Of a DNA stretch of 64,000 nt, positions 1 through 64,000 are shown in pieces. A program made the position numbers and the translations under genes. The stretch is from an uncultured Bacteroidales bacterium (GTDB lineage Bacteria > Bacteroidota > Bacteroidia > Bacteroidales > Muribaculaceae). The number at the start of each line of letters is the position of its first letter. The first letter of the stretch is position 1. The stretch is from positions 1 to 64,000 of the forward strand of contig CACZAC010000023.1 of assembly GCA_902779125.1 (NCBI GenBank), written 5' to 3'. Under the pieces are notes generated by a model. The model did no database searches and was not told the DNA's origin. It saw only the letters and a program-made list of their open reading frames with translations.

Positions 1-2
1 CT

Positions 3-3000
3 TTACTATTCTTCTGCATGCTGGCTGCATTGATGATGACAGCCACGCAGTTCTCAAAGGAACAGGCAAAACAGACTGCAAAACAGTTTGTGGAACAAAG
101 GGTCGGCAAAATTGTCTCGATCAGTGAAATTAAAGCGCTGCCTATCGCGCAATCACAGTCATTTGCAACGAGCAATGACTATGAAACGATGGCCTATGCC
201 GTAAACCTGGACAATAACGATGGCTTTGTGCTGGTCATTGGTAATGACCAGAGCCATGACGTCCTGGGCTATTGTGACCACGGTACCTTCAACGAGCAGC
301 AGATGCCGCCCAACATGCGCTCGTGGCTTGAAAGTTACATGGCGAGCGCCGCTGCTGTCAAGGATGTGAACATCTCTCACGTCCTTCGCTCGGCACCGGG
401 TGTCCCAACCAAGACCCGCATTGCGCCTTTGCTCAAGTGCCAGTGGAACCAAGATGCTCCTTACAATGACCAGTGCCCGGTGATTGACGACCAGCATTGC
501 GCCACTGGTTGCACCAACACGGCAATGGCCCAGGTGATGTTCTATTATCAGTGGCCCGTGGGTCCTACAGCTGCAATCCCTGGCTATACCCCCGACAACA
601 GCGGAGGCACCAGCTATCCCACTTTGCCAGCTCTTGAGCCGACAACCTTTGACTGGAGTAAGATATATCCTACCTACCAAAAAGGCGAAGACGGCACCGA
701 GGTTGCCCGTCTGCTTAAATATTTGGGCACGGCATCTCTCACTCATTATGGTAAATCAAGTAGCGCAACAGGCTATAATGCACTGCAAGCTATTATCAAG
801 TATTTTGATTACGATGCCAGTGCAAGCACGGTGTGGCGCTGCCAGCGCTCCTACCAAGAGTGGATTGATATGCTCTATGCCGAACTTGAGGCGAAGCGCC
901 CGGTGATGTTCAGCGGCACTGCGACAGATGGAGCACACTCGTTTGTCGTTGACGGATATGCCGAGGAGGACTACTTCCATGTGAACTGGGGATGGGGAGG
1001 CTTTAGCGACGGCTATTACAGAGTGCTGCTCATGGATCCTAATGAGCAGGGCATCGGTGGCAGCCCGAACAATGATAAATACTCCATCGACCAGGTCGCA
1101 TTCTTTGGAGTAAAACCCAATGGTGGTGGTGCAGCAACGCCTCTCAGGCTGGCTGTGCTGAAAAATTGGCTGTACTATGATGAACAGGGCAATAGCACCT
1201 TTGAGGGTCAATGTCAGGAAAGCACCAGTCCCTACTTCGATAATTCAGGCTATCTTGTCTATATCGGTATGCAGAGCCATTATTATAATACAGTAACCGG
1301 CGACTTTGACCTTGGATGCAGGCTTGTAAAAGATGACGGAAGTGTGACAAAGGATTATCCTTGGGAGCAATCGGCCAATTTCATTCCAAACTCTGGTTAT
1401 TATGACCATAAAAAGGCTCTGTACATCGATCCCGTTGCCGATCCCACATTAACCGATGGAAACTACAAGATGTATTTCACCAGCAAGCTGAAGACCTCCG
1501 ATACATGGCAGCTGAATGAAGGTAGTGAGGATCATTACATGCTGATTCATCTGGACCACGCCCACAATCAACTCACAGCCACCGCCGTGTGTATCGAGCC
1601 ACAGCTGACTGTTGAGGAGGTGAAGGTCGAGACCCCTACTCCCACGGTAGGAAAGCTTTGCGAACTGACGGTTACAATTAAGAACAATGGTCCAGTTGCC
1701 TATCATGGTGACTTGGGCATAAGCAAAAAAGAGGGAGGATGGCTTGATGCCAAAGGCTGTGACGTGGAACCAGGACAAAGCATTTTACTCAGCCTGTCGT
1801 TCAAACCACAACAAGCGGGTGAATTAGCCTACGTTATACAAGACAGAATCAATCAACTGTACAACGGAACCATCACTGTTGTCGAGAACAACCAGAACAG
1901 CAACTGCGACCTCACCATCACTCACCAGGTCACCAATGCCGTGGGCACCGAAATCGCCGCCCCCAGGGCAAAGCTTGACCTCACTGTCACCAACAACAGC
2001 GACATGGATTACTATGGGGGAATCTACATCTTCTGCTACAAGTACAACGGTGACGAGGTCAATATGGTGCATGACGTCGCTCTTGAGTCTGTCCCGGCCC
2101 ACCAGACTGTGGTGCTGCACCGCGAGTCTCCCTATCTCTATGGAGGCGAACGCTACCGCTTCTCTACCATGTACATCAAGAATGGAGCCGAAATAAAGCA
2201 AGACATACCAGAGATTTACTACACGACTGTGCCTTACTACTATACCTACGACGCCGAGGGCAAGGAAAGCACCAAACGCGCAACTGCCGTCTTGCAGCCC
2301 GACGCAACGGAGTGTGCAATCGACCTTACTTTAGCTCCCGAGGTGACAAGCGTCATCACAAGCGCCAATCCTAACCTGATTATCATTGCGTCAGAAGACA
2401 GCCCCCTCACTGGTGACAACATCGTCAAGAACAAGCAGGCCCAAAGCATCAAGCTCAGCGACGGGTATCCATACTTCGTACCGTTTAACATCAAGGCTCA
2501 ACACGTCAGCTACACAGTGACGCCCGAGCGATACTTTGACATTAAGAACGACAAGGGATGGACCACCCTGAACCTCCCGTTTGCCGCGACAAGTTGCCAA
2601 GCAACAATCAACGGTGTTGACACGCCGCTCCGATGGTACACCGACAACTCCGATGGCGAGTTGATGGTCGCTACTTTCAAGTATGAAAACGGCAGCGAGC
2701 TGTTTTTTGGCTTTCCCGAGACCACATTGGAATCTTCCCATCCCTATCTGCTTGGTGTTCCGGCGACATTGGATGAAAACAGGTCGCTCGTCAACGTCCC
2801 CATAACATTCAGCGCCGACAATGTTGAAGTAGCTATCGACTACTCGTCTGTTACGGGACGGGACTATAAGATGAGAGGCACCATGTCGCCCATGAAAGAC
2901 GTGAAAGAAATTTATGTCCTCAATACCGATGGTTCGGCCTTTGTTTACGGCACCCACTCGGTGAACCCGTTCCACGCCTACTGTGTGCCCATAGGCTCAC

Positions 3001-3176
3001 AGAATCCTGCTGACCAGTTGACAATTAGATTAACCTTTGAAACCGGCATCAGCGAGATTTTGGACAATGAGACCATCAACCTGCAAGGTCCATACTACAA
3101 CATCAATGGACAGCGTGTGTCGAAGCCTGGTAAGGGCATCTACATTGTCAACGGAAAGAAGGTTTTATTGATGTAA
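3..3176 (+). CDS. Secreted C10 family (streptopain-like) cysteine peptidase, 5' partial
   Basis: The reading frame is open from base 3, and the hydrophobic run ahead of the first ATG (base 18) reads as a signal peptide, so the true start lies outside the window. A Spi-type propeptide follows ('FSKEQAKQTAKQFVEQR'). The catalytic Cys is in 'CATGCTNTAMAQVM' (residue 165 counted from the ATG at 18). The His is in 'GAHSFVVDGY' (residue 307), followed by 'HVNWGWGG'. This is the pattern of the C10 family (SpeB, interpain). About 650 residues of beta-rich, Ig/CARDB-like sequence follow. The C-terminus 'YNINGQRV...GIYIVNGKKV' resembles the tail of many Bacteroidales secreted proteins and might be a sorting signal (inference). 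Expected role: extracellular or surface proteolysis. Confidence 0.88.
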   Translation, partial: LLFFCMLAALMMTATQFSKEQAKQTAKQFVEQRVGKIVSISEIKALPIAQSQSFATSNDYETMAYAVNLDNNDGFVLVIGNDQSHDVLGYCDHGTFNEQQMPPNMRSWLESYMASAAAVKDVNISHVLRSAPGVPTKTRIAPLLKCQWNQDAPYNDQCPVIDDQHCATGCTNTAMAQVMFYYQWPVGPTAAIPGYTPDNSGGTSYPTLPALEPTTFDWSKIYPTYQKGEDGTEVARLLKYLGTASLTHYGKSSSATGYNALQAIIKYFDYDASASTVWRCQRSYQEWIDMLYAELEAKRPVMFSGTATDGAHSFVVDGYAEEDYFHVNWGWGGFSDGYYRVLLMDPNEQGIGGSPNNDKYSIDQVAFFGVKPNGGGAATPLRLAVLKNWLYYDEQGNSTFEGQCQESTSPYFDNSGYLVYIGMQSHYYNTVTGDFDLGCRLVKDDGSVTKDYPWEQSANFIPNSGYYDHKKALYIDPVADPTLTDGNYKMYFTSKLKTSDTWQLNEGSEDHYMLIHLDHAHNQLTATAVCIEPQLTVEEVKVETPTPTVGKLCELTVTIKNNGPVAYHGDLGISKKEGGWLDAKGCDVEPGQSILLSLSFKPQQAGELAYVIQDRINQLYNGTITVVENNQNSNCDLTITHQVTNAVGTEIAAPRAKLDLTVTNNSDMDYYGGIYIFCYKYNGDEVNMVHDVALESVPAHQTVVLHRESPYLYGGERYRFSTMYIKNGAEIKQDIPEIYYTTVPYYYTYDAEGKESTKRATAVLQPDATECAIDLTLAPEVTSVITSANPNLIIIASEDSPLTGDNIVKNKQAQSIKLSDGYPYFVPFNIKAQHVSYTVTPERYFDIKNDKGWTTLNLPFAATSCQATINGVDTPLRWYTDNSDGELMVATFKYENGSELFFGFPETTLESSHPYLLGVPATLDENRSLVNVPITFSADNVEVAIDYSSVTGRDYKMRGTMSPMKDVKEIYVLNTDGSAFVYGTHSVNPFHAYCVPIGSQNPADQLTIRLTFETGISEILDNETINLQGPYYNINGQRVSKPGKGIYIVNGKKVLLM

Positions 3177-3200
3177 CCGACAGATATAACTAAACGCTTT

Positions 3201-3241
3201 TAAGAAGTGCGCTGCGATTTATTCGTGGCGCATTTCTCTTA
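3201..3241 (+). terminator. Possible terminator hairpin after the C10 protease
   Basis: The arms AAGAAGTGCGC and GCGCATTTCT pair with one wobble around a 15-base loop, 24 bases after the stop codon. The U-run is poor, so this is a weak call. Confidence 0.4.
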
Positions 3242-3448
3242 AACCCGAATCAGTCATCACTGTCCCGCTAAAAAATGGGAAACACCATCTTTAGGAATCC
3301 AGAAATACTGTTGGTAAGTCGCAACTGGACCACGCTTCCAAAATCGAAGCCCCGCCACCCGGTATTTCACGGCTTGGGGGGCTTCATGATTAAAAAATCT
3401 CTTACCCTTTATTCAATAGTATTCCGTTATCGCAGGTCTCCTTATAAA

Positions 3449-4192
3449 CTATTCAAAATTACTTTGTTCAAATTGAAAAACAAAATTATAATTATGTGAT
3501 GAGGTCCACATCAGCACATAAATACTTCTCGTTTCAGGCTCGATAGTATGAGCCATCGGGTCAACTTCTATTTTCCATGTGCTCTTTTTCTTATCACAAG
3601 ATATACGATAATATCGGCCACTATAATACAACGAGTTGACGGTTTTAAATAGACGTGTTGAAAAAGGGGTATTAACAAGCGGCATCGACGAGTCATAAAC
3701 ACTTGCAATGTGAAACGATTCGTTCAGATACTCAAATTCGTAAGAGCCTCCCTCAACAGGAATGTACATGACATTACTGTAGACTTCATTCTTATTAATC
3801 GCATGTGGGTTGTCCTTATCGGGATTTAACTCAACGGCCTCCTTATAGGCGGCAATAAGATTCTCAGCCGGAACAAAAACCGCAAATCCAGACTCATCGT
3901 CCACTGTGAGTGGAGAAATAGGGACCTGGATTGGATTTGCTTCCTCGGAATGCGATTGCCAAGTATGACCACACCAGCAAACAGAATTCATATGATATGG
4001 GACTCTTTCATAATGCTCACAAGAACACACACGGCAGTACGTGTCATCCTGAATAGGGTCATCATTATCGGCATCAACATAATAGATTGTGCTTGATGAA
4101 TGCAACGGGCTGGGTTGGAGCAGAATGCATGAAGGAAGAAGTATTATACTTCCTGCTGCAGCTAAGATAGATATTAGTTTTAGAGATTTCAT
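3449..4192 (-). CDS. Cys/His-rich lipoprotein of unknown function
   Basis: The 247-residue protein starts with a lipoprotein signal peptide (lipobox 'LLPSC', Cys22). After it comes a compact Cys/His cluster, 'CRVCSCEHYERV...SVCWCGHTWQSH' (residues ~53-80), with paired CxC/CxxC elements. It looks like a small metal-binding knuckle, which is unusual on an exported lipoprotein. The rest (~residues 95-247) is beta-rich without recognisable motifs. I do not recognise the family. It is an isolated minus-strand gene converging on the C10 protease. AT content is higher than in the neighbouring genes, which may point to separate acquisition (inference). Confidence 0.7.
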   Translation of the reverse strand: MKSLKLISILAAAGSIILLPSCILLQPSPLHSSSTIYYVDADNDDPIQDDTYCRVCSCEHYERVPYHMNSVCWCGHTWQSHSEEANPIQVPISPLTVDDESGFAVFVPAENLIAAYKEAVELNPDKDNPHAINKNEVYSNVMYIPVEGGSYEFEYLNESFHIASVYDSSMPLVNTPFSTRLFKTVNSLYYSGRYYRISCDKKKSTWKIEVDPMAHTIEPETRSIYVLMWTSSHNYNFVFQFEQSNFE

Positions 4193-4551
4193 AATTCAGG
4201 TGTTTTGTGCCAAGACAGAGGTCGAAGCTAATGATACAAATAGGGTTTCTTGTCTATTAGACACTGTATTTTGCATAAAATAACGAAGAAATCCTGCATA
4301 AGTAGATTGAACAGAGAATAATCTAGACAAACCCAGAAATGAAGCCGACAAAAAATGGCTTGTTGGAGTAAACCCATTTCAAGGCACACACATAGTTTGT
4401 ACTATGCGAGAACAGAATGCATTGGCAACAAATGAGGCCGGAGATATCCACGGGCCACATGGTATAGTGAATATGAGCAATTTACAGTACATGACATTGG
4501 GTTTAAAATGCCATTACTCATGTTGATATTGATGTTGTCCATATTGTATAA
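4193..4551. other. AT-rich intergenic stretch with an undefined open frame
   Basis: I see no confident gene. On the plus strand a frame stays open from 4311 to 4523 (about 71 codons, including 'DKKWLVGVNPFQGTH') without an early start codon or a family match that I recognise. It could be a decayed gene fragment or chance. Confidence 0.3.
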
Positions 4552-4787
4552 CATATACGGTAACTATTCACCGAATATGTCCCCACGCAAAGGTGCAAAG
4601 ACGCTAAGTTTTTTATAATCAATGTTATAAGTTTATCTATGGAAATCATCTCATGGCTTTAATACATTGCATTGCTCATCCCCAGCGGAACAATACATTA
4701 TTGTTTTTTAAATCAATACCTTAGCGCCTTTGCGGCTTAGCGTGGGGTTGGGCATCACGGTGACTTGCTGAATAGTTACCATATACG
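4552..4787. repeat. MITE-like inverted repeat with nested 'acgcaaaggcgctaag' modules
   Basis: The outer arms are 4552-4570 (CATATACGGTAACTATTCA) and 4769-4787, its reverse complement at 17 of 19 positions. Nested inside is a second inverted pair: 4581-4608 (CCCCACGCAAAGGTGCAAAG...) and 4720-4747 (...GCGGCTTAGCGTGGGG). The whole 236-bp unit has no ORF. The inner module recurs at 33.3-33.7 kb. It fits a non-autonomous miniature element or a REP-like palindrome family; mobility is inference. Confidence 0.6.
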
Positions 4788-4848
4788 AGATTGACGTTAA
4801 TTTTTGCAAAAAAATGGGAATTTTGCAAAAAGTTTGTACATTTTTAAT

Positions 4849-4856
4849 TATTTTTG
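4849..4856 (+). promoter_or_regulatory. -7 box (TAttTTTG) for the A2M gene
   Basis: An exact match to the Bacteroidetes -7 consensus TAnnTTTG lies 37 bases before the ATG at 4894. A TTTG at 4822-4825 could be the -33 element, but the 23-base spacer is long. The box lies between the track-length upstream ATG (4804) and the signal-peptide ATG, which supports the later start. Confidence 0.55.
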
Positions 4857-4893
4857 GGGGCTTATTATTTCAAATCTAAACATTTTTACGACT

Positions 4894-7800
4894 ATGAAAC
4901 AGCAGATTCTTCATTTTATATTGATTGTCATATTATCTGTGGCATTCCCGTTCAACGCAACGGGTAATGACAATAGAATAATTGACTTCAATTATCCGCA
5001 GGTGGTGTCCAATGAGGCGCTTGCCGAGCTTGACATAGCGCTCAAGGCAGGCGACGGCGAACTCACGGTGGACGCGCTGGTGCGTTACAGCATCGCCCAG
5101 AGCGGAATCTCCAAAGACAATATGCCGGAAATCGTCAAACGGCTGGAGTCCACTATCGCTAAGGAGAAGAAGCCCCACATCAAGGCGTTGCTCTACTACT
5201 TCGAGGCGATGGTCTATCAAGGCTACTGCAACCGCTACGCCCGCCGGAGCGACCGCAACAATCCTGTCGAGGAGATTCCTGCCGACGTGAGCGAGTGGGA
5301 CCGCAACCAGTTCTATAAAAAGATTGCAGAATTGGTGGAGAAATCCCTTGCCGAGCCCGAGGCCCTCAAGGCCGTGGCGGTGACGTCACTGCCCGGCATC
5401 ATCGAGTGCAACGAGTTGGGCGCGACCTATGTCCCTACCCTATTTGAATTCCTGTCGATGAAAAGCCTGGAATTGCTAAAGGATAATGATGAACTCATTG
5501 ACCGCATCAAGACCGACTGGCTTAACGTTACCGATGGTCATGACGCCCCCAACATGTATGCCGTGATTCAAACCGGCAAAGGGGACCTCCGCGCCGCCTA
5601 CGACCGTTACCGCGACAGCGAGCACAACGCCCTACTACTTCCCAAACTCAGTTTTGACGACAACAAACAGAAATATGCCGAGTTGAAGCAATACCTGCAG
5701 CGTTTTCCCTCATCGATTTACACCGCTCAGGTCAAGAACATGATTTTCGACTTAGAGGAGAAGCTTATTGATGTTTCCTATCCCGACGTCCTCTCCTCGC
5801 GTGACACGATCACCGTGACCGCCGATGTCAGCAACGTGGGCACCTATTGGCTGAATGTGTATCGCGTCCCTGACGACTTACAGTACATATACGAATTTGA
5901 GTATGACAAGTTGAAGTTCGTCTCGCAGACGCAAGTCATGGTACAAGGCACCGTGCCGTTCAGAGCAAGCGACATCAAGACAGAACTGCCACCGCTGCCT
6001 TACGGCCGCTACATCATTTTTCCCTTGCTGAATAAGGACGAGAGGCCGCATCGGTACGTCAATACTTATTATAAACTGTTGCGTGTTACCGACATCGGCA
6101 ATTTCACCGTGAGCCGTAAGGGCAAGGAAGGTATCATTGCAGCTGTGGACATTACTACCGGCAAACCCTTGCCCGACGTGACCGTTATCAATGAGCATAA
6201 CAGCAAAATAGGCAATACCGGCAACGACGGAACGCTCAATCTCTCCAGCAAGTATGAGGGAGATTTGCGCACCGTCAAGGGTGATGACCGATTTGGTCCC
6301 GAGAGCGATTATTATCATCAAATCGTCTACCACAGCTTTGACGAAATTACAGCCAAATTCTACAGCGACTTAGGCGTTTATCGTCCCGGCGAAACCGTTC
6401 AGTGGGCTATTATTGTTTATAACGCCACTGACAAAGGCGCCACCCCCTGGGGAGACGAAGAATTCACCGTAATCTTGAAAGATCCTAACTACAAGGATAT
6501 CGACACGGTAATTGTTACCAGCGACGAGTACGGACGCATCGAGGGCTCATTCGTCATACCCAAGGACCGCATGAACGGCAGGTTCCACATTTATCTTGAT
6601 TTCTCATATTTAAGAAGCATTGGATGGCCTGTGAACGTGAGCGAATACAAGACGCCGACGTTTGAGGTCACCTTCCCCGATGCGCGTCGCAGTTATGTCG
6701 CCGGCCAGTCTGTAAAGGTGACCGGTAAAGCGATGAACTACAGTGGTGTGCCTATTGCCAATAGCGAGGTGCGCCTGTCACTCATCCAGAACCAGTGGTC
6801 ATGGTGGTGGAGCATGCGCAACAACAATGGCAAACACCTGCAAGATACCACCGTTGTGACCGACGCCCAAGGCAACTTCAACATAGAATTTGCTCCTGAC
6901 CTTTTCCTGGAGAACAAGGACTTGAAACCCGGCAAGCGCTGTTGGGCACGCTATAACTATAGGGTTCTCGCCACCGTGACCAACGATGCCGGCGAGACTC
7001 ATGAGGAGAGCACCTCGTTCATTGTGGGCACGCGCCGAGGCATCGAGTTGGGCAGTGAGAGCGAAAACGTCTATCTCAACGACCAGCCCATCAAACTGCC
7101 GTTGAAATACAACACCACCGACGAGGAACACCCCAACACCTGGTGCACGTGGGAAGTGACGAAGAAGGGCAGTAAGGAGCCTGCACTGACAGGCAACCTG
7201 AACACCGCTGACCCAACCATCGACCTGACCAGCCTGTCCTCGTGCGAATACACCCTCAAAATCCACATCCTCGATGCCGAGGAGGGCGAGCAGGACGTTG
7301 ACGTGAGCCGTGACATCATCCTCTACCGCAAGGGTGACAAGACCTCGCCCGTCAAGGATTGCCCGCTATGGATTTCTCCGTTCGGAAAGAGTGTGGACAA
7401 GGGCAACAAGGGCCACATCACCGTCGGTGTGTCTACCCCAAAGGCTTACATCTATTATGTCGCCAGTACCGCCAAGGATATCATCAGCGAGGGTTGGTTG
7501 AATTACAAAGCCGGCATGAACGATTTCACCGTTCCCTTGCCCAAGGAGGCAGGAGCAGACGTGACCGTATCGTTCATTACCTACTACGGCACCAAGAAAT
7601 GGGAAAAAGAGGTGAAATTGGCAAATACGTACAAAGCCGAGGCACTGAAAATTACTGCCACCTCGTTCCGCGACAAACTCGTGCCGGGTAACATTGAGCG
7701 TTGGTCATTCACACTGACCGACCAGAACGGCAAGCCTCGTCCCGGCGCTATGTTGCTCGACATGTATGACAAAGCCATCGCTAGCATTGCAAAGAACGGC

Positions 7801-10668
7801 TGGAACTATTCAGTATATTCGCCCTACGGATCCACCCCTTCATTCAACATCTGGCCCATGCGTTTAGACGGCTACAGTCGGGGTTCCACCAGCTGGTCTC
7901 AGGACCCCCTGGCCATTCCTAAAGAAGCGCAAGCCCAACTGCCCATATTGTACACTTACTCCCTAAGACCGTTCAGCTACACTACGGGGCTTGGACGCCA
8001 GCTGTTAAAATCACAATCGCTGGTGGGCCGCAAGACAAATGCTACCGCTGCATCAGGCAATAATACGATATACGGTACGGTGGTTGACGAGGATGGCGAG
8101 CCTGTCATCGGCGCTACTGTCCAGGTAATAGGAGAGAGCAAAGGATGTGCCACTAACATTAACGGAGATTTCTCAATCAATTGTGCTGATGGCACTACCC
8201 TCAGAATCAGTTGTGTAGGCTACAAGACCGTTGTGGTCCAGGCCTTTGACGGAATGGTAATCGAGCTCGAGGAAACCGGAGCGACGCTGGGCGAAGTGGT
8301 AGTGACAGGCTATCAAAAGGCTGACAAGAGACTCTACACCGGCAGTGTTCAGGGCGTGGAACTCGAAAAGGGCGATGATGCTCAAGTGAATCAGCAAAAC
8401 CTGGACAAGGTGACCCTGCGCGAGAGCGACGTGAAGACTGCGCTGTGGCAGCCGATGCTCACCAGCGACCAAAACGGCGTCGTCTCGCTGGAGTTTGAGG
8501 TGCCCAACTTCAACACCACCTGGAATGCCCAGGCCGTGGCATGGGACAAGCAGATGGTGGGCTCCACCTGGATGGCCGAGGTGTTGACCCAGAAGCCACT
8601 GATGGTGAAGGCCAACATGCCGCGCTTCCTGCGCCAGGGCGACAAGGCCACGCTGGCGGCCACCGTCCAGAACGCAACCGACGAGGCCACCGCCTGTGAT
8701 GCCGTGATTGAACTCTTTGACCCGCGCACCAATGAGGTCTACACCAGCCGCAACTTCAACCTGACGCTCGACCCGATGGGCAGCCAGGCCGTCACCATCG
8801 ACTGGCAGGCGCCCGACACTATCGCCATGATGGGCTTCCGCATCAAGGCAGCCAACAGCACCTTCGGCGACGGCGAGCAGGTGATGGTGCCCGTGCTGAC
8901 GACCGTCTCGCCCGTCATCGAGACCGAGCCCTTCTACATCGAGGCCGCTCAGGCCCACTACGAGACACCCCTGCCGCAGTTCCCCAAGGACGCCCGCGTC
9001 ACCCTCGAGTACTGCGATAACCCCGTGTGGTACTGCGTGCTGGCACTGCCCACCATCTTCAGCGACGAGTACAACATCGCTACCCAGGCTGCCCACAGCC
9101 TGTTTGCCCTGCAAGTGGCACAAGGCGTTGCCAAGGAGCAGCCCCAGATTAAGGAGGCCATCACCTACTGGAAGCAACACAACGAGGACAGCACCCTCGT
9201 GTCGATGCTCCAGAAGAACCAAGACCTGAAGATAGGCACCCTGCTGGCATCTCCCTGGATGCGCGACGCTGACCGCCAGACGCTTAGGATGTCGAAGCTG
9301 AACGAACTCTTTGACGAGGCCATCGTCAAGAAGGAATACGAGAAGATTATCACCGCACTGCAGTCGCTGCAGATGGGCGACGGCGGCTTCACCTGGTTCC
9401 GCTATCCCAGATGCGAGTCCAACGTTTGGACCACAGGAACCGTGCTGGAACTTATCGGCGAAATCAAGCACCTGGGCTACCTGCCCGATGACAGCCGTCT
9501 GACCTCGATGATTAACCGCGCCCTCGCTTACTACGACAGCGAGAACGTGCGCCTGTACAACAAGTCCAGCGAGAAGTCTTACGGCAAGTTCACCGGATAT
9601 GCCTACACGCGTAGTCTCTTCCCCGAGGTGAAGCAGTCCGGCGCCAGTGCCGACCTGCTGAAGAAGACTCTCAAGTACATGGACAAGAACTGGAGCAAGG
9701 GCATCACCCTCAAGCAGAAGGCCTACTACGCCATGACGCTCAACCGCAACGGCTACCAGAAAACAGCCCGCAGCATCGTCGAGAGCATCCGCCAGTTTGC
9801 CATCGTGAAGCCCAGCCTGGGCATGTACTGGGACAACCTGCAGAAGGACTACGGCTGGTGGGACTATGACAAGGTGGCCTATACCAGCACCATCCTGCAG
9901 GCCATGAACGAGGTCGATCCTCGCAAGGATGAGATTGACTTGGTGCGCAAATGGATGCTGCTGATGAAACAGAGCAACGACTGGGGCACCAATAGCCTCG
10001 CCGCCGATGCCGTCTATAGCATCCTGAGCACGGGTAGTCAGTGGCTAGAACGCGGCAACACGCCATCGATTACCATTGCCGGCCAGCCCGTCAATCTTGA
10101 CAAGATGGCACAATATGTGGGCTACTTCCGCACTACCTTATCCGCCACCACTGCCGGTGATGTCGTCATCGACCGCACCGCCAGCGGACCCGCTTGGGGC
10201 GCCGTTTACAGCCAGTTCCAGGCTCCGATGACTCAGATTAAAGAGAAGGCCATCGAGGAGGTATCTATCAGCAAGGAATACTATGTGTATGCCCAAGACG
10301 GCACGCTGCACGCCGCCACATCGTTCAAAGTGGGCGACAAGGTCAAGGTGCGCGTCGTCATCAAGACCAACAAGGACATGGACTTCGTCACCATGACCGA
10401 CGAGCGCGCCGCCTGCTTCGAGCCCGTTGACCAGCTCTCGGGTTACCGCTGCGAGGACAATACTTGGTTCTACCAGGAAACCAAGGACACCCAGACCAAC
10501 GTGTTCGTCAACAGCCTGAGAAAGGGCACGCACATCATCGGCTACGACGTGTGGGTGACCAATCCCGGCGAGTTCACCTCAGGCATCGCCACTATCCAGT
10601 GCCAATATGCCCCGCAACTGAGTGCCCACAGCGCCGGCAAGACCATCACGGTCAATCAGAAAGAATAG
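4894..10668 (+). CDS. Alpha-2-macroglobulin-like secreted protein with an inserted SusC-type N-terminal module
   Basis: This 1924-residue exported protein is a bacterial alpha-2-macroglobulin (YfaS/MagD-like) relative. The start at 4894 gives a clean signal peptide (MKQQILHFILIVILSVAFP); an in-frame ATG at 4804 lies upstream of the promoter box. The N-terminal ~300 residues are helical, followed by MG-type beta domains ('SDLGVYRPGETVQWAI', ~residue 485). The A2M domain ('LTSDQNGVVSLEFEVPNFN', ~residue 1190) and a terpenoid-cyclase-like helical domain ('MGDGGFTWF', ~1490) follow. No CxEQ thioester is visible, so covalent trapping is unlikely. Residues ~1057-1160 are a CarboxypepD_reg-like domain ('GTVVDEDGEPVIGATVQV') ending in 'GEVVVTGYQKADKRLYTGSV', the usual start of SusC receptors. 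Likely role: envelope protease defence or surface assembly. Confidence 0.85.
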   Translation: MKQQILHFILIVILSVAFPFNATGNDNRIIDFNYPQVVSNEALAELDIALKAGDGELTVDALVRYSIAQSGISKDNMPEIVKRLESTIAKEKKPHIKALLYYFEAMVYQGYCNRYARRSDRNNPVEEIPADVSEWDRNQFYKKIAELVEKSLAEPEALKAVAVTSLPGIIECNELGATYVPTLFEFLSMKSLELLKDNDELIDRIKTDWLNVTDGHDAPNMYAVIQTGKGDLRAAYDRYRDSEHNALLLPKLSFDDNKQKYAELKQYLQRFPSSIYTAQVKNMIFDLEEKLIDVSYPDVLSSRDTITVTADVSNVGTYWLNVYRVPDDLQYIYEFEYDKLKFVSQTQVMVQGTVPFRASDIKTELPPLPYGRYIIFPLLNKDERPHRYVNTYYKLLRVTDIGNFTVSRKGKEGIIAAVDITTGKPLPDVTVINEHNSKIGNTGNDGTLNLSSKYEGDLRTVKGDDRFGPESDYYHQIVYHSFDEITAKFYSDLGVYRPGETVQWAIIVYNATDKGATPWGDEEFTVILKDPNYKDIDTVIVTSDEYGRIEGSFVIPKDRMNGRFHIYLDFSYLRSIGWPVNVSEYKTPTFEVTFPDARRSYVAGQSVKVTGKAMNYSGVPIANSEVRLSLIQNQWSWWWSMRNNNGKHLQDTTVVTDAQGNFNIEFAPDLFLENKDLKPGKRCWARYNYRVLATVTNDAGETHEESTSFIVGTRRGIELGSESENVYLNDQPIKLPLKYNTTDEEHPNTWCTWEVTKKGSKEPALTGNLNTADPTIDLTSLSSCEYTLKIHILDAEEGEQDVDVSRDIILYRKGDKTSPVKDCPLWISPFGKSVDKGNKGHITVGVSTPKAYIYYVASTAKDIISEGWLNYKAGMNDFTVPLPKEAGADVTVSFITYYGTKKWEKEVKLANTYKAEALKITATSFRDKLVPGNIERWSFTLTDQNGKPRPGAMLLDMYDKAIASIAKNGWNYSVYSPYGSTPSFNIWPMRLDGYSRGSTSWSQDPLAIPKEAQAQLPILYTYSLRPFSYTTGLGRQLLKSQSLVGRKTNATAASGNNTIYGTVVDEDGEPVIGATVQVIGESKGCATNINGDFSINCADGTTLRISCVGYKTVVVQAFDGMVIELEETGATLGEVVVTGYQKADKRLYTGSVQGVELEKGDDAQVNQQNLDKVTLRESDVKTALWQPMLTSDQNGVVSLEFEVPNFNTTWNAQAVAWDKQMVGSTWMAEVLTQKPLMVKANMPRFLRQGDKATLAATVQNATDEATACDAVIELFDPRTNEVYTSRNFNLTLDPMGSQAVTIDWQAPDTIAMMGFRIKAANSTFGDGEQVMVPVLTTVSPVIETEPFYIEAAQAHYETPLPQFPKDARVTLEYCDNPVWYCVLALPTIFSDEYNIATQAAHSLFALQVAQGVAKEQPQIKEAITYWKQHNEDSTLVSMLQKNQDLKIGTLLASPWMRDADRQTLRMSKLNELFDEAIVKKEYEKIITALQSLQMGDGGFTWFRYPRCESNVWTTGTVLELIGEIKHLGYLPDDSRLTSMINRALAYYDSENVRLYNKSSEKSYGKFTGYAYTRSLFPEVKQSGASADLLKKTLKYMDKNWSKGITLKQKAYYAMTLNRNGYQKTARSIVESIRQFAIVKPSLGMYWDNLQKDYGWWDYDKVAYTSTILQAMNEVDPRKDEIDLVRKWMLLMKQSNDWGTNSLAADAVYSILSTGSQWLERGNTPSITIAGQPVNLDKMAQYVGYFRTTLSATTAGDVVIDRTASGPAWGAVYSQFQAPMTQIKEKAIEEVSISKEYYVYAQDGTLHAATSFKVGDKVKVRVVIKTNKDMDFVTMTDERAACFEPVDQLSGYRCEDNTWFYQETKDTQTNVFVNSLRKGTHIIGYDVWVTNPGEFTSGIATIQCQYAPQLSAHSAGKTITVNQKE

Positions 10669-10691
10669 AATCATCATCCAGAATCAAACAC

Positions 10692-10732
10692 AACGGTCAG
10701 CATGTGGCTAATGCCATGCTGACCGTTTTTTT
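10692..10732 (+). terminator. Rho-independent terminator of the A2M gene
   Basis: A 12-bp perfect stem (ACGGTCAGCATG / CATGCTGACCGT) is followed by a run of seven T, 25 bases after the stop codon. Confidence 0.9.
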
Positions 10733-10767
10733 CCACCGTACTGTCACAATCACCTGATTGCGATGAT

Positions 10768-12420
10768 TTACAGTGACTTGATATCTCCAGAGCTCTCGGG
10801 CATCAAGTAACGGGTTCCGGTGTCCTTGCTGATTTGTTCACGGAAGTGCTGGTCATAGCCAGGTGTCGTATAGCGCCCCGGAACGACGGCGCCATTCTCG
10901 GATGGCTTCATAATCTGGTCGTTGTGCTTCACGGCGATGAGGCGGAAGAGTTTGTCCCAACGCTGCATCATCCGGGCGGTGTAGTCAGCACTCTTGCTGG
11001 TGAGGTAGCTGACGCGCTCACGCTTGGTGAGTGGCTCAATGTCTTTTAAGACCTGTGCCTGATCAGCAGCGTAGTAGTCCTCCAACTCCTGTTGCGCCTC
11101 ACGCAGGTCGCCTATCATGGCACTGTAGCGCGGATAAATCATGTTGGCCACCAGATTGTTCATCCAGAAAGCGCTGTGCTCGCTGAACTCGTTGTTCACG
11201 TTGTTCTCACGGCGGAAGGCTTCGGGCACCTCATTCACGCAGCAATATACAGGCACGTAGGCTATCATGTTGGCATCGTCGCAGTTGAAGTACATGATGC
11301 CGCCCACGTCATCGGGGAGCCAGCTGCGAAGCTGTGACACCAGCGTGAAGCCCGACTGCGGGGTGCCGATGGCACGCTCACGGAAGTAGCTCTTTCCGTC
11401 GACTTCCCAGTTCATGGGCAGCGGACGGTAAGGTGAGCTCCAGGGGCCCGCACTCACGTCGGCTGTCATGTCCAGCGGTGTGCCCTCGTAATGGTCGCGC
11501 ATGTCATTCATGATGTCACGCACCGACAGCTTTCTCTCGGGTTTGATGTAGAGCGGCAGATGGTCGCAAACGTCATGCTGGCCGTTGATGTAGGGCAGGT
11601 ACTTGTCCATCTCGGCCTGGTCGTAGTGGTGGCGGAAGAAACTCCACACGCGGGCATCGGCATAGCGCACCGAGGAGAACGAGATAGGGCAATAGGCATC
11701 GCGGAAGCTGAAGTCCTCATCCTTGCCACTGTAGTAGCCCTTCTCGCGTGCAAAGGAGATCACGTCCTTGGCATACAGGCAGTTCTTGCGGTCCTTCAAC
11801 GGGAACTGGCGTATGCGGGACAGATTGGCATGGGCACAGATGCAGTCGTCAGGGATGCGAACGGCTACCCACACGGCACCTTTCACGCCAGGACCCTTGC
11901 CCACGATTTCGAGAATCCAAGCCTCGTTCTTGTCACACACGGTAATCGTCTCTCCGGTGCTGCAGTAACCATGCTCCTGCACGAGGTCGGTCATGATGAT
12001 GATGGCCTCACGGGCCGTAGCGGCACGCTCCAGTCCCAAATGCATCATGGTGAAATAGTCGAGCAAGCCATCAGGATTCTGCAGCTCCAAGCGGCCGTCG
12101 AAGGTGGTTTCCACGATGCTCACCTGCTTCTCATTGACAAAGCCGATGACGTCATAGGTGTACTCCACTTGAGGCACATAGCCTCTCACGGGTCCCCGCC
12201 CCCACTCACGGATGGCAATCTTCTCGTCTTTGTCATGCCTGCCACCTGGAGTGCGCGACAGGGAGCCAGCGAAGCCATAGCCATCACAATTATAGGTACA
12301 AATCACCGAACCGTCTGCCGAGGCCGCCTTTCCAACGATAAGGTTGGTACATGCCCATGACTGTGTGACTGACAGCGTCAACATCGCCACGAGGGAAAAG
12401 AGAAATCGTTTCGTTTTCAT
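10768..12420 (-). CDS. Secreted C69 family dipeptidase (Ntn hydrolase)
   Basis: The 550-residue protein matches peptidase family C69 (PepD-like N-terminal nucleophile hydrolases). The motif 'CTNLIVGKAASADGS' begins at Cys24, directly after a signal peptide ending 'TQSWA'. Signal cleavage would therefore expose the catalytic Cys as the N-terminal residue. Further family blocks are 'HGYCSTGETITVCDKNEAWI' and 'CICAHANLSRI'. An ATG three codons upstream is possible, but MKTKRFLF gives the better signal peptide. Expected role: hydrolysis of dipeptides in the periplasm. It converges on the A2M gene and has a -7 box at 12459-12466. Confidence 0.9.
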   Translation of the reverse strand: MKTKRFLFSLVAMLTLSVTQSWACTNLIVGKAASADGSVICTYNCDGYGFAGSLSRTPGGRHDKDEKIAIREWGRGPVRGYVPQVEYTYDVIGFVNEKQVSIVETTFDGRLELQNPDGLLDYFTMMHLGLERAATAREAIIIMTDLVQEHGYCSTGETITVCDKNEAWILEIVGKGPGVKGAVWVAVRIPDDCICAHANLSRIRQFPLKDRKNCLYAKDVISFAREKGYYSGKDEDFSFRDAYCPISFSSVRYADARVWSFFRHHYDQAEMDKYLPYINGQHDVCDHLPLYIKPERKLSVRDIMNDMRDHYEGTPLDMTADVSAGPWSSPYRPLPMNWEVDGKSYFRERAIGTPQSGFTLVSQLRSWLPDDVGGIMYFNCDDANMIAYVPVYCCVNEVPEAFRRENNVNNEFSEHSAFWMNNLVANMIYPRYSAMIGDLREAQQELEDYYAADQAQVLKDIEPLTKRERVSYLTSKSADYTARMMQRWDKLFRLIAVKHNDQIMKPSENGAVVPGRYTTPGYDQHFREQISKDTGTRYLMPESSGDIKSL

Positions 12421-12458
12421 ATTATACAAACATCCATTTGTCGTTTCTTCTATAGGGG

Positions 12459-12466
12459 CAAAGGTA
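12459..12466 (-). promoter_or_regulatory. -7 box (TACCTTTG) for the C69 peptidase
   Basis: An exact TAnnTTTG match on the minus strand, 39 bases upstream of the start at 12420. No clear -33 TTTG. Confidence 0.5.
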
Positions 12467-12589
12467 ACGATTATTTCGCTAAACGCATCTATTTTCTTCT
12501 AGATTTGGATATAATTGTCGGTGCCTCAGCAATTAATGTGAACCATACCGCATTCAACTAGCATCAATTCCCCTTTTAGCACCGGCATC

Positions 12590-12630
12590 AGAAAAAACGC
12601 GGTTGATTCACCACAAAGGTGAATCAACCG
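12590..12630 (-). terminator. Terminator after the small membrane-protein gene
   Basis: A 13-bp perfect stem (GGTTGATTCACC / GGTGAATCAACC plus a C-G pair) is followed on the minus strand by six T. It lies 52 bases past the stop codon at 12683. The segment 12624-12652 also carries the 'TCAACCGATTA..CTTGAAAAGACGGGG' sequence shared with 13351-13382 and 14211-14243. Confidence 0.85.
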
Positions 12631-12682
12631 ATTAGACCTTGAAAAGACGGGGAAACTGTTTTATGACTCAAGTATGCGCTGA

Positions 12683-13210
12683 TCACACATATTGCTCTAG
12701 TTCCTCAACATCTTTATAAAAATCCTTGTCGATGAACACATTTGGCATGTACCTCAGCAAGATAGAACCAAGTAATAATAAAACACAAATGGCAAATATA
12801 ATTGCACCAATTCTTTCAAGATAGAATAGTTTACCGATAGCCCAAATGAAAATAAAACAAAGCATGATGCCCCATTGCTTAGTTTTCATAAATCGCTTTG
12901 CGGCTTGCAATTGCTGTGCGGGTCCATTGGCACTTCTCATTTTGTTGACAAAGTGTTTCATTATATGGTAACCAACCAATGATGCGACAATAGTGAAGAG
13001 AAGAATTGCAGGAATAAACTTCCAATCAACTTCAATCCAGCCATAGTGGTAGTTTAATGCTTCAAGAATAAGTAGCAATGCAATGATAGCAATCAGGAAA
13101 AAACAACTTTTTTTATCGGTTTTCCATTGATTCATCATTTTTTCGGCCTTTGCGTTGATGCGCCGTCTCAAGTCATCCAGACTCTGCTCATTGTTCAAAA
13201 TCTCCTCCAT
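12683..13210 (-). CDS. Hypothetical four-helix membrane protein
   Basis: The 175-residue protein has a charged cytoplasmic N-terminus ('SLDDLRRRINAKAEKMMNQW') and four predicted membrane segments, near residues 37-55, 65-84, 113-130 and 133-152. I see no catalytic motif and do not recognise the family. The gene 14244-14801, two genes upstream, has the same size and helix layout, so the two may be distant paralogues (inference). It has its own promoter box and terminator, so it is probably monocistronic. Confidence 0.65.
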   Translation of the reverse strand: MEEILNNEQSLDDLRRRINAKAEKMMNQWKTDKKSCFFLIAIIALLLILEALNYHYGWIEVDWKFIPAILLFTIVASLVGYHIMKHFVNKMRSANGPAQQLQAAKRFMKTKQWGIMLCFIFIWAIGKLFYLERIGAIIFAICVLLLLGSILLRYMPNVFIDKDFYKDVEELEQYV

Positions 13211-13283
13211 AATAAATATATTTAGTGGTTTATGATTAAATCTTGTTTAATCCTTAGACGCACAAAATGCATCAAAAACTACA

Positions 13284-13291
13284 CAAAGGTA
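13284..13291 (-). promoter_or_regulatory. -7 box (TACCTTTG)
   Basis: An exact TAnnTTTG match 74 bases upstream of the start codon of the 12683-13210 gene. No good -33 element. Confidence 0.45.
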
Positions 13292-13326
13292 GCGATTTTA
13301 TCGTTCATGAGGCGCAAGTTTTTGCC

Positions 13327-13382
13327 CCGACTTTTATAATTTTGGAAAAGTCGTTCAACCGATTATGCTCTTAAAAGACGGG
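13327..13382. repeat. 3' repeat element, copy A
   Basis: This ~56-bp sequence holds an 8-bp stem (CGACTTTT / AAAAGTCG, loop ATAATTTTGG) followed by TTCAACCGATTATG...AAAAGACGGG. It sits just past the stop codon of the 13390-14088 gene. Nearly the same sequence follows the 14244-14801 gene, and the second half follows the 12683-13210 gene. Confidence 0.7.
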
Positions 13383-13389
13383 AGCAGCA

Positions 13390-14088
13390 TTAATTCTTCG
13401 AGGCTCGAACAGCACGGACGGTCAAGCCGCTGGTGCGGAGGATAGCGCCGCATTCCCTGTCACGGTCACCCCTATCACCCCAGAACATACACCTGGCGTT
13501 GGGGGCGTCGTCTAGGTTAATCGTACGTGTCCAACAGGCACCTGAAGAGCCAACTTCCTTGAGCGAACTTTTACTGCCATAGTAGTAACCGGTAGCGGGC
13601 AAGAACATGGTATTCCCATTGGGACCGGTGACCAACTGACCGTTCACGCCGTTCCTTTGGGTCCATTGCCAGGAGCATTTTGAACAAAGCTCTCTGATCT
13701 GCTCATCCGATGGCATGCGACCATGAGGATAATGTACACTAGCGGCATCATCGGCCGGATCCAACTCATTCTTGTTGTCAATAGCGCCGTACCAAGGGTT
13801 GTCGTTGTACTTCGACAAATAAAACTCGCCATTACTATCATAACCGCCCCATTTATAGTTTTCCACGACATAAGTCGTTTTGGGAGTGGTTTCACCCCAA
13901 GCAAAGTAGTCGCCGATGTCCTCAGGTTTGTCGGCACCCACGTTTCGGGTTGCCCACAACGTGCCGCTGGGCAGGCCCAGGTCAACATAATCGCCTTTAT
14001 CGGGAACTGCCGGTTCATCTTTATCGTCACCACATGAAATGAGGATGAAAGGTAATGCAATAGCCATTAAAAAAAGAATCTTCTTCAT
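13390..14088 (-). CDS. FISUMP-domain lipoprotein (paralogue 1 of 4)
   Basis: A lipoprotein signal peptide (MKKILFLMAIALPFILISC) and an acidic linker 'GDDKDEPAVPD' precede the repeated-family domain 'YVDLGLPSGTLWATRNVGA'. Later blocks are 'DYFAWGETTPKT', 'GRMPSDEQIRELCSKCSWQWT' and 'GPNGNTMFLPATGYYYG', ending 'LTVRAVRASKN'. I assign it to the FISUMP (Fibrobacter succinogenes major paralogous) domain group from memory. Function is unknown; the fold is thought to be a surface or binding domain (inference). The start at 14088 is chosen because the frame's upstream ATG (14139) lies beyond the promoter box and would hide the lipobox. Close relatives are at 18003, 18802 and 20520. Confidence 0.8.
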   Translation of the reverse strand: MKKILFLMAIALPFILISCGDDKDEPAVPDKGDYVDLGLPSGTLWATRNVGADKPEDIGDYFAWGETTPKTTYVVENYKWGGYDSNGEFYLSKYNDNPWYGAIDNKNELDPADDAASVHYPHGRMPSDEQIRELCSKCSWQWTQRNGVNGQLVTGPNGNTMFLPATGYYYGSKSSLKEVGSSGACWTRTINLDDAPNARCMFWGDRGDRDRECGAILRTSGLTVRAVRASKN

Positions 14089-14110
14089 AATAAGCAAAAT
14101 TTTATTTTTG

Positions 14111-14118
14111 CAAAGGTA
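14111..14118 (-). promoter_or_regulatory. -7 box (TACCTTTG) for FISUMP gene 1
   Basis: An exact TAnnTTTG match 23 bases upstream of the start codon at 14088. It falls inside the longer ORF that would begin at 14139, arguing against that start. Confidence 0.55.
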
Positions 14119-14186
14119 GCGATTTTTTCGCCTAGACACTCATTATCTCTTCTTTTTCGATGCTGTGTTATTAGGCGCTGTTCGAT

Positions 14187-14243
14187 CCGACTTTTATAAT
14201 TTTGGAAAAGTTGCTCAACCGCGTATGCCTTGAAAAGACGGGG
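14187..14243. repeat. 3' repeat element, copy B
   Basis: Copy B of the element at 13327-13382: CGACTTTT-ATAATTTTGG-AAAAGTTG hairpin followed by CTCAACCGCGTATGCCTTG and AAAAGACGGGG. It abuts the stop codon of the 14244-14801 gene. Confidence 0.7.
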
Positions 14244-14801
14244 TCATTTCATGTCGATGAGATCTTGCAGGCGGTCAATTATTTCCTCGTCACGGCGAGT
14301 CTTGTATCCCCACGATAATTCGAATTTAAAAAACAGGTATATCCATAATGCCACCAATGCGACCTTAAACGTCAAATCAGTTAATGTCCATATCAAATCA
14401 AAGTATTTGAAATGGTAAGCCACCCCAGGATAGAAGGAGATAATAAGCACTAACACTAACAGGCATAAAGCGTTGCGGTTATTCTTAATCATCTTTTCAT
14501 ACCAGTGCAACAGATGTTTCGGGGCATCCAGGCTGCCCACAAGCAGAAGAAACCTAAGATTGTTCACAGCGAACCAGACAGCTGCAATACAGAGAACAGA
14601 CAACAAACAGATATAAAAAGAATTAGTATAATACTCAAATTCTTCAGGTTTACATAACACGATGTAAGCAATGGCCGCTAAGATAAGGAGCGTAATCACC
14701 ACCCCACCGCACAGCCTCTGCTTTGCTTGTGCCCGGCTCTCGGCCTTGAGTCTCTCAAAGCATTCATCTTTGCTCAAACTGTAAAATTCATCAAGTGTCA
14801 T
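14244..14801 (-). CDS. Hypothetical four-helix membrane protein
   Basis: The 185-residue protein begins with a soluble segment ('LDEFYSLSKDECFERLKAESR'). Four hydrophobic segments lie near residues 31-49, 61-80, 111-129 and 140-158, and the C-terminus is charged ('TRRDEEIIDRLQDLIDMK'). No catalytic motif is visible. Size and layout match the 12683-13210 product. Family not recognised. The repeat element copy B directly follows its stop codon. Confidence 0.65.
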   Translation of the reverse strand: MTLDEFYSLSKDECFERLKAESRAQAKQRLCGGVVITLLILAAIAYIVLCKPEEFEYYTNSFYICLLSVLCIAAVWFAVNNLRFLLLVGSLDAPKHLLHWYEKMIKNNRNALCLLVLVLIISFYPGVAYHFKYFDLIWTLTDLTFKVALVALWIYLFFKFELSWGYKTRRDEEIIDRLQDLIDMK

Positions 14802-14967
14802 AATACTTTAGATTTTTGTTGTTCTCATTATTTAGACACTTTTGAGTACAAGAAGTTACACAAAGACAGCATTTTTTTTGCCAAAATACTTCATTAATAG
14901 AACATGTTGAATTATTGAGCATGAGTCGCTAATACTCGTCCTGAGATTTATGATTTTGAACACTGGC

Positions 14968-15247
14968 GTCCCGTTAAAATCAGGAAATGATAAAGATTTG
15001 CCTCTGAACCCTGCGGGGCTAATGCGAATTTCACGAACCTTTAGCTCGGCGTAGCCAATTTAACTAATTTGATGCCAGTATTTTAATCTATTCGTGAGAT
15101 TTGTATAATTAGCGCAATTAGCATTAAAAGTAACAGAACCAATTTGTTATTCATTGCAAAGTGATTTCAAATCCGTGCGCTTGAATAACCTTTATAACAA
15201 TCTTACTATAAATAACTTACATCTGTCTTGTCGATTTTTAACGGGAC
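14968..15247. repeat. MITE-like element with perfect 12-bp terminal inverted repeats (copy 1)
   Basis: GTCCCGTTAAAA at 14968-14979 is exactly inverted as TTTTAACGGGAC at 15236-15247, enclosing 280 bp without a coding frame. Bases 15032-15247 recur in the opposite orientation at 39823-40040 with roughly 90% identity by eye. Together with its flanks it fills the 500-base gap 14802-15305. Size, termini and lack of coding fit a miniature transposable element. Confidence 0.75.
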
Positions 15248-15305
15248 ACTAATGGATATTGAATTAAGTGAATCAGCTGTGGGTGATTGGGGAAGGCGTA
15301 TACTG

Positions 15306-16061
15306 CTATTTCCTGGCGACTACTATGGGCTGGTAAAAGCCGGTATCTGCTGGTGGTATCCATGCGACCTCGCTGCAGCCATTGGCGAGTAATATGCTCG
15401 TGAGTTCGTCGCGGCGGGTGGCTCGGTAATCGCACTCAAACTTGCTTATCTGAAGCGTTTCCTCATCATCAATGATGTATTGAGTGAGGTGATATCTGTC
15501 ATCGTTCCAGACCCACGTCTGGAATGATACCCGTTGGCCCTTATCGGTCTTGTGGATATAAGGTGTAGAATATGACGGCTTCTTCTCTAACAGGCTGTCA
15601 TAATCGCGGATGCTGGCGACGAAGATACCGCCATCCTTGGTCCGTCCCAGGATGCTCTTTACTGCAGCTTCTAGGTCAGTTCTTGTAAGCATGTGCGGCA
15701 AAGCGTTATCCATGGCAATAACGATGTCGAACTGCTCGGGAAACGCTTCCGACAAATTGCGAAAATCAGCGCGTTCAAAGCGAATCTGGACACCGTTCTT
15801 CTTTGCTCTTTCTCTTGCTTCGGCCAGTTCACCTTCACTGATATCTGATGCACTAACGTGATAGCCCAGTGCTGCCAGCCCTATTGACTGCGTTCCAATC
15901 CCGCAGGCGCAGTCCAGAATGCAGGCCTCCATGCCGAAACCATTCTCCTTAAAGATTTCATCCAAAATCACAGCCTGTTCATGGGTTGTTGACTGCCAAT
16001 CAAGAAAGAGTTTTTCATACTGAGTGGCCATATCATCGTAGAAAGATTGCGTTATATCCAT
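15306..16061 (-). CDS. Class I SAM-dependent methyltransferase
   Basis: The 251-residue soluble protein has the SAM-binding motif I 'ILDCACGIGTQSIGLAALG' (~residues 46-64). The acidic loop 'SASDISEGELAEARERA' and motif 'FDIVIAMDNALPHM' follow. The last third is beta-rich. This is the common small-molecule methyltransferase layout; the substrate cannot be read from sequence. The start at 16061 (MDITQSFYDDMATQYEKLF) is preferred; the upstream ATG at 16103 adds residues atypical for the family. It has a -7 box at 16105-16112. Confidence 0.85.
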   Translation of the reverse strand: MDITQSFYDDMATQYEKLFLDWQSTTHEQAVILDEIFKENGFGMEACILDCACGIGTQSIGLAALGYHVSASDISEGELAEARERAKKNGVQIRFERADFRNLSEAFPEQFDIVIAMDNALPHMLTRTDLEAAVKSILGRTKDGGIFVASIRDYDSLLEKKPSYSTPYIHKTDKGQRVSFQTWVWNDDRYHLTQYIIDDEETLQISKFECDYRATRRDELTSILLANGCSEVAWIPPADTGFYQPIVVARK

Positions 16062-16104
16062 GTTGCCTTTCCCGTTTACTGGTTTATCGTTATATCTCAA
16101 CACA

Positions 16105-16112
16105 CAAAGGTA
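16105..16112 (-). promoter_or_regulatory. -7 box (TACCTTTG) for the methyltransferase
   Basis: An exact TAnnTTTG match, 44 bases upstream of the start at 16061. It sits directly against the alternative ATG at 16103, which it therefore disfavours. Confidence 0.5.
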
Positions 16113-16232
16113 GCGATTATGCCGATAATCACTACCCTTTTTCTTAATTAACCCTTTTTAATTCTCCACACAAACAACTAATATCAGACTGGTTGTCAGA
16201 CTGTTGTGAGTAGAATTAAATCTTACCCTTTG

Positions 16233-16715
16233 TTATTTCTGGGAGAGGGTGGCGAGCATTTCTACCAGTATGTCGATGGCTTCGTTGGCGCGGCTTATCG
16301 GGCTCTGGATTGACCCAGAGAAACCTTCCGGCTCCTTGGTAATCATCAGGAACCACACGACTACGGTTTGCGTACCGTCGTCCTCATCGGTTTCAATCGA
16401 CCGCACGAGCGCATAGTCATCTTTCACCAATTTCTGGTCCACCTTGTGGCCGTTGCTCGTTTTCATGTACTCCCAATTGTCTGCCGCCTCTTTCAGTTGA
16501 CTCTTTGTTGGGCCATAATCATTGTAAGTGACATCAAAACGGATTTCATCATCAGGCGAAGCCACGTTCATCCAGTCATCACCATAATAAGACACTTCCC
16601 AATCGGCAGGATAGCTAATCTTGAGTTTCTCGTTCTCGAAGGTTTTGAAGTCGGTAGCCGTCGAAACGAGGTTCGCCATCAAAGCCATCAGTAAAAACAA
16701 TAATATTTTCTTCAT
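16233..16715 (-). CDS. Small secreted protein, possibly PsbP-like fold
   Basis: The 160-residue protein has a signal peptide (MKKILLFLLMALMANLVSTA). A domain starting 'FENEKLKISYPADWEVSYYGDDWMNV' follows. The 'ISYPADWEV' opening and the later 'MKTSNGHKV' and 'GTQTVVVWFLM' strands resemble small exported PsbP/Mog1-like domains (tentative). No catalytic residues are evident. The start at 16715 is used because it gives the signal peptide and lies downstream of a -7 box at 16743-16750. Function unknown. Confidence 0.65.
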   Translation of the reverse strand: MKKILLFLLMALMANLVSTATDFKTFENEKLKISYPADWEVSYYGDDWMNVASPDDEIRFDVTYNDYGPTKSQLKEAADNWEYMKTSNGHKVDQKLVKDDYALVRSIETDEDDGTQTVVVWFLMITKEPEGFSGSIQSPISRANEAIDILVEMLATLSQK

Positions 16716-16742
16716 AATAAGCAATTTTTATTTGAGTTGTCA

Positions 16743-16750
16743 CAAAGATA
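16743..16750 (-). promoter_or_regulatory. -7 box (TATCTTTG)
   Basis: An exact TAnnTTTG match 28 bases upstream of the 16715 start codon. Confidence 0.5.
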
Positions 16751-16909
16751 GTCATATTTTGGCTAAACATTCGCATTTTCTTCATTTTTTTGACAGCCAA
16801 GGCGGTGTTTTATCTGGAGTACCATTGTTTATTGATTAAGTAGTCCAGCAGTATTTGCCTTGAAATGAGGTGGAATGCCTTAGCCAGACATAACGTCTGA
16901 GCATTCTTT

Positions 16910-17581
16910 TTATTTGTTGATAAACATCAAGACCTGCTGTGCAATTGACCTCATTCCTTTTACCGTGGGATGATTAAGTTTCTTGTCAATATCTTTTAGC
17001 TCGATATATGGAATGTCGTAATGGTTACAAATAACTTTGGTCGATTCCTTAAAATCTTTATCCAGCATGTCATTGATGAGAAAGAAGATTCTGACATTGG
17101 GATACCTCTCCTTTGCCTGCTGTAACAGGTAAGCTAATGAGGGACGATAGGTGTAGAAGTCGGCCTGAGCAAAATTATCATATTGATAATCGCCCAATTC
17201 AGCCCCCGCCCAGTCGTCATTGGTGGCTCCAAAGATGAAAATCACATCAGGGCTGCCCAAACGCGGCAATCGGGTGACAAACGACCTGTAGCTGTAATCT
17301 TCATTGTTGTAGCCGTGGTTGCTGATCGTGGCACCACTGTAGGAGTCGTTCTTCTCTATGAGGCAGCCAGCCTGATTGATGACCTGCCACCACCAGGTCT
17401 GAGTGACATTGTCCACATCGGTTCTTGAAGTGTCGACCGGGGTATAGTACCATGTCTCATTTCCCTCAGGTATATACCCCTGAAAAGTCGAGTAAGAGTC
17501 ACCCAAAACGGAAACGCGAAGCCGATTCTGCGCACTGGCAAGCAGCGGAATCATCAGCATGAGAAGCAATATTTTTTTCAT
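16910..17581 (-). CDS. Secreted SGNH/GDSL-family hydrolase
   Basis: The 223-residue exported protein (signal peptide MKKILLLMLMIPLLASA) carries the SGNH blocks. These are 'VSVLGDSYS' with nucleophile Ser29, a Gly/Asn oxyanion region 'SYSGATISNHGY', 'FIFGATNDDW' (block III) and 'LNHPTVKGM' with His204 near the C-terminus. Expected activity is an esterase or deacylase on a carbohydrate or lipid in the periplasm or outside. The specific substrate is unknown. It is monocistronic with a -7 box at 17615-17622. Confidence 0.85.
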   Translation of the reverse strand: MKKILLLMLMIPLLASAQNRLRVSVLGDSYSTFQGYIPEGNETWYYTPVDTSRTDVDNVTQTWWWQVINQAGCLIEKNDSYSGATISNHGYNNEDYSYRSFVTRLPRLGSPDVIFIFGATNDDWAGAELGDYQYDNFAQADFYTYRPSLAYLLQQAKERYPNVRIFFLINDMLDKDFKESTKVICNHYDIPYIELKDIDKKLNHPTVKGMRSIAQQVLMFINK

Positions 17582-17614
17582 AACTAATAAAGATTGATGT
17601 TATTAATAATAGTA

Positions 17615-17622
17615 CAAAGGTA
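17615..17622 (-). promoter_or_regulatory. -7 box (TACCTTTG) for the SGNH hydrolase
   Basis: An exact TAnnTTTG match 34 bases upstream of the start codon at 17581. Confidence 0.5.
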
Positions 17623-17786
17623 GTTATTATTCCCCAAAAACGCTGCAATTTCGCTTGGATTCTGGTGATTTATCAAAACGGGATGTCCCATTTCCAAGCT
17701 ATAGCCTCAGGGTGTCAGTAACAATGCGGTGCAAAGACAGCGTAAGATTGATAAAAATAAACTCCTGATAATCAATTGTCCAGATA

Positions 17787-17816
17787 TGTAAAGACGCAAA
17801 ATGTTGCGTCTCTACA
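17787..17816. repeat. Palindromic 'AGACGCAA..TTGCGTCT' element, copy 1
   Basis: A 13-bp inverted repeat (TGTAAAGACGCAA / TTGCGTCTCTACA, one mismatch, loop AATG). A related palindrome (GAGACGCAAGG..TTTTGCGTTTC) lies at 24626-24647. It looks like a REP-type dispersed palindrome. The rest of 17623-17939 holds nothing recognisable. Confidence 0.55.
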
Positions 17817-17939
17817 AGTCATCAGGTAGCTAACTCGCTGATTTCTAGAAAAATTTTCGTTGAACTCACGTTAAGATACAACTTTATAGACGAGCCTTTC
17901 TTGAGGACGGGTTGCAGCCAGTTGAAGGTGAGTATCATA

Positions 17940-17979
17940 AAAAATCGGTTGGTTTACTTTTGTCAAAGTAAACCAACCG
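17940..17979 (-). terminator. Terminator of FISUMP gene 2
   Basis: A 14-15-bp stem (CGGTTGGTTTACTTT / AAAGTAAACCAACCG) followed on the minus strand by ATTTTTTA, 24 bases beyond the stop codon at 18003. Confidence 0.88.
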
Positions 17980-18002
17980 TGTATAGGTTGAAAAACGCTA
18001 CT

Positions 18003-18698
18003 CTAATTCTGTGATGCCCGCACAGCACAGACAGGGATTCCGCAGGCGCGGTACCTGTGGTCGTTCCAGAACATGTTACTCGAATTGCAGCCCATATTGT
18101 AGGCAAAGTAGTTGTCGTCAGGGCAGAGCATGCGCGACCAATACAGGCACCAAGAGCCCTCTTCAAGGAGTGAGCTATGCGAGCGGAGGCCAGCGGCGGG
18201 CAAGAAGATTGTGTTACCATTCGGGCCAATGCCCAACTGACCATACACGCCATTCCTCTGTGTCCACTGCCAGGAGCATTTTTCCACCAACTCTTGAAAC
18301 TGTTCCAAGGACGGCATGCGTGCAACCGCACCCCAATTGGCCGTAGCGGCATCATCGGCGGACTCCAACTCGATTTTACCGTCGGTAAAGCCTTTATAGC
18401 CCTGAAGACTGTCGGTGCAATACTTCGTGTACCCCGAGGTGCCGACGTTTCCTTTAATCCACTTGTAGGTGATTGAAGTAAAATCTGTCTTGGGGGCGGT
18501 TTCACCCCAGGCGAAGTAGTCGCCGTATTCCTCAGGAGTGTTGGCGCCGACGTTACATGTCGCCCACAGTGTGCCGCTGGGCAGTCCCAAGTCAACATAC
18601 TCATGATTATCGGGAACCGCTGGCTCATTTTTATCGTCACCGCATGAAGCAAAGACGAAAGGCAATATAACAGCCATTAACAGAAATACCTTCTTCAT
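18003..18698 (-). CDS. FISUMP-domain lipoprotein (paralogue 2 of 4)
   Basis: The 231-residue lipoprotein (MKKVFLLMAVILPFVFASC, then 'GDDKNEPAVPDN') has the same domain as its neighbours. It starts 'EYVDLGLPSGTLWATCNVGA' and continues with 'DYFAWGETAPKTD', 'LESADDAATANWG', 'RMPSLEQFQELVEKCSWQWT' and 'GPNGNTIFLPAAG', ending 'CAVRASQN'. It is closest to paralogues 1 and 3. No catalytic motif is apparent; surface display is expected from the lipid anchor plus the acidic 'GDDKNEP' start, similar to Bacteroidetes lipoprotein export signals (inference). It is followed by a strong terminator, with no clear -7 box ahead of it. Confidence 0.82.
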   Translation of the reverse strand: MKKVFLLMAVILPFVFASCGDDKNEPAVPDNHEYVDLGLPSGTLWATCNVGANTPEEYGDYFAWGETAPKTDFTSITYKWIKGNVGTSGYTKYCTDSLQGYKGFTDGKIELESADDAATANWGAVARMPSLEQFQELVEKCSWQWTQRNGVYGQLGIGPNGNTIFLPAAGLRSHSSLLEEGSWCLYWSRMLCPDDNYFAYNMGCNSSNMFWNDHRYRACGIPVCAVRASQN

Positions 18699-18801
18699 AA
18701 TGACAACCTATTAATTGTTTGAGTCAGTGACATGAAGCATCAGCAATAAAACAAGTTATTAATCGCTCTATTGCGGATGCCTTGAGTTGTCGGCATCAAT
18801 T

Positions 18802-19548
18802 CTATTTGCGGGAGGTGCGCACGGCACGCACAGAGTTTCCCTCGAATCGGGAATCGTACCAGACATGATGGCGCCACGAATTGGATGACATGATATATGC
18901 ATATCCCTGGCTGACCTCTTCGAGATTGAGCTTGTTGGGGGAACAAAGCGTGCGAGACCAATAGTAGGCATGTTCGCCATCATTAAATAGATGGTCTACG
19001 CGTCCACCGGCAGCGGGAAAGAAGATGGATTTACCATTGGGACCGGTTACCAGTTGACCATTCACGCCTTTCCTCTTAGTCCACTGCCAGTCGCATTCCT
19101 CAACAAGCTCCTGAAACTGTTCCAACGTCGGCATGCGCCACTTGGAGCCCCAGTTCACGTATGCGGCATCGTCTTCAGGGTCAAGTTCCATTTTGCCATC
19201 TCCCTTGATTGTACCATTTTCTGTCCAATTCTCGATAAAGTACTTATACCATGTCTCTTCCACAACATGATAATAATGATCGCTAATGGTATCATACTCC
19301 CAATGTGCCCACTTGTAGAAAGGCCAGTCATAGTTCTCCTTAGGTGCGACCTCACCCCAGGAGAAATAGTCGCCATATTGCTCGGGACTATCGGCACCGA
19401 TGTTACATGTCGCCCACAGCGTTCCGCTGGGCAGACCCAGGTCAACGTACTCGTGTTTATCGGGAGTGTCTGGTTCATTTTTATCGTCACCGCATGAAAC
19501 GAAGACGAAAGGCAATACAACAGCCATTAATAACAGAATCTTCTTCAT
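18802..19548 (-). CDS. FISUMP-domain lipoprotein (paralogue 3 of 4)
   Basis: The 248-residue lipoprotein (MKKILLLMAVVLPFVFVSC + 'GDDKNEPDTPDK') opens with 'EYVDLGLPSGTLWATCNIGA'. A longer variable insert follows ('DWPFYKWAHWEYDTISDHYYHVVEETW'), then 'RMPTLEQFQELVEECDWQWT' and 'GPNGKSIFFPAAGG', ending 'NSVRAVRTSRK'. The conserved frame with a hypervariable middle is the pattern of a diversified paralogue set. Same strand as paralogue 2, 103 bases apart, with no terminator seen in the gap, so the pair may be co-transcribed. Confidence 0.82.
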   Translation of the reverse strand: MKKILLLMAVVLPFVFVSCGDDKNEPDTPDKHEYVDLGLPSGTLWATCNIGADSPEQYGDYFSWGEVAPKENYDWPFYKWAHWEYDTISDHYYHVVEETWYKYFIENWTENGTIKGDGKMELDPEDDAAYVNWGSKWRMPTLEQFQELVEECDWQWTKRKGVNGQLVTGPNGKSIFFPAAGGRVDHLFNDGEHAYYWSRTLCSPNKLNLEEVSQGYAYIMSSNSWRHHVWYDSRFEGNSVRAVRTSRK

Positions 19549-19888
19549 AATTGTCTGATTTTTTTAAATATGATACTAAATAATAGGCTTCTTAAGTAAT
19601 TAGTTAATCATGTTACACTATATATAACGCAACAGCAGTCCAAATAGTATATTCATGCCTTATTTTATTAAACCTGCTTATATCGTCAAGTGGTAAACAG
19701 GATCTAATTTCAGTCTGTTTTCGCCCAAAGGACAAGCCTATGGGTAACCCGTGGTAATGCTGGCTTCCTCGCTTCGCTTGAAAGCCAGCATCACCACGGG
19801 CGCTGATGCCCAAAAGGATGTCGCTGGAGGCGACCCCAATAAATTTTCATCAACCACGACAGGGATAGTCACCGATGGTGCTGGTGTT
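19549..19888. other. Intergenic region with a long stem-loop (19748-19800)
   Basis: This 340-base gap contains a 19-bp stem (CCCGTGGTAATGCTGGCTT paired with its complement ending at 19800, one mismatch) around a 15-base loop. On the minus strand it would lie in the leader of FISUMP gene 3 or the trailer of the 19889-20446 gene. Short open frames across it match nothing I recognise. No TAnnTTTG box was found. Confidence 0.5.
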
Positions 19889-20446
19889 TCATTCTTTAGG
19901 ATTACGAAGAAGCCAGTCAAATGCGTGCCTCAGTTCGTCGGCCTGATAGCCGACCATGTCTATCATGAACTCAGTGGGAGCAGGCCCGTCGAGGTGGTAG
20001 AGGCTTCCCTCATGGAAATAGAAGCGGCGGTCAAAGCGTTTGCCCTGTTCATCATAGTCCTGCGTCAAGGCAAACAGCAGCCGCTGGGAATAGGAGTCGA
20101 ACAGGTATTCCTCGTTGTACTTCTTTTTCCCGATATTATAACTGCGGGTGACGTAATAAAGGGGATAGTAGAAGAAATGTGGGTCACGGTCTTCGACGAA
20201 CGCATAGGTGCCTTCGACAGTGTTGAAGAAGAAGTGGAGCGTCTCGGTGGTTTTGCCTTGTCCACGCACGGTGTAATTGATTGTGGTCACCATCTCGTTG
20301 CCCATGCCTTTGTTCTTCTTGGTGGCCTCTTTGGCCTGTTGATAGGCATCATTGATTGATGCGATAACAGGGTCGGGCTGCTGGGCAGTGGCGGTAAGCG
20401 CCATGATTGTGCAGCCCATGAGCAATAATGTTCTTAAGAATTTCAT
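19889..20446 (-). CDS. Secreted protein of unknown function
   Basis: The 185-residue protein has a signal peptide (MKFLRTLLLMGCTIMALTATAQ). The mature part begins with a helical segment 'INDAYQQAKEATKKNKG'. Beta-rich blocks follow ('MVTTINYTVRGQGKTTETLHFFF', 'RDPHFFYYPLYYVTRSYNIG', 'EYLFDSYSQRLLFALTQDYDEQG'), which look like a small lipocalin- or barrel-like periplasmic protein (inference). The ending 'AFDWLLRNPKE' is helical. I cannot assign a family. It lies between FISUMP genes on the same strand. Confidence 0.7.
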   Translation of the reverse strand: MKFLRTLLLMGCTIMALTATAQQPDPVIASINDAYQQAKEATKKNKGMGNEMVTTINYTVRGQGKTTETLHFFFNTVEGTYAFVEDRDPHFFYYPLYYVTRSYNIGKKKYNEEYLFDSYSQRLLFALTQDYDEQGKRFDRRFYFHEGSLYHLDGPAPTEFMIDMVGYQADELRHAFDWLLRNPKE

Positions 20447-20519
20447 AACGGTTATATTTTATTAAACACAATTTCCAGCATTTCACTTTATTTCCCATTC
20501 AGGGGCAGCAGTGCTGATT

Positions 20520-21947
20520 CTACTGCACACGCACCGCACGGACAGGAAACCCATACATGCGGCTAATGATGCCCCAATCCACTAGCTCCGAAGTGAAGAA
20601 TAAGTGAAAAGCGTAGTAGTAGGGATAATTCGGGAAGATGGTGCGCGACCAATAGTAACATGAAGAGCCCACGTTCTTGAGCTGATTGTCATAGCGGTAG
20701 CCGGCGGCGGGTAAGAACATGGTGGCACCATTGGGACCGGTGACCAATTGGCCGTTCACGCCGTTCATTTCAGTCCACTGCCAAGTGCAGCAATCACAAA
20801 GTTCCTGAATCTGTTCCACCGATGGCATGCACCCGTCAGGATAATGTGCACAGGCAGCATCGTCAGATGGCTCCAACTCGGTCTTGTTGTCAACAAAGCC
20901 ATTATAGCCGCAAGAACTATTTGTACAATATTTCGTCAGCGTGTTATTGGTGCCGTTGCACCACTTGTAGGTCGTCCATGTATAGACCTCCTTGGGCGCA
21001 GTCTCGCCCCAGGCGAAGTAGTCACCGTACTGCTCGGAGCTGTTGGCGCCCAGGTTGCACGTTGCCCACAGGGTACCGCTAGGCAGACCCAGGTCAACAT
21101 ACTCATGCCCCGCTGCCGTGGCTGGGTTAAGGATGATGCTGATGACTGCATTCACGTCGGCGATGGTGACCTCATCATCACCATTGACGTCAGCCTTGCC
21201 ATTAGCACTGTGGCCCAGGATGACGCTGACCACGGCATTCACATCGGCAATGGTGACCTCGCCGTCACCGTTCACATCGCCCTTCAGACCACCGCCATTA
21301 CGAGAGATTCTAATCTCATCCGGAATGTGACCATTGCCGTCATAGATGAATGCACCATATTCGGTTTCGCCGATATAGGCACCAACGGGATAGGTAATGG
21401 AGCAATTCTTAAAGGTGATGCCCAAGCCGATGCGACCTACCCCACCCCTGATTGTTGCCTGCACATTGTCGAACGTAAGGCCAACGCCTACGCCTTCGGA
21501 ATTATTGCCGATGCCTTTGGCAGAATACAAGGTGATGTCCTGAATGGTCAATCGAGTGACAACGAGGAAGATGTCAATCCACGAACTGGAAGTGGTCAGG
21601 CTGCCATTGCCCTTGATAGTGACATTCTTGGTGTTATAACTATTCATTCCCAGAGCCACATGACCGGTGTTTGTCACTCGGCATTCACCCTGGACAACGA
21701 TTGTCAAGTCTTCAGTAACGCGAATAGTCGCAACGCCATCATAGGCATTGTCGCTGCTGTATTCAACAACGGCATTGTTCAGCGTGAGGGTGCGGCTGGC
21801 AGCGTTCCAGGTGACCGTGCCGCTCTTGATGAAAGAGGTGTTGAAATGGCCCTGCTCATCAGGCCATACGCCACACACCGACACTTGCGCGCCAGCGCAC
21901 ATTGCAACCATAAACAGTGCAAGTAACAATAAGTAATTCTTTTTCAT
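20520..21947 (-). CDS. Secreted multidomain protein: beta-helix + dockerin-like repeats + FISUMP domain (paralogue 4)
   Basis: The 475-residue exported protein has three parts. Residues ~25-230 are a repetitive beta-helix-like region ('TLTNGAV'-type strands, e.g. 'ITVVQGECRV', 'VTIKGNGSLTTSSS', 'LTIQDITLYSAKGI'). Residues ~230-280 carry two dockerin/EF-hand-like motifs, 'GDVNGDGEVTIADVNAVVSV' and 'ADVNGDDEVTIADVNAVISI'. The last ~190 residues are a FISUMP domain beginning 'EYVDLGLPSGTLWATCNLGA'. The Asp/Asn spacing of the dockerin-like motifs predicts calcium binding. Unlike paralogues 1-3 it has an ordinary signal peptide rather than a lipobox. A -7 box lies at 22044-22051. Confidence 0.82.
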   Translation of the reverse strand: MKKNYLLLLALFMVAMCAGAQVSVCGVWPDEQGHFNTSFIKSGTVTWNAASRTLTLNNAVVEYSSDNAYDGVATIRVTEDLTIVVQGECRVTNTGHVALGMNSYNTKNVTIKGNGSLTTSSSWIDIFLVVTRLTIQDITLYSAKGIGNNSEGVGVGLTFDNVQATIRGGVGRIGLGITFKNCSITYPVGAYIGETEYGAFIYDGNGHIPDEIRISRNGGGLKGDVNGDGEVTIADVNAVVSVILGHSANGKADVNGDDEVTIADVNAVISIILNPATAAGHEYVDLGLPSGTLWATCNLGANSSEQYGDYFAWGETAPKEVYTWTTYKWCNGTNNTLTKYCTNSSCGYNGFVDNKTELEPSDDAACAHYPDGCMPSVEQIQELCDCCTWQWTEMNGVNGQLVTGPNGATMFLPAAGYRYDNQLKNVGSSCYYWSRTIFPNYPYYYAFHLFFTSELVDWGIISRMYGFPVRAVRVQ

Positions 21948-22043
21948 AACCTAAATATATTTAATGGTTAATCATTCAGTGATAAATCTTCTGTTATTTC
22001 CTTTATTATATTCATCGTGAACAGGAAATGCTAATACAATCAG

Positions 22044-22051
22044 CAAAGATA
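22044..22051 (-). promoter_or_regulatory. -7 box (TATCTTTG)
   Basis: An exact TAnnTTTG match 97 bases upstream of the 21947 start codon, implying a leader of about 90 bases. Confidence 0.45.
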
Positions 22052-22128
22052 ATGTTTTTTCCGCAAAAACCAATGGCGCAGGTGCTGCAAAACTACAATT
22101 GACACGGTTTTAATCGGTCTAACGGCCA

Positions 22129-22166
22129 AGAAAAAACAAAATTGGCTAAGACATGTCTTAGCCAAT
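22129..22166 (-). terminator. Terminator of the double-AAA ATPase gene
   Basis: A perfect 26-base palindrome (13-bp arms, ATTGGCTAAGACA) at 22141-22166 is followed on the minus strand by TTTTGTTTTTTC. It starts 9 bases past the stop codon at 22175. Confidence 0.88.
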
Positions 22167-22174
22167 CGTACCTT

Positions 22175-24328
22175 TCAGGCGCGGAAGCCGATGATGTTGC
22201 GGGTGGTCGGCACTTCGGTTCCCGCATTGAACTTGCTGCAGGCGTTCTTGATATCGATGGGTTCGATGGTCTGGTAAGCAGCCGTGTCAAACACGCGGAC
22301 CGATGCCATGACCCTGTCGCTCATGGCGGGGATAATGCCGTTGTGTACCAGTTGGTTGACCCATCGTGCGTTGCCAAATTTGCTGTCGCGACGGCTCACC
22401 GCACTAGCGATAGTCTGCTGCAACAGCGACTGTGCATCGGGCGTGAGGATGAACTGTTCCTGAGCCAAGACTCTCGCAGCAATCTGCATCAGTTGGTCAG
22501 CATCATAATCAGCGAAGTGAATCTTGTAGGGGAAACGTCCTTCCAGACCGTCATTCATCGAGAATAGCGCGTCCATCTCCTTCTCATATCCGGCAAAGAT
22601 GATAATCATATCAGGGTTCTTGCTGGACAGGACGCCGAGCAGGCTCTCCACGGCGATGCGCCCATAGTCCCTGTCGTTATCGCGCCTGTAGAGGGTATAG
22701 GCCTCATCGACAAAGAGCACGTTGCCGCGGGCTTCGACCAGGATGCGCTTCATGATTTGCTCGGTCTGCCCGATGAACTCTCCCAACATCTTGGCACGGT
22801 CCACACAGATGACATCCCCTTTGGAGAGCAGTCCCAGCGTGTGGAACATCTTGCCCATCATCCTGGCGACCGTGGTTTTGCCAGTACCGGGATTTCCCGT
22901 GAAGATTGCGTGATAGGGACCATCCTCGTTCACGGGCAGTCCCAACCGACGGCGTTCGGCATTGAAGCGCACACGGTTGGCAATGGTGGTCATGTGCTGC
23001 TTGATGGTGTCGAGGCCGACCATCGTGTCGAGGTCGTCAAACAGGCTGTCGGTGGAGGTCGTCTTTGGCAGCAGCGCCTCGGAGTCGATGTCTTCGGGCG
23101 TCACTTCGACAGTGTGCTTGATGCCGTAACCCGACTGGAGGTCATTCACCGCGTGGCGGCAATAACTGTGCAGCAGCGTGTCATGCACATAGCGGTGCAA
23201 CTCGTTCAGGTCCCATCGGGCGGTAATGCCACGGCAGCCTGCCTCGGCAATGATGCGGCAGACCTTGTCGGTCGCTGCCGGCGAGAGCCGTAATTGCGCG
23301 TTGTCGGCTTCCATGAAGAACTGCTGCATCAGTTCCTCGGCAGTGGGGGGTTCTTCCTCGATACGGTTATACTGCGGGAAATAGCCACGCAACGAGGGAT
23401 ACTGCTCCATCAAGGCATCAATTTCCTGACGCGTGCCATAGAACACGACAAAATAGCGCTTGTCGGGCCAGTAACTGAGCAGTTTGTCCATGAAGATGCG
23501 CCCGTCACTGTCATTGAGTGCCCACAGGTTGTAGAACAACATGCAGAACTCGCCTTCCCGACCGATATCCATCGACCTGACGTAGTCGCAGTGAAGCCTC
23601 TCGCTGAAGTAACAGTTGAGGTTCTCATAGGGGTTTCCGCACGTCCTGTCGAAAAAGGTGGAGCAGTCGCCCTCAATGACATCAACGGCATTGACCATTG
23701 CGCTGATGGCTTCGCGACCCTGATTTGTGGCACCGCCATGGGCGACAACCAGCATATTGCTGTTGAGCGCCATGGCCTTGGCGTTGCCCAGTGAGGTGCG
23801 TTTAGCGTTGAACGCATTTTCCTGGGCTCGCCTGATGGTCCATTCGCGGAATTGCCCCAGGCCGGGTCGCGTCATCAAGCGGCGCAACATGTGGGCATTG
23901 GACTTGTAGAGCTGTCCCGAGAGCATGTCCTCGGTGCTGTAACGCTCACAGTCTCGGCAGCCCGTCACATGAAATGTGCAGCACTGGTCAAGCATGAGGT
24001 CAAAGCGGCAGAGGTCACCCGTCTCGTCGCAGCGAACAATGAGGAAATAGTCACCTGGAGTCCACACCATCGTGGAGTGGAGCGATGCCTTCAACAGCGA
24101 CCCCGTGCGCTTGACCACATTGTTAGCGGGCATGGGCGAGGTGTCACTCTGGTTGCGCGTGCGGGCGTCGGCCATGAGGGTCAACCGCTCATTAAAAATC
24201 ATCAGGAGGTAGTCGTTGGTGACCGATGCTCTGTGGCCCAGACTGATGACGGCCTGTACGTCGCCTAAGTTGTAAACATAGTTTTGATTGCCGCTTACGG
24301 GCTGGAGTGTAATAGATTTGATTTCCAT
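22175..24328 (-). CDS. CbxX/CfxQ-like AAA+ ATPase with a degenerate first AAA domain
   Basis: The 717-residue cytosolic protein's C-terminal third is a CbbX/SpoVK-type AAA+ domain. It has Walker A 'FTGNPGTGKTTVARMMG' (~residue 475), Walker B 'VLFVDEAYTL' (~543), sensor 'IIFAGYEKEMDAL' and 'EGRFPYKIHF'. The middle third repeats this plan without a P-loop: 'NSNMLVVAHGGATNQG', then 'KRYFVVFYGTRQEIDALMEQ' and 'LRGYFPQYNRIEEEPPTAEE' parallel the active domain's sensor and arginine-finger regions. The first ~140 residues are a separate beta-rich domain, possibly an adaptor. The start at 24328 (MEIKSITLQPV) is preferred over 24361. Relatives remodel protein complexes; the client is unknown. Confidence 0.85.
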   Translation of the reverse strand: MEIKSITLQPVSGNQNYVYNLGDVQAVISLGHRASVTNDYLLMIFNERLTLMADARTRNQSDTSPMPANNVVKRTGSLLKASLHSTMVWTPGDYFLIVRCDETGDLCRFDLMLDQCCTFHVTGCRDCERYSTEDMLSGQLYKSNAHMLRRLMTRPGLGQFREWTIRRAQENAFNAKRTSLGNAKAMALNSNMLVVAHGGATNQGREAISAMVNAVDVIEGDCSTFFDRTCGNPYENLNCYFSERLHCDYVRSMDIGREGEFCMLFYNLWALNDSDGRIFMDKLLSYWPDKRYFVVFYGTRQEIDALMEQYPSLRGYFPQYNRIEEEPPTAEELMQQFFMEADNAQLRLSPAATDKVCRIIAEAGCRGITARWDLNELHRYVHDTLLHSYCRHAVNDLQSGYGIKHTVEVTPEDIDSEALLPKTTSTDSLFDDLDTMVGLDTIKQHMTTIANRVRFNAERRRLGLPVNEDGPYHAIFTGNPGTGKTTVARMMGKMFHTLGLLSKGDVICVDRAKMLGEFIGQTEQIMKRILVEARGNVLFVDEAYTLYRRDNDRDYGRIAVESLLGVLSSKNPDMIIIFAGYEKEMDALFSMNDGLEGRFPYKIHFADYDADQLMQIAARVLAQEQFILTPDAQSLLQQTIASAVSRRDSKFGNARWVNQLVHNGIIPAMSDRVMASVRVFDTAAYQTIEPIDIKNACSKFNAGTEVPTTRNIIGFRA

Positions 24329-24533
24329 ATATATTTGTTTAAAAACTGATGGTCCTTTCATGTGTCCTGGGGTTCATGCCGTCCTTAGACGTGAAAAACA
24401 TCGGGCGGTTTAATCAGCACACAAGTTTTTTTCTGAACTTTTTTATACTTACTTTAAAACATGATGATGGGCATGAAATTCCTTTACCAGAAGTGGGCAA
24501 TGAACAGCAAGCCGATGAACACAAAGAATGATA

Positions 24534-24565
24534 TTTGTACAAGTGAGAGTTTTTATGTACTTTTG
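24534..24565 (+). promoter_or_regulatory. Complete promoter for yigZ (TTTG-N20-TActTTTG)
   Basis: TTTG at 24534-24537 and TACTTTTG at 24558-24565 are separated by exactly 20 bases, the Bacteroidetes primary-sigma optimum. It predicts a ~90-base leader that contains the palindrome 24626-24647. Confidence 0.75.
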
Positions 24566-24625
24566 TCGAAAATAGGCTTTACTATTCTAGGCCTTAGACT
24601 TCATTTTAGGGGGTAATTTATAATT

Positions 24626-24647
24626 GAGACGCAAGGTTTTGCGTTTC
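24626..24647. repeat. Palindromic 'GAGACGCAA..TTGCGTTTC' element, copy 2
   Basis: A related copy of the palindrome at 17787-17816, placed in the predicted leader of yigZ, 15 bases before its ATG. Confidence 0.5.
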
Positions 24648-24661
24648 TACACAAAGAGAAC

Positions 24662-25258
24662 ATGAGCGATTTCTACAAGACAGTGAAGGGCGTCTCGCAG
24701 GGCATCTACCGCGAGAAGATGTCGCGTTTCCTGGCGTTTGCCGAGCCTGTGTCTAGCGCCGAGGAGGCTCGTGCCGTCATCAAGCGCTATGCCAACGAGT
24801 ACCATGACGCGCGCCACTGCTGCTGGGCCTACATGATAGGCACCGAGCGCAACGAGTACCTGAGCAGCGATAACGGCGAGCCCAGTGGCACAGCAGGCAA
24901 ACCCATCCTGGGCCAAATCAACTCCTTTGAACTGACCAACATCGTCATCGTCGTCATCCGCTACTTCGGCGGCATCAAGTTGGGCACATCGGGACTGATT
25001 GTCGCCTATCGCGAGGCAGCTAAACTCGCCATCGAGGCGGGCGAAATCCTCGAGTGCCACGAACAGGCACGCCTGTCGTTCACTTTCCCCTACCTGAGCA
25101 TGAACGACGTGATGAAAGTCGTGAAAAAGAGTGATTTGAAGGTCATCGAGCAAGCCTTCGACAACGTGTGTTCCATGACCATCGAGGCCGATGCCGACAA
25201 GGTCCCCGCCCTGCGCGACCAGTTCGCCAACATCGACGGCACCAGCATCATCGACTAA
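24662..25258 (+). CDS. yigZ: YigZ/IMPACT family protein (UPF0029)
   Basis: The 198-residue protein has the IMPACT/YigZ signature: 'DNGEPSGTAGKPIL' followed by 'IVIVVIRYFGGIKLGTSGLIVAYREAA'. A ferredoxin-like C-terminal domain ('ARLSFTFPYLSMNDVMKVVKKS...CSMTIEADADKVPALRDQF') completes the YigZ two-domain layout. Bacterial members are cytosolic and are linked to translation stress or act as a putative proline dipeptidase (literature is not settled). It stands alone between a 20-bp-spaced promoter and a bidirectional terminator. Confidence 0.93.
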   Translation: MSDFYKTVKGVSQGIYREKMSRFLAFAEPVSSAEEARAVIKRYANEYHDARHCCWAYMIGTERNEYLSSDNGEPSGTAGKPILGQINSFELTNIVIVVIRYFGGIKLGTSGLIVAYREAAKLAIEAGEILECHEQARLSFTFPYLSMNDVMKVVKKSDLKVIEQAFDNVCSMTIEADADKVPALRDQFANIDGTSIID

Positions 25259-25404
25259 CCCCTCTCAAACAGCAGGAACAACCGAAACAAAACACAACTC
25301 ATTAATAATCAATAAATTACATAACAACAAAAAAGCCGCAATCATTTCCATACTGCACACAAAGAAATTACAATTCAGATGATAAAGAAATTCAATATAA
25401 TTTT

Positions 25405-25433
25405 AAAGCTTGGCTGATTTACAGCCAAGCTTT
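25405..25433. terminator. Bidirectional terminator between yigZ and the dockerin-like gene
   Basis: A perfect 12-bp stem, AAAGCTTGGCTG / CAGCCAAGCTTT, with a 5-base loop; T-rich on both sides. It serves two convergent genes. Confidence 0.85.
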
Positions 25434-25536
25434 ATTAATTTTGATTGATTTCTCGACCGTTAGGCCGATAATAGTTTTTAGGAACCAAATGATGCCACTC
25501 AGAATTATAATGTGATTTTTGGCTTTGTGTGACAGG

Positions 25537-26421
25537 TTAATCCCCGTTCAACAATTGGTCGATGAGCTCTGTCACGTCGGCAATGGAGATACTGCCGTCA
25601 TCATTCATGTCAGCATTTACAGGGTAGCCTGTAGCGGCGCCCACCAGCATATCGATGAGAGTAGTCACGTCGCTTATGCTGACATTACCGTCACCGTTGA
25701 CATCGCCGAGCATTCTATCATAGGTGTAACCAACCTCGGTGACAGGGAGTTCGACATTGGTGCCGCAACCCAGTGAAGCCGATGCATCGGGGAAGTCACT
25801 ACCACTGGCATAGTCCACAAAACTTGTCCAGTTGTCGGTATAGGTCATCGCCTTGCCACGGATTCCCGAGGTGTAGAAGGGTGCGTAGTCACTGCCCATC
25901 GTGCAGTTATCATCATCTTCAGCGTCTAAAACGATGGTTACAAGCAGACTCTTGCCAAGCGTGAAGGGGAACGGCTCTTCCATTTCCAGAGCAAGAACCT
26001 GGTCTTCGCCATAGTATTCAAGCAGGTCGATGTCATATCGACCTTCAGCGACCAGCTCGCCAAAGTCGAAGAACTGCTTCACACCGTCGACCGTAGCAAA
26101 CTCGGTTTCATCAATTTCCCGAAGATAAACCTTCGCATTGCGGATTATCTCTTCATAGGACTCACAATAGAACTTGAAATTCAGGTACTTGATTTTCAAA
26201 CCCTCTTTGCCTTCCATGCCGGGCAGCAGGTCGGGCGTGTAAATCATCTGGGCACCGGTGTGAGAGAGATAGAAGTTGGTCGGTGCCATGTCAAAGTAAG
26301 AGCCATTGTACAGCTCAGTGGCGTTGTAGTAGTCTCCCACCTCAACCCAACTGAGGAACTGGGCCTGGGCCGACATTGACAGTGCAGCGATGGCTGCGAG
26401 AATCATGTAAAACTTTTTCAT
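25537..26421 (-). CDS. Secreted protein with C-terminal dockerin-like repeats
   Basis: The 294-residue exported protein (MKKFYMILAAIAALSMSAQA) has an N-terminal ~220-residue beta-rich domain ('GLKIKYLNFKFYCESYEEIIRNAKVYL', 'PFPFTLGKSLLVTIVLDA'). Its style is that of Bacteroidales adhesin or receptor-like domains. The C-terminus has two EF-hand-like dockerin motifs, 'GDVNGDGNVSISDVTTLIDM' and 'ADMNDDGSISIADVTELIDQ', ending 4 residues before the stop. The Asp/Asn ladder predicts Ca2+ binding. No cohesin is present in this window, so the module may stabilise or anchor the protein rather than build a cellulosome. Confidence 0.8.
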   Translation of the reverse strand: MKKFYMILAAIAALSMSAQAQFLSWVEVGDYYNATELYNGSYFDMAPTNFYLSHTGAQMIYTPDLLPGMEGKEGLKIKYLNFKFYCESYEEIIRNAKVYLREIDETEFATVDGVKQFFDFGELVAEGRYDIDLLEYYGEDQVLALEMEEPFPFTLGKSLLVTIVLDAEDDDNCTMGSDYAPFYTSGIRGKAMTYTDNWTSFVDYASGSDFPDASASLGCGTNVELPVTEVGYTYDRMLGDVNGDGNVSISDVTTLIDMLVGAATGYPVNADMNDDGSISIADVTELIDQLLNGD

Positions 26422-26494
26422 AAAGCATAAAACAATTAATGGTTAATAATTAAATGAACATATCATGCCCCATAATAATTTGGTTATGGTGCTG

Positions 26495-26502
26495 CAAATT
26501 TA
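26495..26502 (-). promoter_or_regulatory. -7 box (TAAATTTG)
   Basis: An exact TAnnTTTG match 74 bases upstream of the start codon at 26421; the -33 region is poor. Confidence 0.4.
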
Positions 26503-26593
26503 ATCAAAAAATGCCACAAATAAAAAGTAAAAGCGTGTTATCTCGCTACCGCTACAAGTTTGGTCATGTATCAAATCATTCCTCGCGTCACAA

Positions 26594-27340
26594 CTACCGT
26601 TGCTGCCAGTGGAAGCGGGCGCGCACATGGTCGTCACCATCAGCATCGGTGATGCTCATGTGGGAGTCCATGGGATCGGTGTCATCGATAACGAACTGGC
26701 AAGTCTCGCCATAATGGCTCTCTTTGATAAAAGAAATCTCCATGCGGCGGATGAAATAGTTGTCATAGCAGTCCATGTCGAACAGGTTCATCAGGTGGGA
26801 AAGGTAGCGCACAGTATTGACGTGGCGGTTGAGGTCGCAATCCATATAGCCGAAGGTGTAGTCCACGGCATGACCTTCCTCGATGGGACGCAGACGGCTC
26901 ATCGGCTCGATGGGACACGGCAGGTCAGAGACCTTGTCGCTGATATAACCCAACTGGGAAATATCCACGCTGGCGCGGGTGGTCAAGTCGATGACCATCC
27001 AGATGGTGCGTACATAGCCCAGCGGATTGCCCTGGGCATCGTCGATGCGCATATTACGCTGCGAGAAATGGCGGTTGTAGTCCTCAATCCAGGTGGTGAG
27101 GCGGTAGTTGGTGTTCACCTTGGGATAAGCGGTCATCTCGATGGTCACGCGTGAGAGCACCCACACCTGGTTGTCCTGTATCAGGCGGGCATAACCTGCA
27201 CCCCACGAGTTGGCATGGAATGTCGCCACCTCGATGATACGGGTCATCAACAGCGTCAAGGGCATCTCGCCCTGGGGGTTGCACTCGCCAGCGGCGAGAT
27301 AGTAGTCCATATAGAACTGTTTCTTATCGTCAGAGCACAT
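26594..27340 (-). CDS. Acyl-ACP thioesterase
   Basis: The 248-residue cytosolic protein has two hotdog folds, as in plant FatA/FatB and Bacteroides acyl-ACP thioesterases. N-terminal blocks: 'LTLLMTRIIEVATFHANSWG', 'WVLSRVTIEMTAYPKVN', 'WIEDYNRHFSQRNMRI'. The second hotdog begins 'YMDCDLNRHVNTVRYLSHLMN' with the conserved Asn-x-His pair (DLNRHVN). It should release fatty acids from acyl-ACP. It is the last gene of an overlapping cluster with aroC: its first 11 bases lie inside the end of aroC, so translation is probably coupled. Confidence 0.9.
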   Translation of the reverse strand: MCSDDKKQFYMDYYLAAGECNPQGEMPLTLLMTRIIEVATFHANSWGAGYARLIQDNQVWVLSRVTIEMTAYPKVNTNYRLTTWIEDYNRHFSQRNMRIDDAQGNPLGYVRTIWMVIDLTTRASVDISQLGYISDKVSDLPCPIEPMSRLRPIEEGHAVDYTFGYMDCDLNRHVNTVRYLSHLMNLFDMDCYDNYFIRRMEISFIKESHYGETCQFVIDDTDPMDSHMSITDADGDDHVRARFHWQQR

Positions 27341-28343
27341 TGGTTTTCTTGATTAAATGGTTATCTAATATCACGAGTGCCGCCATCGCTTCGACGATGG
27401 GCAGGGCACGCGGCAACACGCAAGCGTCGTGACGGCCACGGGGTTGCAATGTCACGGGATTGCCGTCGCAGTCGATAGCGGGAAGCGGGCGCATGAGCGT
27501 GGGCACGGGTTTGAAGGCGATGCGCATCGCAATGTCCTCGCCGTTGCTGATGCCGCCCTGGATGCCGCCCGAGTGGTTAGTCACAGTGCCGATGGTGCCG
27601 TCCTCGCGAAGCTCTAACTCGTCCATCACCTCGCTACCGCGCCTGGTGGCCATATCAAAGCCGTCACCGTATTCAAAGCCGTGTACCGACGGAATGCTCA
27701 TCATTGCTGCAGCCAACTGGGCATGGAGTTTGCCGAACAGCGGCTCGCCCAGTCCAGCCGGAACACCCCTAACGACGCACTCGATGATGCCGCCCAGGGT
27801 GTCACCGTCCTTGGCGACTTCGGCAATGAGCCGTTCGTGCTCCTCAGCAGCCACGCCAAAGTGAGGCCCTACCTGCACAATCCGAGCCTCGACCGTGATG
27901 CCCAGACGTTCCAGTGCCTGAATGGCGATGCCGCCAGCGATGACACGCGCCACGGTCTCGCGGGCCGATGCACGTCCACCCCCACGGGGGTCACGGATGC
28001 CGTATTTGGCCTGCCAGGTGAAGTCGGCGTGGTTGGGACGGTAGCAACGTGCGATTTCCTCATAGTCGGCACTACGGGCATCGGTGTTGCGCACAATGAA
28101 GCCGATGGGTGTGCCCAGCGTCTTGCCTTGCCAGATGCCTGACAGCACCTCTACCCTATCCTGCTCGGCGCGACTGCTGCTGCCAGCGGTCTGTCCCGTG
28201 CGGCGGCGGTCCACGAAGCGTTGCAGCGCGTCCATATCGATATCCACACCAGCGGGCATGCCGTCGAGCACACCGCCCATGGCGGGTCCGTGCGACTCAC
28301 CGAAGGTGGTCAATGTCAATATCTTGCCTATCGTATTCATCAT
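27330..28343 (-). CDS. aroC: Chorismate synthase
   Basis: The 337-residue protein converts 5-enolpyruvylshikimate-3-phosphate to chorismate, the last shikimate-pathway step, using FMN. Family blocks: 'TFGESHGPAMGGVLDGMPAG', 'RRRTGQTAGSSSRAEQDRVE', 'DPRGGGRASARETVARV' and 'GIQGGISNGEDIAMRIAFKP'. It overlaps ybaK upstream through an ATGA junction (start 28343; a second Met follows at 28340). It overlaps the thioesterase by 11 bases downstream. It is slightly shorter at the C-terminus than typical ~355-residue relatives. Confidence 0.96.
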   Translation of the reverse strand: MMNTIGKILTLTTFGESHGPAMGGVLDGMPAGVDIDMDALQRFVDRRRTGQTAGSSSRAEQDRVEVLSGIWQGKTLGTPIGFIVRNTDARSADYEEIARCYRPNHADFTWQAKYGIRDPRGGGRASARETVARVIAGGIAIQALERLGITVEARIVQVGPHFGVAAEEHERLIAEVAKDGDTLGGIIECVVRGVPAGLGEPLFGKLHAQLAAAMMSIPSVHGFEYGDGFDMATRRGSEVMDELELREDGTIGTVTNHSGGIQGGISNGEDIAMRIAFKPVPTLMRPLPAIDCDGNPVTLQPRGRHDACVLPRALPIVEAMAALVILDNHLIKKTNVL

Positions 28344-28831
28344 TCTGTCTTCTCGGCTATCAGGTCAACAATCTCGGCACCCACAAAGGCGACCAATGCC
28401 TGCGGGTCAATCTTGAACTGGAGGCCACGCACGCCAGCGCTGACGTAGATATAGTCATACAGGATGCAAGTCTCGTCAATATAGGTGGGAAACGGCTTTT
28501 TCATGCCCACAGGCGAGCAGCCACCGCGAATGTAGCCCGTAGTGGGCAGCAATTCCTTCATGGGAATGAGGTCCACCTTCTTGTTGCCCGACACGCGGGC
28601 GGCCTTCTTCAGGTCCACCTCCTCGGCGCCGGGGATGACGCACACCAGATGGCCCGTCTTGTCGCCTTGCAGGATGAGCGTCTTGAACACCTGCTCGATG
28701 TTCTCGCCCAGTTGGTCGGCGATGTGTTGGGCGCCCAGGTCGCTCTCATCGACCTCATAGGGGATGAGTTCATACTCTACTTGAGCAGCATCGAGCAAGC
28801 GCGCCGCATTCGTTTTAGCAATTTTTTTCAT
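28340..28831 (-). CDS. ybaK: Cys-tRNA(Pro)/Cys-tRNA(Cys) deacylase, YbaK type
   Basis: The 163-residue YbaK/EbsC-type trans-editing protein hydrolyses mischarged aminoacyl-tRNA. Signatures: 'AARLLDAAQVEYELIPYEVD', 'VFKTLILQGDKTGHLVCVIPG', 'LDLKKAAR'-like 'VDLKKAARVSGNKKVDLIP' and 'GGCSPVGMKKPFPTYIDETC'. It is the first gene of the ybaK-aroC-thioesterase unit. The promoter box at 28852-28859 gives a ~20-base leader. Substrate preference is from family knowledge. Confidence 0.92.
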   Translation of the reverse strand: MKKIAKTNAARLLDAAQVEYELIPYEVDESDLGAQHIADQLGENIEQVFKTLILQGDKTGHLVCVIPGAEEVDLKKAARVSGNKKVDLIPMKELLPTTGYIRGGCSPVGMKKPFPTYIDETCILYDYIYVSAGVRGLQFKIDPQALVAFVGAEIVDLIAEKTE

Positions 28832-28851
28832 TCATTCTTGTCTTTATTCCG

Positions 28852-28869
28852 CAAAGTTACTTAATTTTG
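28852..28869. promoter_or_regulatory. Back-to-back divergent -7 boxes for ybaK and the thioredoxin-like gene
   Basis: The minus strand has TAACTTTG (28859 to 28852) toward ybaK. The plus strand has TAATTTTG (28862-28869) toward 28917, with CTTG at 28837-28840 as a possible -33 at 21-base spacing. The two boxes are only two bases apart, so the promoters should compete for polymerase (inference). Confidence 0.6.
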
Positions 28870-28916
28870 CACAAAATTTAATTGTTAGAGAACCAAAAAT
28901 TAATTTTTAAGATAAA

Positions 28917-30068
28917 ATGAAAAAACTCTTTTTAGTTGCTGTCATTGCTATCGCAGGATGGCTCAACATCCAGGCTCAGACTTCGCCTGCCCCCGAGAGA
29001 TACAACAATTTACTGGAACAGATGGTACTGCTGGAACAGCCCAAGGCTGAATTCCTCATGAATGCCACGATGGAGACCCTCGCTAAGGACCCCAAGGGCT
29101 ACCGCATGATGATGGAACTGGCTGAGAAGCGCTTCAGCGACCCCGCTGATCCCTTACACAACGAGCAACTGTACATGGTCGTTCTCAAGCACACCACCGA
29201 GAACTTTGTGCTCAGCAACGCCGAGAAGGAGAAACAGCGTCTGCTGTTGATGGGTGCCAAGAAGAACATGATTGGCACCATAGCGGCCGACTTTGATTAT
29301 GTAACCCCCAACGACAAGGCTGTACATCACCTGAAGGACCTCAAGGCCGACTATATCCTCGTGTATTTCAACAATCCCGACTGTGAGTCGTGCGAGACCG
29401 TCAAGGAGCGCCTTGCCAACAATGAGCTTATCAACAACCTCGTCAGCGAGAAGAAACTCATCGTCCTCGGTATCTACCCCTATGACGACCAGAAGTTGTG
29501 GAAAAAGTCAAAATATCCCACAATGATGATTAACGGCTGGAACCAGAGCCGCCAGATTGAATATAACGAGCTCTATGACCTGCCCACCCTGCCCTGCTTC
29601 TACCTGCTGGACAACAACTATACCGTACTCATCAAGAACGAGGGCAGCCTCAACAAGGTGGAAACCAGGCTCAAGGCGCTGATGAGTGCCAATACCGCCG
29701 GTCCCGCACCTGCTCCGCAGCCCAAAGCCAAAGACGACCCTAACTTCGTGCACTGCGACCAGATGCTGAACTATCTGCTCAACAACCAGTACAACGAACT
29801 GTACAACTGCCTTACCGATGACTTGAAGTCCAAGACCAAGCCCGACGACCTGAACGGCGCCCTCACCAAGACAGAGGAGATGTTCGGCAAGTACAAGAGC
29901 AACGAGCCTTGGGAAATCCGCAAGTACCAGGAGTACAAGACCTATTGTTCGATTCTGAATTATGAGAAAGGCAAAGCCGGCCTCATTATCATCTTTGACG
30001 AGAACGGCAAGGTAAGCGCTGTCACTTTTGTTCCTGATCAGGTAATCAAAGACATGCCCGCTTATTAA
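28917..30068 (+). CDS. Secreted thioredoxin-like protein (DUF5106-like N-terminus, DUF3887-like C-terminus)
   Basis: The 383-residue exported protein (MKKLFLVAVIAIAGWLNIQAQ) has a helical N-terminal domain resembling the DUF5106 region of Bacteroidales thioredoxin-like proteins. The thioredoxin-like domain contains 'ILVYFNNPDCESCETVKERL' with a CxxC pair. After a Pro/Ala linker ('PAPAPQPKAK', ~residues 262-271), 'LNNQYNELYNCLTDDLKSK...IIIFDENGKVSAVTFVP' looks like a DUF3887 domain. Likely periplasmic redox function; the DUF3887 fusion is notable. A strong terminator follows. Confidence 0.75.
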   Translation: MKKLFLVAVIAIAGWLNIQAQTSPAPERYNNLLEQMVLLEQPKAEFLMNATMETLAKDPKGYRMMMELAEKRFSDPADPLHNEQLYMVVLKHTTENFVLSNAEKEKQRLLLMGAKKNMIGTIAADFDYVTPNDKAVHHLKDLKADYILVYFNNPDCESCETVKERLANNELINNLVSEKKLIVLGIYPYDDQKLWKKSKYPTMMINGWNQSRQIEYNELYDLPTLPCFYLLDNNYTVLIKNEGSLNKVETRLKALMSANTAGPAPAPQPKAKDDPNFVHCDQMLNYLLNNQYNELYNCLTDDLKSKTKPDDLNGALTKTEEMFGKYKSNEPWEIRKYQEYKTYCSILNYEKGKAGLIIIFDENGKVSAVTFVPDQVIKDMPAY

Positions 30069-30089
30069 TCACCATTCTCCCTATAGAAA

Positions 30090-30131
30090 AACGACCTGCC
30101 CGCCACGATAACCGTGAGCGGGCAGGTCGTT
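30090..30131. terminator. Bidirectional terminator between convergent genes
   Basis: A perfect 14-bp stem, AACGACCTGCCCGC / GCGGGCAGGTCGTT, flanked by A-run and T-run, between stop codons at 30068 and 30141. Confidence 0.92.
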
Positions 30132-30140
30132 TTTTGTTGG

Positions 30141-32228
30141 CTAGCGGTTCATGCGCTTGAGGACATTGTAGCTGGGCAGGACACCCAACTCGCCTGCTTT
30201 GCTCAGGTCTGAGACACCCTGCGTCTTGTTGCCCATGCGCAGGTACATCAATCCCCGGTTGTAGTAAGCCTCAGCGAGGTCTGGTTTGAGTTCAATGGCC
30301 GTATTGTAACAGCTGATGGCGCTGGTCAAGTCACCTTGCAGCATATAGACATTGCCCTTGTTGTAATAGGCATAGACATTCTTGGGTGACAGTTTGATGA
30401 CCTGGTCCAGGTCGGCCTGCATCTTGTCGAGATAGGTTTTCTCCTGGCTCTGGTGCAGCATGGCTCGGGATGTGGCATCGGGAGCGCCGTCAAGGTCACC
30501 AGTGGCAGCATTGAGCGCCTGTGTCATGCGATACTGGACGAAACGGGCATCGGCGCGCAGGATATAGGCCAGGGTGAATTTAGGACTCAAGGCAATAGCA
30601 GCATCGGCATCCTTGATAGCGGCCTCGGGATTCTTGACCAAGAGGTAATCCATTCCACGCGCGAAATAATCGACGCTGCGCGGTTTGGCCGACGTCATCA
30701 AGCCATTATAGTACTCGATATTGGCGAAATGATGCTGGATGTCTTCTTCGTTCAATTGAGGTTCACCGGCAACAAGGGTGAGGACAGCAGGCAGCAACCT
30801 GGACTCGTTGATGTCGCTGATTTCCCTGATATAGTGCGTCTTACCATTAAGTTTATTGTCAAGTGCATAATAGGACAAAGTGAACATGGGCATCGGCTCC
30901 ACCTCGATATTGTCATTCTGGATGTGTCCGCGCTGGCGGTTGGCATATTCGGGCTTGACGGGATCATTCTCGTTCACCGTGAGCAGGGTGTTGAAACGGT
31001 TCATGATTTCCTCGGCGGTCTCGGGTTCGTCATTGCCCTCAAGGGCGCGCTGTTCGGCTTTCTTGATAGCGGCAGTCTGCTCGATTTCTACAGGGTTGAA
31101 GTTGGAGACATGGGTCTTGTTGCGGCGGAAAATCGCCATCGCCTTTTCCATATCGGCCTCGCTGCCCTTGTTGTCGCCCATGCGGCGCTTGGCCTCACCT
31201 CGTGCCATGTAGCCCGCCTCAAAGTTGGGGTACTTCTTCAGGATGGCTGTAAAGTCGTTGACGGCCTCACGGAACTGGCGCGTGCGCATGTGCAACAGAG
31301 CGCGGTTGTAGAGCGCCATGAAGTTGGACGGATTGTGCTTGAGCACAAAATCAAAGTCACTGATGGCCTTGTTGTTGTCACCGACCTCGGCCCTGAGCAG
31401 TCCACGGTTGAAATGGGCCTCCTGGCTGGAGGGATCCAAGCCGATGGCATAGTCATAGTCGGACATCGCCCCGAAATAGTCATCCAGATTGTACTTCATG
31501 AACGCACGGTTGATGAAGTAACCAGCATATCGTGGCTCCAACATGATGGCGCTGTCCATGTCGGCAAGGGCGCTCTCAAAGTCACGTCGGGTGCGCGTGG
31601 CTATCTCGGCACGCATGACATAGGCGCTGGCATTCTTCTTGCTCAAGGCAATGCCGCGGTTCAGGTTCTCGAGAGCAGCAGCCGTATCCTTGCGGGCAAG
31701 GTTCATCTGTGCCAACCCGATGTAGGCGCGGTCGTTGCGGCGGTCCAGAGACAGCAGCCTGTCAAAGGATAGTTGCGCCTCGTCATAGTTCTTCAACGCA
31801 CTCTGACAGATGGCGCGGTTGAGGAGCAGGTTTTTGTCCTCGGGCATCAGTTCGAGCCCAGCGTCATAGTCCTCGACAGCACCCTTGAAGTTGCCCAGGT
31901 TCTGACGCGACACGCCACGCACCTGATAGGCATCTACAATGAACGGGTTGCGCTCTATCGCCAAGCCAGCGTCCTGCTCGGCACCACGGTAGTCCTCCAG
32001 GCTGATTTTTGCTACCGAACGGTAGAAATAAGGCTCGGCAAGAAACGGCTTCGCCTTAATCGCCTGATTAAAGTACTGGATAGCAAGTATATAGTCCTCA
32101 AAATAGAGCGCATTGCGCCCGATGTTGACCACCTGGTCAGTATTAATCTGCGCCTGGATGCCCATTGCTGTCACCAGCAGTGCCAGCAACACCGTCATGA
32201 GCCTGTATATCGTCAGTATTCTCTTCAT
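30141..32228 (-). CDS. Exported tetratricopeptide-repeat protein
   Basis: The 695-residue protein has a signal peptide (MKRILTIYRLMTVLLALLVTAMGIQAQ) and then about ten TPR units in residues 28-370, e.g. 'DYILAIQYFNQAIKAKPFLAEPYFYRS' -type repeats. A ~170-residue linker follows ('EQRALEGNDEPETAEEIMNR' ... 'YALDNKLNGKTHYIREI'). Further TPRs run to the end ('YYNRGLMYLRMGNKTQGVSDL'). It is probably a periplasmic scaffold; partners cannot be read. A consensus promoter lies at 32247-32278. Confidence 0.88.
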   Translation of the reverse strand: MKRILTIYRLMTVLLALLVTAMGIQAQINTDQVVNIGRNALYFEDYILAIQYFNQAIKAKPFLAEPYFYRSVAKISLEDYRGAEQDAGLAIERNPFIVDAYQVRGVSRQNLGNFKGAVEDYDAGLELMPEDKNLLLNRAICQSALKNYDEAQLSFDRLLSLDRRNDRAYIGLAQMNLARKDTAAALENLNRGIALSKKNASAYVMRAEIATRTRRDFESALADMDSAIMLEPRYAGYFINRAFMKYNLDDYFGAMSDYDYAIGLDPSSQEAHFNRGLLRAEVGDNNKAISDFDFVLKHNPSNFMALYNRALLHMRTRQFREAVNDFTAILKKYPNFEAGYMARGEAKRRMGDNKGSEADMEKAMAIFRRNKTHVSNFNPVEIEQTAAIKKAEQRALEGNDEPETAEEIMNRFNTLLTVNENDPVKPEYANRQRGHIQNDNIEVEPMPMFTLSYYALDNKLNGKTHYIREISDINESRLLPAVLTLVAGEPQLNEEDIQHHFANIEYYNGLMTSAKPRSVDYFARGMDYLLVKNPEAAIKDADAAIALSPKFTLAYILRADARFVQYRMTQALNAATGDLDGAPDATSRAMLHQSQEKTYLDKMQADLDQVIKLSPKNVYAYYNKGNVYMLQGDLTSAISCYNTAIELKPDLAEAYYNRGLMYLRMGNKTQGVSDLSKAGELGVLPSYNVLKRMNR

Positions 32229-32246
32229 ATTGCGTTAATACAACGA

Positions 32247-32278
32247 CAAAATTAGGCCAAAATTTCACAATCGCCAAA
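32247..32278 (-). promoter_or_regulatory. Complete promoter for the TPR gene (TTTG-N20-TAatTTTG)
   Basis: On the minus strand TTTG (32278 to 32275) and TAATTTTG (32254 to 32247) are separated by 20 bases. The leader is about 15 bases. Confidence 0.75.
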
Positions 32279-32343
32279 AAACAGTAGGTTACACCCCGTT
32301 TTTTTACATTTAATGGCATAAAAACTTAAAAGTCGCTAAAGGA

Positions 32344-32375
32344 TTTGACGGGACGGGAAGAAATTAGTACCTTTG
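32344..32375 (+). promoter_or_regulatory. Complete promoter for the META-domain gene (TTTG-N20-TAccTTTG)
   Basis: TTTG at 32344-32347 and TACCTTTG at 32368-32375, spacer exactly 20. The ATG is 31 bases further on. Confidence 0.8.
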
Positions 32376-32406
32376 AAGTTTGAAACTAAAATAGACCACT
32401 ACCGGA

Positions 32407-33267
32407 ATGAGAAAATATATCATTTTAAGCCTATTGGTGGCGATGCTGCTGGCACCCGCCACGATGGACGCGCGCAAGAAAAAAGACAAGAAGATGGAGA
32501 AACGCGGCATCAATGTCGAGAACGTCATCGCCGACGTTGAGCAGCCCATGCGCGAGGTCGCCATCACCAACCCGGCACAGCAACTGTACGGCGAATGGGA
32601 CATCGTGAATCTGCGCAAGAAGAAAGTCTATACGCTGGAGCGTGCCTACCTGTATCTGGATTTTGCCGGGGGCAACAAGGTGTATGGCAACAACGGCTGC
32701 AACACCATCAACGGCAGATTCCAGCTGAGCGGCAACAACCTGAAGTTTGAGGATTTCATCTCCTCGGGCGAGTCATGCCGCAACGTCACCAACGAGAAGA
32801 CCATCATGCACGCCCTCGCCGACGTGCGCCGCTTCACGCTTGAGACACAGTACAATGCGCAATACCTGAACCTGATGAACTCCAAGGGAGTGGTCGTCAT
32901 GGTGCTCAAGCGCCACAACCTCGATGCCATGAACGGCGCCTGGCTCATCAAGGAGCTCAACAGCGAAAAGGTGGACGAGCTCAACATGCGCGTCGTGATT
33001 GATGCCGTCATGCAGACCATCCACGGCGACACGGGCTGCAACATCATCAACGGCATCATCACACTCGACCCCACCAAGGACATGGCCATCCAGTTCGAGG
33101 ACCTGCACTCGACCGAGCATGACTGCGAAAACATCGACTTTGAAACGGACTTGCTGCTCGCACTGGAAACTACCGAGTCGTGCAAGCGCATCAACCAATA
33201 CGAGATGGCACTGCTCGACAACAAGGGCAATATCGTCATCGTGCTGCAACGCATCAACCTGCGCTAA
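32407..33267 (+). CDS. Exported protein with two META (HslJ-like) domains
   Basis: The 286-residue protein has a signal peptide (MRKYIILSLLVAMLLAPATMDA) and a very basic start to the mature region ('RKKKDKKMEKR'). Two META-type domains follow: 'LYGEWDIVNLRKKKV...YGNNGCNTINGRFQLSG' (~residues 61-165) and 'MNGAWLIKELNSEKV...HGDTGCNIINGIITLDP' (~170-285). The 'GCN.INGRF' turn is the META hallmark. E. coli HslJ, of the same family, is a heat-induced outer-membrane lipoprotein; the role here is unknown. It has the clearest promoter of the region. Confidence 0.85.
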   Translation: MRKYIILSLLVAMLLAPATMDARKKKDKKMEKRGINVENVIADVEQPMREVAITNPAQQLYGEWDIVNLRKKKVYTLERAYLYLDFAGGNKVYGNNGCNTINGRFQLSGNNLKFEDFISSGESCRNVTNEKTIMHALADVRRFTLETQYNAQYLNLMNSKGVVVMVLKRHNLDAMNGAWLIKELNSEKVDELNMRVVIDAVMQTIHGDTGCNIINGIITLDPTKDMAIQFEDLHSTEHDCENIDFETDLLLALETTESCKRINQYEMALLDNKGNIVIVLQRINLR

Positions 33268-33276
33268 ACCGGGCCC

Positions 33277-33472
33277 CACGCTAAGGCGCTAAGACGCTAA
33301 GGTTTTTTGAGGCATCCGCATCGTAGGGCCTCGCCTTGGCGTGGCCGCATCGTACTGCCTCACGCTAAGGCGCTAAGACGCTAAGGTTTTTTTGAGGCAT
33401 CCGCATCGTAGGGCCTCGCCTTGGCGTGGCCGCATTGTACTGCCTCACGCTAAGGCGCTAAGGTTTATATTT
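33277..33472. repeat. Tandem repeat, 84-85-bp period, about 2.3 copies
   Basis: Units start at 33277, 33361 and 33446 with CACGCTAAGGCGCTAAG. Each full unit continues GACGCTAAGG-T(6-7)-GAGGCATCCGCATCG and then TAGGGCCTCGCCTTGGCGTG. The first two copies are almost identical. The starting module is the one found in the 4.55-4.79 kb inverted repeat. Confidence 0.85.
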
Positions 33473-33757
33473 GGTATCCGCACTCGGTTGCTGTCGGCAA
33501 GTTTAACGAATTACACTAATAACATCCGCGTTCCAGAAGATGGAACGCGGATGTCTATTTTGTAAGCGTCAGTTTTTAAAAGACAAAAGAAACAAAAGCA
33601 CAAATAAATTATATTGTATTGATAATCAATATATTGTATTTGTTGTATTTATTGTTTTCAAATTCTTAGCGTCTTTGCGCCTTTGCGTGAGGTTAAGGGA
33701 GCGCGGATGCTCTCTAAACTCTAAACACTAAACTCTAAACTGCGAGCAACGCGAGCG
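33473..33757. other. Intergenic repeat-rich stretch, includes an inverted module at 33664-33691
   Basis: Bases 33664-33691 (CTTAGCGTCTTTGCGCCTTT...) are the reverse complement of the module at 4581-4608 at 26 of 28 positions, and face the tandem array at 33277-33472. At 33711-33740 an 'ACTCTAAAC' motif repeats imperfectly. No credible gene is present. Confidence 0.6.
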
Positions 33758-35737
33758 TTATCTGTTGAGGCGCTTGGTGGTTGTTCGGGAGCCGTCGCTG
33801 TGGGTGGTAACGACGATATTGACGCCGTCCTGCGGGGTCTCGCTCATCACGCCGCTGGCGCTGATATACTTCACGTCAACGACCTGCTTGTCCACCATGT
33901 TTTCGTCGACTGAAGCACACGAGATGATGGCCAGAGGATGAATCGTATAGTTGGTGAAGTAGTCCTCGTCGGTGGCGTGGATGCGGCGCATGGGGGCTTG
34001 GCCGTAATTCTCTTCCCACGCCTCATCGAGCGTGAAGACGCACAGCAGACCGTAGGAGAAGCCTTCCTTGGCAGCCATCTCGGCCTCGAGTGCGGGTGCG
34101 AAGTCAAAGTCGATTTTCACAGTCACGGTATCCTGTTCGCTGCACAGGTAAGGCTTGCCGTCACGATAGAAGAAGTAACCGTCGGCACGGCCCACCTCGT
34201 TGCCCAGAGCAGTCAGATAATCACTGCTCAAGTCATAGCGGAAGAGGTTCAGCGTGGGCAGTTCAACATCCTCGGCGGCAACAGGCGTGCTGTTGAGCAC
34301 CAGACGCGGATTGGTCAAGCGGTCGGCAAGCTCACCCTTGACCGTACCGGGAGCGAGCACCTGCATATCGGCCATCGCATTGAACGCTTCCTCGTTGTCG
34401 GTGCAGTCGAGCGCAATCCAGTCGGGGTACCATGCCATCCACTCGGCATAGCCCCAGTCGGCATAGGTGTCATAGTAAATCTCGCTGACATTGTCGGTCA
34501 CAAAGACCAGCTTGCTATTCCCGGCATCCACAGCGGCAGCGACATAAAGCGTATCGTTGAGTTTGTACTGAGTGCCGTCCTCGCCCTCGTAGAGAGCCTT
34601 CCACAGGGGCGTACCCGCATCGGCAGTGATGCTGATGGGATAGAGCTGGATGTTGTCGTTATAGATAGTGACCATGCCCTCGATGCTATAGACCTCGGTT
34701 GGGTCCACCTCGGGGTAGTCGATGCCGAACTTGTTGTAACCCGCCATCGTAGCCTCGATGGGGTTACCTTCCTCATCGGTCTCGCGGCTGGTGATGGTGA
34801 AATTGCCGCGCTCGTCGATGTCGCTCAGGCGCACACCGTCAAAGAGCACCTTGTAGTTCACCCATTCCTCCTCGGGGTCAGCGATATAGGAGAGGCCGCC
34901 CGTACAGTCAAACGGCGAGTAGTAGTCCTCGTCGAGGATGTTCTTGGCATTCTTGAAATGGGCAGGATTGGTCACTTCGACCAGGCCCTTATAGGTGGCC
35001 TTCTTGCCGGTCCAACCAGCGGGGATGACAGCGCCCAACGCGTACTCCTTGCCCGTATTGCCGTAGATGAGTCCAGCAAAAGCGTCGCCCTCCTCGTTGA
35101 GTTGCATCACCCACAAGTAGTTCTCCCACTGATAGTTGACATACACATCACTGGTGAACTGGAATTCGGTGCCGTCGGGCAGCGCTGCCAGATGGTGAAT
35201 CGAATCGAGTTTCTCGATATTGGGGTCGATGGGGTCTTCGGGGTCGGGGGTAACGGGACCTTCACCGCTGGTCGTGACCACCAAGCTGGCGACCTGGGCA
35301 TTCTTGGTGCCCACATGAGTCAACGTCACCGATGCAGCACTTCCCGTCCAGGTGCCCACGGCACCGCTGGCGCTATAGTCACCCACGCTGGCGATGAGGT
35401 CAAAGTTGGATGTGTTGGCGGCATTGACAGTGATGCCCGTGATGCTGCCCTCGGCCACCGACAAGGTCACCGAGCCGTCCACATAGATGCGCAGCGTGAA
35501 ACTGCCCTGCGAGTTCCAAATGCGCGTCGCGGTCGCGCCGTCGATTGCCGACAGCGTCACGCCGCCCACGGTCACTGCACCGGCAGGAGCGAGATTGGTT
35601 CCAGAGCCCTGGGCAGGCACTTCATAACCCATGGCAGTAATACCCTCGGCAGTCGAGAAGTCAAAGGTGACAACGGCTGCCTGCAATACGAAAAAGGCCG
35701 AAAAGGCCATCAAGAAAATCGAGAAAAAACGCTTCAT
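33758..35737 (-). CDS. Large secreted protein with OB-fold-like regions and a conserved C-terminal tail
   Basis: The 659-residue exported protein starts MKRFFSIFLMAFSAFFVLQA. The upstream in-frame ATG (35821) lies beyond the -7 box and is rejected. The first ~150 residues form a beta domain ('VVTFDFSTAEGITAMGYEVP'), joined by a Pro/Asp linker ('PVTPDPEDPIDPNIEK'). Several ~100-residue segments follow ('LPDGTEFQFTSDVYVNYQWE', 'LNDTLYVAAAVDAGNSKLV') that look like OB-fold domains of Bacteroidales surface proteins. The C-terminus 'VKYISASGVMSETPQDGVNI' and 'TTHSDGSRTTTKRLNR' is a recurrent tail, possibly a type IX secretion signal (inference). Confidence 0.75.
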   Translation of the reverse strand: MKRFFSIFLMAFSAFFVLQAAVVTFDFSTAEGITAMGYEVPAQGSGTNLAPAGAVTVGGVTLSAIDGATATRIWNSQGSFTLRIYVDGSVTLSVAEGSITGITVNAANTSNFDLIASVGDYSASGAVGTWTGSAASVTLTHVGTKNAQVASLVVTTSGEGPVTPDPEDPIDPNIEKLDSIHHLAALPDGTEFQFTSDVYVNYQWENYLWVMQLNEEGDAFAGLIYGNTGKEYALGAVIPAGWTGKKATYKGLVEVTNPAHFKNAKNILDEDYYSPFDCTGGLSYIADPEEEWVNYKVLFDGVRLSDIDERGNFTITSRETDEEGNPIEATMAGYNKFGIDYPEVDPTEVYSIEGMVTIYNDNIQLYPISITADAGTPLWKALYEGEDGTQYKLNDTLYVAAAVDAGNSKLVFVTDNVSEIYYDTYADWGYAEWMAWYPDWIALDCTDNEEAFNAMADMQVLAPGTVKGELADRLTNPRLVLNSTPVAAEDVELPTLNLFRYDLSSDYLTALGNEVGRADGYFFYRDGKPYLCSEQDTVTVKIDFDFAPALEAEMAAKEGFSYGLLCVFTLDEAWEENYGQAPMRRIHATDEDYFTNYTIHPLAIISCASVDENMVDKQVVDVKYISASGVMSETPQDGVNIVVTTHSDGSRTTTKRLNR

Positions 35738-35761
35738 TGCACACATTAATATTTTGTAGTG

Positions 35762-35769
35762 CAAAATTA
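35762..35769 (-). promoter_or_regulatory. -7 box (TAATTTTG)
   Basis: An exact TAnnTTTG match 25 bases upstream of the start at 35737. It lies inside the longer ORF and supports the shorter gene model. Confidence 0.55.
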
Positions 35770-35865
35770 CTGCCTTACCGCCATATATACACAAGAGATA
35801 CCCGAAAAAAGTTATCAACAAGCGCTACTTTTTTCGGGTACCGTGAGAAGCTATGTCCTCGGGGG

Positions 35866-37629
35866 CTATTTGGTGAACAGAATGCCCTGGCCACCGATTA
35901 AAATGTTCTTGTCCTGATTCACCGAGAACGAGAACTGATTAAACATAAACAATTCCTTGCCGTTATCGACAATCAGCGGCTCGACATCGCCTTCAGTATT
36001 CCGTTCCCAATCCCGCTCCACAAACTGGCTCACCTTGACTTCGAAGCGATATTCGGGGTTTCCTCCTGGCAGTGTGGCCTCATCGGCGGAACCACGCAAA
36101 TGCGACGGGCTGATAACGATGATGACCTTGTCACCGTTATCCATGACTGTGCCTGTCGTCTTGTCTAAGTTAAAGCCCACATAGTACATGCGTGAATAGC
36201 CCTGCGGTATCGTGACGTTATTAATCAAGTCATTATTATGATAGCCACTATAGCCACTGCTGAAAGACACGCCATCGTGCAGACTGCCCTGCTTGGTAAG
36301 GTTGCCTGTGATGGCATCCTTGGCCAGCAGGTCACTCGTGCTGTTGTAGCCGAAGTCTCGCTGCAGGTAGTCGAGTTTGCCATCAATCGAAGCGGCCACC
36401 GTAGTGTCAACGCTGTCGAGCCACTTCTCGTACTGGTCACCCGTGAGCGGCAGTTGCTTGACTCCCGATGCGGCAAAGGCCTTACGTGCCTCGCTCTGCA
36501 ACTGGCGCTGGGTTATGTTGGGGATGGATTGCGGACCCACCGAGATGAGGAACAGCACTGCGGCAAACGAAGCGGGAATCCACCAGATGCGCTTGTTGCG
36601 GGTGATGAGCAACCCGATGCACACCACATAGCACCAGATGTTGAACACCGCCAGATAGAGGCGGCTCACCGTGATGCCGTAGTCACTCAGGCGGCGACCG
36701 ATAGCCACCGTCATCAGCGCCAGCAACGGCAGCATCGCCAAGGGCAGCCAGCGAGTCACGGTTTTGAAAAAAGAATTGCCCTGCTCATGCTGCAACGGAT
36801 AGGTGAGATAAAGCAGAATCACCAGACCCACCATGCTGGCTGTCACCAGATAACTCACCCACCCCACGGGCAACTGCCATGAGAACAGAATCTTGGCGGC
36901 ATAGATATAGAGCGTCGCCATGTATAACAACAGGAGCGGGATGAACAGGTATTGCACCACACCCTTGAAGAAGCCTGAATAGGATTGAACCTCGCGCACG
37001 CGTTTCTCCTCACCGGCTGGAATGAGATTCATGAACAATAGCGGTGCCAACAGCAGCATGCACACCGTGGGGATGCTGCCAAACACGCTGTCTGAAACCT
37101 GTACATCGAAAAGCCATTCCAGCGACTGGGCAAACAGAATCAGTCCTAACGTGAGCACGCCACCAACGAACAATCCGGCGATGATGGCAACCATGGTCTG
37201 CAACGAGAAGTACCAGAACGGCACATCGTCTCCCTTGCGGTAAAACGACAGCAGGAACACCGACAGCACCATGGTCACCACAGTGGCGGTCACAGCGTCA
37301 AACTGCGGCAGCGAGAAGCGGTCAAACTGCCCCAGATAAATCGAAATCCCCAGCCAGGCGGCATGGACCAGCACCTGGGTAAGCACGGCAGTAGAGCGTC
37401 GCTTGAAGTCCTCGGTGAGCAACTGCAGGGACACGCCCAGCACCGCACCTGTAGCGGGATAAAAGATATAGAAGAACTGCCACTTGTCGGTCACCTTGCC
37501 CCCATGAATGAGGAATAGCACAAAGCACGTGAGGAAGACCAGCAGCAATACCGACACGGGAAAACGACGGCAGCTCCGCCCGAACTGTTTAATCCAAGCG
37601 CTGAGAGAAAAATTCTTGAACAATGCCAT
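35866..37629 (-). CDS. DUF4153 family membrane protein
   Basis: The 587-residue inner-membrane protein has a short cytoplasmic N-terminus ('LSAWIKQFGRSCRRFP') and about ten hydrophobic segments in residues 24-395 (e.g. 'VSVLLLVFLTCFVLFLIHGG', 'MVAIIAGLFVGGVLTLGLIL'). A ~190-residue soluble C-terminal domain follows ('NITQRQLQSEARKAFAASGV' to 'ILIGGQGILFTK'). This matches my recollection of Bacteroidales DUF4153 proteins, whose function is unknown. It is a single gene with no clear promoter box. Confidence 0.75.
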   Translation of the reverse strand: MALFKNFSLSAWIKQFGRSCRRFPVSVLLLVFLTCFVLFLIHGGKVTDKWQFFYIFYPATGAVLGVSLQLLTEDFKRRSTAVLTQVLVHAAWLGISIYLGQFDRFSLPQFDAVTATVVTMVLSVFLLSFYRKGDDVPFWYFSLQTMVAIIAGLFVGGVLTLGLILFAQSLEWLFDVQVSDSVFGSIPTVCMLLLAPLLFMNLIPAGEEKRVREVQSYSGFFKGVVQYLFIPLLLLYMATLYIYAAKILFSWQLPVGWVSYLVTASMVGLVILLYLTYPLQHEQGNSFFKTVTRWLPLAMLPLLALMTVAIGRRLSDYGITVSRLYLAVFNIWCYVVCIGLLITRNKRIWWIPASFAAVLFLISVGPQSIPNITQRQLQSEARKAFAASGVKQLPLTGDQYEKWLDSVDTTVAASIDGKLDYLQRDFGYNSTSDLLAKDAITGNLTKQGSLHDGVSFSSGYSGYHNNDLINNVTIPQGYSRMYYVGFNLDKTTGTVMDNGDKVIIVISPSHLRGSADEATLPGGNPEYRFEVKVSQFVERDWERNTEGDVEPLIVDNGKELFMFNQFSFSVNQDKNILIGGQGILFTK

Positions 37630-37912
37630 ACTTACATTTCTTATAACCAGATTATACCTCTATAACGTGAAAAAACGTGTAAAATTGCCATCCCGAGCAC
37701 CAAAAACACAGCACCCTACAATCAATCATCTGCTATCACCCATAATGCTACTTATGGGTACCCACGTAGTTGTACATCCAGCACAAATCACCCTATACAG
37801 AATAATTAGTCCCCCAAAAAGTGATAAAAAGTATAAAAAACCAAACAAATCGTATGCTGTAAACAACTAAATATCCCTAAAAAATGACAAAAAGTCATAA
37901 AATACACAAAAA
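37630..37912. other. AT-rich intergenic region, nothing recognised
   Basis: A region between divergent DUF4153 and rnpB. Apart from a short GGGTACCC palindrome near 37756 I see no gene or conserved site. Confidence 0.4.
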
Positions 37913-37944
37913 TTTGCTCACTATGAATAATCATTGTAATTTTG
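37913..37944 (+). promoter_or_regulatory. Promoter of rnpB (TTTG-N20-TAatTTTG)
   Basis: TTTG at 37913-37916, TAATTTTG at 37937-37944, spacer 20. The RNA 5' end inferred from pairing is 12 bases further on. Confidence 0.8.
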
Positions 37945-37956
37945 CGATACAAAAAA

Positions 37957-38311
37957 CAGTATGGCGGCTTGTCGCTCGTTAACAATATGGTTGCGAGAGG
38001 AAAGTCCGGGCAACGCAGAGCATCACATTTCTTAACGGGAAGCTGTGGGAGACCGCAGGGTTAAGGTGACAGAAAACAACCGCCGCATGAGCGGTAAGGG
38101 TGAAAAGGCGGGGTAAGAGCCCACCGGGCACTGTGGTGACACAGCGCGCCGCACCACCTGTGAGTTGCAAGTTCATGTATACCGGCATCTAAGGGCTGCT
38201 CGTCCATTGCCGGGGGGTAGAACGCTATACTGGCGCAGCAATGCGTCAGACAGATAAATGACAGGCACCGGCCTTCATGGTCGGCACATAACCCGGCTTA
38301 TAGCCATACTG
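37957..38311 (+). ncRNA. rnpB: RNase P RNA (class A)
   Basis: The catalytic RNA of RNase P matures tRNA 5' ends. The 5' terminus CAGTATGGC pairs with the 3' terminus GCCATACTG (P1). The universal core is visible: 'GAGGAAAGTCCGGGC' (CR-I, ~37995), 'GGTAAGGGTGAAAAGG' and 'GTAAGAGCCCACCG' (~38092-38128), 'AGATAAATGACAG' (CR-V region, ~38252) and 'ACATAACCCGGCTTA'. The length of ~355 bases fits bacterial type A. A T-rich run (GTCTTTTTGTTTTTC) follows, and a 20-bp-spaced promoter precedes it. Confidence 0.95.
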
Positions 38312-38389
38312 TCTTTTTGTTTTTCGTGTACCGCGCGTGAATAACATTGGATAACGATGGCTTATTTAATCATCTAGGTAACCAAACAT

Positions 38390-39724
38390 ATGGCAAGAAA
38401 AGAAGAATTGGAACGCTTGTGGTTGCGCACGACTGATTATCTGTTCAACCAACGGCCCGCCTTTGAGCGGCAGGGCGCACACGGTTACAAGCCTGGGCTT
38501 GGAACCAGCATTGCTCTTGCCAAATTGTACAAGGAACCTTATCGGCATTACCGCACCATCCACATCGCCGGCACCAATGGCAAGGGCTCAACGGCCCACA
38601 TGCTGGCCTCCTGCCTGCAGAAGTGCGGATATCGCGTGGGACTGTTCACCTCGCCGCACATGGTGGACTTCAGAGAACGCATCCGCGTCAACGGGAAGAA
38701 AATCAGCCGCAATTTCGTGATACAATGGGTTGCCGACTACAAGAAAAACAAACAAAAGATGCTGGATGACATCGAGCCGTCATTCTTTGAACTGACCTCG
38801 ACCATGGCATTTGACTATTTCGCTTGGCGTCATGTCAATGTGGCAGTCATCGAGACAGGACTGGGCGGCAGGCTCGACAGCACCAACATCATCACGCCCG
38901 ACCTGAGCATCATCACCAACATCGGTCTGGAACACCAGCAATTCCTGGGCGACACTCTCGCCGACATCGCCAGCGAGAAAGCCGGAATCATCAAACACGG
39001 CCAGCCCGTAGTCATCGGTCATGCCAACGGCATCGTGCGCATGGTCTTTGAAAGAACCGCTAAGCGCCTGTATGCCGACATCACCTTTGCCGAAGACGAG
39101 CCCCAGGTCATTAATGCCAAACACGCCAACGGGATGCTGCAACTCAACACCAGGGACCATGGCATCGTCAACTGTGACCTGACTGGTGACTACCAGGTCG
39201 AGAACGTCAACACAGTGCTCACGGCATTGAACGTACTCAAGCACGGCAAATACCGCATCAAGGATCAGGCTGTCAAGGAAGGCCTTGCCCATGTAGCCGA
39301 AACGACGGGCCTGATTGGCCGCTGGATGAAACTCGGCGACAAGCCGCTCACCATCTGTGACTCGGCCCACAACGTGGCAGGAATTACCCAAGCCATGAAG
39401 CAGCTGACCCATGAGTCGTATGACCAGCTGCACATGGTCATGGGATTCATGGCCGACAAGGACGTTGATGGCATCCTCCAGCTGCTGCCTCAGAAAGCCA
39501 CCTATTATTTCACCCAAGCACAAACCCCGCGTGCCTTGTCCGTCAAGGACCTGTTGCCAAAGGCAAAAAAACATGGCCTCAAAGGCTCTACATATTATAA
39601 TGTGAGTGAGGCTCTCGATGCGGCACGCCAGGCGGCCCACCCCAGGGACATGATTTACATCGGTGGCAGCATGTATGTCCTTGCCGAACTATTCAAAGCC
39701 ATCTCCAACGAGGACGACGAGTAA
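38390..39724 (+). CDS. folC: Bifunctional dihydrofolate synthase/folylpolyglutamate synthase
   Basis: The 444-residue Mur-ligase-fold enzyme adds glutamate to dihydropteroate and folates. P-loop 'IHIAGTNGKGSTAHMLASCL' (~residues 57-76), 'GLFTSPHMVDFRERIRVNGK', 'VIETGLGGRLDSTNII' and 'ITNIGLEHQQFLGDTLADIA' are the family blocks; the C-terminal ligase domain holds 'LTICDSAHNVAGI'. It lies 78 bases after rnpB on the same strand. folP, the preceding enzyme of the pathway, is 13 kb away. Confidence 0.95.
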   Translation: MARKEELERLWLRTTDYLFNQRPAFERQGAHGYKPGLGTSIALAKLYKEPYRHYRTIHIAGTNGKGSTAHMLASCLQKCGYRVGLFTSPHMVDFRERIRVNGKKISRNFVIQWVADYKKNKQKMLDDIEPSFFELTSTMAFDYFAWRHVNVAVIETGLGGRLDSTNIITPDLSIITNIGLEHQQFLGDTLADIASEKAGIIKHGQPVVIGHANGIVRMVFERTAKRLYADITFAEDEPQVINAKHANGMLQLNTRDHGIVNCDLTGDYQVENVNTVLTALNVLKHGKYRIKDQAVKEGLAHVAETTGLIGRWMKLGDKPLTICDSAHNVAGITQAMKQLTHESYDQLHMVMGFMADKDVDGILQLLPQKATYYFTQAQTPRALSVKDLLPKAKKHGLKGSTYYNVSEALDAARQAAHPRDMIYIGGSMYVLAELFKAISNEDDE

Positions 39725-39822
39725 TTCCACACACCACTAATAATTACCTGAAATGCGGCTGGTGCTCGCGCACTAGAACCCATCATTATAATCCACAAGA
39801 ATTTATTTCTTAATTCATTGGT

Positions 39823-40040
39823 GTCCCGTTAAAAAATCGACAACACGGATGTAAGTTGTTTATAATCAGATTATTATAAAAGTTATTCAAGCGCACGGAT
39901 TTGAAATTACTATGCAATGAATAACAATTTGATTCTGTTTTTTTTTAATGCTAATTGCGCTAATTATACAAATCTCACGAATAGATTAAAATACTAGCAT
40001 CAAATTAGTTAAATTGGCTACGCCGAGCTAAAGGTTCGTG
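39823..40040. repeat. MITE-like element, truncated copy 2
   Basis: GTCCCGTTAAAA at 39823-39834 begins a 218-bp segment that matches the reverse complement of 15032-15247 at about nine in ten bases. Homology stops abruptly at 40040 (GGTTCGTG), and the second terminal repeat is missing. It occupies part of the 666-base gap between folC and degP. Confidence 0.75.
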
Positions 40041-40275
40041 TTTTTGTGTGTTTCCGCCTGCAGTGCCATTATTGGCAACCGCAATCAGAATGATGAAGCA
40101 CCTTCCCACCACTCCACCCCTAATCAGCGGCCTCCCTCCTGTTTATTCATGCTATCCTGGAGCCGAAGTCGGTTTTTTGGCAGTGTCAAAATGTCATTAT
40201 ATGTTATCATGAGCTGGTGCAATGCAAAACTAATTAAAAAGTCACTGCATTGCTATTAATTTATTTTAAAAAAAG

Positions 40276-40316
40276 TGGCACAGATATTGCCAGTGTCATT
40301 TTTAGTTGTACTTTTG
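40276..40316 (+). promoter_or_regulatory. degP promoter region: sigma-54-like -24/-12 site plus a -7 box
   Basis: TGGCACA-GATA-TTGC at 40276-40290 has GG and GC dinucleotides 12 bases apart, as sigma-54 requires (the last consensus base is C, not A/T). Overlapping downstream, TACTTTTG at 40309-40316 is an exact -7 box with ATTG 19 bases upstream. Either or both may drive degP, whose ATG is at 40391. Confidence 0.5.
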
Positions 40317-40390
40317 GCACAACAATTGAAAAGTTAAATTTAACACTTGGAAAAATTAAAATCAACAATAATTTAACAGTAAACTGACAC

Positions 40391-41938
40391 ATGAAGAAAA
40401 ATTTGAAATTAGCGATTATGCTCGTGGCTGCGTCGATTCTAGGCTCGGCAGCAACCATGATGGCAACAAGCGAGTTGCAAAAGAAAGGTGTCATTACCGA
40501 CACATATGTATTGAACAAGGAGAGCAAGACCACCGACGACGGTTTTGTTAAGTTCGCATCTCGTCCCGTGGACTTGAGCCGCGATTTTACCGACGTCGCC
40601 GAGAACACCATCAACTGCGTGGTAAGCATCAAGAATCTCGCCACGCCCAAGCAGAACTACTATCAGGGCGGCTTTATTGACCCGTTTGAGTTCTTCTTTG
40701 GCCCCGGCTTCGGCGGTGGTAACGGACAGGGACAGCGCAAACAGCAAGAACCGCAGAAGAGCGAGCCTCAAGCCATCGGCGCAGGTTCGGGTGTGATTAT
40801 CAGCTCTGACGGCTATATCGTCACCAACAACCACGTGATTGACGGCGCCGAGAAACTCGAGGTTACCCTCAACGACAACCGCCAGTTCAACGCCACAGTG
40901 GTGGGCACCGATGAGAAGACCGATATCGCGCTCATCAAGATTAACGCCAAGGACCTGCACGCCATCACCTTCGGCAACAGCGACGCTGTCAAGCCCGGCC
41001 AGTGGTGCGTGGCAGTGGGCAACCCCTTCGGCTTCAACTCTACCGTTACCGCCGGCATCATCAGCGCCAAGGCCCGCGGCATGAGTGACAACAGCCGCAA
41101 CAACAACGGCATCAAGGCGTTCATCCAGCACGATGCTGCCGTCAATCCCGGCAACTCGGGAGGTGCGCTGGTGAACACCGCCGGTGAACTCATCGGCATC
41201 AACACGATGATTTATTCCCAGACGGGTAACTACAGCGGCTGCTCGTTTGCCGTGCCCAGCAACACCGTCAAGAAAGTCATCACCGACATCAAGCAATATG
41301 GCACCGTGCAGCGTGCTGTGCTCGGTATCCAGTACACTGAACTTACCGCCGAGAAAGCCAAGGAGGAGAAAATCACCGCCACCAACGAGGGCATCTATGT
41401 CGCCAAGGTCACCGACCGCGGTGCCGCCAAGGAAGCCGGCCTGCAAGAGGGCGATGTCATCGTGAAGCTCAACGGTGCCCGCGTGAAGGACAGTGGCGAG
41501 ATGCAGGAAGAGATGAACAAGCTGCGTCCTGGCGACAAGGCTGAAGTTGAGTACTACCGCGACAACAAGCTGCGTCATACTACTGTCACCTTCAAGAACG
41601 ACCAGGGCAACACCAAGATGACCAAGCAGAGCGATGTCATGTCACTGGGATGCGCCTTTACCGAGCTGAGCAAGGAAGACAAGGAAGACCTTGCCATCTC
41701 CAAGGGCTTGAAGGTGGTCGGCATCAAGGCCGGCAAGTTCAAGAGCGCTGGCATCCGCGACGGGTTCATCATCACCGACATCAACAACATTCCCGTTGAC
41801 TCGCGCGATGACGTGGAGAGCATCTACAACCAAATCATGCGCAGCAGCGACGCCGACAAGGTGATGTTCATCACCGGCTTCTACCCCACCGGCAAGAAGG
41901 TTTACTACGCCGTTGACCTGAGCGACGACGAGGAATAG
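40391..41938 (+). CDS. degP: Periplasmic serine protease of the Do/DegP/HtrA family
   Basis: The 515-residue exported trypsin-fold protease has two PDZ domains. The N-terminus is a hydrophobic signal or anchor (MKKNLKLAIMLVAASILGSA). Catalytic triad: His in 'IVTNNHVIDGAE', Asp in 'KTDIALIKIN', Ser256 in 'NPGNSGGAL'. PDZ1 contains 'GLQEGDVIVKLNGARV' and PDZ2 'GIRDGFIITDINNIPV'. It degrades or refolds damaged envelope proteins. It is a single gene with a possible sigma-54 site and a strong terminator. Confidence 0.95.
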   Translation: MKKNLKLAIMLVAASILGSAATMMATSELQKKGVITDTYVLNKESKTTDDGFVKFASRPVDLSRDFTDVAENTINCVVSIKNLATPKQNYYQGGFIDPFEFFFGPGFGGGNGQGQRKQQEPQKSEPQAIGAGSGVIISSDGYIVTNNHVIDGAEKLEVTLNDNRQFNATVVGTDEKTDIALIKINAKDLHAITFGNSDAVKPGQWCVAVGNPFGFNSTVTAGIISAKARGMSDNSRNNNGIKAFIQHDAAVNPGNSGGALVNTAGELIGINTMIYSQTGNYSGCSFAVPSNTVKKVITDIKQYGTVQRAVLGIQYTELTAEKAKEEKITATNEGIYVAKVTDRGAAKEAGLQEGDVIVKLNGARVKDSGEMQEEMNKLRPGDKAEVEYYRDNKLRHTTVTFKNDQGNTKMTKQSDVMSLGCAFTELSKEDKEDLAISKGLKVVGIKAGKFKSAGIRDGFIITDINNIPVDSRDDVESIYNQIMRSSDADKVMFITGFYPTGKKVYYAVDLSDDEE

Positions 41939-41968
41939 AAACACACACATCACACACAACAACTGTTA

Positions 41969-42004
41969 GCGGGAGATGTGGCCATGACGTGCCACATCTC
42001 CCGC
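41969..42004 (+). terminator. degP terminator hairpin
   Basis: A perfect 14-bp stem, GCGGGAGATGTGGC / GCCACATCTCCCGC, 30 bases after the stop codon; the following T-run is short. Confidence 0.75.
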
Positions 42005-42154
42005 TTGCCTCATCCCAACCCAAGCCCCCAACTCTTTCATATACAGAAAAAGGGAATAAAACAATCATGTCGATTCCAAAATACAATTAAATGATTCTCA
42101 ATATTTTTTTCAAAAAAAATTAACGGAAAATAGTGAGATTTAAAAAAAAAGCAT

Positions 42155-42162
42155 TATCTTTG
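42155..42162 (+). promoter_or_regulatory. -7 box (TATCTTTG) for the RHH protein
   Basis: An exact TAnnTTTG match 34 bases before the ATG at 42197. Confidence 0.55.
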
Positions 42163-42196
42163 CACGTGAATATTAACCCCAAAAAAATGAATCAAT

Positions 42197-42382
42197 ATGA
42201 GAGGAGGACCTAGACCCGGAGCCGGAAGACCTAGAATTTATGGTAAGCGAGTGCAGTTATCTATCTTGATTTCAGAGGAAGCCAAAGACAAACTCAAGCA
42301 GTTAGCCACAGCCAAAGAGAAGCCTCTGGCAGGCATAGTCGAGCAGCTCATCATCGACCATCACAAGGACATGATGTTGTAA
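42197..42382 (+). CDS. Small ribbon-helix-helix-like DNA-binding protein
   Basis: The 61-residue protein has a basic Gly/Pro/Arg tail (MRGGPRPGAGRPRIYGKR). A beta strand 'VQLSILISEE' and two helices ('AKDKLKQLATAKEK', 'AGIVEQLIIDHHKDMM') match the MetJ/Arc ribbon-helix-helix plan. The 'GAGRP' hook before the strand is typical of plasmid- and phage-type and chromosomal RHH or CopG-like proteins. No toxin gene is adjacent, so it looks like a stand-alone regulator. Its target is unknown; the nearest candidates are its own promoter and the sigma gene downstream. Confidence 0.75.
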   Translation: MRGGPRPGAGRPRIYGKRVQLSILISEEAKDKLKQLATAKEKPLAGIVEQLIIDHHKDMML

Positions 42383-42626
42383 AATCGACAATAAAAATTA
42401 ACTTCTGAGCCAAATTTTGACGACCCCGCATCAAGACCCACACATCACTTAACACAATAAAGGTCATTGCTCCAAAAGAAGCCTAAAAGGAAAAACAGCA
42501 CAATTATTACCTGAAAAAAAGAACGCTGTTTTCCTTTAAATAGATTTGTTCTTATTGCCTTATCACGGGCAATAGGTATTGTTGTGCGCGCTAGTGACCA
42601 CCATAAAGGTGTCAAGGGTTGCAGTT

Positions 42627-42642
42627 TGGCACATTTTTTGCA
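42627..42642 (+). promoter_or_regulatory. Consensus sigma-54 (-24/-12) promoter ahead of the first rpoD paralogue
   Basis: TGGCACA-TTTT-TTGCA matches the sigma-54 consensus TGGCACR-N4-TTGCW at every defined base, with GG (42628-42629) and GC (42640-42641) 12 bases apart. The predicted start of transcription is near 42653, 33 bases before the ATG at 42686. A lone TAGATTTG (42541-42548) further upstream could be an alternative -7 box. The remainder of 42383-42685 holds a small TATTGCC/GGCAATA hairpin (42553-42574). Confidence 0.6.
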
Positions 42643-42685
42643 GTACGTTTTTTATAATAAACACACTAAAACCAAACCAAGTTCA

Positions 42686-43543
42686 ATGAGACAACTTAAA
42701 ATCTCAAGATCCATAACCAACCGCGAGAGTGCATCTCTCGATAAGTACCTGCAGGAAATCGGGCGACAGGAACTCATTTCGGTTGAGGAAGAAGTGGAAC
42801 TGGCACAGCGCATCCGCGAGGGCGATGACGCCGCTCTCGAGAAGCTGGTCAACGCCAACCTGCGCTTTGTCGTCTCGGTCGCCAAACAATACCAGAACCA
42901 AGGATTGAGCCTGCCCGACCTCATCAACGAGGGCAATGTAGGCCTCATCAAGGCCGCCCAGAAGTTTGATGAGACACGCGGTTTCAAGTTCATCTCCTAT
43001 GCCGTGTGGTGGATACGCCAATCTATCCTCCAGGCCATTGCCGAGCAGTCCCGTCTCATCAGGGTACCCCTCAACCAGGTGGGCTCGGTCAACAGGGTAA
43101 ACAAGGCACAGGCACAGTTTGAGCAGAGGCATGAGCGCCGCGCATCGGCCGAAGAACTCGCCAAAGAGCTGGAAATGCCCATCGACAAAATCAGCGAGGC
43201 CATGAAACTGGCCGGACGCACCGTCTCGGTCGACGCACCCTTTGCCGAAGGCGAAGAGAACAGCCTGCTCGACGTGTTGCCCAACAACGACTCCCCCATG
43301 GCCGACTCCAACCTCAACCAGGAATCGCTGGCCAAGGAGGTGGAACGCGTCCTGGAGCAGCTCAATCCCCGTGACCGCGAAATCCTGAAGATGTTCTTCG
43401 GCATCGGCTGCCAGGAGATGACACTTGAGGAAATCGGCGCCAAGTTTGACCTGACACGTGAACGCGTGCGCCAAATCAAGGAAAAAGCCATCCGCCAGCT
43501 CAAGGGCCGCCGCAGCCAACTGCTCATGGCTTATCTGGGTTGA
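42686..43543 (+). CDS. rpoD: RNA polymerase sigma-70 family factor, primary type (paralogue 1)
   Basis: The 285-residue sigma factor has the short Bacteroidetes primary-sigma layout. Region 1.2 is '[16 protein letters not shown]', region 2 is '[19 protein letters not shown]' and '[20 protein letters not shown]', region 3 is '[20 protein letters not shown]', and region 4 is '[20 protein letters not shown]' plus '[13 protein letters not shown]'. The start at 42686 ([15 protein letters not shown]) mirrors paralogue 2 exactly; a longer frame upstream (42584) would cover the promoter. It is nearly the same protein as 43682-44539, about 80-85% identical by eye. A consensus sigma-54 site precedes it. 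Confidence 0.93.
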
Positions 43544-43625
43544 CGTCCCAGCTTTCAGCAAATGGCAACTAAAGCCGTTTAACAGTCAATAAACACGGTT
43601 TTTTTGCTGATTTTTTGTGATTTTT

Positions 43626-43656
43626 TTTGAGTGTTGAGATATTTGTTGTATCTTTG
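43626..43656 (+). promoter_or_regulatory. Promoter of the second sigma paralogue (TTTG-N19-TAtcTTTG)
   Basis: TTTG at 43626-43629 and TATCTTTG at 43649-43656, spacer 19. The ATG follows 25 bases later. An AACCG-type hairpin with a T-run at about 43573-43605 may terminate paralogue 1. Confidence 0.75.
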
Positions 43657-43681
43657 CACGCTTAAACTGTACATAAGTTAG

Positions 43682-44539
43682 ATGAGACAACTTAAAATTA
43701 CAAAATCCATTACTAATCGCGAGAGCGCTTCGCTCGACAAGTATTTGCAGGAAATCGGACGCAAAGAGCTGATTACAGTCGATGAGGAAGTCGAGCTGGC
43801 ACAGCGCATTCGTCAAGGTGACCAAGCAGCACTTGATAAACTTGTCAATGCCAACCTGCGCTTTGTCGTTTCTGTCGCAAAACAGTATCAGAACCAGGGA
43901 TTGAGTCTTCCCGACTTGATCGACGAGGGCAATCTGGGCCTCATCAAGGCAGCGCAGAAATTCGACGAGACACGCGGCTTCAAGTTTATCTCCTATGCTG
44001 TGTGGTGGATTCGTCAGTCCATCCTACAGGCCCTTGCGGAGCAATCTCGCATTGTCAGGCTGCCGCTCAACCAGGTGGGCTCTATCAACAAGATCAGCAA
44101 GGCCCAGTCACGGTTTGAACAGGAGCATGAGCGCCGCCCGTCGGCCGAGGAACTCGCCGAGCGCCTTGACATCCCCGTTGACAAGATCAGCGACACGATG
44201 AAAGTGTCAGGTCGTCACGTCTCGGTCGATGCACCGTTTGTCGAAGGCGAGGACAACAGCCTGCTGGATGTGCTGCCCAACAACGACTCACCCATGGCCG
44301 ACTCCACCCTCAACCAAGAGTCGCTGGCCAAGGAGGTGAACCGCGCGCTGGATCAGCTCAACCCGCGTGAGAGGGACATCCTGAAGATGTTCTTCGGCAT
44401 CGGCTGCCAGGAGATGACGCTCGAGGAGATTGGTGCGAAATTTGACCTGACACGTGAACGCGTGCGCCAGATCAAGGAGAAAGCCATCCGCCGCCTGAAA
44501 GGCCAAAAGAGCAAACTGCTCAAAGCCTATTTAGGATAA
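43682..44539 (+). CDS. rpoD: RNA polymerase sigma-70 family factor, primary type (paralogue 2)
   Basis: The 285-residue protein is colinear with paralogue 1 without gaps, starting [15 protein letters not shown]. All regions are intact: '[20 protein letters not shown]' (2.4), '[20 protein letters not shown]' (3), '[20 protein letters not shown]' (4.1) and '[20 protein letters not shown]' (4.2). It has a housekeeping-type promoter, so it is the likelier constitutive primary sigma of the two (inference). A 138-base gap separates the pair. A terminator follows. Confidence 0.95.
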
Positions 44540-44565
44540 CACAACTTATTGCAACAAGTATTCAG

Positions 44566-44590
44566 GCTGCCTCACAAGGGCAGCTTTTTT
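44566..44590 (+). terminator. Terminator of sigma paralogue 2
   Basis: A 6-bp GC-rich stem (GCTGCC / GGCAGC) followed by six T, 26 bases after the stop codon. Confidence 0.75.
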
Positions 44591-44811
44591 AATTGCCTAT
44601 TCCCAAGACCATACACCGAAACGGTCTATTTGCATGGCCATCAATACGAAAAAAGTCTGAAAAATTGCAAGAATCAGAATTTGGTTGTAATTTTACCACT
44701 TCAAAGCCATCATGAAGCAACATCAAGAGACTTCATGACATCGTGCAAAGACATATCTAAGTTTTTTTACGGCAAAAGTATATTTATCAATAACCATTAA
44801 TGATCTGAAAA

Positions 44812-45300
44812 ATGAAAAAGATTTTGACTTTAGTTTGCATGCTCATGCTTGGCGTGAGTATGGTAAGCGCACAAGTTCATCAGGGTGAGAGCGCCGCTGG
44901 AGCTCAGCTGGTGTATGGCACCGAGATTAAAAACCTGGGCATTGGCATCAGGTACCAGTATGGTATCCTTGACCAGCTGCGTGCCGAAATCGGCGTGAAC
45001 TACTTCTTCGAGAAAAACCACATGTCGTGGTGGGATGTCAACCTCAACGCCCATTACCTCGTTGGACTGTGGAACGAGCAACTGTACATCTACCCTATCG
45101 CAGGTCTCAACTACACGATGGTGGACTTCAAGGGCGAACTCGACGATAAGGGCGAGAAGAACCATGTGGGCCTGAACCTGGGTGCTGGTGTAGAATATGA
45201 AATCACCAACCACTTCGGTGTCAACTTTGAATTCCGCCACACCGTCATCCGCAAGGTGGACCAGGGTGTCTTCGGGCTCGGTGTGAACTACAAGTTCTAA
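44812..45300 (+). CDS. Small outer-membrane beta-barrel protein
   Basis: The 162-residue protein has a signal peptide (MKKILTLVCMLMLGVSMVSAQ). It then shows alternating amphipathic strands typical of 8-stranded barrels: 'GAQLVYGTEIKNLGIGIRYQ', 'LRAEIGVNYFF', 'WWDVNLNAHYLVGL', 'LYIYPIAGLNYTMVDF', 'HVGLNLGAGVEYEI', 'FGVNFEFRHTVI'. It ends in 'GLGVNYKF' with the terminal Phe expected for BAM recognition. Function is unknown (porin-like or adhesin-like). Confidence 0.82.
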   Translation: MKKILTLVCMLMLGVSMVSAQVHQGESAAGAQLVYGTEIKNLGIGIRYQYGILDQLRAEIGVNYFFEKNHMSWWDVNLNAHYLVGLWNEQLYIYPIAGLNYTMVDFKGELDDKGEKNHVGLNLGAGVEYEITNHFGVNFEFRHTVIRKVDQGVFGLGVNYKF

Positions 45301-45320
45301 ACCCCACACTAAACTGATTA

Positions 45321-45366
45321 CAAAACAAGCAGGACCAGCCTCACGGGCATGGTCCTGTTTGTTTTG
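45321..45366. terminator. Bidirectional terminator
   Basis: A 17-bp stem with one mismatch (CAAAACAAGCAGGACCA / TGGTCCTGTTTGTTTTG) between convergent genes. Confidence 0.88.
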
Positions 45367-45390
45367 TGTCCTTGTGTCACCGCAGCAGCA

Positions 45391-46917
45391 TCATTCCATG
45401 GGCTGCAGCTTGTCGATGGCGCCGCTCACAAACGACGAGAAGTCATTCTCGTCCTCATCCTCGTTGCCAAATGCGTCACCCGCCTTGATGGTACACAGTG
45501 AGCGCAGCAATTCCAGCGAAGCGTTTGCCTTGGGCTCGTTGGTGTAGAAGTGGCCCTTGCCGTTGAAAATGTCCTCCAGGCCGAACTCGAAGTAGCCGTT
45601 GATGCTATCGTTGCGCGTCTGTGCAAAGATGCCCATCAATGCCGTATTGAAGAATTCACGCACGGGTTTCATCTCGTAGGCATAGCCCTCGGTCTGCTCA
45701 TAGTCAAGCATCTTGAGGTAGAGAATGCCGTCGATGACACCGATGCGTATCATCTTATTGTCATACTGATAGATATACTCGCCCTCATACATCTCAGGAG
45801 CCTGCCCCATAGCGTTGGCAAAGTTACTGATTTGCGTCACGACCCCCTCGGAATCGGTAGAACGGGTGGCTATCACCATGTTCCACTCGCCCTCGAGATG
45901 CGGGTCCCGTGCCAGACCGATGGTGAACGGGCCGTCCACGGTCGACAGGATTTTCGCCAGGTCAATGCGACCGATGTAGGGCAATTTGCCGAACATGCCC
46001 AGCAACTGCTGAATCTGCTTGAGTTTAACGAAATTCTCACCCTTGACACTCATCGTGAAGATATAGTCCATAGAGTTGGGGATAGCCTTGAGCACGTCCT
46101 CGCTGGGCGAACCCAGTGTCGAATTGAGTAACTGGGCGTATTCGCTGTTCTCGGCAGCGAGGATACGGGTCGCCATCTCGACACGTTTGTCGTCCAGCTC
46201 GACATTGCAGACCACGGCATCGATGTCACTCTCGGTGAAAATCTCGATGAGTGGCATCTTTTGGGACAGCTCCCGATAGACCTCGCTCTTGCCGAGGATG
46301 GACTTCAGGCCCTTGCCCAGCATCCAGGCATTGATGGCGGCATCGTCGTGCAGCACCGTCTTGACATCCTTGTTATCGATGATGCTGGTTGCCGTTTTGG
46401 AGAGAATGCCCTTGGCTGCACGGGCAGCGCGTGCAGCATCCATAGCCTTGTTGACGGTACCGATGAGAAGCACCTTGCCGTCAATGACATAGAGATTGTC
46501 CTTGACATACATACAGTCCAGCCCCTCGACCTTCTCAAAGTCGCCTCCCACACGCATCTCAAGCGTCTTGCGGGCCTTGTCGGGGTCGTCGAGCATCGCC
46601 AGAAACACCTTGCCAAATGTCTTGACCGTGAAGAACACATAAGCCTTGTTGTCGGTGTCTATTCCCATCTGGGGCAACTCATTGAGCAGGATACACAACG
46701 GAGACGTGTCGTTATCATCGATTACCTGCTGTAACGATTGGGGCAACACGATGCGGTCATCATCGAGCAAGCCCGCCTGCTTCAGAATCTCAGGGACATC
46801 AAAACTCACCACACCGGTAGCGTCGGAGGGAATCATTTCCTCAAGGTTGTTGCCTGCACATCCCGTCAGCAACAGGATGAGCATCCCAAGTGTCATTCTT
46901 CTAAACCACTTCTTCAT
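45391..46917 (-). CDS. DUF4836-like lipoprotein
   Basis: The 508-residue lipoprotein (MKKWFRRMTLGMLILLLTGC) begins after the lipobox with 'AGNNLEEMIPSDATGVVSFD'. That 'P.DA..V...D...L' opening is typical of the DUF4836 family of Bacteroidales envelope proteins. The rest is mixed alpha/beta, including an Ala-rich helix 'MDAARAARAAKGIL' and 'FFNTALMGIFAQTRNDSING', with an acidic C-terminus ('GNEDEDENDFSSFV'). No catalytic motif. The start at 46917 is used because the upstream ATG (46962) disrupts the signal peptide. Function unknown. Confidence 0.75.
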   Translation of the reverse strand: MKKWFRRMTLGMLILLLTGCAGNNLEEMIPSDATGVVSFDVPEILKQAGLLDDDRIVLPQSLQQVIDDNDTSPLCILLNELPQMGIDTDNKAYVFFTVKTFGKVFLAMLDDPDKARKTLEMRVGGDFEKVEGLDCMYVKDNLYVIDGKVLLIGTVNKAMDAARAARAAKGILSKTATSIIDNKDVKTVLHDDAAINAWMLGKGLKSILGKSEVYRELSQKMPLIEIFTESDIDAVVCNVELDDKRVEMATRILAAENSEYAQLLNSTLGSPSEDVLKAIPNSMDYIFTMSVKGENFVKLKQIQQLLGMFGKLPYIGRIDLAKILSTVDGPFTIGLARDPHLEGEWNMVIATRSTDSEGVVTQISNFANAMGQAPEMYEGEYIYQYDNKMIRIGVIDGILYLKMLDYEQTEGYAYEMKPVREFFNTALMGIFAQTRNDSINGYFEFGLEDIFNGKGHFYTNEPKANASLELLRSLCTIKAGDAFGNEDEDENDFSSFVSGAIDKLQPME

Positions 46918-47327
46918 GGTCTTCAATTTGCGTTTTGTGATAGTTATAATAAAACACTTCAAATTCTATTGCCCGAGAGACTAGGAATCACTTGAACAAT
47001 GGCACAAAAATACGACATATTAAGGATATAACAAGCATTTTTTGTAACAACTTTTTTCCTGCCGCCAAATTGCAGCTATAATCGCTCATAAAAACCAAAG
47101 AAATGTGGCTGGCAATGCCAGTAGAAAAGGGATGATTATCCACTCCATTGTTAAAAACAAGCAAAAAACATAAACCTCAATAATAAAAAATAGTAGTATT
47201 TGAAAAAAAAGCCTAATCTATATAGCTTAATTCAAAATATTGAACTAAATTTGGACATTAAAACCATAGAAACAAGTATAACTCATCCAGGAGCAGTTGT
47301 AAGCACCTGATTAAAAGGAATAAGAAT
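46918..47327. other. AT-rich intergenic region, one possible -7 box
   Basis: TAAATTTG at 47246-47253 (plus) matches TAnnTTTG and could serve the small gene at 47328. Otherwise only A/T-rich sequence and a tiny TGGC..GCCA hairpin (~47106) are seen. Confidence 0.4.
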
Positions 47328-47567
47328 ATGAATGACATTTCTGAAATTTTGCGCGAACTGCTGGACCGATACAGCAACACTCCCGAGTTAGACCGGGAGT
47401 TTGAGAGAATGCGACGTGAGGTTGATGGCTTCGAAGACGACTATGCCACATGGTGTGACGAGAATGGCTATAATATCAAGGACGGCTACCTCGATTTCGT
47501 CAACGAGATTGTAGAGTCCCAAGATTCCTACTGGGACAACTATCAGGAATTCGGAAACAATATTTAA
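47328..47567 (+). CDS. Small acidic protein of unknown function
   Basis: The 79-residue, strongly acidic and probably helical protein begins MNDISEILRELLDRYSNTPE and continues with 'FERMRREVDGFEDDYATWCD'. Codon use and amino-acid composition look coding. There is no signal peptide or known motif. It precedes aguA by 74 bases on the same strand and might share its transcript. Possibly a protein-interaction or inhibitor-type small protein, but nothing in the sequence says which. Confidence 0.6.
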   Translation: MNDISEILRELLDRYSNTPELDREFERMRREVDGFEDDYATWCDENGYNIKDGYLDFVNEIVESQDSYWDNYQEFGNNI

Positions 47568-47641
47568 CTCACGTTGCACGTTTAATATCATATAAACACC
47601 CTATCATCATTAACATCAAACAACGATACACATCACAATAG

Positions 47642-48685
47642 ATGCTTTCCAAAAGAAACCGCAGCTTTGCTGCCGAGTGGGACTGCCAAGACGGCATTCT
47701 CATCTCATGGCCTCACGCCGGCACTGACTGGGCTTATATGCTCGACGAGGTGACGGCTTGTTATGTACAGCTGGCCAAAGCCGTCCTGCAGGATGACGAG
47801 CGGCTGGTCATCATCGCTCCCGATGCCGACGAAGTGCGCCTGGCATTAGGCTCAGATGTTGACTGGAGCCGCATCACCATCGTCGAACTGCCCACCAACG
47901 ACACTTGGGTGCGCGACTACGGACCCATCACCGTGTGGCACGACGGCAGGATGTCGCTCGCCGATTTCACTTTCAACGCCTGGGGCATGAAATTTGCCGC
48001 CGACTGCGACAACTTGGTCACCTCGCGCCTGAATGAGCGCGGTGTGTTCAATATGCCGCTGCTCAACTACCGTGACATCGTGCTTGAAGGCGGTTCTATC
48101 GAGACCGACGGCAACGGCACTGTGATGACAACGACCTGCTGCCTGACCGCACCCAACCGCAACGACGCCATCAGCCGAGAAGAAATGGAACAGGTACTGT
48201 TGGAGCGACTGGGATGCGTCAAGATGCTGTGGCTCGACCACGGCTCCCTCGCGGGAGACGACACCGACGGTCACATCGACACACTGGCCCGCTTTGCTCC
48301 CGGTGGCATCATCCTCTACACGGGATGCGACGACCCCGAGGACGAACATTTCGAGCCGATGAGGCAGATGGAAGAACAACTCAAGACCTTCACTGACGCC
48401 GACGGTAACCATTACCACCTCATCAAGCTGCCGCTGCCTGACGCCTGTTATGACGAAATCTCCAGATTGCCCGCCACCTATGCCAACTTTCTGGTGACTA
48501 ACCACCAGGTGCTCGTACCCATTTATGGGCAGCCCGAGAAAGACCTCCAGGCATGCCAACTCATCGGCGAAGCCTTTCCTGGCCGCAAAGTCACAGGAAT
48601 TGACTGCCAAGCGCTCATCTGCCAGCACGGCTCACTGCACTGTGCCACCATGCAACTGCCCAAAGGTTCACTGACTAATCACTAA
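47642..48685 (+). CDS. aguA: Agmatine deiminase
   Basis: The 347-residue member of the peptidyl-arginine-deiminase-like (PPAD) family converts agmatine to N-carbamoylputrescine. Visible active-site blocks: 'NDTWVRDYGPITV', 'VLEGGSIETDGNGTVMTTT', 'WLDHGSLAGDDTDGHIDTLA' with the general-base His, and 'GSLHCATMQLPKG' with the nucleophile Cys334. The next gene encodes the following enzyme, 15 bases downstream. Confidence 0.95.
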   Translation: MLSKRNRSFAAEWDCQDGILISWPHAGTDWAYMLDEVTACYVQLAKAVLQDDERLVIIAPDADEVRLALGSDVDWSRITIVELPTNDTWVRDYGPITVWHDGRMSLADFTFNAWGMKFAADCDNLVTSRLNERGVFNMPLLNYRDIVLEGGSIETDGNGTVMTTTCCLTAPNRNDAISREEMEQVLLERLGCVKMLWLDHGSLAGDDTDGHIDTLARFAPGGIILYTGCDDPEDEHFEPMRQMEEQLKTFTDADGNHYHLIKLPLPDACYDEISRLPATYANFLVTNHQVLVPIYGQPEKDLQACQLIGEAFPGRKVTGIDCQALICQHGSLHCATMQLPKGSLTNH

Positions 48686-48700
48686 TCTCAACCACAAATC

Positions 48701-49576
48701 ATGAAAATAGGAATCATACAACAACGCAACAGCAGCGATGTCACCGCCAACCGCCAATCGCTGATCAACAAGATAAAGCAGCTTGCCAGCCAGGGCGCCC
48801 AACTCGTCGTCCTGCCCGAGCTGCACGACTCGCTCTACTTCTGCCAGGTGGAGAGTGTGGACAACTTTGACCTCGCCGTGCCCATTCCTGGTGATGTGAC
48901 CCGTGAATATGCCGACGTGGCACGCGACTGCGGCATCGTGCTAGTCACCTCGCTGTTCGAGAAGCGCTCGACAGGCCTCTACCACAATACGGCGGTGGTA
49001 TTCGACACCGACGGCAGTGTGGCGGGCCAGTATCGCAAGATGCACATCCCCGACGACCCTGCCTACTACGAGAAATTCTATTTCACTCCTGGTGACCAGG
49101 GATTCATCCCCATCGAGACGTCGCTGGGCAAACTGGGTGTGATGGTGTGCTGGGACCAGTGGTACCCTGAGGGCGCCCGCCTGATGGCAATGCGCGGTGC
49201 CGAACTGCTCATCTACCCCACCGCTATCGGCTACGAGAGCAGCGACACGCCAGAGGAGCAGGAACGCCAGCGCGAGGCCTGGACCACCGTGCAACGTGGT
49301 CATGCCGTTGCCAACGGCCTCCACGTCATCACCGTGAACCGCGTGGGTCATGAACCCGACCCGTCGAGCCAGACCAATGGCATCCAGTTCTGGGGCAGCA
49401 GCTTTGTCGCCGGCCCACAGGGCGAACTCATCTATCGCGCCCCCAACGACAGCGAGGACATCCAGGTCATCGACATCGACATGGAGCGCAGCGAGCAGGT
49501 GCGCCGCTGGTGGCCCTTCCTGCGCGACCGCCGCATCGAGTGCTACGGCGACCTCGACAAGCGTTTCCTGGACTAA
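48701..49576 (+). CDS. aguB: N-carbamoylputrescine amidohydrolase
   Basis: The 291-residue nitrilase-superfamily enzyme hydrolyses N-carbamoylputrescine to putrescine, CO2 and ammonia. The catalytic triad is readable: Glu40 in 'LVVLPELHDSLYF', Lys113 in 'QYRKMHIPDDP' and Cys150 in 'VMVCWDQWYPEGARLMA'. The two-gene aguA-aguB unit makes putrescine from agmatine for polyamine supply. It is terminated by the palindrome at 49589-49650. Confidence 0.95.
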   Translation: MKIGIIQQRNSSDVTANRQSLINKIKQLASQGAQLVVLPELHDSLYFCQVESVDNFDLAVPIPGDVTREYADVARDCGIVLVTSLFEKRSTGLYHNTAVVFDTDGSVAGQYRKMHIPDDPAYYEKFYFTPGDQGFIPIETSLGKLGVMVCWDQWYPEGARLMAMRGAELLIYPTAIGYESSDTPEEQERQREAWTTVQRGHAVANGLHVITVNRVGHEPDPSSQTNGIQFWGSSFVAGPQGELIYRAPNDSEDIQVIDIDMERSEQVRRWWPFLRDRRIECYGDLDKRFLD

Positions 49577-49588
49577 GGAAAAACAAAC

Positions 49589-49650
49589 AACGAATTACGC
49601 GAATTAAACGAATGGCTTCCGCCTGGTTCGTAAAATTCGCGTAATTCGTT
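49589..49650. terminator. Long palindrome between convergent genes (REP-like, probable terminator)
   Basis: AACGAATTACGCGAATT... (49589-49612) pairs with TTCGT..AATTCGCGTAATTCG (49627-49650) over ~22 bp with two imperfections. AT-rich flanks on both sides allow termination in both directions. The sequence style (CGAATTACGCGAATT) also suggests a dispersed palindrome. Confidence 0.6.
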
Positions 49651-49668
49651 ATTTATTCAGGAAACTGA

Positions 49669-50298
49669 TTAGGCCTCGCCTTCGTCCTTGGGACCGCCAA
49701 AGGCATTCTTCAGGAAGTCCTGTACCTTGTCCATCACGCCCTCGGCAGCTTTGCTGGCATCGTCAAGCGCATCTTTGGCTTTGTCAAGAACGCTCTCCTC
49801 ACCCTCCTTGGGCTCAAAAGCCTCTTTAGCCTTCTGTGACAGGTCCTGAGCAACCTCGGTAGCAGCGGCAGTACCCTGCTCCACAAAGTCCTTCGCCTTA
49901 TCCATCATCTCGCCGGCAGCGGTTGCACCCTCACCGAACATTTCTTTGGCTTTATCCAGCAGACCGGATTCGCCCTCCTTAGTTTCGAACATCGCCTTGG
50001 CTTTCTCCAGGAAATCCTCGCTCATTTCACCGGCGGCAGTAGTACCCTTGTCAAGCATCTCCTTGAGTTGGTCGAGCACACCAGCTTCACCTTCCTTGCC
50101 TTCAAGCATTTCCTTAGCTTTGTCAAAGAAGCCAGGTTCTCCCTCTTTACTCTCAAACATGCCTTTGAGTTTGTCAAACATGCCGGCGCCGTCGTTGGCA
50201 GCTTCGCCAAGCATATCCTTCAACTGGTCAAAGATGTTGCCAGTCTCATTCTTCATCTCCTCGGGAGCCTGTTCGGGATTCTTCATTTCCTCGTCCAT
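49669..50298 (-). CDS. Acidic/basic amphipathic helical-repeat protein (LEA/apolipoprotein-like)
   Basis: The 209-residue, cysteine-free soluble protein is made of repeated units. The pattern is 'LDKAKEMF...KEGEsG', roughly 17-25 residues per unit, alternating with 'GATAAGEMMDKAKDFVEQG'-type segments. Examples: 'FFDKAKEMLEGKEGEAG', 'FLEKAKAMFETKEGESG', 'LLDKAKEMFGEGATAAGEM'. The style resembles late-embryogenesis-abundant proteins or apolipoprotein helices, which coat membranes or protect proteins during stress (inference). The start at 50298 (MDEEMKNPEQAPEE) is used. Seven or so units suggest recent internal duplication. Confidence 0.72.
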   Translation of the reverse strand: MDEEMKNPEQAPEEMKNETGNIFDQLKDMLGEAANDGAGMFDKLKGMFESKEGEPGFFDKAKEMLEGKEGEAGVLDQLKEMLDKGTTAAGEMSEDFLEKAKAMFETKEGESGLLDKAKEMFGEGATAAGEMMDKAKDFVEQGTAAATEVAQDLSQKAKEAFEPKEGEESVLDKAKDALDDASKAAEGVMDKVQDFLKNAFGGPKDEGEA

Positions 50299-50365
50299 AT
50301 TACATCCTGTATTATATAAAAATGTGTGCCTACTTCCTTTCAAGCGATTCGGCTTTCTCTGCCCC

Positions 50366-50373
50366 CAAAGTTA
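50366..50373 (-). promoter_or_regulatory. -7 box (TAACTTTG) for the helical-repeat protein
   Basis: An exact TAnnTTTG match on the minus strand, 68 bases upstream of the start at 50298. CAAA at 50396-50399 gives a -33 at 22-base spacing. Confidence 0.5.
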
Positions 50374-50481
50374 CACAATATTTGAATATAAACAACAAAA
50401 ACCCTCCACAATTTAACAACCTCCCTCATCATTCCCGACAAATAAATCAAGAATAATAACTATATTTGCAACCAGAATAAA

Positions 50482-50518
50482 GTCCGACACTGTCAGACAT
50501 TGTCCGACCAAGTCCGAC
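50482..50518. repeat. Four GTCCGAC heptamers at exact 10-bp spacing
   Basis: GTCCGAC at 50482, 50502 and 50512 and GTCAGAC at 50492, each one helical turn apart. They follow a TATATTTG box (50461-50468, plus strand) by 14 bases and lie between two minus-strand genes. Confidence 0.7.
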
Positions 50519-50541
50519 TAGGCACTGGGTGTAAAACTAAA

Positions 50542-50568
50542 GGGCCGGGGCAGTAAATGCCTCGGTCC
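50542..50568 (-). terminator. Probable rplS terminator
   Basis: An 11-bp stem with G-U pairs (GGACCGAGGCA / TGCCCCGGCCC in RNA sense), followed by TTTAGTTTT on the minus strand, 34 bases past the stop codon. Confidence 0.6.
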
Positions 50569-50601
50569 TTCGGTTTTCTTATTCTCAAGAATGGGCCAGT
50601 A

Positions 50602-50917
50602 TTAAGCCTCTTCCTTCTTGATAATGCGGCGCTCCTTGATGCGAGCCTTCTTACCGGTGAGACCACGCAGGTAATACAGCTTAGCGCGACGCACCTTACC
50701 ATGCTTGTTGATAACGATGCTGTCAATAAACGGAGACTCGAGCGGGAAAATACGCTCAACGCCGATGTTGTCACTGATCTTGCGAACGGTGAAACGCTTC
50801 TTCTCACCCTCGCCAGTGATCTTAATCACCACACCACGGTACTGCTGGATACGCTCCTTGTTACCCTCCTTGATGCGGTATGCTAAATGCTTGTTCTGCA
50901 ACTTTAATCAAGTCCAT
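50602..50917 (-). CDS. rplS: 50S ribosomal protein L19, N-terminus interrupted by a deletion/frameshift
   Basis: The C-terminal ~93 residues are ordinary L19 ('[20 protein letters not shown]', '[18 protein letters not shown]', '[20 protein letters not shown]'). The usual L19 start [11 protein letters not shown] is present at 50917 in another frame and runs into TAA after 18 codons. At about 50884 the two frames meet (GCATTT-A-GCATACCGC), and the ~17 residues normally found between them (the 'TGKQHPSFKAGDTVTV' type segment) are absent. Only a TTG at 50901 could start the long frame. L19 sits at the 30S-50S interface and is normally ~115 residues. Either a sequence/assembly error or a damaged gene. 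Confidence 0.8.
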
Positions 50918-51001
50918 TTTAATATCTTTTAATTCGTTAATAATCACTTCGCAATATACACAAGCCACTCAATTTCTTGCCAGAGATTACGAAAAGCGGG
51001 G

Positions 51002-51009
51002 CAAAGGTA
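51002..51009 (-). promoter_or_regulatory. -7 box (TACCTTTG) for rplS
   Basis: An exact TAnnTTTG match on the minus strand, giving a leader of about 80 bases before the ATG at 50917. Such a leader could carry control by a ribosomal protein (inference). Confidence 0.5.
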
Positions 51010-51050
51010 GTACAATTTTCTGAACTGGCAATAAAAAAAATAACATTTTT

Positions 51051-51632
51051 TCAGGACAGGTATTCCTTGATATAGAGTTCGCAGTTGGCGACCAAGGTGT
51101 CGTACCATTGCTGGCCATAGCGCTCGATGAGCGGTTCTTTCAGGAACTGGTACAGGCGGATGCCCTCGCGGCGTCCAAGCACCTCGGCACACTTGCAGAT
51201 TTTCCATCGGTCGAAGTTCACCGCCTCGTAACCCGGATAACGCTTGATGCGCACCGGATAGAGAGAGCAGGACATGGGTTTACGCCAATTGATGCGTCCC
51301 TCACGATAGGCTTTCTCAATGGCACACAGACACATGCCGCCCGGCGCATAGGTCGAGAAAACGCAGTTGGCTCCCCCAACGAGTTGCGTCACCAGTTCAC
51401 CCTCCACGTCAAAGAAGGCGACGCCGTTCTCCTTAATCTGCTCTTGAGCCTGCGGCAGCAGGTCATCCCACACTTCGGGCAGTATTTCCTTTAGGCGCCG
51501 ATACTCCTCCTGTGTTAAAGGCGCCCCCGAGTCACCCTCGATGCAGCAAGCCCCCAGGCACGTCTCCAAGTCACAACAGAAGAAGCGCTCCACGAGGTCA
51601 AGACTAACCAATGTGCCGTCGATATCAAACAT
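51051..51632 (-). CDS. DUF3109 family Cys-rich protein
   Basis: The 193-residue cytosolic protein has a conserved Cys set: 'FFCCDLETCLGACCIEGDSGAPLTQ' (~residues 17-41), 'GGANCVF', 'GGMCLCAIEKA', 'KPMSCSLYPVRI' and 'WKICKCAE'. This matches DUF3109 proteins, relatives of the YkgJ-type zinc/iron-cluster domain. A metal-binding role is expected; the function is unknown. Its start codon is directly preceded by a 7-bp tandem repeat (51635-51662). Confidence 0.85.
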   Translation of the reverse strand: MFDIDGTLVSLDLVERFFCCDLETCLGACCIEGDSGAPLTQEEYRRLKEILPEVWDDLLPQAQEQIKENGVAFFDVEGELVTQLVGGANCVFSTYAPGGMCLCAIEKAYREGRINWRKPMSCSLYPVRIKRYPGYEAVNFDRWKICKCAEVLGRREGIRLYQFLKEPLIERYGQQWYDTLVANCELYIKEYLS

Positions 51633-51634
51633 AG

Positions 51635-51662
51635 TTCAGTTTTCAGTTTTCAGTTTTCAGTT
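51635..51662. repeat. Heptanucleotide tandem repeat (TTCAGTT)x4 at a start codon
   Basis: TTCAGT starts at 51635, 51642, 51649 and 51656, period exactly 7. On the minus strand the array ends two bases before the ATG of the DUF3109 gene. Confidence 0.8.
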
Positions 51663-51691
51663 GCTTTATTTTGTGTGAAAGGGCTATCAAC

Positions 51692-52477
51692 TCAATCGTT
51701 CTCAACAAGTGCCGACAGGGCGTGTTCGAGGTCGGTACTGGAGAGGTTCAAATGCAGTTCACCCTTGTGGGCATAGGAAATACGCCCCGTCTCCTCGCTC
51801 ACGACAATGGCAATGGCATCAGTTGCCTGGGCAATGCCCTTTGCCGAACGGTGGCGCAGTCCCAGGTAACGCGGGATATTGGTATCATGGGACACGGGCA
51901 GGATACATCCGGCACTCATGATTTTGCTGCCGGCAACTATCAGTGCACCGTCATGCAACGGGCTGTTTTTGAAAAAGATATTCTCTATCAGTCGAGAGTT
52001 GATGTCAGCGTTAATCATGTCGCCCGTGCGCTCATAGTCGGTCAGGGGCATCGTGCGTTGAATCACAATCAGGGCGCCAGTCTTGGTTTTAGCCATGTTC
52101 ATGCACGCATACACCACAGGCATAATCCACTTCTTCTCGTCGGCCACCTCGCCCTTGCTTTTGAAGAGTTTTTCAAATATCTTGAAGCCCCGTCTGGAAC
52201 CCAGTTCGGTCAAGAAACGCTTAATCTCGTCTTGGAACAGGATGACGAGGATAAACAGGCCGATGTCGATGAACTTGTCCATGATGGTGCCGATGAGGCG
52301 CATGTCCATCATCTTGTACATCACTACCCAGGCAACGACAAACGCCAGGACGCCCACAAAGATGTCGAGCGAGCCCGAATCCTTCATCGTGCGGTAGAGG
52401 TAGTACAGGAAAGTGGCAACCAGTAGGATGTCAACCAAGTCCTTGAAACTGAAAAGTGAGAATAGTGAACTGAGCAT
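51692..52477 (-). CDS. cdaA: Diadenylate cyclase CdaA (membrane-bound)
   Basis: The 261-residue enzyme makes c-di-AMP from two ATP. Three N-terminal membrane helices (~residues 12-30, 37-57, 65-82) precede the DAC domain. The active-site motifs DGA (176-178, 'SPLHDGALIVAG') and RHR (208-210, 'YLGLRHRSAKGIAQATDAI') are intact. It lies 23 bases after folP on the same strand, an arrangement known from Bacteroidetes. c-di-AMP typically controls osmotic and cell-wall homeostasis; no target riboswitch is visible here. Confidence 0.95.
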   Translation of the reverse strand: MLSSLFSLFSFKDLVDILLVATFLYYLYRTMKDSGSLDIFVGVLAFVVAWVVMYKMMDMRLIGTIMDKFIDIGLFILVILFQDEIKRFLTELGSRRGFKIFEKLFKSKGEVADEKKWIMPVVYACMNMAKTKTGALIVIQRTMPLTDYERTGDMINADINSRLIENIFFKNSPLHDGALIVAGSKIMSAGCILPVSHDTNIPRYLGLRHRSAKGIAQATDAIAIVVSEETGRISYAHKGELHLNLSSTDLEHALSALVEND

Positions 52478-52500
52478 GAGTTATATTGTACGATTGTGGA

Positions 52501-53379
52501 TTATACGGTTGATGGTTTCTTGTTCATACTGCTCTGACGCAAGAGTGTGGTGAGCTTCACAGCCTCGACTGCGGCTTTGACATCATGTACACGCAGGAAA
52601 TGGGCTCCCTGCTGCAGGGCTATCGTGTTGATGACCGTGGTACCGTTGAGCGCTTCGTCGGCAGTGCATTGCAGCGGGGTGTATATCATGCGCTTGCGCG
52701 ACACGCCCACCAGCAGCGGGGCATCGAGCACATGGAACGCTTCGAGACGCGCCAGCAGTTCGTAGTTCTGCTCAAGGGTCTTGGCAAAGCCGAAGCCCGG
52801 GTCGGCAATGATGTCGGCGACGCCCATCTGGTGCAACTCGTCGATGCGACGCGCCATCCATTCGAGGACCTCGGCAGCAACATTCTGGTAATCGGTCAGC
52901 GACGACATGGTCTCGGGTGTGCCACGCATGTGCATGAGCACATAGGGCACCCTGAGTCGCGCTACCGTGGCAAACATTTCGGGGTCTAGCATGCCAGCCG
53001 AGATGTCATTGATGATGTCAGCGCCCCACTCTTCCACACAACGGCGCGCCACATCGGCACGGTAGGTATCCACCGAGAGGATGACATCCGGGAACTCACG
53101 TCGGATAGCATTCAATGCCCAGTCAAGACGTGCCATCTCGCCCTGAGCATCCACCTGTTCACTTCCAGGACGGGTCGAGCATGCCCCCACGTCAAGCACG
53201 TCGGCGCCGTCATCCAGCATCCTACCGACGCGCTCGATGAGAGTTCGCTCATCGACGACCCGGCTGCCGCTGTAGAACGAGTCGGGCGTAATGTTGATGA
53301 TGCCCATCACCCACGGCCGGTCGATGGTCACCAGTCGCCCTTTCAAGTTCAGGCTGTATGTCTTGAACGGTTGTATCAT
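52501..53379 (-). CDS. folP: Dihydropteroate synthase
   Basis: The 292-residue TIM-barrel enzyme condenses hydroxymethyl-dihydropterin pyrophosphate with p-aminobenzoate. Family blocks: 'VMGIINITPDSFYSGSRV', 'DVLDVGACSTRPGSEQVD', 'ADIINDISAGMLDPEMF', 'YVLMHMRGTPETM', 'DIIADPGFGFAKTLEQNYEL' and the C-terminal 'RVHDVKAAVEAVKL'. It is the sulfonamide target. It starts a unit with cdaA. A -7 box lies at 53403-53410. Confidence 0.96.
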   Translation of the reverse strand: MIQPFKTYSLNLKGRLVTIDRPWVMGIINITPDSFYSGSRVVDERTLIERVGRMLDDGADVLDVGACSTRPGSEQVDAQGEMARLDWALNAIRREFPDVILSVDTYRADVARRCVEEWGADIINDISAGMLDPEMFATVARLRVPYVLMHMRGTPETMSSLTDYQNVAAEVLEWMARRIDELHQMGVADIIADPGFGFAKTLEQNYELLARLEAFHVLDAPLLVGVSRKRMIYTPLQCTADEALNGTTVINTIALQQGAHFLRVHDVKAAVEAVKLTTLLRQSSMNKKPSTV

Positions 53380-53402
53380 AGCTCAAATGACATTTTAACT
53401 TG

Positions 53403-53440
53403 CAAAGATACAACAATTCTGCAAAAATGGCTTACCTTTG
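53403..53440. promoter_or_regulatory. Divergent -7 boxes for folP and murI
   Basis: Minus strand: TATCTTTG (53410 to 53403) toward folP. Plus strand: TACCTTTG (53433-53440) toward murI. No ideal -33 elements. The murI box lies after the longest possible start (53400) and so decides against it. Confidence 0.55.
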
Positions 53441-53468
53441 CAGCACAGAAATGACAGATTCAACAACT

Positions 53469-54308
53469 ATGATTCACGATAACGGCATCGAGCAGGCTCC
53501 CATCGGGGTGTTTGACTCGGGATTCGGCGGGCTCACCATCCTGCGGGACATCAGGCGTGTACTGCCCCAGTACGACTACCTGTTTGTGGGGGACAACGCG
53601 CGGGCACCCTATGGCACACGCTCCCGCGAACTGGTCTATGAGTTCACCTTACAGGCTGTCAAATACCTGTTTTCACGCGGTTGCCATCTGATTATCCTGG
53701 CGTGCAACACGGCTTCGGCCGAGGCGTTGCGACGCATCCAGCAGCAGGACCTCCCCACCCTTGCCCCTGACCGCCGCGTGCTGGGCGTTGTGCGCCCCAC
53801 GGTCGAGAAAGTGGGCGAACTGACGCGCACGGGCCACATCGGCGTGTTCGGCACGCCCGGCACCATCGCCAGCCGCAGCTACAACATCGAGATTGAGGGG
53901 ACTTACAGCGGTTTTAAGGTGTACGGCCACGCCTGTCCGTTGTGGGTGCCACTGGTCGAGAACCGCGAGAGCGAGGGCGACGGCGCCGACTACTTTGTCA
54001 AGAAAGACATCAATCTGCTCATGTCGCAGTGCCCCGATATCGACACCGTTATCCTGGGCTGCACCCACTACCCCCTGCTTATCAACAAAATCAGCCAATA
54101 TATGCCTCAGGGCGTGAATGTCATCCAGCAGGGGCCCATCGTCGCCGACAGCCTCGCCGACTATCTGAGACGCCACCCCGAAATCGAGCGCCACTGCAGC
54201 CGTGGTGGCACCTGCTCTTACTACACGACCGAGGATCCCGACCATTTCTCGCCCCTGGCGAGTGTGTTTGTCAACGAGCCTGTCAACGCTAAGCGCATCA
54301 ACCTATAA
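53469..54308 (+). CDS. murI: Glutamate racemase
   Basis: The 279-residue enzyme makes D-glutamate for peptidoglycan. Motifs: 'APIGVFDSGFGGLTILRDIR', 'YLFVGDNARAPYGTRS' , 'IILACNTASAEALRRIQQQ' with the first catalytic Cys, and 'DTVILGCTHYPLLINKI' with the second. Start codons at 53400, 53451 and 53469 are possible. The -7 box at 53433-53440 rules out the first and makes 53469 (MIHDNGIEQAP) the most comfortable. Confidence 0.95.
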   Translation: MIHDNGIEQAPIGVFDSGFGGLTILRDIRRVLPQYDYLFVGDNARAPYGTRSRELVYEFTLQAVKYLFSRGCHLIILACNTASAEALRRIQQQDLPTLAPDRRVLGVVRPTVEKVGELTRTGHIGVFGTPGTIASRSYNIEIEGTYSGFKVYGHACPLWVPLVENRESEGDGADYFVKKDINLLMSQCPDIDTVILGCTHYPLLINKISQYMPQGVNVIQQGPIVADSLADYLRRHPEIERHCSRGGTCSYYTTEDPDHFSPLASVFVNEPVNAKRINL

Positions 54309-54335
54309 CCCACAGAAACAATCTTTCAACGATTT

Positions 54336-54710
54336 ATGCAACAATTCTATACCATTGGATTACTTATCGTGTCCAATATTTTCATGACGATTGCCTGGTA
54401 TGGCCACTTGAAACTGCAGCAAATCAAGGTCTTCAACGACGATACCCCGCTCTTTATGATTATTTTGTTCTCGTGGCTGTTGGCGCTGCCCGAGTACTCG
54501 TGCCAAGTGCCCGCCAACCGCATCGGGTTTGACGGCAACGGCGGTCCATTCAATATCATGCAGTTGAAAGTCATCCAAGAGGTGATTTCGCTTTCAGTAT
54601 TCACGGTATTCGTGACGATATTCTTCAACGGCGAATCACTGCGATGGAATCATTTAGCAGCCGGCGTGTGCCTGGTGTTGGCTGTCTTTTTTGTCTTCCA
54701 CAAGTGGTGA
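54336..54710 (+). CDS. DMT-superfamily small membrane protein (DUF486)
   Basis: The 124-residue protein has four hydrophobic segments: residues ~5-22 'YTIGLLIVSNIFMTIAWYG', ~40-52, ~80-98 'VISLSVFTVFVTIFFNG' and ~104-121 'HLAAGVCLVLAVFFVFHKW'. The signatures 'LPEYSCQVPANRIG' and 'QLKVIQEVISL' are characteristic of DUF486. Relatives are small drug/metabolite-transporter-like proteins of unknown substrate. It lies 27 bases after murI on the same strand, so co-transcription is likely. Confidence 0.88.
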   Translation: MQQFYTIGLLIVSNIFMTIAWYGHLKLQQIKVFNDDTPLFMIILFSWLLALPEYSCQVPANRIGFDGNGGPFNIMQLKVIQEVISLSVFTVFVTIFFNGESLRWNHLAAGVCLVLAVFFVFHKW

Positions 54711-54777
54711 GGACACAGGGCCCCGCCCAGGCGTGGTCCCACACGATTGAAAACCCAATACTAAGATTTCCCCTCAA

Positions 54778-55332
54778 TCAGGGGCACATGAGCGCTGTGA
54801 GTAGCGTGATGGTCTTGCTCAATGAACCGTCACCGCTCCAGTCGAGGTTGATGCCCAACAGGTCGGTGGCAGCCGCAGTGATGTCAAAGCCGACAGATTC
54901 CAGAGAGTGTCTCATTTTATCAGGATGGCGGCAAGGCTTTCCCTCGGGACGCGTGCAGCCTTCGGGACACAACACGCACCGGAAAGTGAAACAACGGCTG
55001 CCGGGCACCGCCCGCTCCATCTCATACATGTGCGGCAACAGCGATTGCCACACTTCTTCCATCGCCTGACGGCCCAACTCGACGGCCTGCTCCGGTGACG
55101 TGCAGGCGGCGCGCGTCTGCTCGTCAAACTCGATAATCGTTGCGATAAACCTCACCGTCTTGAAGCCGTCGCTCACCGTCCTCGGGTCGAAGTCAAAAGG
55201 CGGACAATTCCACGCCTTGCCATAGCCCGGACACTGCAGGCAGAATTGCCTGATGCGCTCCACATCACGGTAACGGCTGATGAATTCATCGGCACTGATA
55301 ATCGTCTCTTTGCTGGTTACTGTATATTTCAT
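54778..55332 (-). CDS. DUF2284 Cys-rich metal-binding protein
   Basis: The 184-residue cytosolic protein has the DUF2284 Cys pattern: 'RIRQFCLQCPGYGKAWNCPPFDFDP' (~residues 26-50) and 'FRCVLCPEGCTRPEGKPCRHPDKMRHSLE' split over ~residues 120-148. The 'CR.P....HS.E..G.D' ending is a hallmark. It probably binds an iron-sulfur cluster or zinc; relatives are associated with corrinoid and redox metabolism (weak). The start at 55332 is only a few bases from the predicted start of transcription, so the mRNA may be nearly leaderless. Confidence 0.85.
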   Translation of the reverse strand: MKYTVTSKETIISADEFISRYRDVERIRQFCLQCPGYGKAWNCPPFDFDPRTVSDGFKTVRFIATIIEFDEQTRAACTSPEQAVELGRQAMEEVWQSLLPHMYEMERAVPGSRCFTFRCVLCPEGCTRPEGKPCRHPDKMRHSLESVGFDITAAATDLLGINLDWSGDGSLSKTITLLTALMCP

Positions 55333-55370
55333 GTTTGCAAAGGTAAACAAAAATGTTTACCTTTGCAAAC
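55333..55370. promoter_or_regulatory. Perfectly symmetric divergent promoter pair
   Basis: The inverted repeat GTTTGCAAAGGTAAACA (55333-55349) / TGTTTACCTTTGCAAAC (55354-55370) is perfect over 17 bp with an AAAA centre. The plus strand reads TTTG (55334-55337)-N20-TACCTTTG (55358-55365). The minus strand reads the identical TTTG (55369-55366)-N20-TACCTTTG (55345-55338). Each promoter's -33 lies beside the other's -7. Confidence 0.88.
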
Positions 55371-55392
55371 AAATTCTAATAATGAGTACATT

Positions 55393-56049
55393 ATGAGCAA
55401 AATAGACAATAGCGACAAGATGCACGTGGTATTCGACCTGGGCGGTGTGGTTTTCCGTCTCGACAAGATGATTGCCATCGAGCGTTTCAAGGAAATCGGT
55501 GTGACACATGTCGAGGAATTTCTCGACGACTATGCCCAGAAAGGCATCTTCGGCGACCTGGAGGCCGGTGTACTCACCGCCGAACAGTACCGCGACGAAC
55601 TGAGCCGCATCGTGGGCAAGCAGTTGACGATGGAGCAGCTGGACTATGCTTGGACGGGCTATGCCGCCGAGTTGTACCAGCGCAACTTCGATGCCCTGCT
55701 GCGCTTGCGCCGTGAGGGATTCCGCGTGACCTTGCTGTCTAACACCAACCCCTTCATGATGCATTGGGCACGCAGCAGCGCCTTTGACGGCAACGGACAC
55801 GGCCTGGACTACTATTTCGACCGCCTGTACCTGAGCTACGAGATGCGCATGATGAAACCCTCACCCGACATTTTCCAAGCCATGATTGACGGCGAACAGA
55901 CCGCCCCTGGTAACATCCTCTTCATCGACGACAGCGCCCGCAACTGCCAGGCAGCAGCAGCCCTGGGAATCCGCACGCTCAACCCCGACAACGGCAGCGA
56001 CTGGCGCAAGGATGTATACAGTTATCTGGGACTTGACATGCTTGACTAA
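55393..56049 (+). CDS. HAD-superfamily phosphatase-like hydrolase (YihX type)
   Basis: The 218-residue protein has motif I 'VVFDLGGVVFRLD' with nucleophile Asp15 (DLG rather than DxD, as in YihX-type members). Motif II is 'VTLLSNTNPFMMHW', motif III 'MRMMKPSPDIFQAMID' and motif IV 'NILFIDDSARNCQAAAALG'. It is probably a sugar-phosphate or nucleotide phosphatase. A longer upstream frame (from 55246) crosses the promoter palindrome and is rejected. It is divergent from the DUF2284 gene through the symmetric promoter. Confidence 0.9.
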   Translation: MSKIDNSDKMHVVFDLGGVVFRLDKMIAIERFKEIGVTHVEEFLDDYAQKGIFGDLEAGVLTAEQYRDELSRIVGKQLTMEQLDYAWTGYAAELYQRNFDALLRLRREGFRVTLLSNTNPFMMHWARSSAFDGNGHGLDYYFDRLYLSYEMRMMKPSPDIFQAMIDGEQTAPGNILFIDDSARNCQAAAALGIRTLNPDNGSDWRKDVYSYLGLDMLD

Positions 56050-56071
56050 CTGGACGGACCAGATATTATGA

Positions 56072-56109
56072 CATGAAACAGGGAGGCCCGAAGGTCTCCC
56101 TGTTTCATG
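56072..56109. terminator. Bidirectional terminator hairpin
   Basis: A perfect 14-bp stem, CATGAAACAGGGAG / CTCCCTGTTTCATG, loop of 10, between convergent genes. Confidence 0.85.
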
Positions 56110-56131
56110 CTATAATCAGATTGACTATCAG

Positions 56132-58339
56132 TTATTTTTTCTCTTCGGGGGCGGGGGCGGGAGCAGCGGCGGCCTTGGCGGCGGCAATGCTGTCCTGCTG
56201 GGCCTTGTAGGCCTTGGCAGCCTCGCTACCGGGCTTCAGCCACGTGTCGAGCCAGCGGAAGAACTCGCGCTGCCACAGGATGCTGTTCTGGGGCTTGAGA
56301 ATCCAGTGGTTCTCGTCGGGGAAGAGCAGCAGACGTGCGGGCAGCCCCTTAATCTTGGCGGCATTGAATGCCTGGCAAGCCTGGGTGAAGACGATACGGT
56401 AATCCAACTCACCAGCGGTACACATGATGGGGGTATCCCAGTTCTGAACGTAGTTCTTGGGGTTGGCCTGAGTGTAGGAACGCTGTGCGGTAGCGTTGCT
56501 CTTGTCCCAGTACGGACCACCGAGGTCCCACTGCACGAACCACATCTCCTCGGTCTCGAGATACTGGGCCTCGAGGTTGAAGATACCGGCGTGTGCCAGG
56601 AAGCAGGCGAAGCGCTTGTTGTGGTTACCGGCAAGGAAGTAAACCGAATAGCCACCATAGCTGGCGCCAACGGCACCGATGTGTTCACCATCGATGTAAG
56701 GTTCCTTCTTCATGTAATCCACAGCGCTGAGGTAGTCACGCATATTCTGGCCACCGTAATCGCCACTGATCTGGGCGTTCCACTCGGTGCCGAAGCCCGG
56801 CAGACCACGACGGTTGGGCAGGATAACGATGTAGCCGTTGCTGGCCATGATGCGCATGTTCCAGCGATAGCTCCAGAACTGGCTCACAGGTGACTGCGGA
56901 CCGCCCTCACAGAAGAGGATAGCGGGATACTTCTTGTTGGGGTCGAAGTTGGGCGGGTAGCATACCCAAGTGGTCATCAGCTTGCCATCGGTGGTGGGCA
57001 CCATGCGCTTCTCGATGCCGATGGGGTCAACCTGGGCGAGAGCCTCGTCGTTGACGTGGGTGAGCTGAACGGGCTCCTTACCCATCTGAATGCTGCAGAT
57101 TTCATTGGGGGTCTGGTAGCTCTGGCGGCAAGCGATAACGGTCTCATTATCGGGGAATGCCATGCTGTTGAAGTCACACACGCCCATGGCGATGGTGTCC
57201 ACCTTCTGGGTAGCGACATCCATGCGGAAGATGGGCTGCGTGCCCTGGAACGGGCAGATGAAATAGATGGCCTTCTCGTCGGGCGACCAGGCGATTTCAT
57301 CCACGCTGTAGTCCCAGTTCTCGGTCAGGTCCTTCTTGTTGCCGGCAGCATCCATGAAGAAGATGCGGTTCTTGTCGGCCTCGTAGCCGTCGTGTTCCAT
57401 CGAGAGCCAAGCCATCTCGCCCTTGCTGTTGATGATGGGATAGGTGTCATAGCCCATCATGCCCTGCGTCAGGTTCTCGGTCTTGCCGGTCTCGAGGTTA
57501 TACTTGTACAGGTCGCTGTTGGTCGAGAAAGCGTAGTCCTTGCCGGTCTTCTTGCGGCAAACGTACACGAGGTTCTTGCCGTCGGGAGTCCAAGCCAGCG
57601 ACTCGATGCCGCCCCAAGGCTTCATCGGCGACTCATAGGGCTCGCCCTCGAGGACGTCCTTCACGTTGCCGGCCTTGCTGCCGTCATAGTCAGCCACAAA
57701 GGGGTGAGGAATGGTGGTCACCCACTCGTCCCAGTGCTTGTACATCATGTCGTCATAGAGTTTGCCCGTGGTCTTATCCAAATCGGGATAAACGTCTTGT
57801 ACAGTCTGGCCATACTTGACTTGTGAAATCATGACCACGCGCTTCTCGTCGGGCGAGAAGACGAAGCCCTCGATGCCGTCCTCGACATCGCTCACGCAGT
57901 TGCGGCCACCGCCGTCGGCGTTCATGGTCCACAGCTGAGGGGTCTTGCCCTCACCTTCATCCTTGTAGATGAAAGCAATCTTCTTGCCTCCGTCAATCCA
58001 CACATAGTTGCTCTCGCTGTTGGGCGTGTTGGTAATCTGACGGGCGTTCTGGCCGTCAACATCCATCACCCAGAGGTCGCAGTTGCCCTTGTTGGTGGTG
58101 ATGTCATAATAGGTAACGCCATACAGGATTTTCTTGCCGTCGGGCGAAACCTGGGGACCGCCCACGCGACCCAACTGATTGAGGAATTCGGGAGTGAACT
58201 CTTTCTTTTCCATCTTACCGGAAGTTTTCTCGGTGGCAGGAGCCTGACCGGGAGCCGCATTTTCCTGCTTGGAGCAGGTCGAGGAACTCAACAGGGCCAA
58301 CACCGCAACCGACATTGCTGTTAACTTGAAGAATTTCAT
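56132..58339 (-). CDS. S9 family prolyl oligopeptidase, dipeptidyl-peptidase 5-like
   Basis: The 735-residue exported peptidase has a signal peptide ending near 'LLSSSTCSKQ', possibly a lipoprotein although the lipobox is non-standard. A seven-bladed beta-propeller follows ('PQVSPDGKKILYGVTYYD', 'FVFSPDEKRVVMISQ', 'IAWSPDEKAIYFICPF'). The alpha/beta-hydrolase domain has Ser560 in 'GAVGASYGGYSVYFLAG', Asp in 'CTAGELDYRIVF' and His in 'LFPDENHWILKP'. The layout matches DPP5 (S9C), which removes dipeptides from peptides for asaccharolytic growth. The C-terminus is an Ala/Pro/Glu tail. The start at 58339 is chosen over 58393. Confidence 0.9.
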   Translation of the reverse strand: MKFFKLTAMSVAVLALLSSSTCSKQENAAPGQAPATEKTSGKMEKKEFTPEFLNQLGRVGGPQVSPDGKKILYGVTYYDITTNKGNCDLWVMDVDGQNARQITNTPNSESNYVWIDGGKKIAFIYKDEGEGKTPQLWTMNADGGGRNCVSDVEDGIEGFVFSPDEKRVVMISQVKYGQTVQDVYPDLDKTTGKLYDDMMYKHWDEWVTTIPHPFVADYDGSKAGNVKDVLEGEPYESPMKPWGGIESLAWTPDGKNLVYVCRKKTGKDYAFSTNSDLYKYNLETGKTENLTQGMMGYDTYPIINSKGEMAWLSMEHDGYEADKNRIFFMDAAGNKKDLTENWDYSVDEIAWSPDEKAIYFICPFQGTQPIFRMDVATQKVDTIAMGVCDFNSMAFPDNETVIACRQSYQTPNEICSIQMGKEPVQLTHVNDEALAQVDPIGIEKRMVPTTDGKLMTTWVCYPPNFDPNKKYPAILFCEGGPQSPVSQFWSYRWNMRIMASNGYIVILPNRRGLPGFGTEWNAQISGDYGGQNMRDYLSAVDYMKKEPYIDGEHIGAVGASYGGYSVYFLAGNHNKRFACFLAHAGIFNLEAQYLETEEMWFVQWDLGGPYWDKSNATAQRSYTQANPKNYVQNWDTPIMCTAGELDYRIVFTQACQAFNAAKIKGLPARLLLFPDENHWILKPQNSILWQREFFRWLDTWLKPGSEAAKAYKAQQDSIAAAKAAAAPAPAPEEKK

Positions 58340-58407
58340 AATAATTGTACTGTTAATGATGTATTTAGTGTTAAATTGGTTTTCAGCTTGCACATTATTT
58401 TAAACTG

Positions 58408-58415
58408 CAAATATA
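58408..58415 (-). promoter_or_regulatory. -7 box (TATATTTG) for the S9 peptidase
   Basis: An exact TAnnTTTG match on the minus strand, 69 bases upstream of the start; the -33 region is poor. It shares the 290-base divergent region with the SatD-side operator array. Confidence 0.45.
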
Positions 58416-58495
58416 ATCATTTATCGGCAACAACCCGCCATTAGAAGCAAGAAAAACACCAAGACATTTTATTTCACTTTCTTTAGGTCTAAACA

Positions 58496-58574
58496 GACAA
58501 CCAAAAACGATTGTCTTTTCTGAAAACAACCAAAAACGGTTGTTTCTTGAAAAAACAATCAAAAATGGTTGTTT
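58496..58574. promoter_or_regulatory. Three phased palindromes (29-bp period), probable operator of the SatD-like gene
   Basis: The core ACAAyCAAAAAyGryTGT begins at 58497, 58526 and 58555, exactly 29 bases apart. Copy 2 is a perfect 8-bp inverted repeat (AAACAACC-N6-GGTTGTTT), copy 3 has one mismatch, and copy 1 keeps GACAA/TTGTC. The third copy overlaps the -33 region of the promoter at 58568-58599. Confidence 0.8.
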
Positions 58575-58599
58575 ATATCATATATTATATATAGTTTTG
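58568..58599 (+). promoter_or_regulatory. SatD-DUF3307 promoter (GTTG-N20-TAgtTTTG)
   Basis: The -7 box TAGTTTTG at 58592-58599 is exact. GTTG at 58568-58571 is an acceptable -33 with a 20-base spacer, and is part of palindrome copy 3. Confidence 0.65.
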
Positions 58600-58627
58600 C
58601 ACCGACAATCATAACATGTCATTCATT

Positions 58628-59275
58628 ATGAAAGGAATCATTACCGGCGATATCGTGGATTCTTCCCAAATCAGCGCCGAATACCGGGGCGAGCTGCTCA
58701 AGTGCCTCAACACGATGGGCGATGAGTTGCAATGCGTCACACCATTCTCGATGGAACTGTTCCGCGGCGACAGTTTCCAACTGCTCATCGACGAGCCCAG
58801 TGCAGCGATAAAAATCGCCATCCTGCTGAGGGCGGGACTTATACGGCACACGGCAAGCAAGGAAAACGGCATGTGGGATGCGCGCATCTCGCTGGGCATC
58901 GGCAATGTCGAATTCCTGTCGGAACGTATCGTCACATCCGATGGCGAAGCCTTCCACTACTCAGGACGGCAACTTGATGAAATGGGCAAGCAACGCCTCG
59001 CTGTCAAGACGCCCTGGCAGGATGTGAACGATGAACTTGCACTCTCCACGGCATTTATCGACGACATCATCAACGGGTGGTCCAGCAAGCAGGCAGGGAT
59101 GATTTACCTCGCACTCCGTCAGGACACCCCCAAGAAGGACATCGCCAAACTCATCGGCACGTCGGTGCAGAATGTGCGCAACGTGCTCTCTTCTGCCAAG
59201 GAAAGCCTTGTCCGGAAATATATCGAACGCTACCGCGATATCATCATGAGCCACCATAGCCAACCGACGATATGA
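58628..59275 (+). CDS. SatD family protein with a C-terminal helix-turn-helix
   Basis: The 215-residue soluble protein has an N-terminal half ('MKGIITGDIVDSSQISAEYR', 'MELFRGDSFQLLID', 'AAIKIAILLRAGLIR', 'ARISLGIGNVEFL', 'SDGEAFHYSGRQLDEM') that matches the SatD family, which has a cyclase-like alpha/beta pattern. The C-terminal ~70 residues ('QAGMIYLALRQDTPKKDIAK', 'LIGTSVQNVRNVLSSAKESL') form a sigma-region-4/HTH-like segment that should bind DNA. It overlaps the next gene by ATGA. An alternative ATG at 58616 adds four residues. Likely an autoregulator acting on the three palindromes (inference). Confidence 0.75.
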   Translation: MKGIITGDIVDSSQISAEYRGELLKCLNTMGDELQCVTPFSMELFRGDSFQLLIDEPSAAIKIAILLRAGLIRHTASKENGMWDARISLGIGNVEFLSERIVTSDGEAFHYSGRQLDEMGKQRLAVKTPWQDVNDELALSTAFIDDIINGWSSKQAGMIYLALRQDTPKKDIAKLIGTSVQNVRNVLSSAKESLVRKYIERYRDIIMSHHSQPTI

Positions 59276-59994
59276 ACATCATCATCCTACTCAAGCTATT
59301 ATCGGCACATGTCATCGCCGATTTCTTCCTGCAGTTTGACATATTGTGCCAATCCAAGCACGAGAAGAACTGGCGCGGGGTTACAGCCCAAGCCATCCAT
59401 GCGCTCATCCATGCCCTGTGCGCCTATCTCCTGCTTGCCGACTGGGGCGCTTGGGTAATTCCGCTGGTGATTTTTGTAACGCATTTCATCATCGACATCC
59501 TCAAAATCAAGTGGAACGGGAACAGCACGCTGGGATTCCTCAGCGACCAGGTGGCACACATCGGCGTCATTCTCGCTTTGTGGTGGGCCTACTATGCCGA
59601 CCACACTCAAGTGCTGGACGCGACGAGCACATTCATCAACTCCAGGCGCCTGTGGGCTGTGCTGCTGGGCTATATGCTGGTCCTGAAGCCCGCTTCCATC
59701 CTCATCAGCGTTTTCATCAAGCGCTGGATTCCCTCCAACAACATGCAATCCCAAGGGATGCCCTTTGCTGGCGCCTGGATCGGCTACATCGAGCGTGTAC
59801 TGATTCTGACCTTTATCATCACCGGCAACATCGAGGGCGTCGGCTTCCTGCTGGCGGCAAAATCCATCTTCCGCTTCGGTGACCTGAACAAGGCGCGCGA
59901 GATTAAAATCACAGAGTATGTCCTGCTGGGCACTCTGGCAAGTTTCTCGATTGCGCTGTTGACAGGCTTTGCCATCAATATGTATATTCATTAA
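59272..59994 (+). CDS. DUF3307 family membrane protein
   Basis: The 240-residue polytopic membrane protein begins 'IIILLKLLSAHVIADFFLQF' followed by 'CQSKHEKNWRGVTAQAIHAL' and 'VIFVTHFIIDILKIKW', the DUF3307 signature with conserved His/Asp in membrane segments. About six hydrophobic segments are visible, including the C-terminal 'YVLLGTLASFSIALLTGFAI'. ATGA overlap with the SatD-like gene means the two are translated together. Function unknown; the conserved polar residues suggest an enzyme or transporter in the membrane. Confidence 0.85.
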   Translation: MNIIILLKLLSAHVIADFFLQFDILCQSKHEKNWRGVTAQAIHALIHALCAYLLLADWGAWVIPLVIFVTHFIIDILKIKWNGNSTLGFLSDQVAHIGVILALWWAYYADHTQVLDATSTFINSRRLWAVLLGYMLVLKPASILISVFIKRWIPSNNMQSQGMPFAGAWIGYIERVLILTFIITGNIEGVGFLLAAKSIFRFGDLNKAREIKITEYVLLGTLASFSIALLTGFAINMYIH

Positions 59995-60011
59995 CCAATT
60001 CCACCATAACT

Positions 60012-62216
60012 ATGAAAAAAGCCATCAATACACTGATTTTTCTTGCTGCCAGCCTTGCTATCACGGCGAGTGCGCAATGTGGCATGACCAGTCCTCAGAA
60101 ACATCATTCAGTCCGCAGCAATTGGGTGAACCCGCGCATCGGTACGGGAGGTCACGGCCATGTGTTCTATGGAGCCAACGTGCCTTTCGGCTATGTGCAG
60201 TTGGGACCAACCGAGCCCACTCAGGGTTGGGACTGGTGCTCAGGCTATCATGACAGCGACTCGGTGCTCATCGGCTTCGGCCACCAGCACCTGAGCGGCA
60301 CCGGTATCGGCGACCTGGGCGACATTGCCTTGCTGCCCGTCACCAGCCGTGACCAGAAAGCGGTAATTTTCAGTCACAACGACGAGAGTGCCCATCCGGG
60401 CTACTACTCGGTGACACTGCGCAACGGGGGTAAGCCTTACGTTCAGGTGAATTTGACTGCCACCAAGCGCACAGGCATGCACCGCTATGAATTCAATGTC
60501 GAACAAGACACTATCTACCTGCGACTCGATTTGGGCCAAGGTATCGGATGGGACACCCCGAAACAAATGATGATGCAGCAAGCATCACCCAGGAGGATTG
60601 TCGGTTACCGTTATTCATCGGGATGGGCAAGAGACCAGAAAGTCTTTTTTGTCATGGATTTCCAGCAAGATGTAACACTCGAGAAACTGAATGGCGACAC
60701 CACGGGCATCATTTCGGCACCCAACTATCCCGCTACACCATTTCTCGTCAAAGTGGGACTGTCGGCAGTAAGCATCGATAATGCGATAGAGAACCTGACA
60801 GCTGAGAATCCTGACTGGGACTTCTATGACGTCGCCCGCAAAGCATGGTGCGCCTGGGCTGACGAACTGGATAAAATCCAGATTGCCACCGACAACGAGA
60901 ATGACCGCAAGGTGTTCTACACGGCGCTCTATCACACGATGGTCGCCCCGTCAGTCTTCAGCGACGTGAACGGGCAATACCGCGGTGCCGACGGCAAGGT
61001 GCATCAAGGTGATTTCACCAACTACACTACCCTATCGCTCTGGGACACCTACCGCGCCGCACATCCGTTGCAGACGCTCATCCACCGCGAGAAACAGCAG
61101 GACATGGCACAGACCTTCCTGCACATCTTTGAGCAACAGGGCAAACTGCCCGTGTGGCACCTGATGGGCAACGAGACCGACTGCATGGTGGGCAACCCCG
61201 GCGCGCCCGTGCTCGCCGACCTGGTGCTGAAGGGCTTTGACGTTGACAAGAAGGCTGCACTCAAGGCAATGACCACCAGCGCGATGCTCGATGAGCGCTC
61301 GATGGGACTGTTAAAGCAGTACGGCTATATCCCCTATGACCTGGAACCCGAAAAAGAGACCGTGGCACGCGGACTGGAGTATGCCCTTGCCGACTGGTGC
61401 ATCGCCCAAGTGGCAAAAGCCGCCGGTGACCGTGAGAACTACAACTATTTCAACGAGCGCAGCCAGTCTTATCGCCACTACTTTGACAAGCAGACGCGTT
61501 TCATGCGCGGCAAGGACTCGAAGGGCCATTTCCGTCCTGCGGCAGAATTCGACCCGCTATCGACCAAGCACCGTAACGACGACTACTGCGAGGGCAACGC
61601 CTGGCAATACACCTGGCTTGTGCCCCATGATGTGCATGGGCTGGTAAAACTCTTCGGCAGCGAGAAGGCGTTTATCCAGAAACTTGATTCGCTGTTCATC
61701 GTCGAGGGCAACCTGGGTGAAGAAGCGTCGCCCGACGTAAGCGGCCTTATCGGCCAGTATGCCCACGGCAACGAGCCCAGCCACCACATCATCTACATGT
61801 ACAACTATGTGGGCCAGCCCTGGAAAGCCGCAAGACTCATCCGCCAAGTGCTGCGAGAGCAATACCGCAACGACTTTGACGGCCTGTCGGGCAACGAGGA
61901 CGTGGGCCAGATGTCGGCATGGTATGTCCTGTCGTCTATCGGCCTGTATCAGGAGGAACCCGCCGGTGGCAAGTACATCATCGGCTCACCGCTGTTCAAC
62001 GAGGCAACCCTCAACGTGGGCGACGGCAAGACGTTCACCGTCAAGGCGGTGAACAACAGCGACGAGAATATCTATGTCCAGAGCGCCACACTCAACGGCA
62101 AGCGCTACGACAAGAGCTACATCGACTACCGCGACATCATCGCCGGTGGCACGCTCGAACTCGTCATGGGTCCCAAACCCTCGAAATGGGGCACAAGCAA
62201 AAAGTCCAGACCGTAA
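60012..62216 (+). CDS. GH92 family glycoside hydrolase (alpha-mannosidase type), secreted
   Basis: The 734-residue exported enzyme has a signal peptide (MKKAINTLIFLAASLAITASA). GH92 blocks run throughout: 'WVNPRIGTGGHGHVFYGANV', 'GFGHQHLSGTGIGDLGDIAL', 'LSLWDTYRAAHPLQTLI', 'LPVWHLMGNETDCMVGNPGA', and the C-terminal 'GLSGNEDVGQMSAWYVLSSI' with the catalytic-region Glu/Asp (GNEDxGQM). The family comprises Ca2+-dependent exo-alpha-mannosidases acting on N-glycans. It lies 17 bases after the DUF3307 gene, so it may share that transcript. A second GH92 gene starts at 63738. Confidence 0.93.
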   Translation: MKKAINTLIFLAASLAITASAQCGMTSPQKHHSVRSNWVNPRIGTGGHGHVFYGANVPFGYVQLGPTEPTQGWDWCSGYHDSDSVLIGFGHQHLSGTGIGDLGDIALLPVTSRDQKAVIFSHNDESAHPGYYSVTLRNGGKPYVQVNLTATKRTGMHRYEFNVEQDTIYLRLDLGQGIGWDTPKQMMMQQASPRRIVGYRYSSGWARDQKVFFVMDFQQDVTLEKLNGDTTGIISAPNYPATPFLVKVGLSAVSIDNAIENLTAENPDWDFYDVARKAWCAWADELDKIQIATDNENDRKVFYTALYHTMVAPSVFSDVNGQYRGADGKVHQGDFTNYTTLSLWDTYRAAHPLQTLIHREKQQDMAQTFLHIFEQQGKLPVWHLMGNETDCMVGNPGAPVLADLVLKGFDVDKKAALKAMTTSAMLDERSMGLLKQYGYIPYDLEPEKETVARGLEYALADWCIAQVAKAAGDRENYNYFNERSQSYRHYFDKQTRFMRGKDSKGHFRPAAEFDPLSTKHRNDDYCEGNAWQYTWLVPHDVHGLVKLFGSEKAFIQKLDSLFIVEGNLGEEASPDVSGLIGQYAHGNEPSHHIIYMYNYVGQPWKAARLIRQVLREQYRNDFDGLSGNEDVGQMSAWYVLSSIGLYQEEPAGGKYIIGSPLFNEATLNVGDGKTFTVKAVNNSDENIYVQSATLNGKRYDKSYIDYRDIIAGGTLELVMGPKPSKWGTSKKSRP

Positions 62217-62275
62217 TGGGTACACATTAACCTGTCGTCTGCTACTGGCAACAAAAACATGCAAAACATCGGACA

Positions 62276-62379
62276 ATGTGATTTCAAACGGATAAAAACC
62301 ACGAATTATGTGATTTTTTCATCCAAAAATATTGGAATTATGTGATTTTTGACGTATTTTTGTTTCCGATAATGTGATT
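62276..62379. promoter_or_regulatory. Four ATGTGATT iterons at exact 32-bp period
   Basis: ATGTGATT starts at 62276, 62308, 62340 and 62372, each 32 bases from the next. The intervening sequence is not conserved apart from A/T-rich flanks (AATTATGTGATTTTT in copies 2 and 3). Copies 2-4 surround the predicted promoter (62332-62362) and the fourth lies after the start of transcription. This is the layout of a cooperative binding site on one face of the helix. Confidence 0.82.
62332..62362 (+). promoter_or_regulatory. Promoter of the DUF4143 ATPase (TTGG-N19-TAttTTTG)
   Basis: The -7 box TATTTTTG at 62355-62362 is exact; TTGG at 62332-62335 is a weak -33. The ATG at 62392 is 30 bases downstream. 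Iteron 3 lies between the two elements. Confidence 0.6.
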
Positions 62380-62391
62380 AAAGATAGATTT

Positions 62392-63729
62392 ATGCTTAAG
62401 CGAAAAATTGATAATTTCCTCATTGAGTGGAAGAAACGTCCTGAAAGGAAGCCACTCATTGTCAAGGGGGCGCGACAAGTGGGCAAAACGATGTCAATCC
62501 GGCACTTTGCCCAGCAGCATTATAAGCATGTTATCGAAATCAATTTCCTGCTGCAAAGTCAATTTCAAGGCATCTTTGAAGATGGCTACGAGGTTGACAG
62601 CATCATCAAGAATATTTCACTGCTCAATCCGCGACTTGACATTAAACCTGGTGAGACACTCCTGTTTTTTGATGAACTGCAGGCTTGTCCCGACTGCGCC
62701 ACCAGCCTGAAATCATTCAAACAGGATGGCCGTTACGATGTCATCTGTTCTGGCTCACTGATGGGTGTCTATTACCAGCAAATTGAGTCCAATAGTGTCG
62801 GTTTCAAGGAAGATTACCTGATGCACTCGATGGACTTTGAGGAGTTTCTGTGGGCTAACGGCTACGATAACAGGCTGATTGATGAGCTCTATCACCACAT
62901 GGCTAACGTCAAGCCCCTCTCGTCAATCATGATGCACCGCATGACCGAATTGTTCCGTAATTACATGGTCATTGGAGGCATGCCCGAAGTTGTCAACACT
63001 TTTGTAACCCAAAACAACTTCAACAACACGTTATCACTCCAGCGGCAACTACTTCTCGACTATGAGGAGGACATCACTAAATACGCCTTAGGAATGGAAA
63101 AAGGAAAAGTGCTCTCGGTTTACCGTCACATCTCTACCTTCCTTGCCCAGGAAAACAAGCGTTTCCAAATCACTAAGTTATCTCCAACCGCCCGCAACAG
63201 GGCATACATCGGCGCTATTGAGTGGCTTAACAATGCTGGAATTATCAACGTGTGTTACTGCTTGCATGAGCTGGCACTACCATTAAGGGGAAATTATGAT
63301 TCCAAATTATACAAAGTATATTATCGTGACTCTGGATTGCTCATAGCTTCACTTGACGAAGAAGCTCAAGATGACCTAAGGAGAAACCGCAACTTTTCCA
63401 CTTATAAAGGGGCCATCTATGAGAATATCGTGGCCGATATGCTCGTGAAACAAGGTTACGACCTCTACTACTATCGCAATGACAGATCATCGATAGAAAT
63501 GGATTTCTTCGTCAGGAGCGCTAATCACTTGTGGCCTGTTGAGGTTAAAGCCAGCAACACTGCAAGCGCTTCTTTAAAAAAACTCACCGACCCGTCAAGC
63601 AAGGCGCATCCCGATATTAAGAACGGTATCAAATTGTGCGCTTCCAACATCGGATTCAACGGTCAGTTTTACACTTTCCCGTATTTTCTTACCTTCTTGT
63701 TAAAGCGTTGGCTGCGTGAACAAGAATAA
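62392..63729 (+). CDS. AAA family ATPase with DUF4143 C-terminal domain
   Basis: The 445-residue protein has Walker A 'LIVKGARQVGKTMSIRHFAQ' (~residues 23-42) and Walker B 'GETLLFFDELQACP' (~93). A helical middle follows, then the DUF4143 nuclease-like domain: 'GAIYENIVADMLVKQGYDLYYYRN' and 'SIEMDFFVRSANHLWPVEVKAS', a PD-(D/E)xK-like D..ExK pattern (E-M-D ... E-V-K). Bacteroidetes carry many such genes of unknown function, sometimes horizontally spread. The start at 62392 is chosen over GTG at 62374, which falls in iteron 4. It sits between two GH92 genes, only 8 bases ahead of the second. Confidence 0.9.
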   Translation: MLKRKIDNFLIEWKKRPERKPLIVKGARQVGKTMSIRHFAQQHYKHVIEINFLLQSQFQGIFEDGYEVDSIIKNISLLNPRLDIKPGETLLFFDELQACPDCATSLKSFKQDGRYDVICSGSLMGVYYQQIESNSVGFKEDYLMHSMDFEEFLWANGYDNRLIDELYHHMANVKPLSSIMMHRMTELFRNYMVIGGMPEVVNTFVTQNNFNNTLSLQRQLLLDYEEDITKYALGMEKGKVLSVYRHISTFLAQENKRFQITKLSPTARNRAYIGAIEWLNNAGIINVCYCLHELALPLRGNYDSKLYKVYYRDSGLLIASLDEEAQDDLRRNRNFSTYKGAIYENIVADMLVKQGYDLYYYRNDRSSIEMDFFVRSANHLWPVEVKASNTASASLKKLTDPSSKAHPDIKNGIKLCASNIGFNGQFYTFPYFLTFLLKRWLREQE

Positions 63730-63737
63730 ACCTAATA

Positions 63738-64000
63738 ATGATGAAAAGAATATTTATTTTGGGAGCTATTTTAGCTTGGAGTCTTGTAGCAATGGCTGCT
63801 GAACTGGAGCCGGTAGATTATGTGAATCCGCTGGTGGGGTCGCAGTCGAGTTTTCAACTGTCAACGGGCAACACCTACCCCGCCATCGCTATGCCCTGGG
63901 GCATGAACTTCTGGGTACCGCAGACGGGCAAGAACGGCGATGGCTGGCAATATACCTACACAGCCAACAAGATACGCGGCTTCAAGCAGACGCATCAGCC
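63738..64000 (+). CDS. GH92 family glycoside hydrolase, 3' partial (window edge)
   Basis: The frame begins at 63738 (MMKRIFILGAILAWSLVAMAA, signal peptide) and is open to the window end. 'LEPVDYVNPLVGSQSSFQLS', 'GNTYPAIAMPWGMNFWVPQT' and 'NGDGWQYTYTANKIRGFKQT' are the N-terminal GH92 blocks, parallel to 'WVNPRIGTGG...' of the first enzyme. It probably also attacks mannose linkages. With 8 bases after the DUF4143 gene it may be transcribed from that promoter. Confidence 0.88.
   Translation, partial: MMKRIFILGAILAWSLVAMAAELEPVDYVNPLVGSQSSFQLSTGNTYPAIAMPWGMNFWVPQTGKNGDGWQYTYTANKIRGFKQTHQ

Follow-up and report, generated by a model that had tools for sequence, protein, structure and literature searches.

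The gene pair and its upstream palindromes

The window, the whole 64,000-nucleotide stretch of DNA that was analysed, carries a pair of overlapping genes preceded by three regularly spaced palindromes. The features of this region are given below by position and strand.

56132-58393, - strand: dipeptidyl-peptidase Dpp5 (S9 peptidase), above the NCBIfam cut-off
58497-58514, no strand: palindrome 1, ACAACCAAAAACGATTGT
58526-58543, no strand: palindrome 2, ACAACCAAAAACGGTTGT, 29 bp from palindrome 1
58555-58572, no strand: palindrome 3, ACAATCAAAAATGGTTGT, 29 bp from palindrome 2, with a -33-like TTG in its right arm
58592-58599, + strand: -7-like element, TAGTTTTG
58616-59275, + strand: gene 1, predicted regulator with a cyclase fold and a helix-turn-helix (HTH), 219 aa
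58628-59017, + strand: predicted class III nucleotide-cyclase fold of gene 1, approximately residues 1-130 of a 215-aa form, with D8 and D48 conserved
59075-59272, + strand: HTH part of gene 1, approximately residues 150-215, sigma-70 region 4/LuxR (GerE)-like
59272-59994, + strand: gene 2, DUF3307 membrane protein, 240 aa
60012-62216, + strand: GH92 glycoside hydrolase

Each palindrome is 18 bp long, with 6-bp arms around a 6-nt spacer, and the three are exactly 29 bp apart from center to center. Their starts (58497, 58526, and 58555) and their period are exactly those given by an earlier, sequence-only reading of this DNA; its description of 29 bp as nearly three helical turns should be corrected to ∼2.8 turns. 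A scan of the whole genome (3,354,638 bases) for the pattern ACAAYCNNNNNNGRTTGT returned 3 exact sites, all in this array. One mismatch gave 15 genome sites, compared with 39 for a reversed control pattern, and the 12 that lie outside the array are single and on other contigs. Within the window, a scan at 3 mismatches found 3 sites, a number reached by 2 of 100 shuffles (shuffle mean, 0.32).

The array lies upstream of the -7-like element, which fits TAnnTTTG, the motif that we take to be the Bacteroidales -7 consensus, and TA..TTTG is retained in same-genus orthologues. Because the -33-like TTG at 58569 sits in the right arm of palindrome 3, this palindrome overlaps the -33-like element, in agreement with the earlier reading. 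The same-genus orthologues in G036, G002, and G019 retain the half-sites and the 29-bp steps; G002 and G019 carry two palindrome pairs 42 to 45 bp apart, and the DNA around their sites is much altered.

For gene 1, an alternative start at 58628 (215 aa) suits the alignment of relatives better than the first start does. A Pfam search placed the protein in no family above cut-off, but its predicted model (pLDDT 89, pTM 0.89) has a class III nucleotidyl cyclase fold, with class III adenylyl and guanylyl cyclases as the best Foldseek matches (4wp8, E 3.1e-5, TM 0.63 by target length) and GGDEF, PycC, and Cas10-containing structures ranking lower. A relationship of the N-terminal domain to nucleotide cyclases had been suspected from the sequence, and the predicted fold bears this out. 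Among 140 members of the family, D48 is present in all 140 and D8 in 135, at the positions to which we assign, as our own assumption, the metal-ligand Asp roles; R86 (134), S112 (129), and G113 (134) are also conserved. At the positions that we presume to correspond to the transition-state residues, the canonical cyclase Arg (Arg-114) is found in only 73 of the 140, and Asn does not rank among the seven most frequent residues of position 110. Since these Asn and Arg positions are not conserved, the pocket may no longer do what it does in cyclases; nucleotide binding by this domain is plausible, and classical cyclase chemistry is doubtful.

The region-4-like HTH that had been read at the C terminus is visible, at scores below the Pfam cut-off, and of 29 relatives, 20 match sigma-70 region 4 in this part and 17 match GerE (E ≤ 1, best 5e-7). 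The accompanying SatD label did not hold up. SatD (PF16264) is a family of similar length (profile of 211 positions), but the window protein does not match it at E 0.1, falling below the gathering score of 29 bits, and weak matches occur in only 2 of the 29 relatives (best E 0.013); with neither the window protein nor its relatives reaching the cut-off, we rejected membership of gene 1 in SatD. A SatD profile search of the genome, run without a positive control, found no match. In the accessible portions of the literature searched, SatD appears in annotation or sat-operon contexts, and those portions describe no SatD arrays. One gene-1 relative (L016, 1486-2970) has a long C-terminal extension and totals 494 aa.

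Gene 2 overlaps gene 1 by the ATGA at 59272-59275, the overlap seen in the earlier reading, and belongs to DUF3307 (PF11750; 66.5 bits against a gathering score of 23, E 2.9e-18). Invariant positions across 26 DUF3307 relatives are H13, D17, Q21, H43, H71, D75, D92-Q93, H96, and those of a C-terminal block. The predicted model (pLDDT 83, pTM 0.77) matches nothing in the PDB at E ≤ 0.001, and among the predicted viral structures of BFVD it comes closest to short DUF3307 proteins of phages (best E 3.1e-3). Short stand-alone DUF3307 proteins of phages (∼94 to 131 aa; records MH517022.1 and OQ032512.1, Ralstonia phage RP12, Rhizobium phage P9VFCI, and Serratia phage BF) correspond to the N-terminal half. 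In the non-subscription literature searched, one paper names DUF3307, in a phage gene table.

Fixed step and changing letters in relatives

Two sets of relatives were compared, with automatic alignments and start choices, and relatedness inflates the family counts that follow. In the first, 140 matched loci with 116 distinct proteins were reduced to 87 (<80% identity, start found, and at least 250 bp upstream); the larger set kept 208 of 211 sequences, the other 3 being partial or having short upstream DNA, and was reduced to 140 at 70% identity. Palindromes with perfect 6-bp arms and an 8-nt spacer number 131 upstream in the 87 relatives, versus 11.3 ± 3.3 in shuffles. Dyads are 29 bp apart at 30 of these loci, 14 bp apart at 11, 28 bp apart at 9, and 30 bp apart at none, with shuffles giving 0.0 to 0.3 for these distances and, at 29 bp, a mean of 0.0 and a maximum of 1 locus.

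Strict arrays are present in 81 of the 140 members. With mismatches allowed and periods of 20 to 45 compared, the single best period at a score of at least 22 is 28 bp in 49 members and 29 bp in 62, with no other period represented (n = 111), and at a score of at least 18 it is 28 or 29 bp in 115 of 126 (from the 140 members); members with tied best periods are excluded from the 111 and the 126 (e.g., L023, score 22, with 29 and 33). AT-rich control segments (n = 113) had a single best period in 63 cases at a score of at least 18, of which 7 were at 28/29 and the rest spread, and in 8 cases at a score of at least 22, of which 3 were at 28/29. Of 347 control upstream regions, 6 contained a pair at 29 bp, 7 a pair at 14.5 bp, 2 a pair at 14 bp, and none a pair at 28 bp. 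Absence of palindromes upstream of orthologous pairs had been named beforehand as the observation that would refute the earlier reading, and instead the 29-bp pairs occur at those 30 of 87 loci and a period of 28 or 29 in all 111 members at the higher score.

In the 400 bp preceding gene 1, arrays of at least three dyads at one exact period (20 to 40) have periods of 28 (15 arrays), 29 (20), or 21 (1) in the 211 sequences, and 1.11 Mb of DNA elsewhere contains such arrays at periods of 29 (5) and 21 (1). Of the five 29-bp arrays elsewhere, four are found in the interval that separates gene 1 from DUF3307, and the remaining one belongs to an orthologue, upstream of which it is located. The largest array, in L039, has nine dyads. 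On a FastTree tree, the distribution of periods requires at least 12 switches between 28 and 29. Among proteobacterial plasmids, the period is 29 bp in L178 and L180 and 28 bp in L181, L182 (before DUF3307), and L185, and an array was not seen in L177. Some DUF3307-bearing members have no clear array, and one member (L052) has an array with DUF3307 not found.

Array geometry is constant across members while the letters of the half-sites vary, and letters that vary between species at constant spacing point to an undescribed self-specific switch. A search of the non-subscription literature found no description of such arrays.

Distribution of the pair and a possible defense role

Gene 1 was found in 92 of 395 genomes of the phylum (Bacteroidota) and DUF3307 in 94, with both in 89, according to genome lists that were compared by eye and apparently stem from the same 395-genome draw. 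Gene 1 is also found in 82 of 393 genomes of the order, 19 of these matches being weak (E 1e-5 to 1e-3), and in 11 of 61 close relatives, including G001, whose weak match looks unrelated. The locus set leaves out these 19 weak matches, the partial matches in G154, G166, and G185, and the phylum genomes G476, G577, G691, G725, and G734. DUF3307 follows gene 1 at 79 of 87 loci in one set and 94 of 95 in another, and when neighbors at 140 loci were clustered, DUF3307 accounted for 120 and every other cluster for at most 9. Gene 1 and DUF3307 are a near-obligate module throughout the Bacteroidota and in some Proteobacteria.

A plasmid search returned 16 records with gene-1 relatives, 10 of which were examined individually; the hosts are Klebsiella, Escherichia, Enterobacter, Vibrio, Salinivibrio, Pseudoalteromonas, Pseudomonas, Sphingomonas, and Segatella. 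Escherichia coli genomes gave no DNA match to two of the proteobacterial pairs. The window gene 1 protein was unmatched in phage records, and three gene-1 queries confirmed no relative in viral contigs, results on which we rejected a phage origin of gene 1. A DUF3307 query found six viral-labeled contigs, five with a gene-1 relative, among them L246, whose dyads are 14.5 bp apart.

One clade of gene 1 (L009, L040, L043, and L045) lacks DUF3307 and shares a downstream gene that by eye resembles glycoside hydrolase family 2; there is no clear 28/29-bp array upstream in these four, L045 being borderline at 28. A GH92-like gene lies downstream of the module in L007 (by eye), as it does in the window.

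Alternatively, the pair could serve in anti-phage defense or conflict, much as Pycsar or Panoptes (optSE) does; gene 1 would then be an active nucleotide cyclase or polymerase, DUF3307 its membrane effector, and the array a means of setting expression only. As in those systems, a palm-fold or cyclase protein is encoded next to a membrane protein, and the cyclase fold with both metal-ligand positions kept, the PycC structure among the fold matches, and the sporadic presence of gene 1 among genomes all fit such a role. So does carriage as plasmid cargo: on pEC34A (L176, 3770 bp) and a Klebsiella pneumoniae plasmid (L178, 4424 bp), the pair is the main cargo beyond replication and mobilization genes. 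On a Sphingomonas insulae plasmid (L182, NZ_CP048421.1 68022-78624), the pair adjoins genes whose annotations name a Pycsar effector, an adenylate/guanylate cyclase, a TIR domain protein, and an ImmA/IrrE peptidase, and in the genome that the window comes from, a second gene-1 copy (L084, G000:C26:46000-60000; 5165-5950, + strand) overlaps a convergent PycTM gene (5850-6461, - strand; E 8e-11). This second copy has no DUF3307 partner, the genome having one DUF3307 match.

Against a defense role stand the lack of conservation at the catalytic Asn and Arg positions and, among the loci examined, the restriction of PycTM-like genes to two. The effector families in the accessible parts of the Panoptes and Pycsar descriptions are other than DUF3307 (OptE with an mCpol-domain protein in Panoptes; PycTM, for example, with PycC in Pycsar), and the portion of the Panoptes main text consulted lacks the words SatD and HTH. 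PADLOC, which holds no DUF3307 family, found no Pycsar system for the window pair, where the partner of gene 1 is DUF3307 rather than a Pycsar effector beside PycC, and gave gene 1 a weak match in the HTH region only. The 130 neighbor proteins sampled (of 261 selected nearest neighbors) were, among the matches listed, mostly housekeeping with few defense genes, and defense islands were not seen as a general setting. A defense role of the pair is only weakly supported, and we consider this explanation unlikely.

Probable binding by gene 1 and probable control of DUF3307

Across 114 arrays (6328 pairs, each half-site being the arm consensus of the best array pair), half-site similarity tracks the gene-1 recognition helix, with a partial rank correlation of 0.256, corrected for the N-terminal domain, that none of 300 permutations reached; the converse value, for the N-terminal domain, is -0.025. 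This result was positive in one of two attempts: an earlier, cruder extraction gave no helix correlation (0.01) and had picked GC-rich words rather than half-sites. L004 and L052 have AAACAACC and GTSVQN in common, yet their periods are 29 and 28 bp. Together with the position of the array over the promoter, this co-variation favors binding of gene 1 to its own array; the computational support for such binding is strong, and from it we infer physical binding.

Where the two genes are separated (gaps of 74 to 259 bp), an array with a single best period of 28 or 29 lies before DUF3307 in 16 of 20 members, 12 with a score of at least 22, and a best period of 28/29 before gene 1 occurs in none of the 20. 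These were taken from 26 members with an apparent gap of >60 bp, six of which (L016, L054, L068, L082, L121, and L153) were dropped by eye for mis-set DUF3307 starts or altered genes. In one clade, then, the array travels with DUF3307, which implies autoregulation where one promoter serves both genes. The autoregulated module proposed from the sequence survives in its core, through the arrays, the co-variation with the helix, and the shift of the array to DUF3307; its suggested control of the divergent S9 peptidase (Dpp5) does not, and we rejected it because S9 peptidases are not recurrent neighbors (2 of 130 sampled proteins, among the matches listed).

The motif TAnnTTTG occurs near the last dyad with 65 hits, at 51 of 87 array-bearing loci, compared with 2 for the reversed motif, and this clustering favors repression by occlusion, short of proof. 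Gene 1 most likely represses the operon and, in effect, DUF3307. It might instead activate transcription by recruiting RNA polymerase from the array, as could be expected of arrays that, in the window and many other members, lie mostly upstream of the -7 element; we think this improbable, given that the -33-like element, and often the -7 element as well, is overlapped by arrays and that some extend to the region of the start codon. Binding of the arrays by another, global regulator, with their location at this operon incidental, is very improbable: HTHs of the region-4/LuxR type are common, but the half-sites track the gene-1 helix, the motif is unique within the genome, the letters change from member to member at constant geometry, and every three-dyad 28/29-bp array in the DNA examined precedes gene 1 or its DUF3307. 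RNA hairpins or chance palindromes can be dismissed, even though palindromes can fold as RNA and the upstream regions are AT rich (GC 0.33), since in the window the array precedes the -7 element, no Rfam family reached its gathering score, and palindromes exceed both shuffles and control upstream regions.

We favor, as the probable reading of the whole, a cyclase-fold regulator that acts on its own 28/29-bp array and controls DUF3307, with a nucleotide as the probable signal. Gene 1 would bind palindromes whose letters suit its own recognition helix and would assemble cooperatively over the core promoter in steps of 28 or 29 bp, successive dyads being 14 or 14.5 bp apart (∼1.3 to 1.4 turns). 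Retention of the step despite the change of letters argues for contacts between neighboring dimers, from which we infer cooperativity. The assembled protein would repress the operon, in effect the DUF3307 gene, and a nucleotide or nucleotide-derived ligand, sensed in the pocket of the predicted cyclase fold, would probably loosen or tighten the assembly; the cyclase-fold domain would then be the sensor and the DUF3307 membrane protein the output. A more far-reaching version, which we put forward tentatively as the less expected outcome, is that gene 1 would form a helical polymer along promoter DNA with a fixed 28- to 29-bp step, that nucleotide binding or turnover at dimer interfaces would drive assembly and disassembly, and that the result would be an ultrasensitive, DNA-scaffolded nucleotide switch controlling a membrane protein with a new fold, with helix and half-sites rewritten together while the polymer geometry is kept.

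The favored regulator resembles class III nucleotidyl cyclases (Ma1120, Cya2, and the cUMP synthase PycC) in predicted fold and in the two Asp at metal positions, and differs from them in its attached HTH, its non-conserved Asn and Arg, its operator arrays, and its DUF3307 partner. In Xre-RES, as far as the accessible parts of its description go, the first protein acts at palindromes of its own promoter, as we propose for gene 1; here there are up to nine dyads, a 28/29-bp quantum kept throughout the family while the letters change, a domain with a predicted cyclase fold, and a partner that is a membrane protein. The analysis suggests a likely role, as a self-specific transcription switch, for an unannotated family present in nearly a quarter of the sampled Bacteroidota genomes (92/395) and links it with a membrane family, DUF3307, that only one paper in the literature searched names. 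The 114 diverged helix/operator pairs with conserved geometry are a data set for DNA-recognition codes and allow one to ask whether a cyclase fold can do the sensing in a transcription factor. The signal that switches DUF3307 on offers a route to its function. As a separate observation, the reverse strand of L052 carries, ∼200 bp past gene 1, an LpxB-like frame (by eye) with repeated TSIDTYADD... words that resemble an expanded intragenic repeat.
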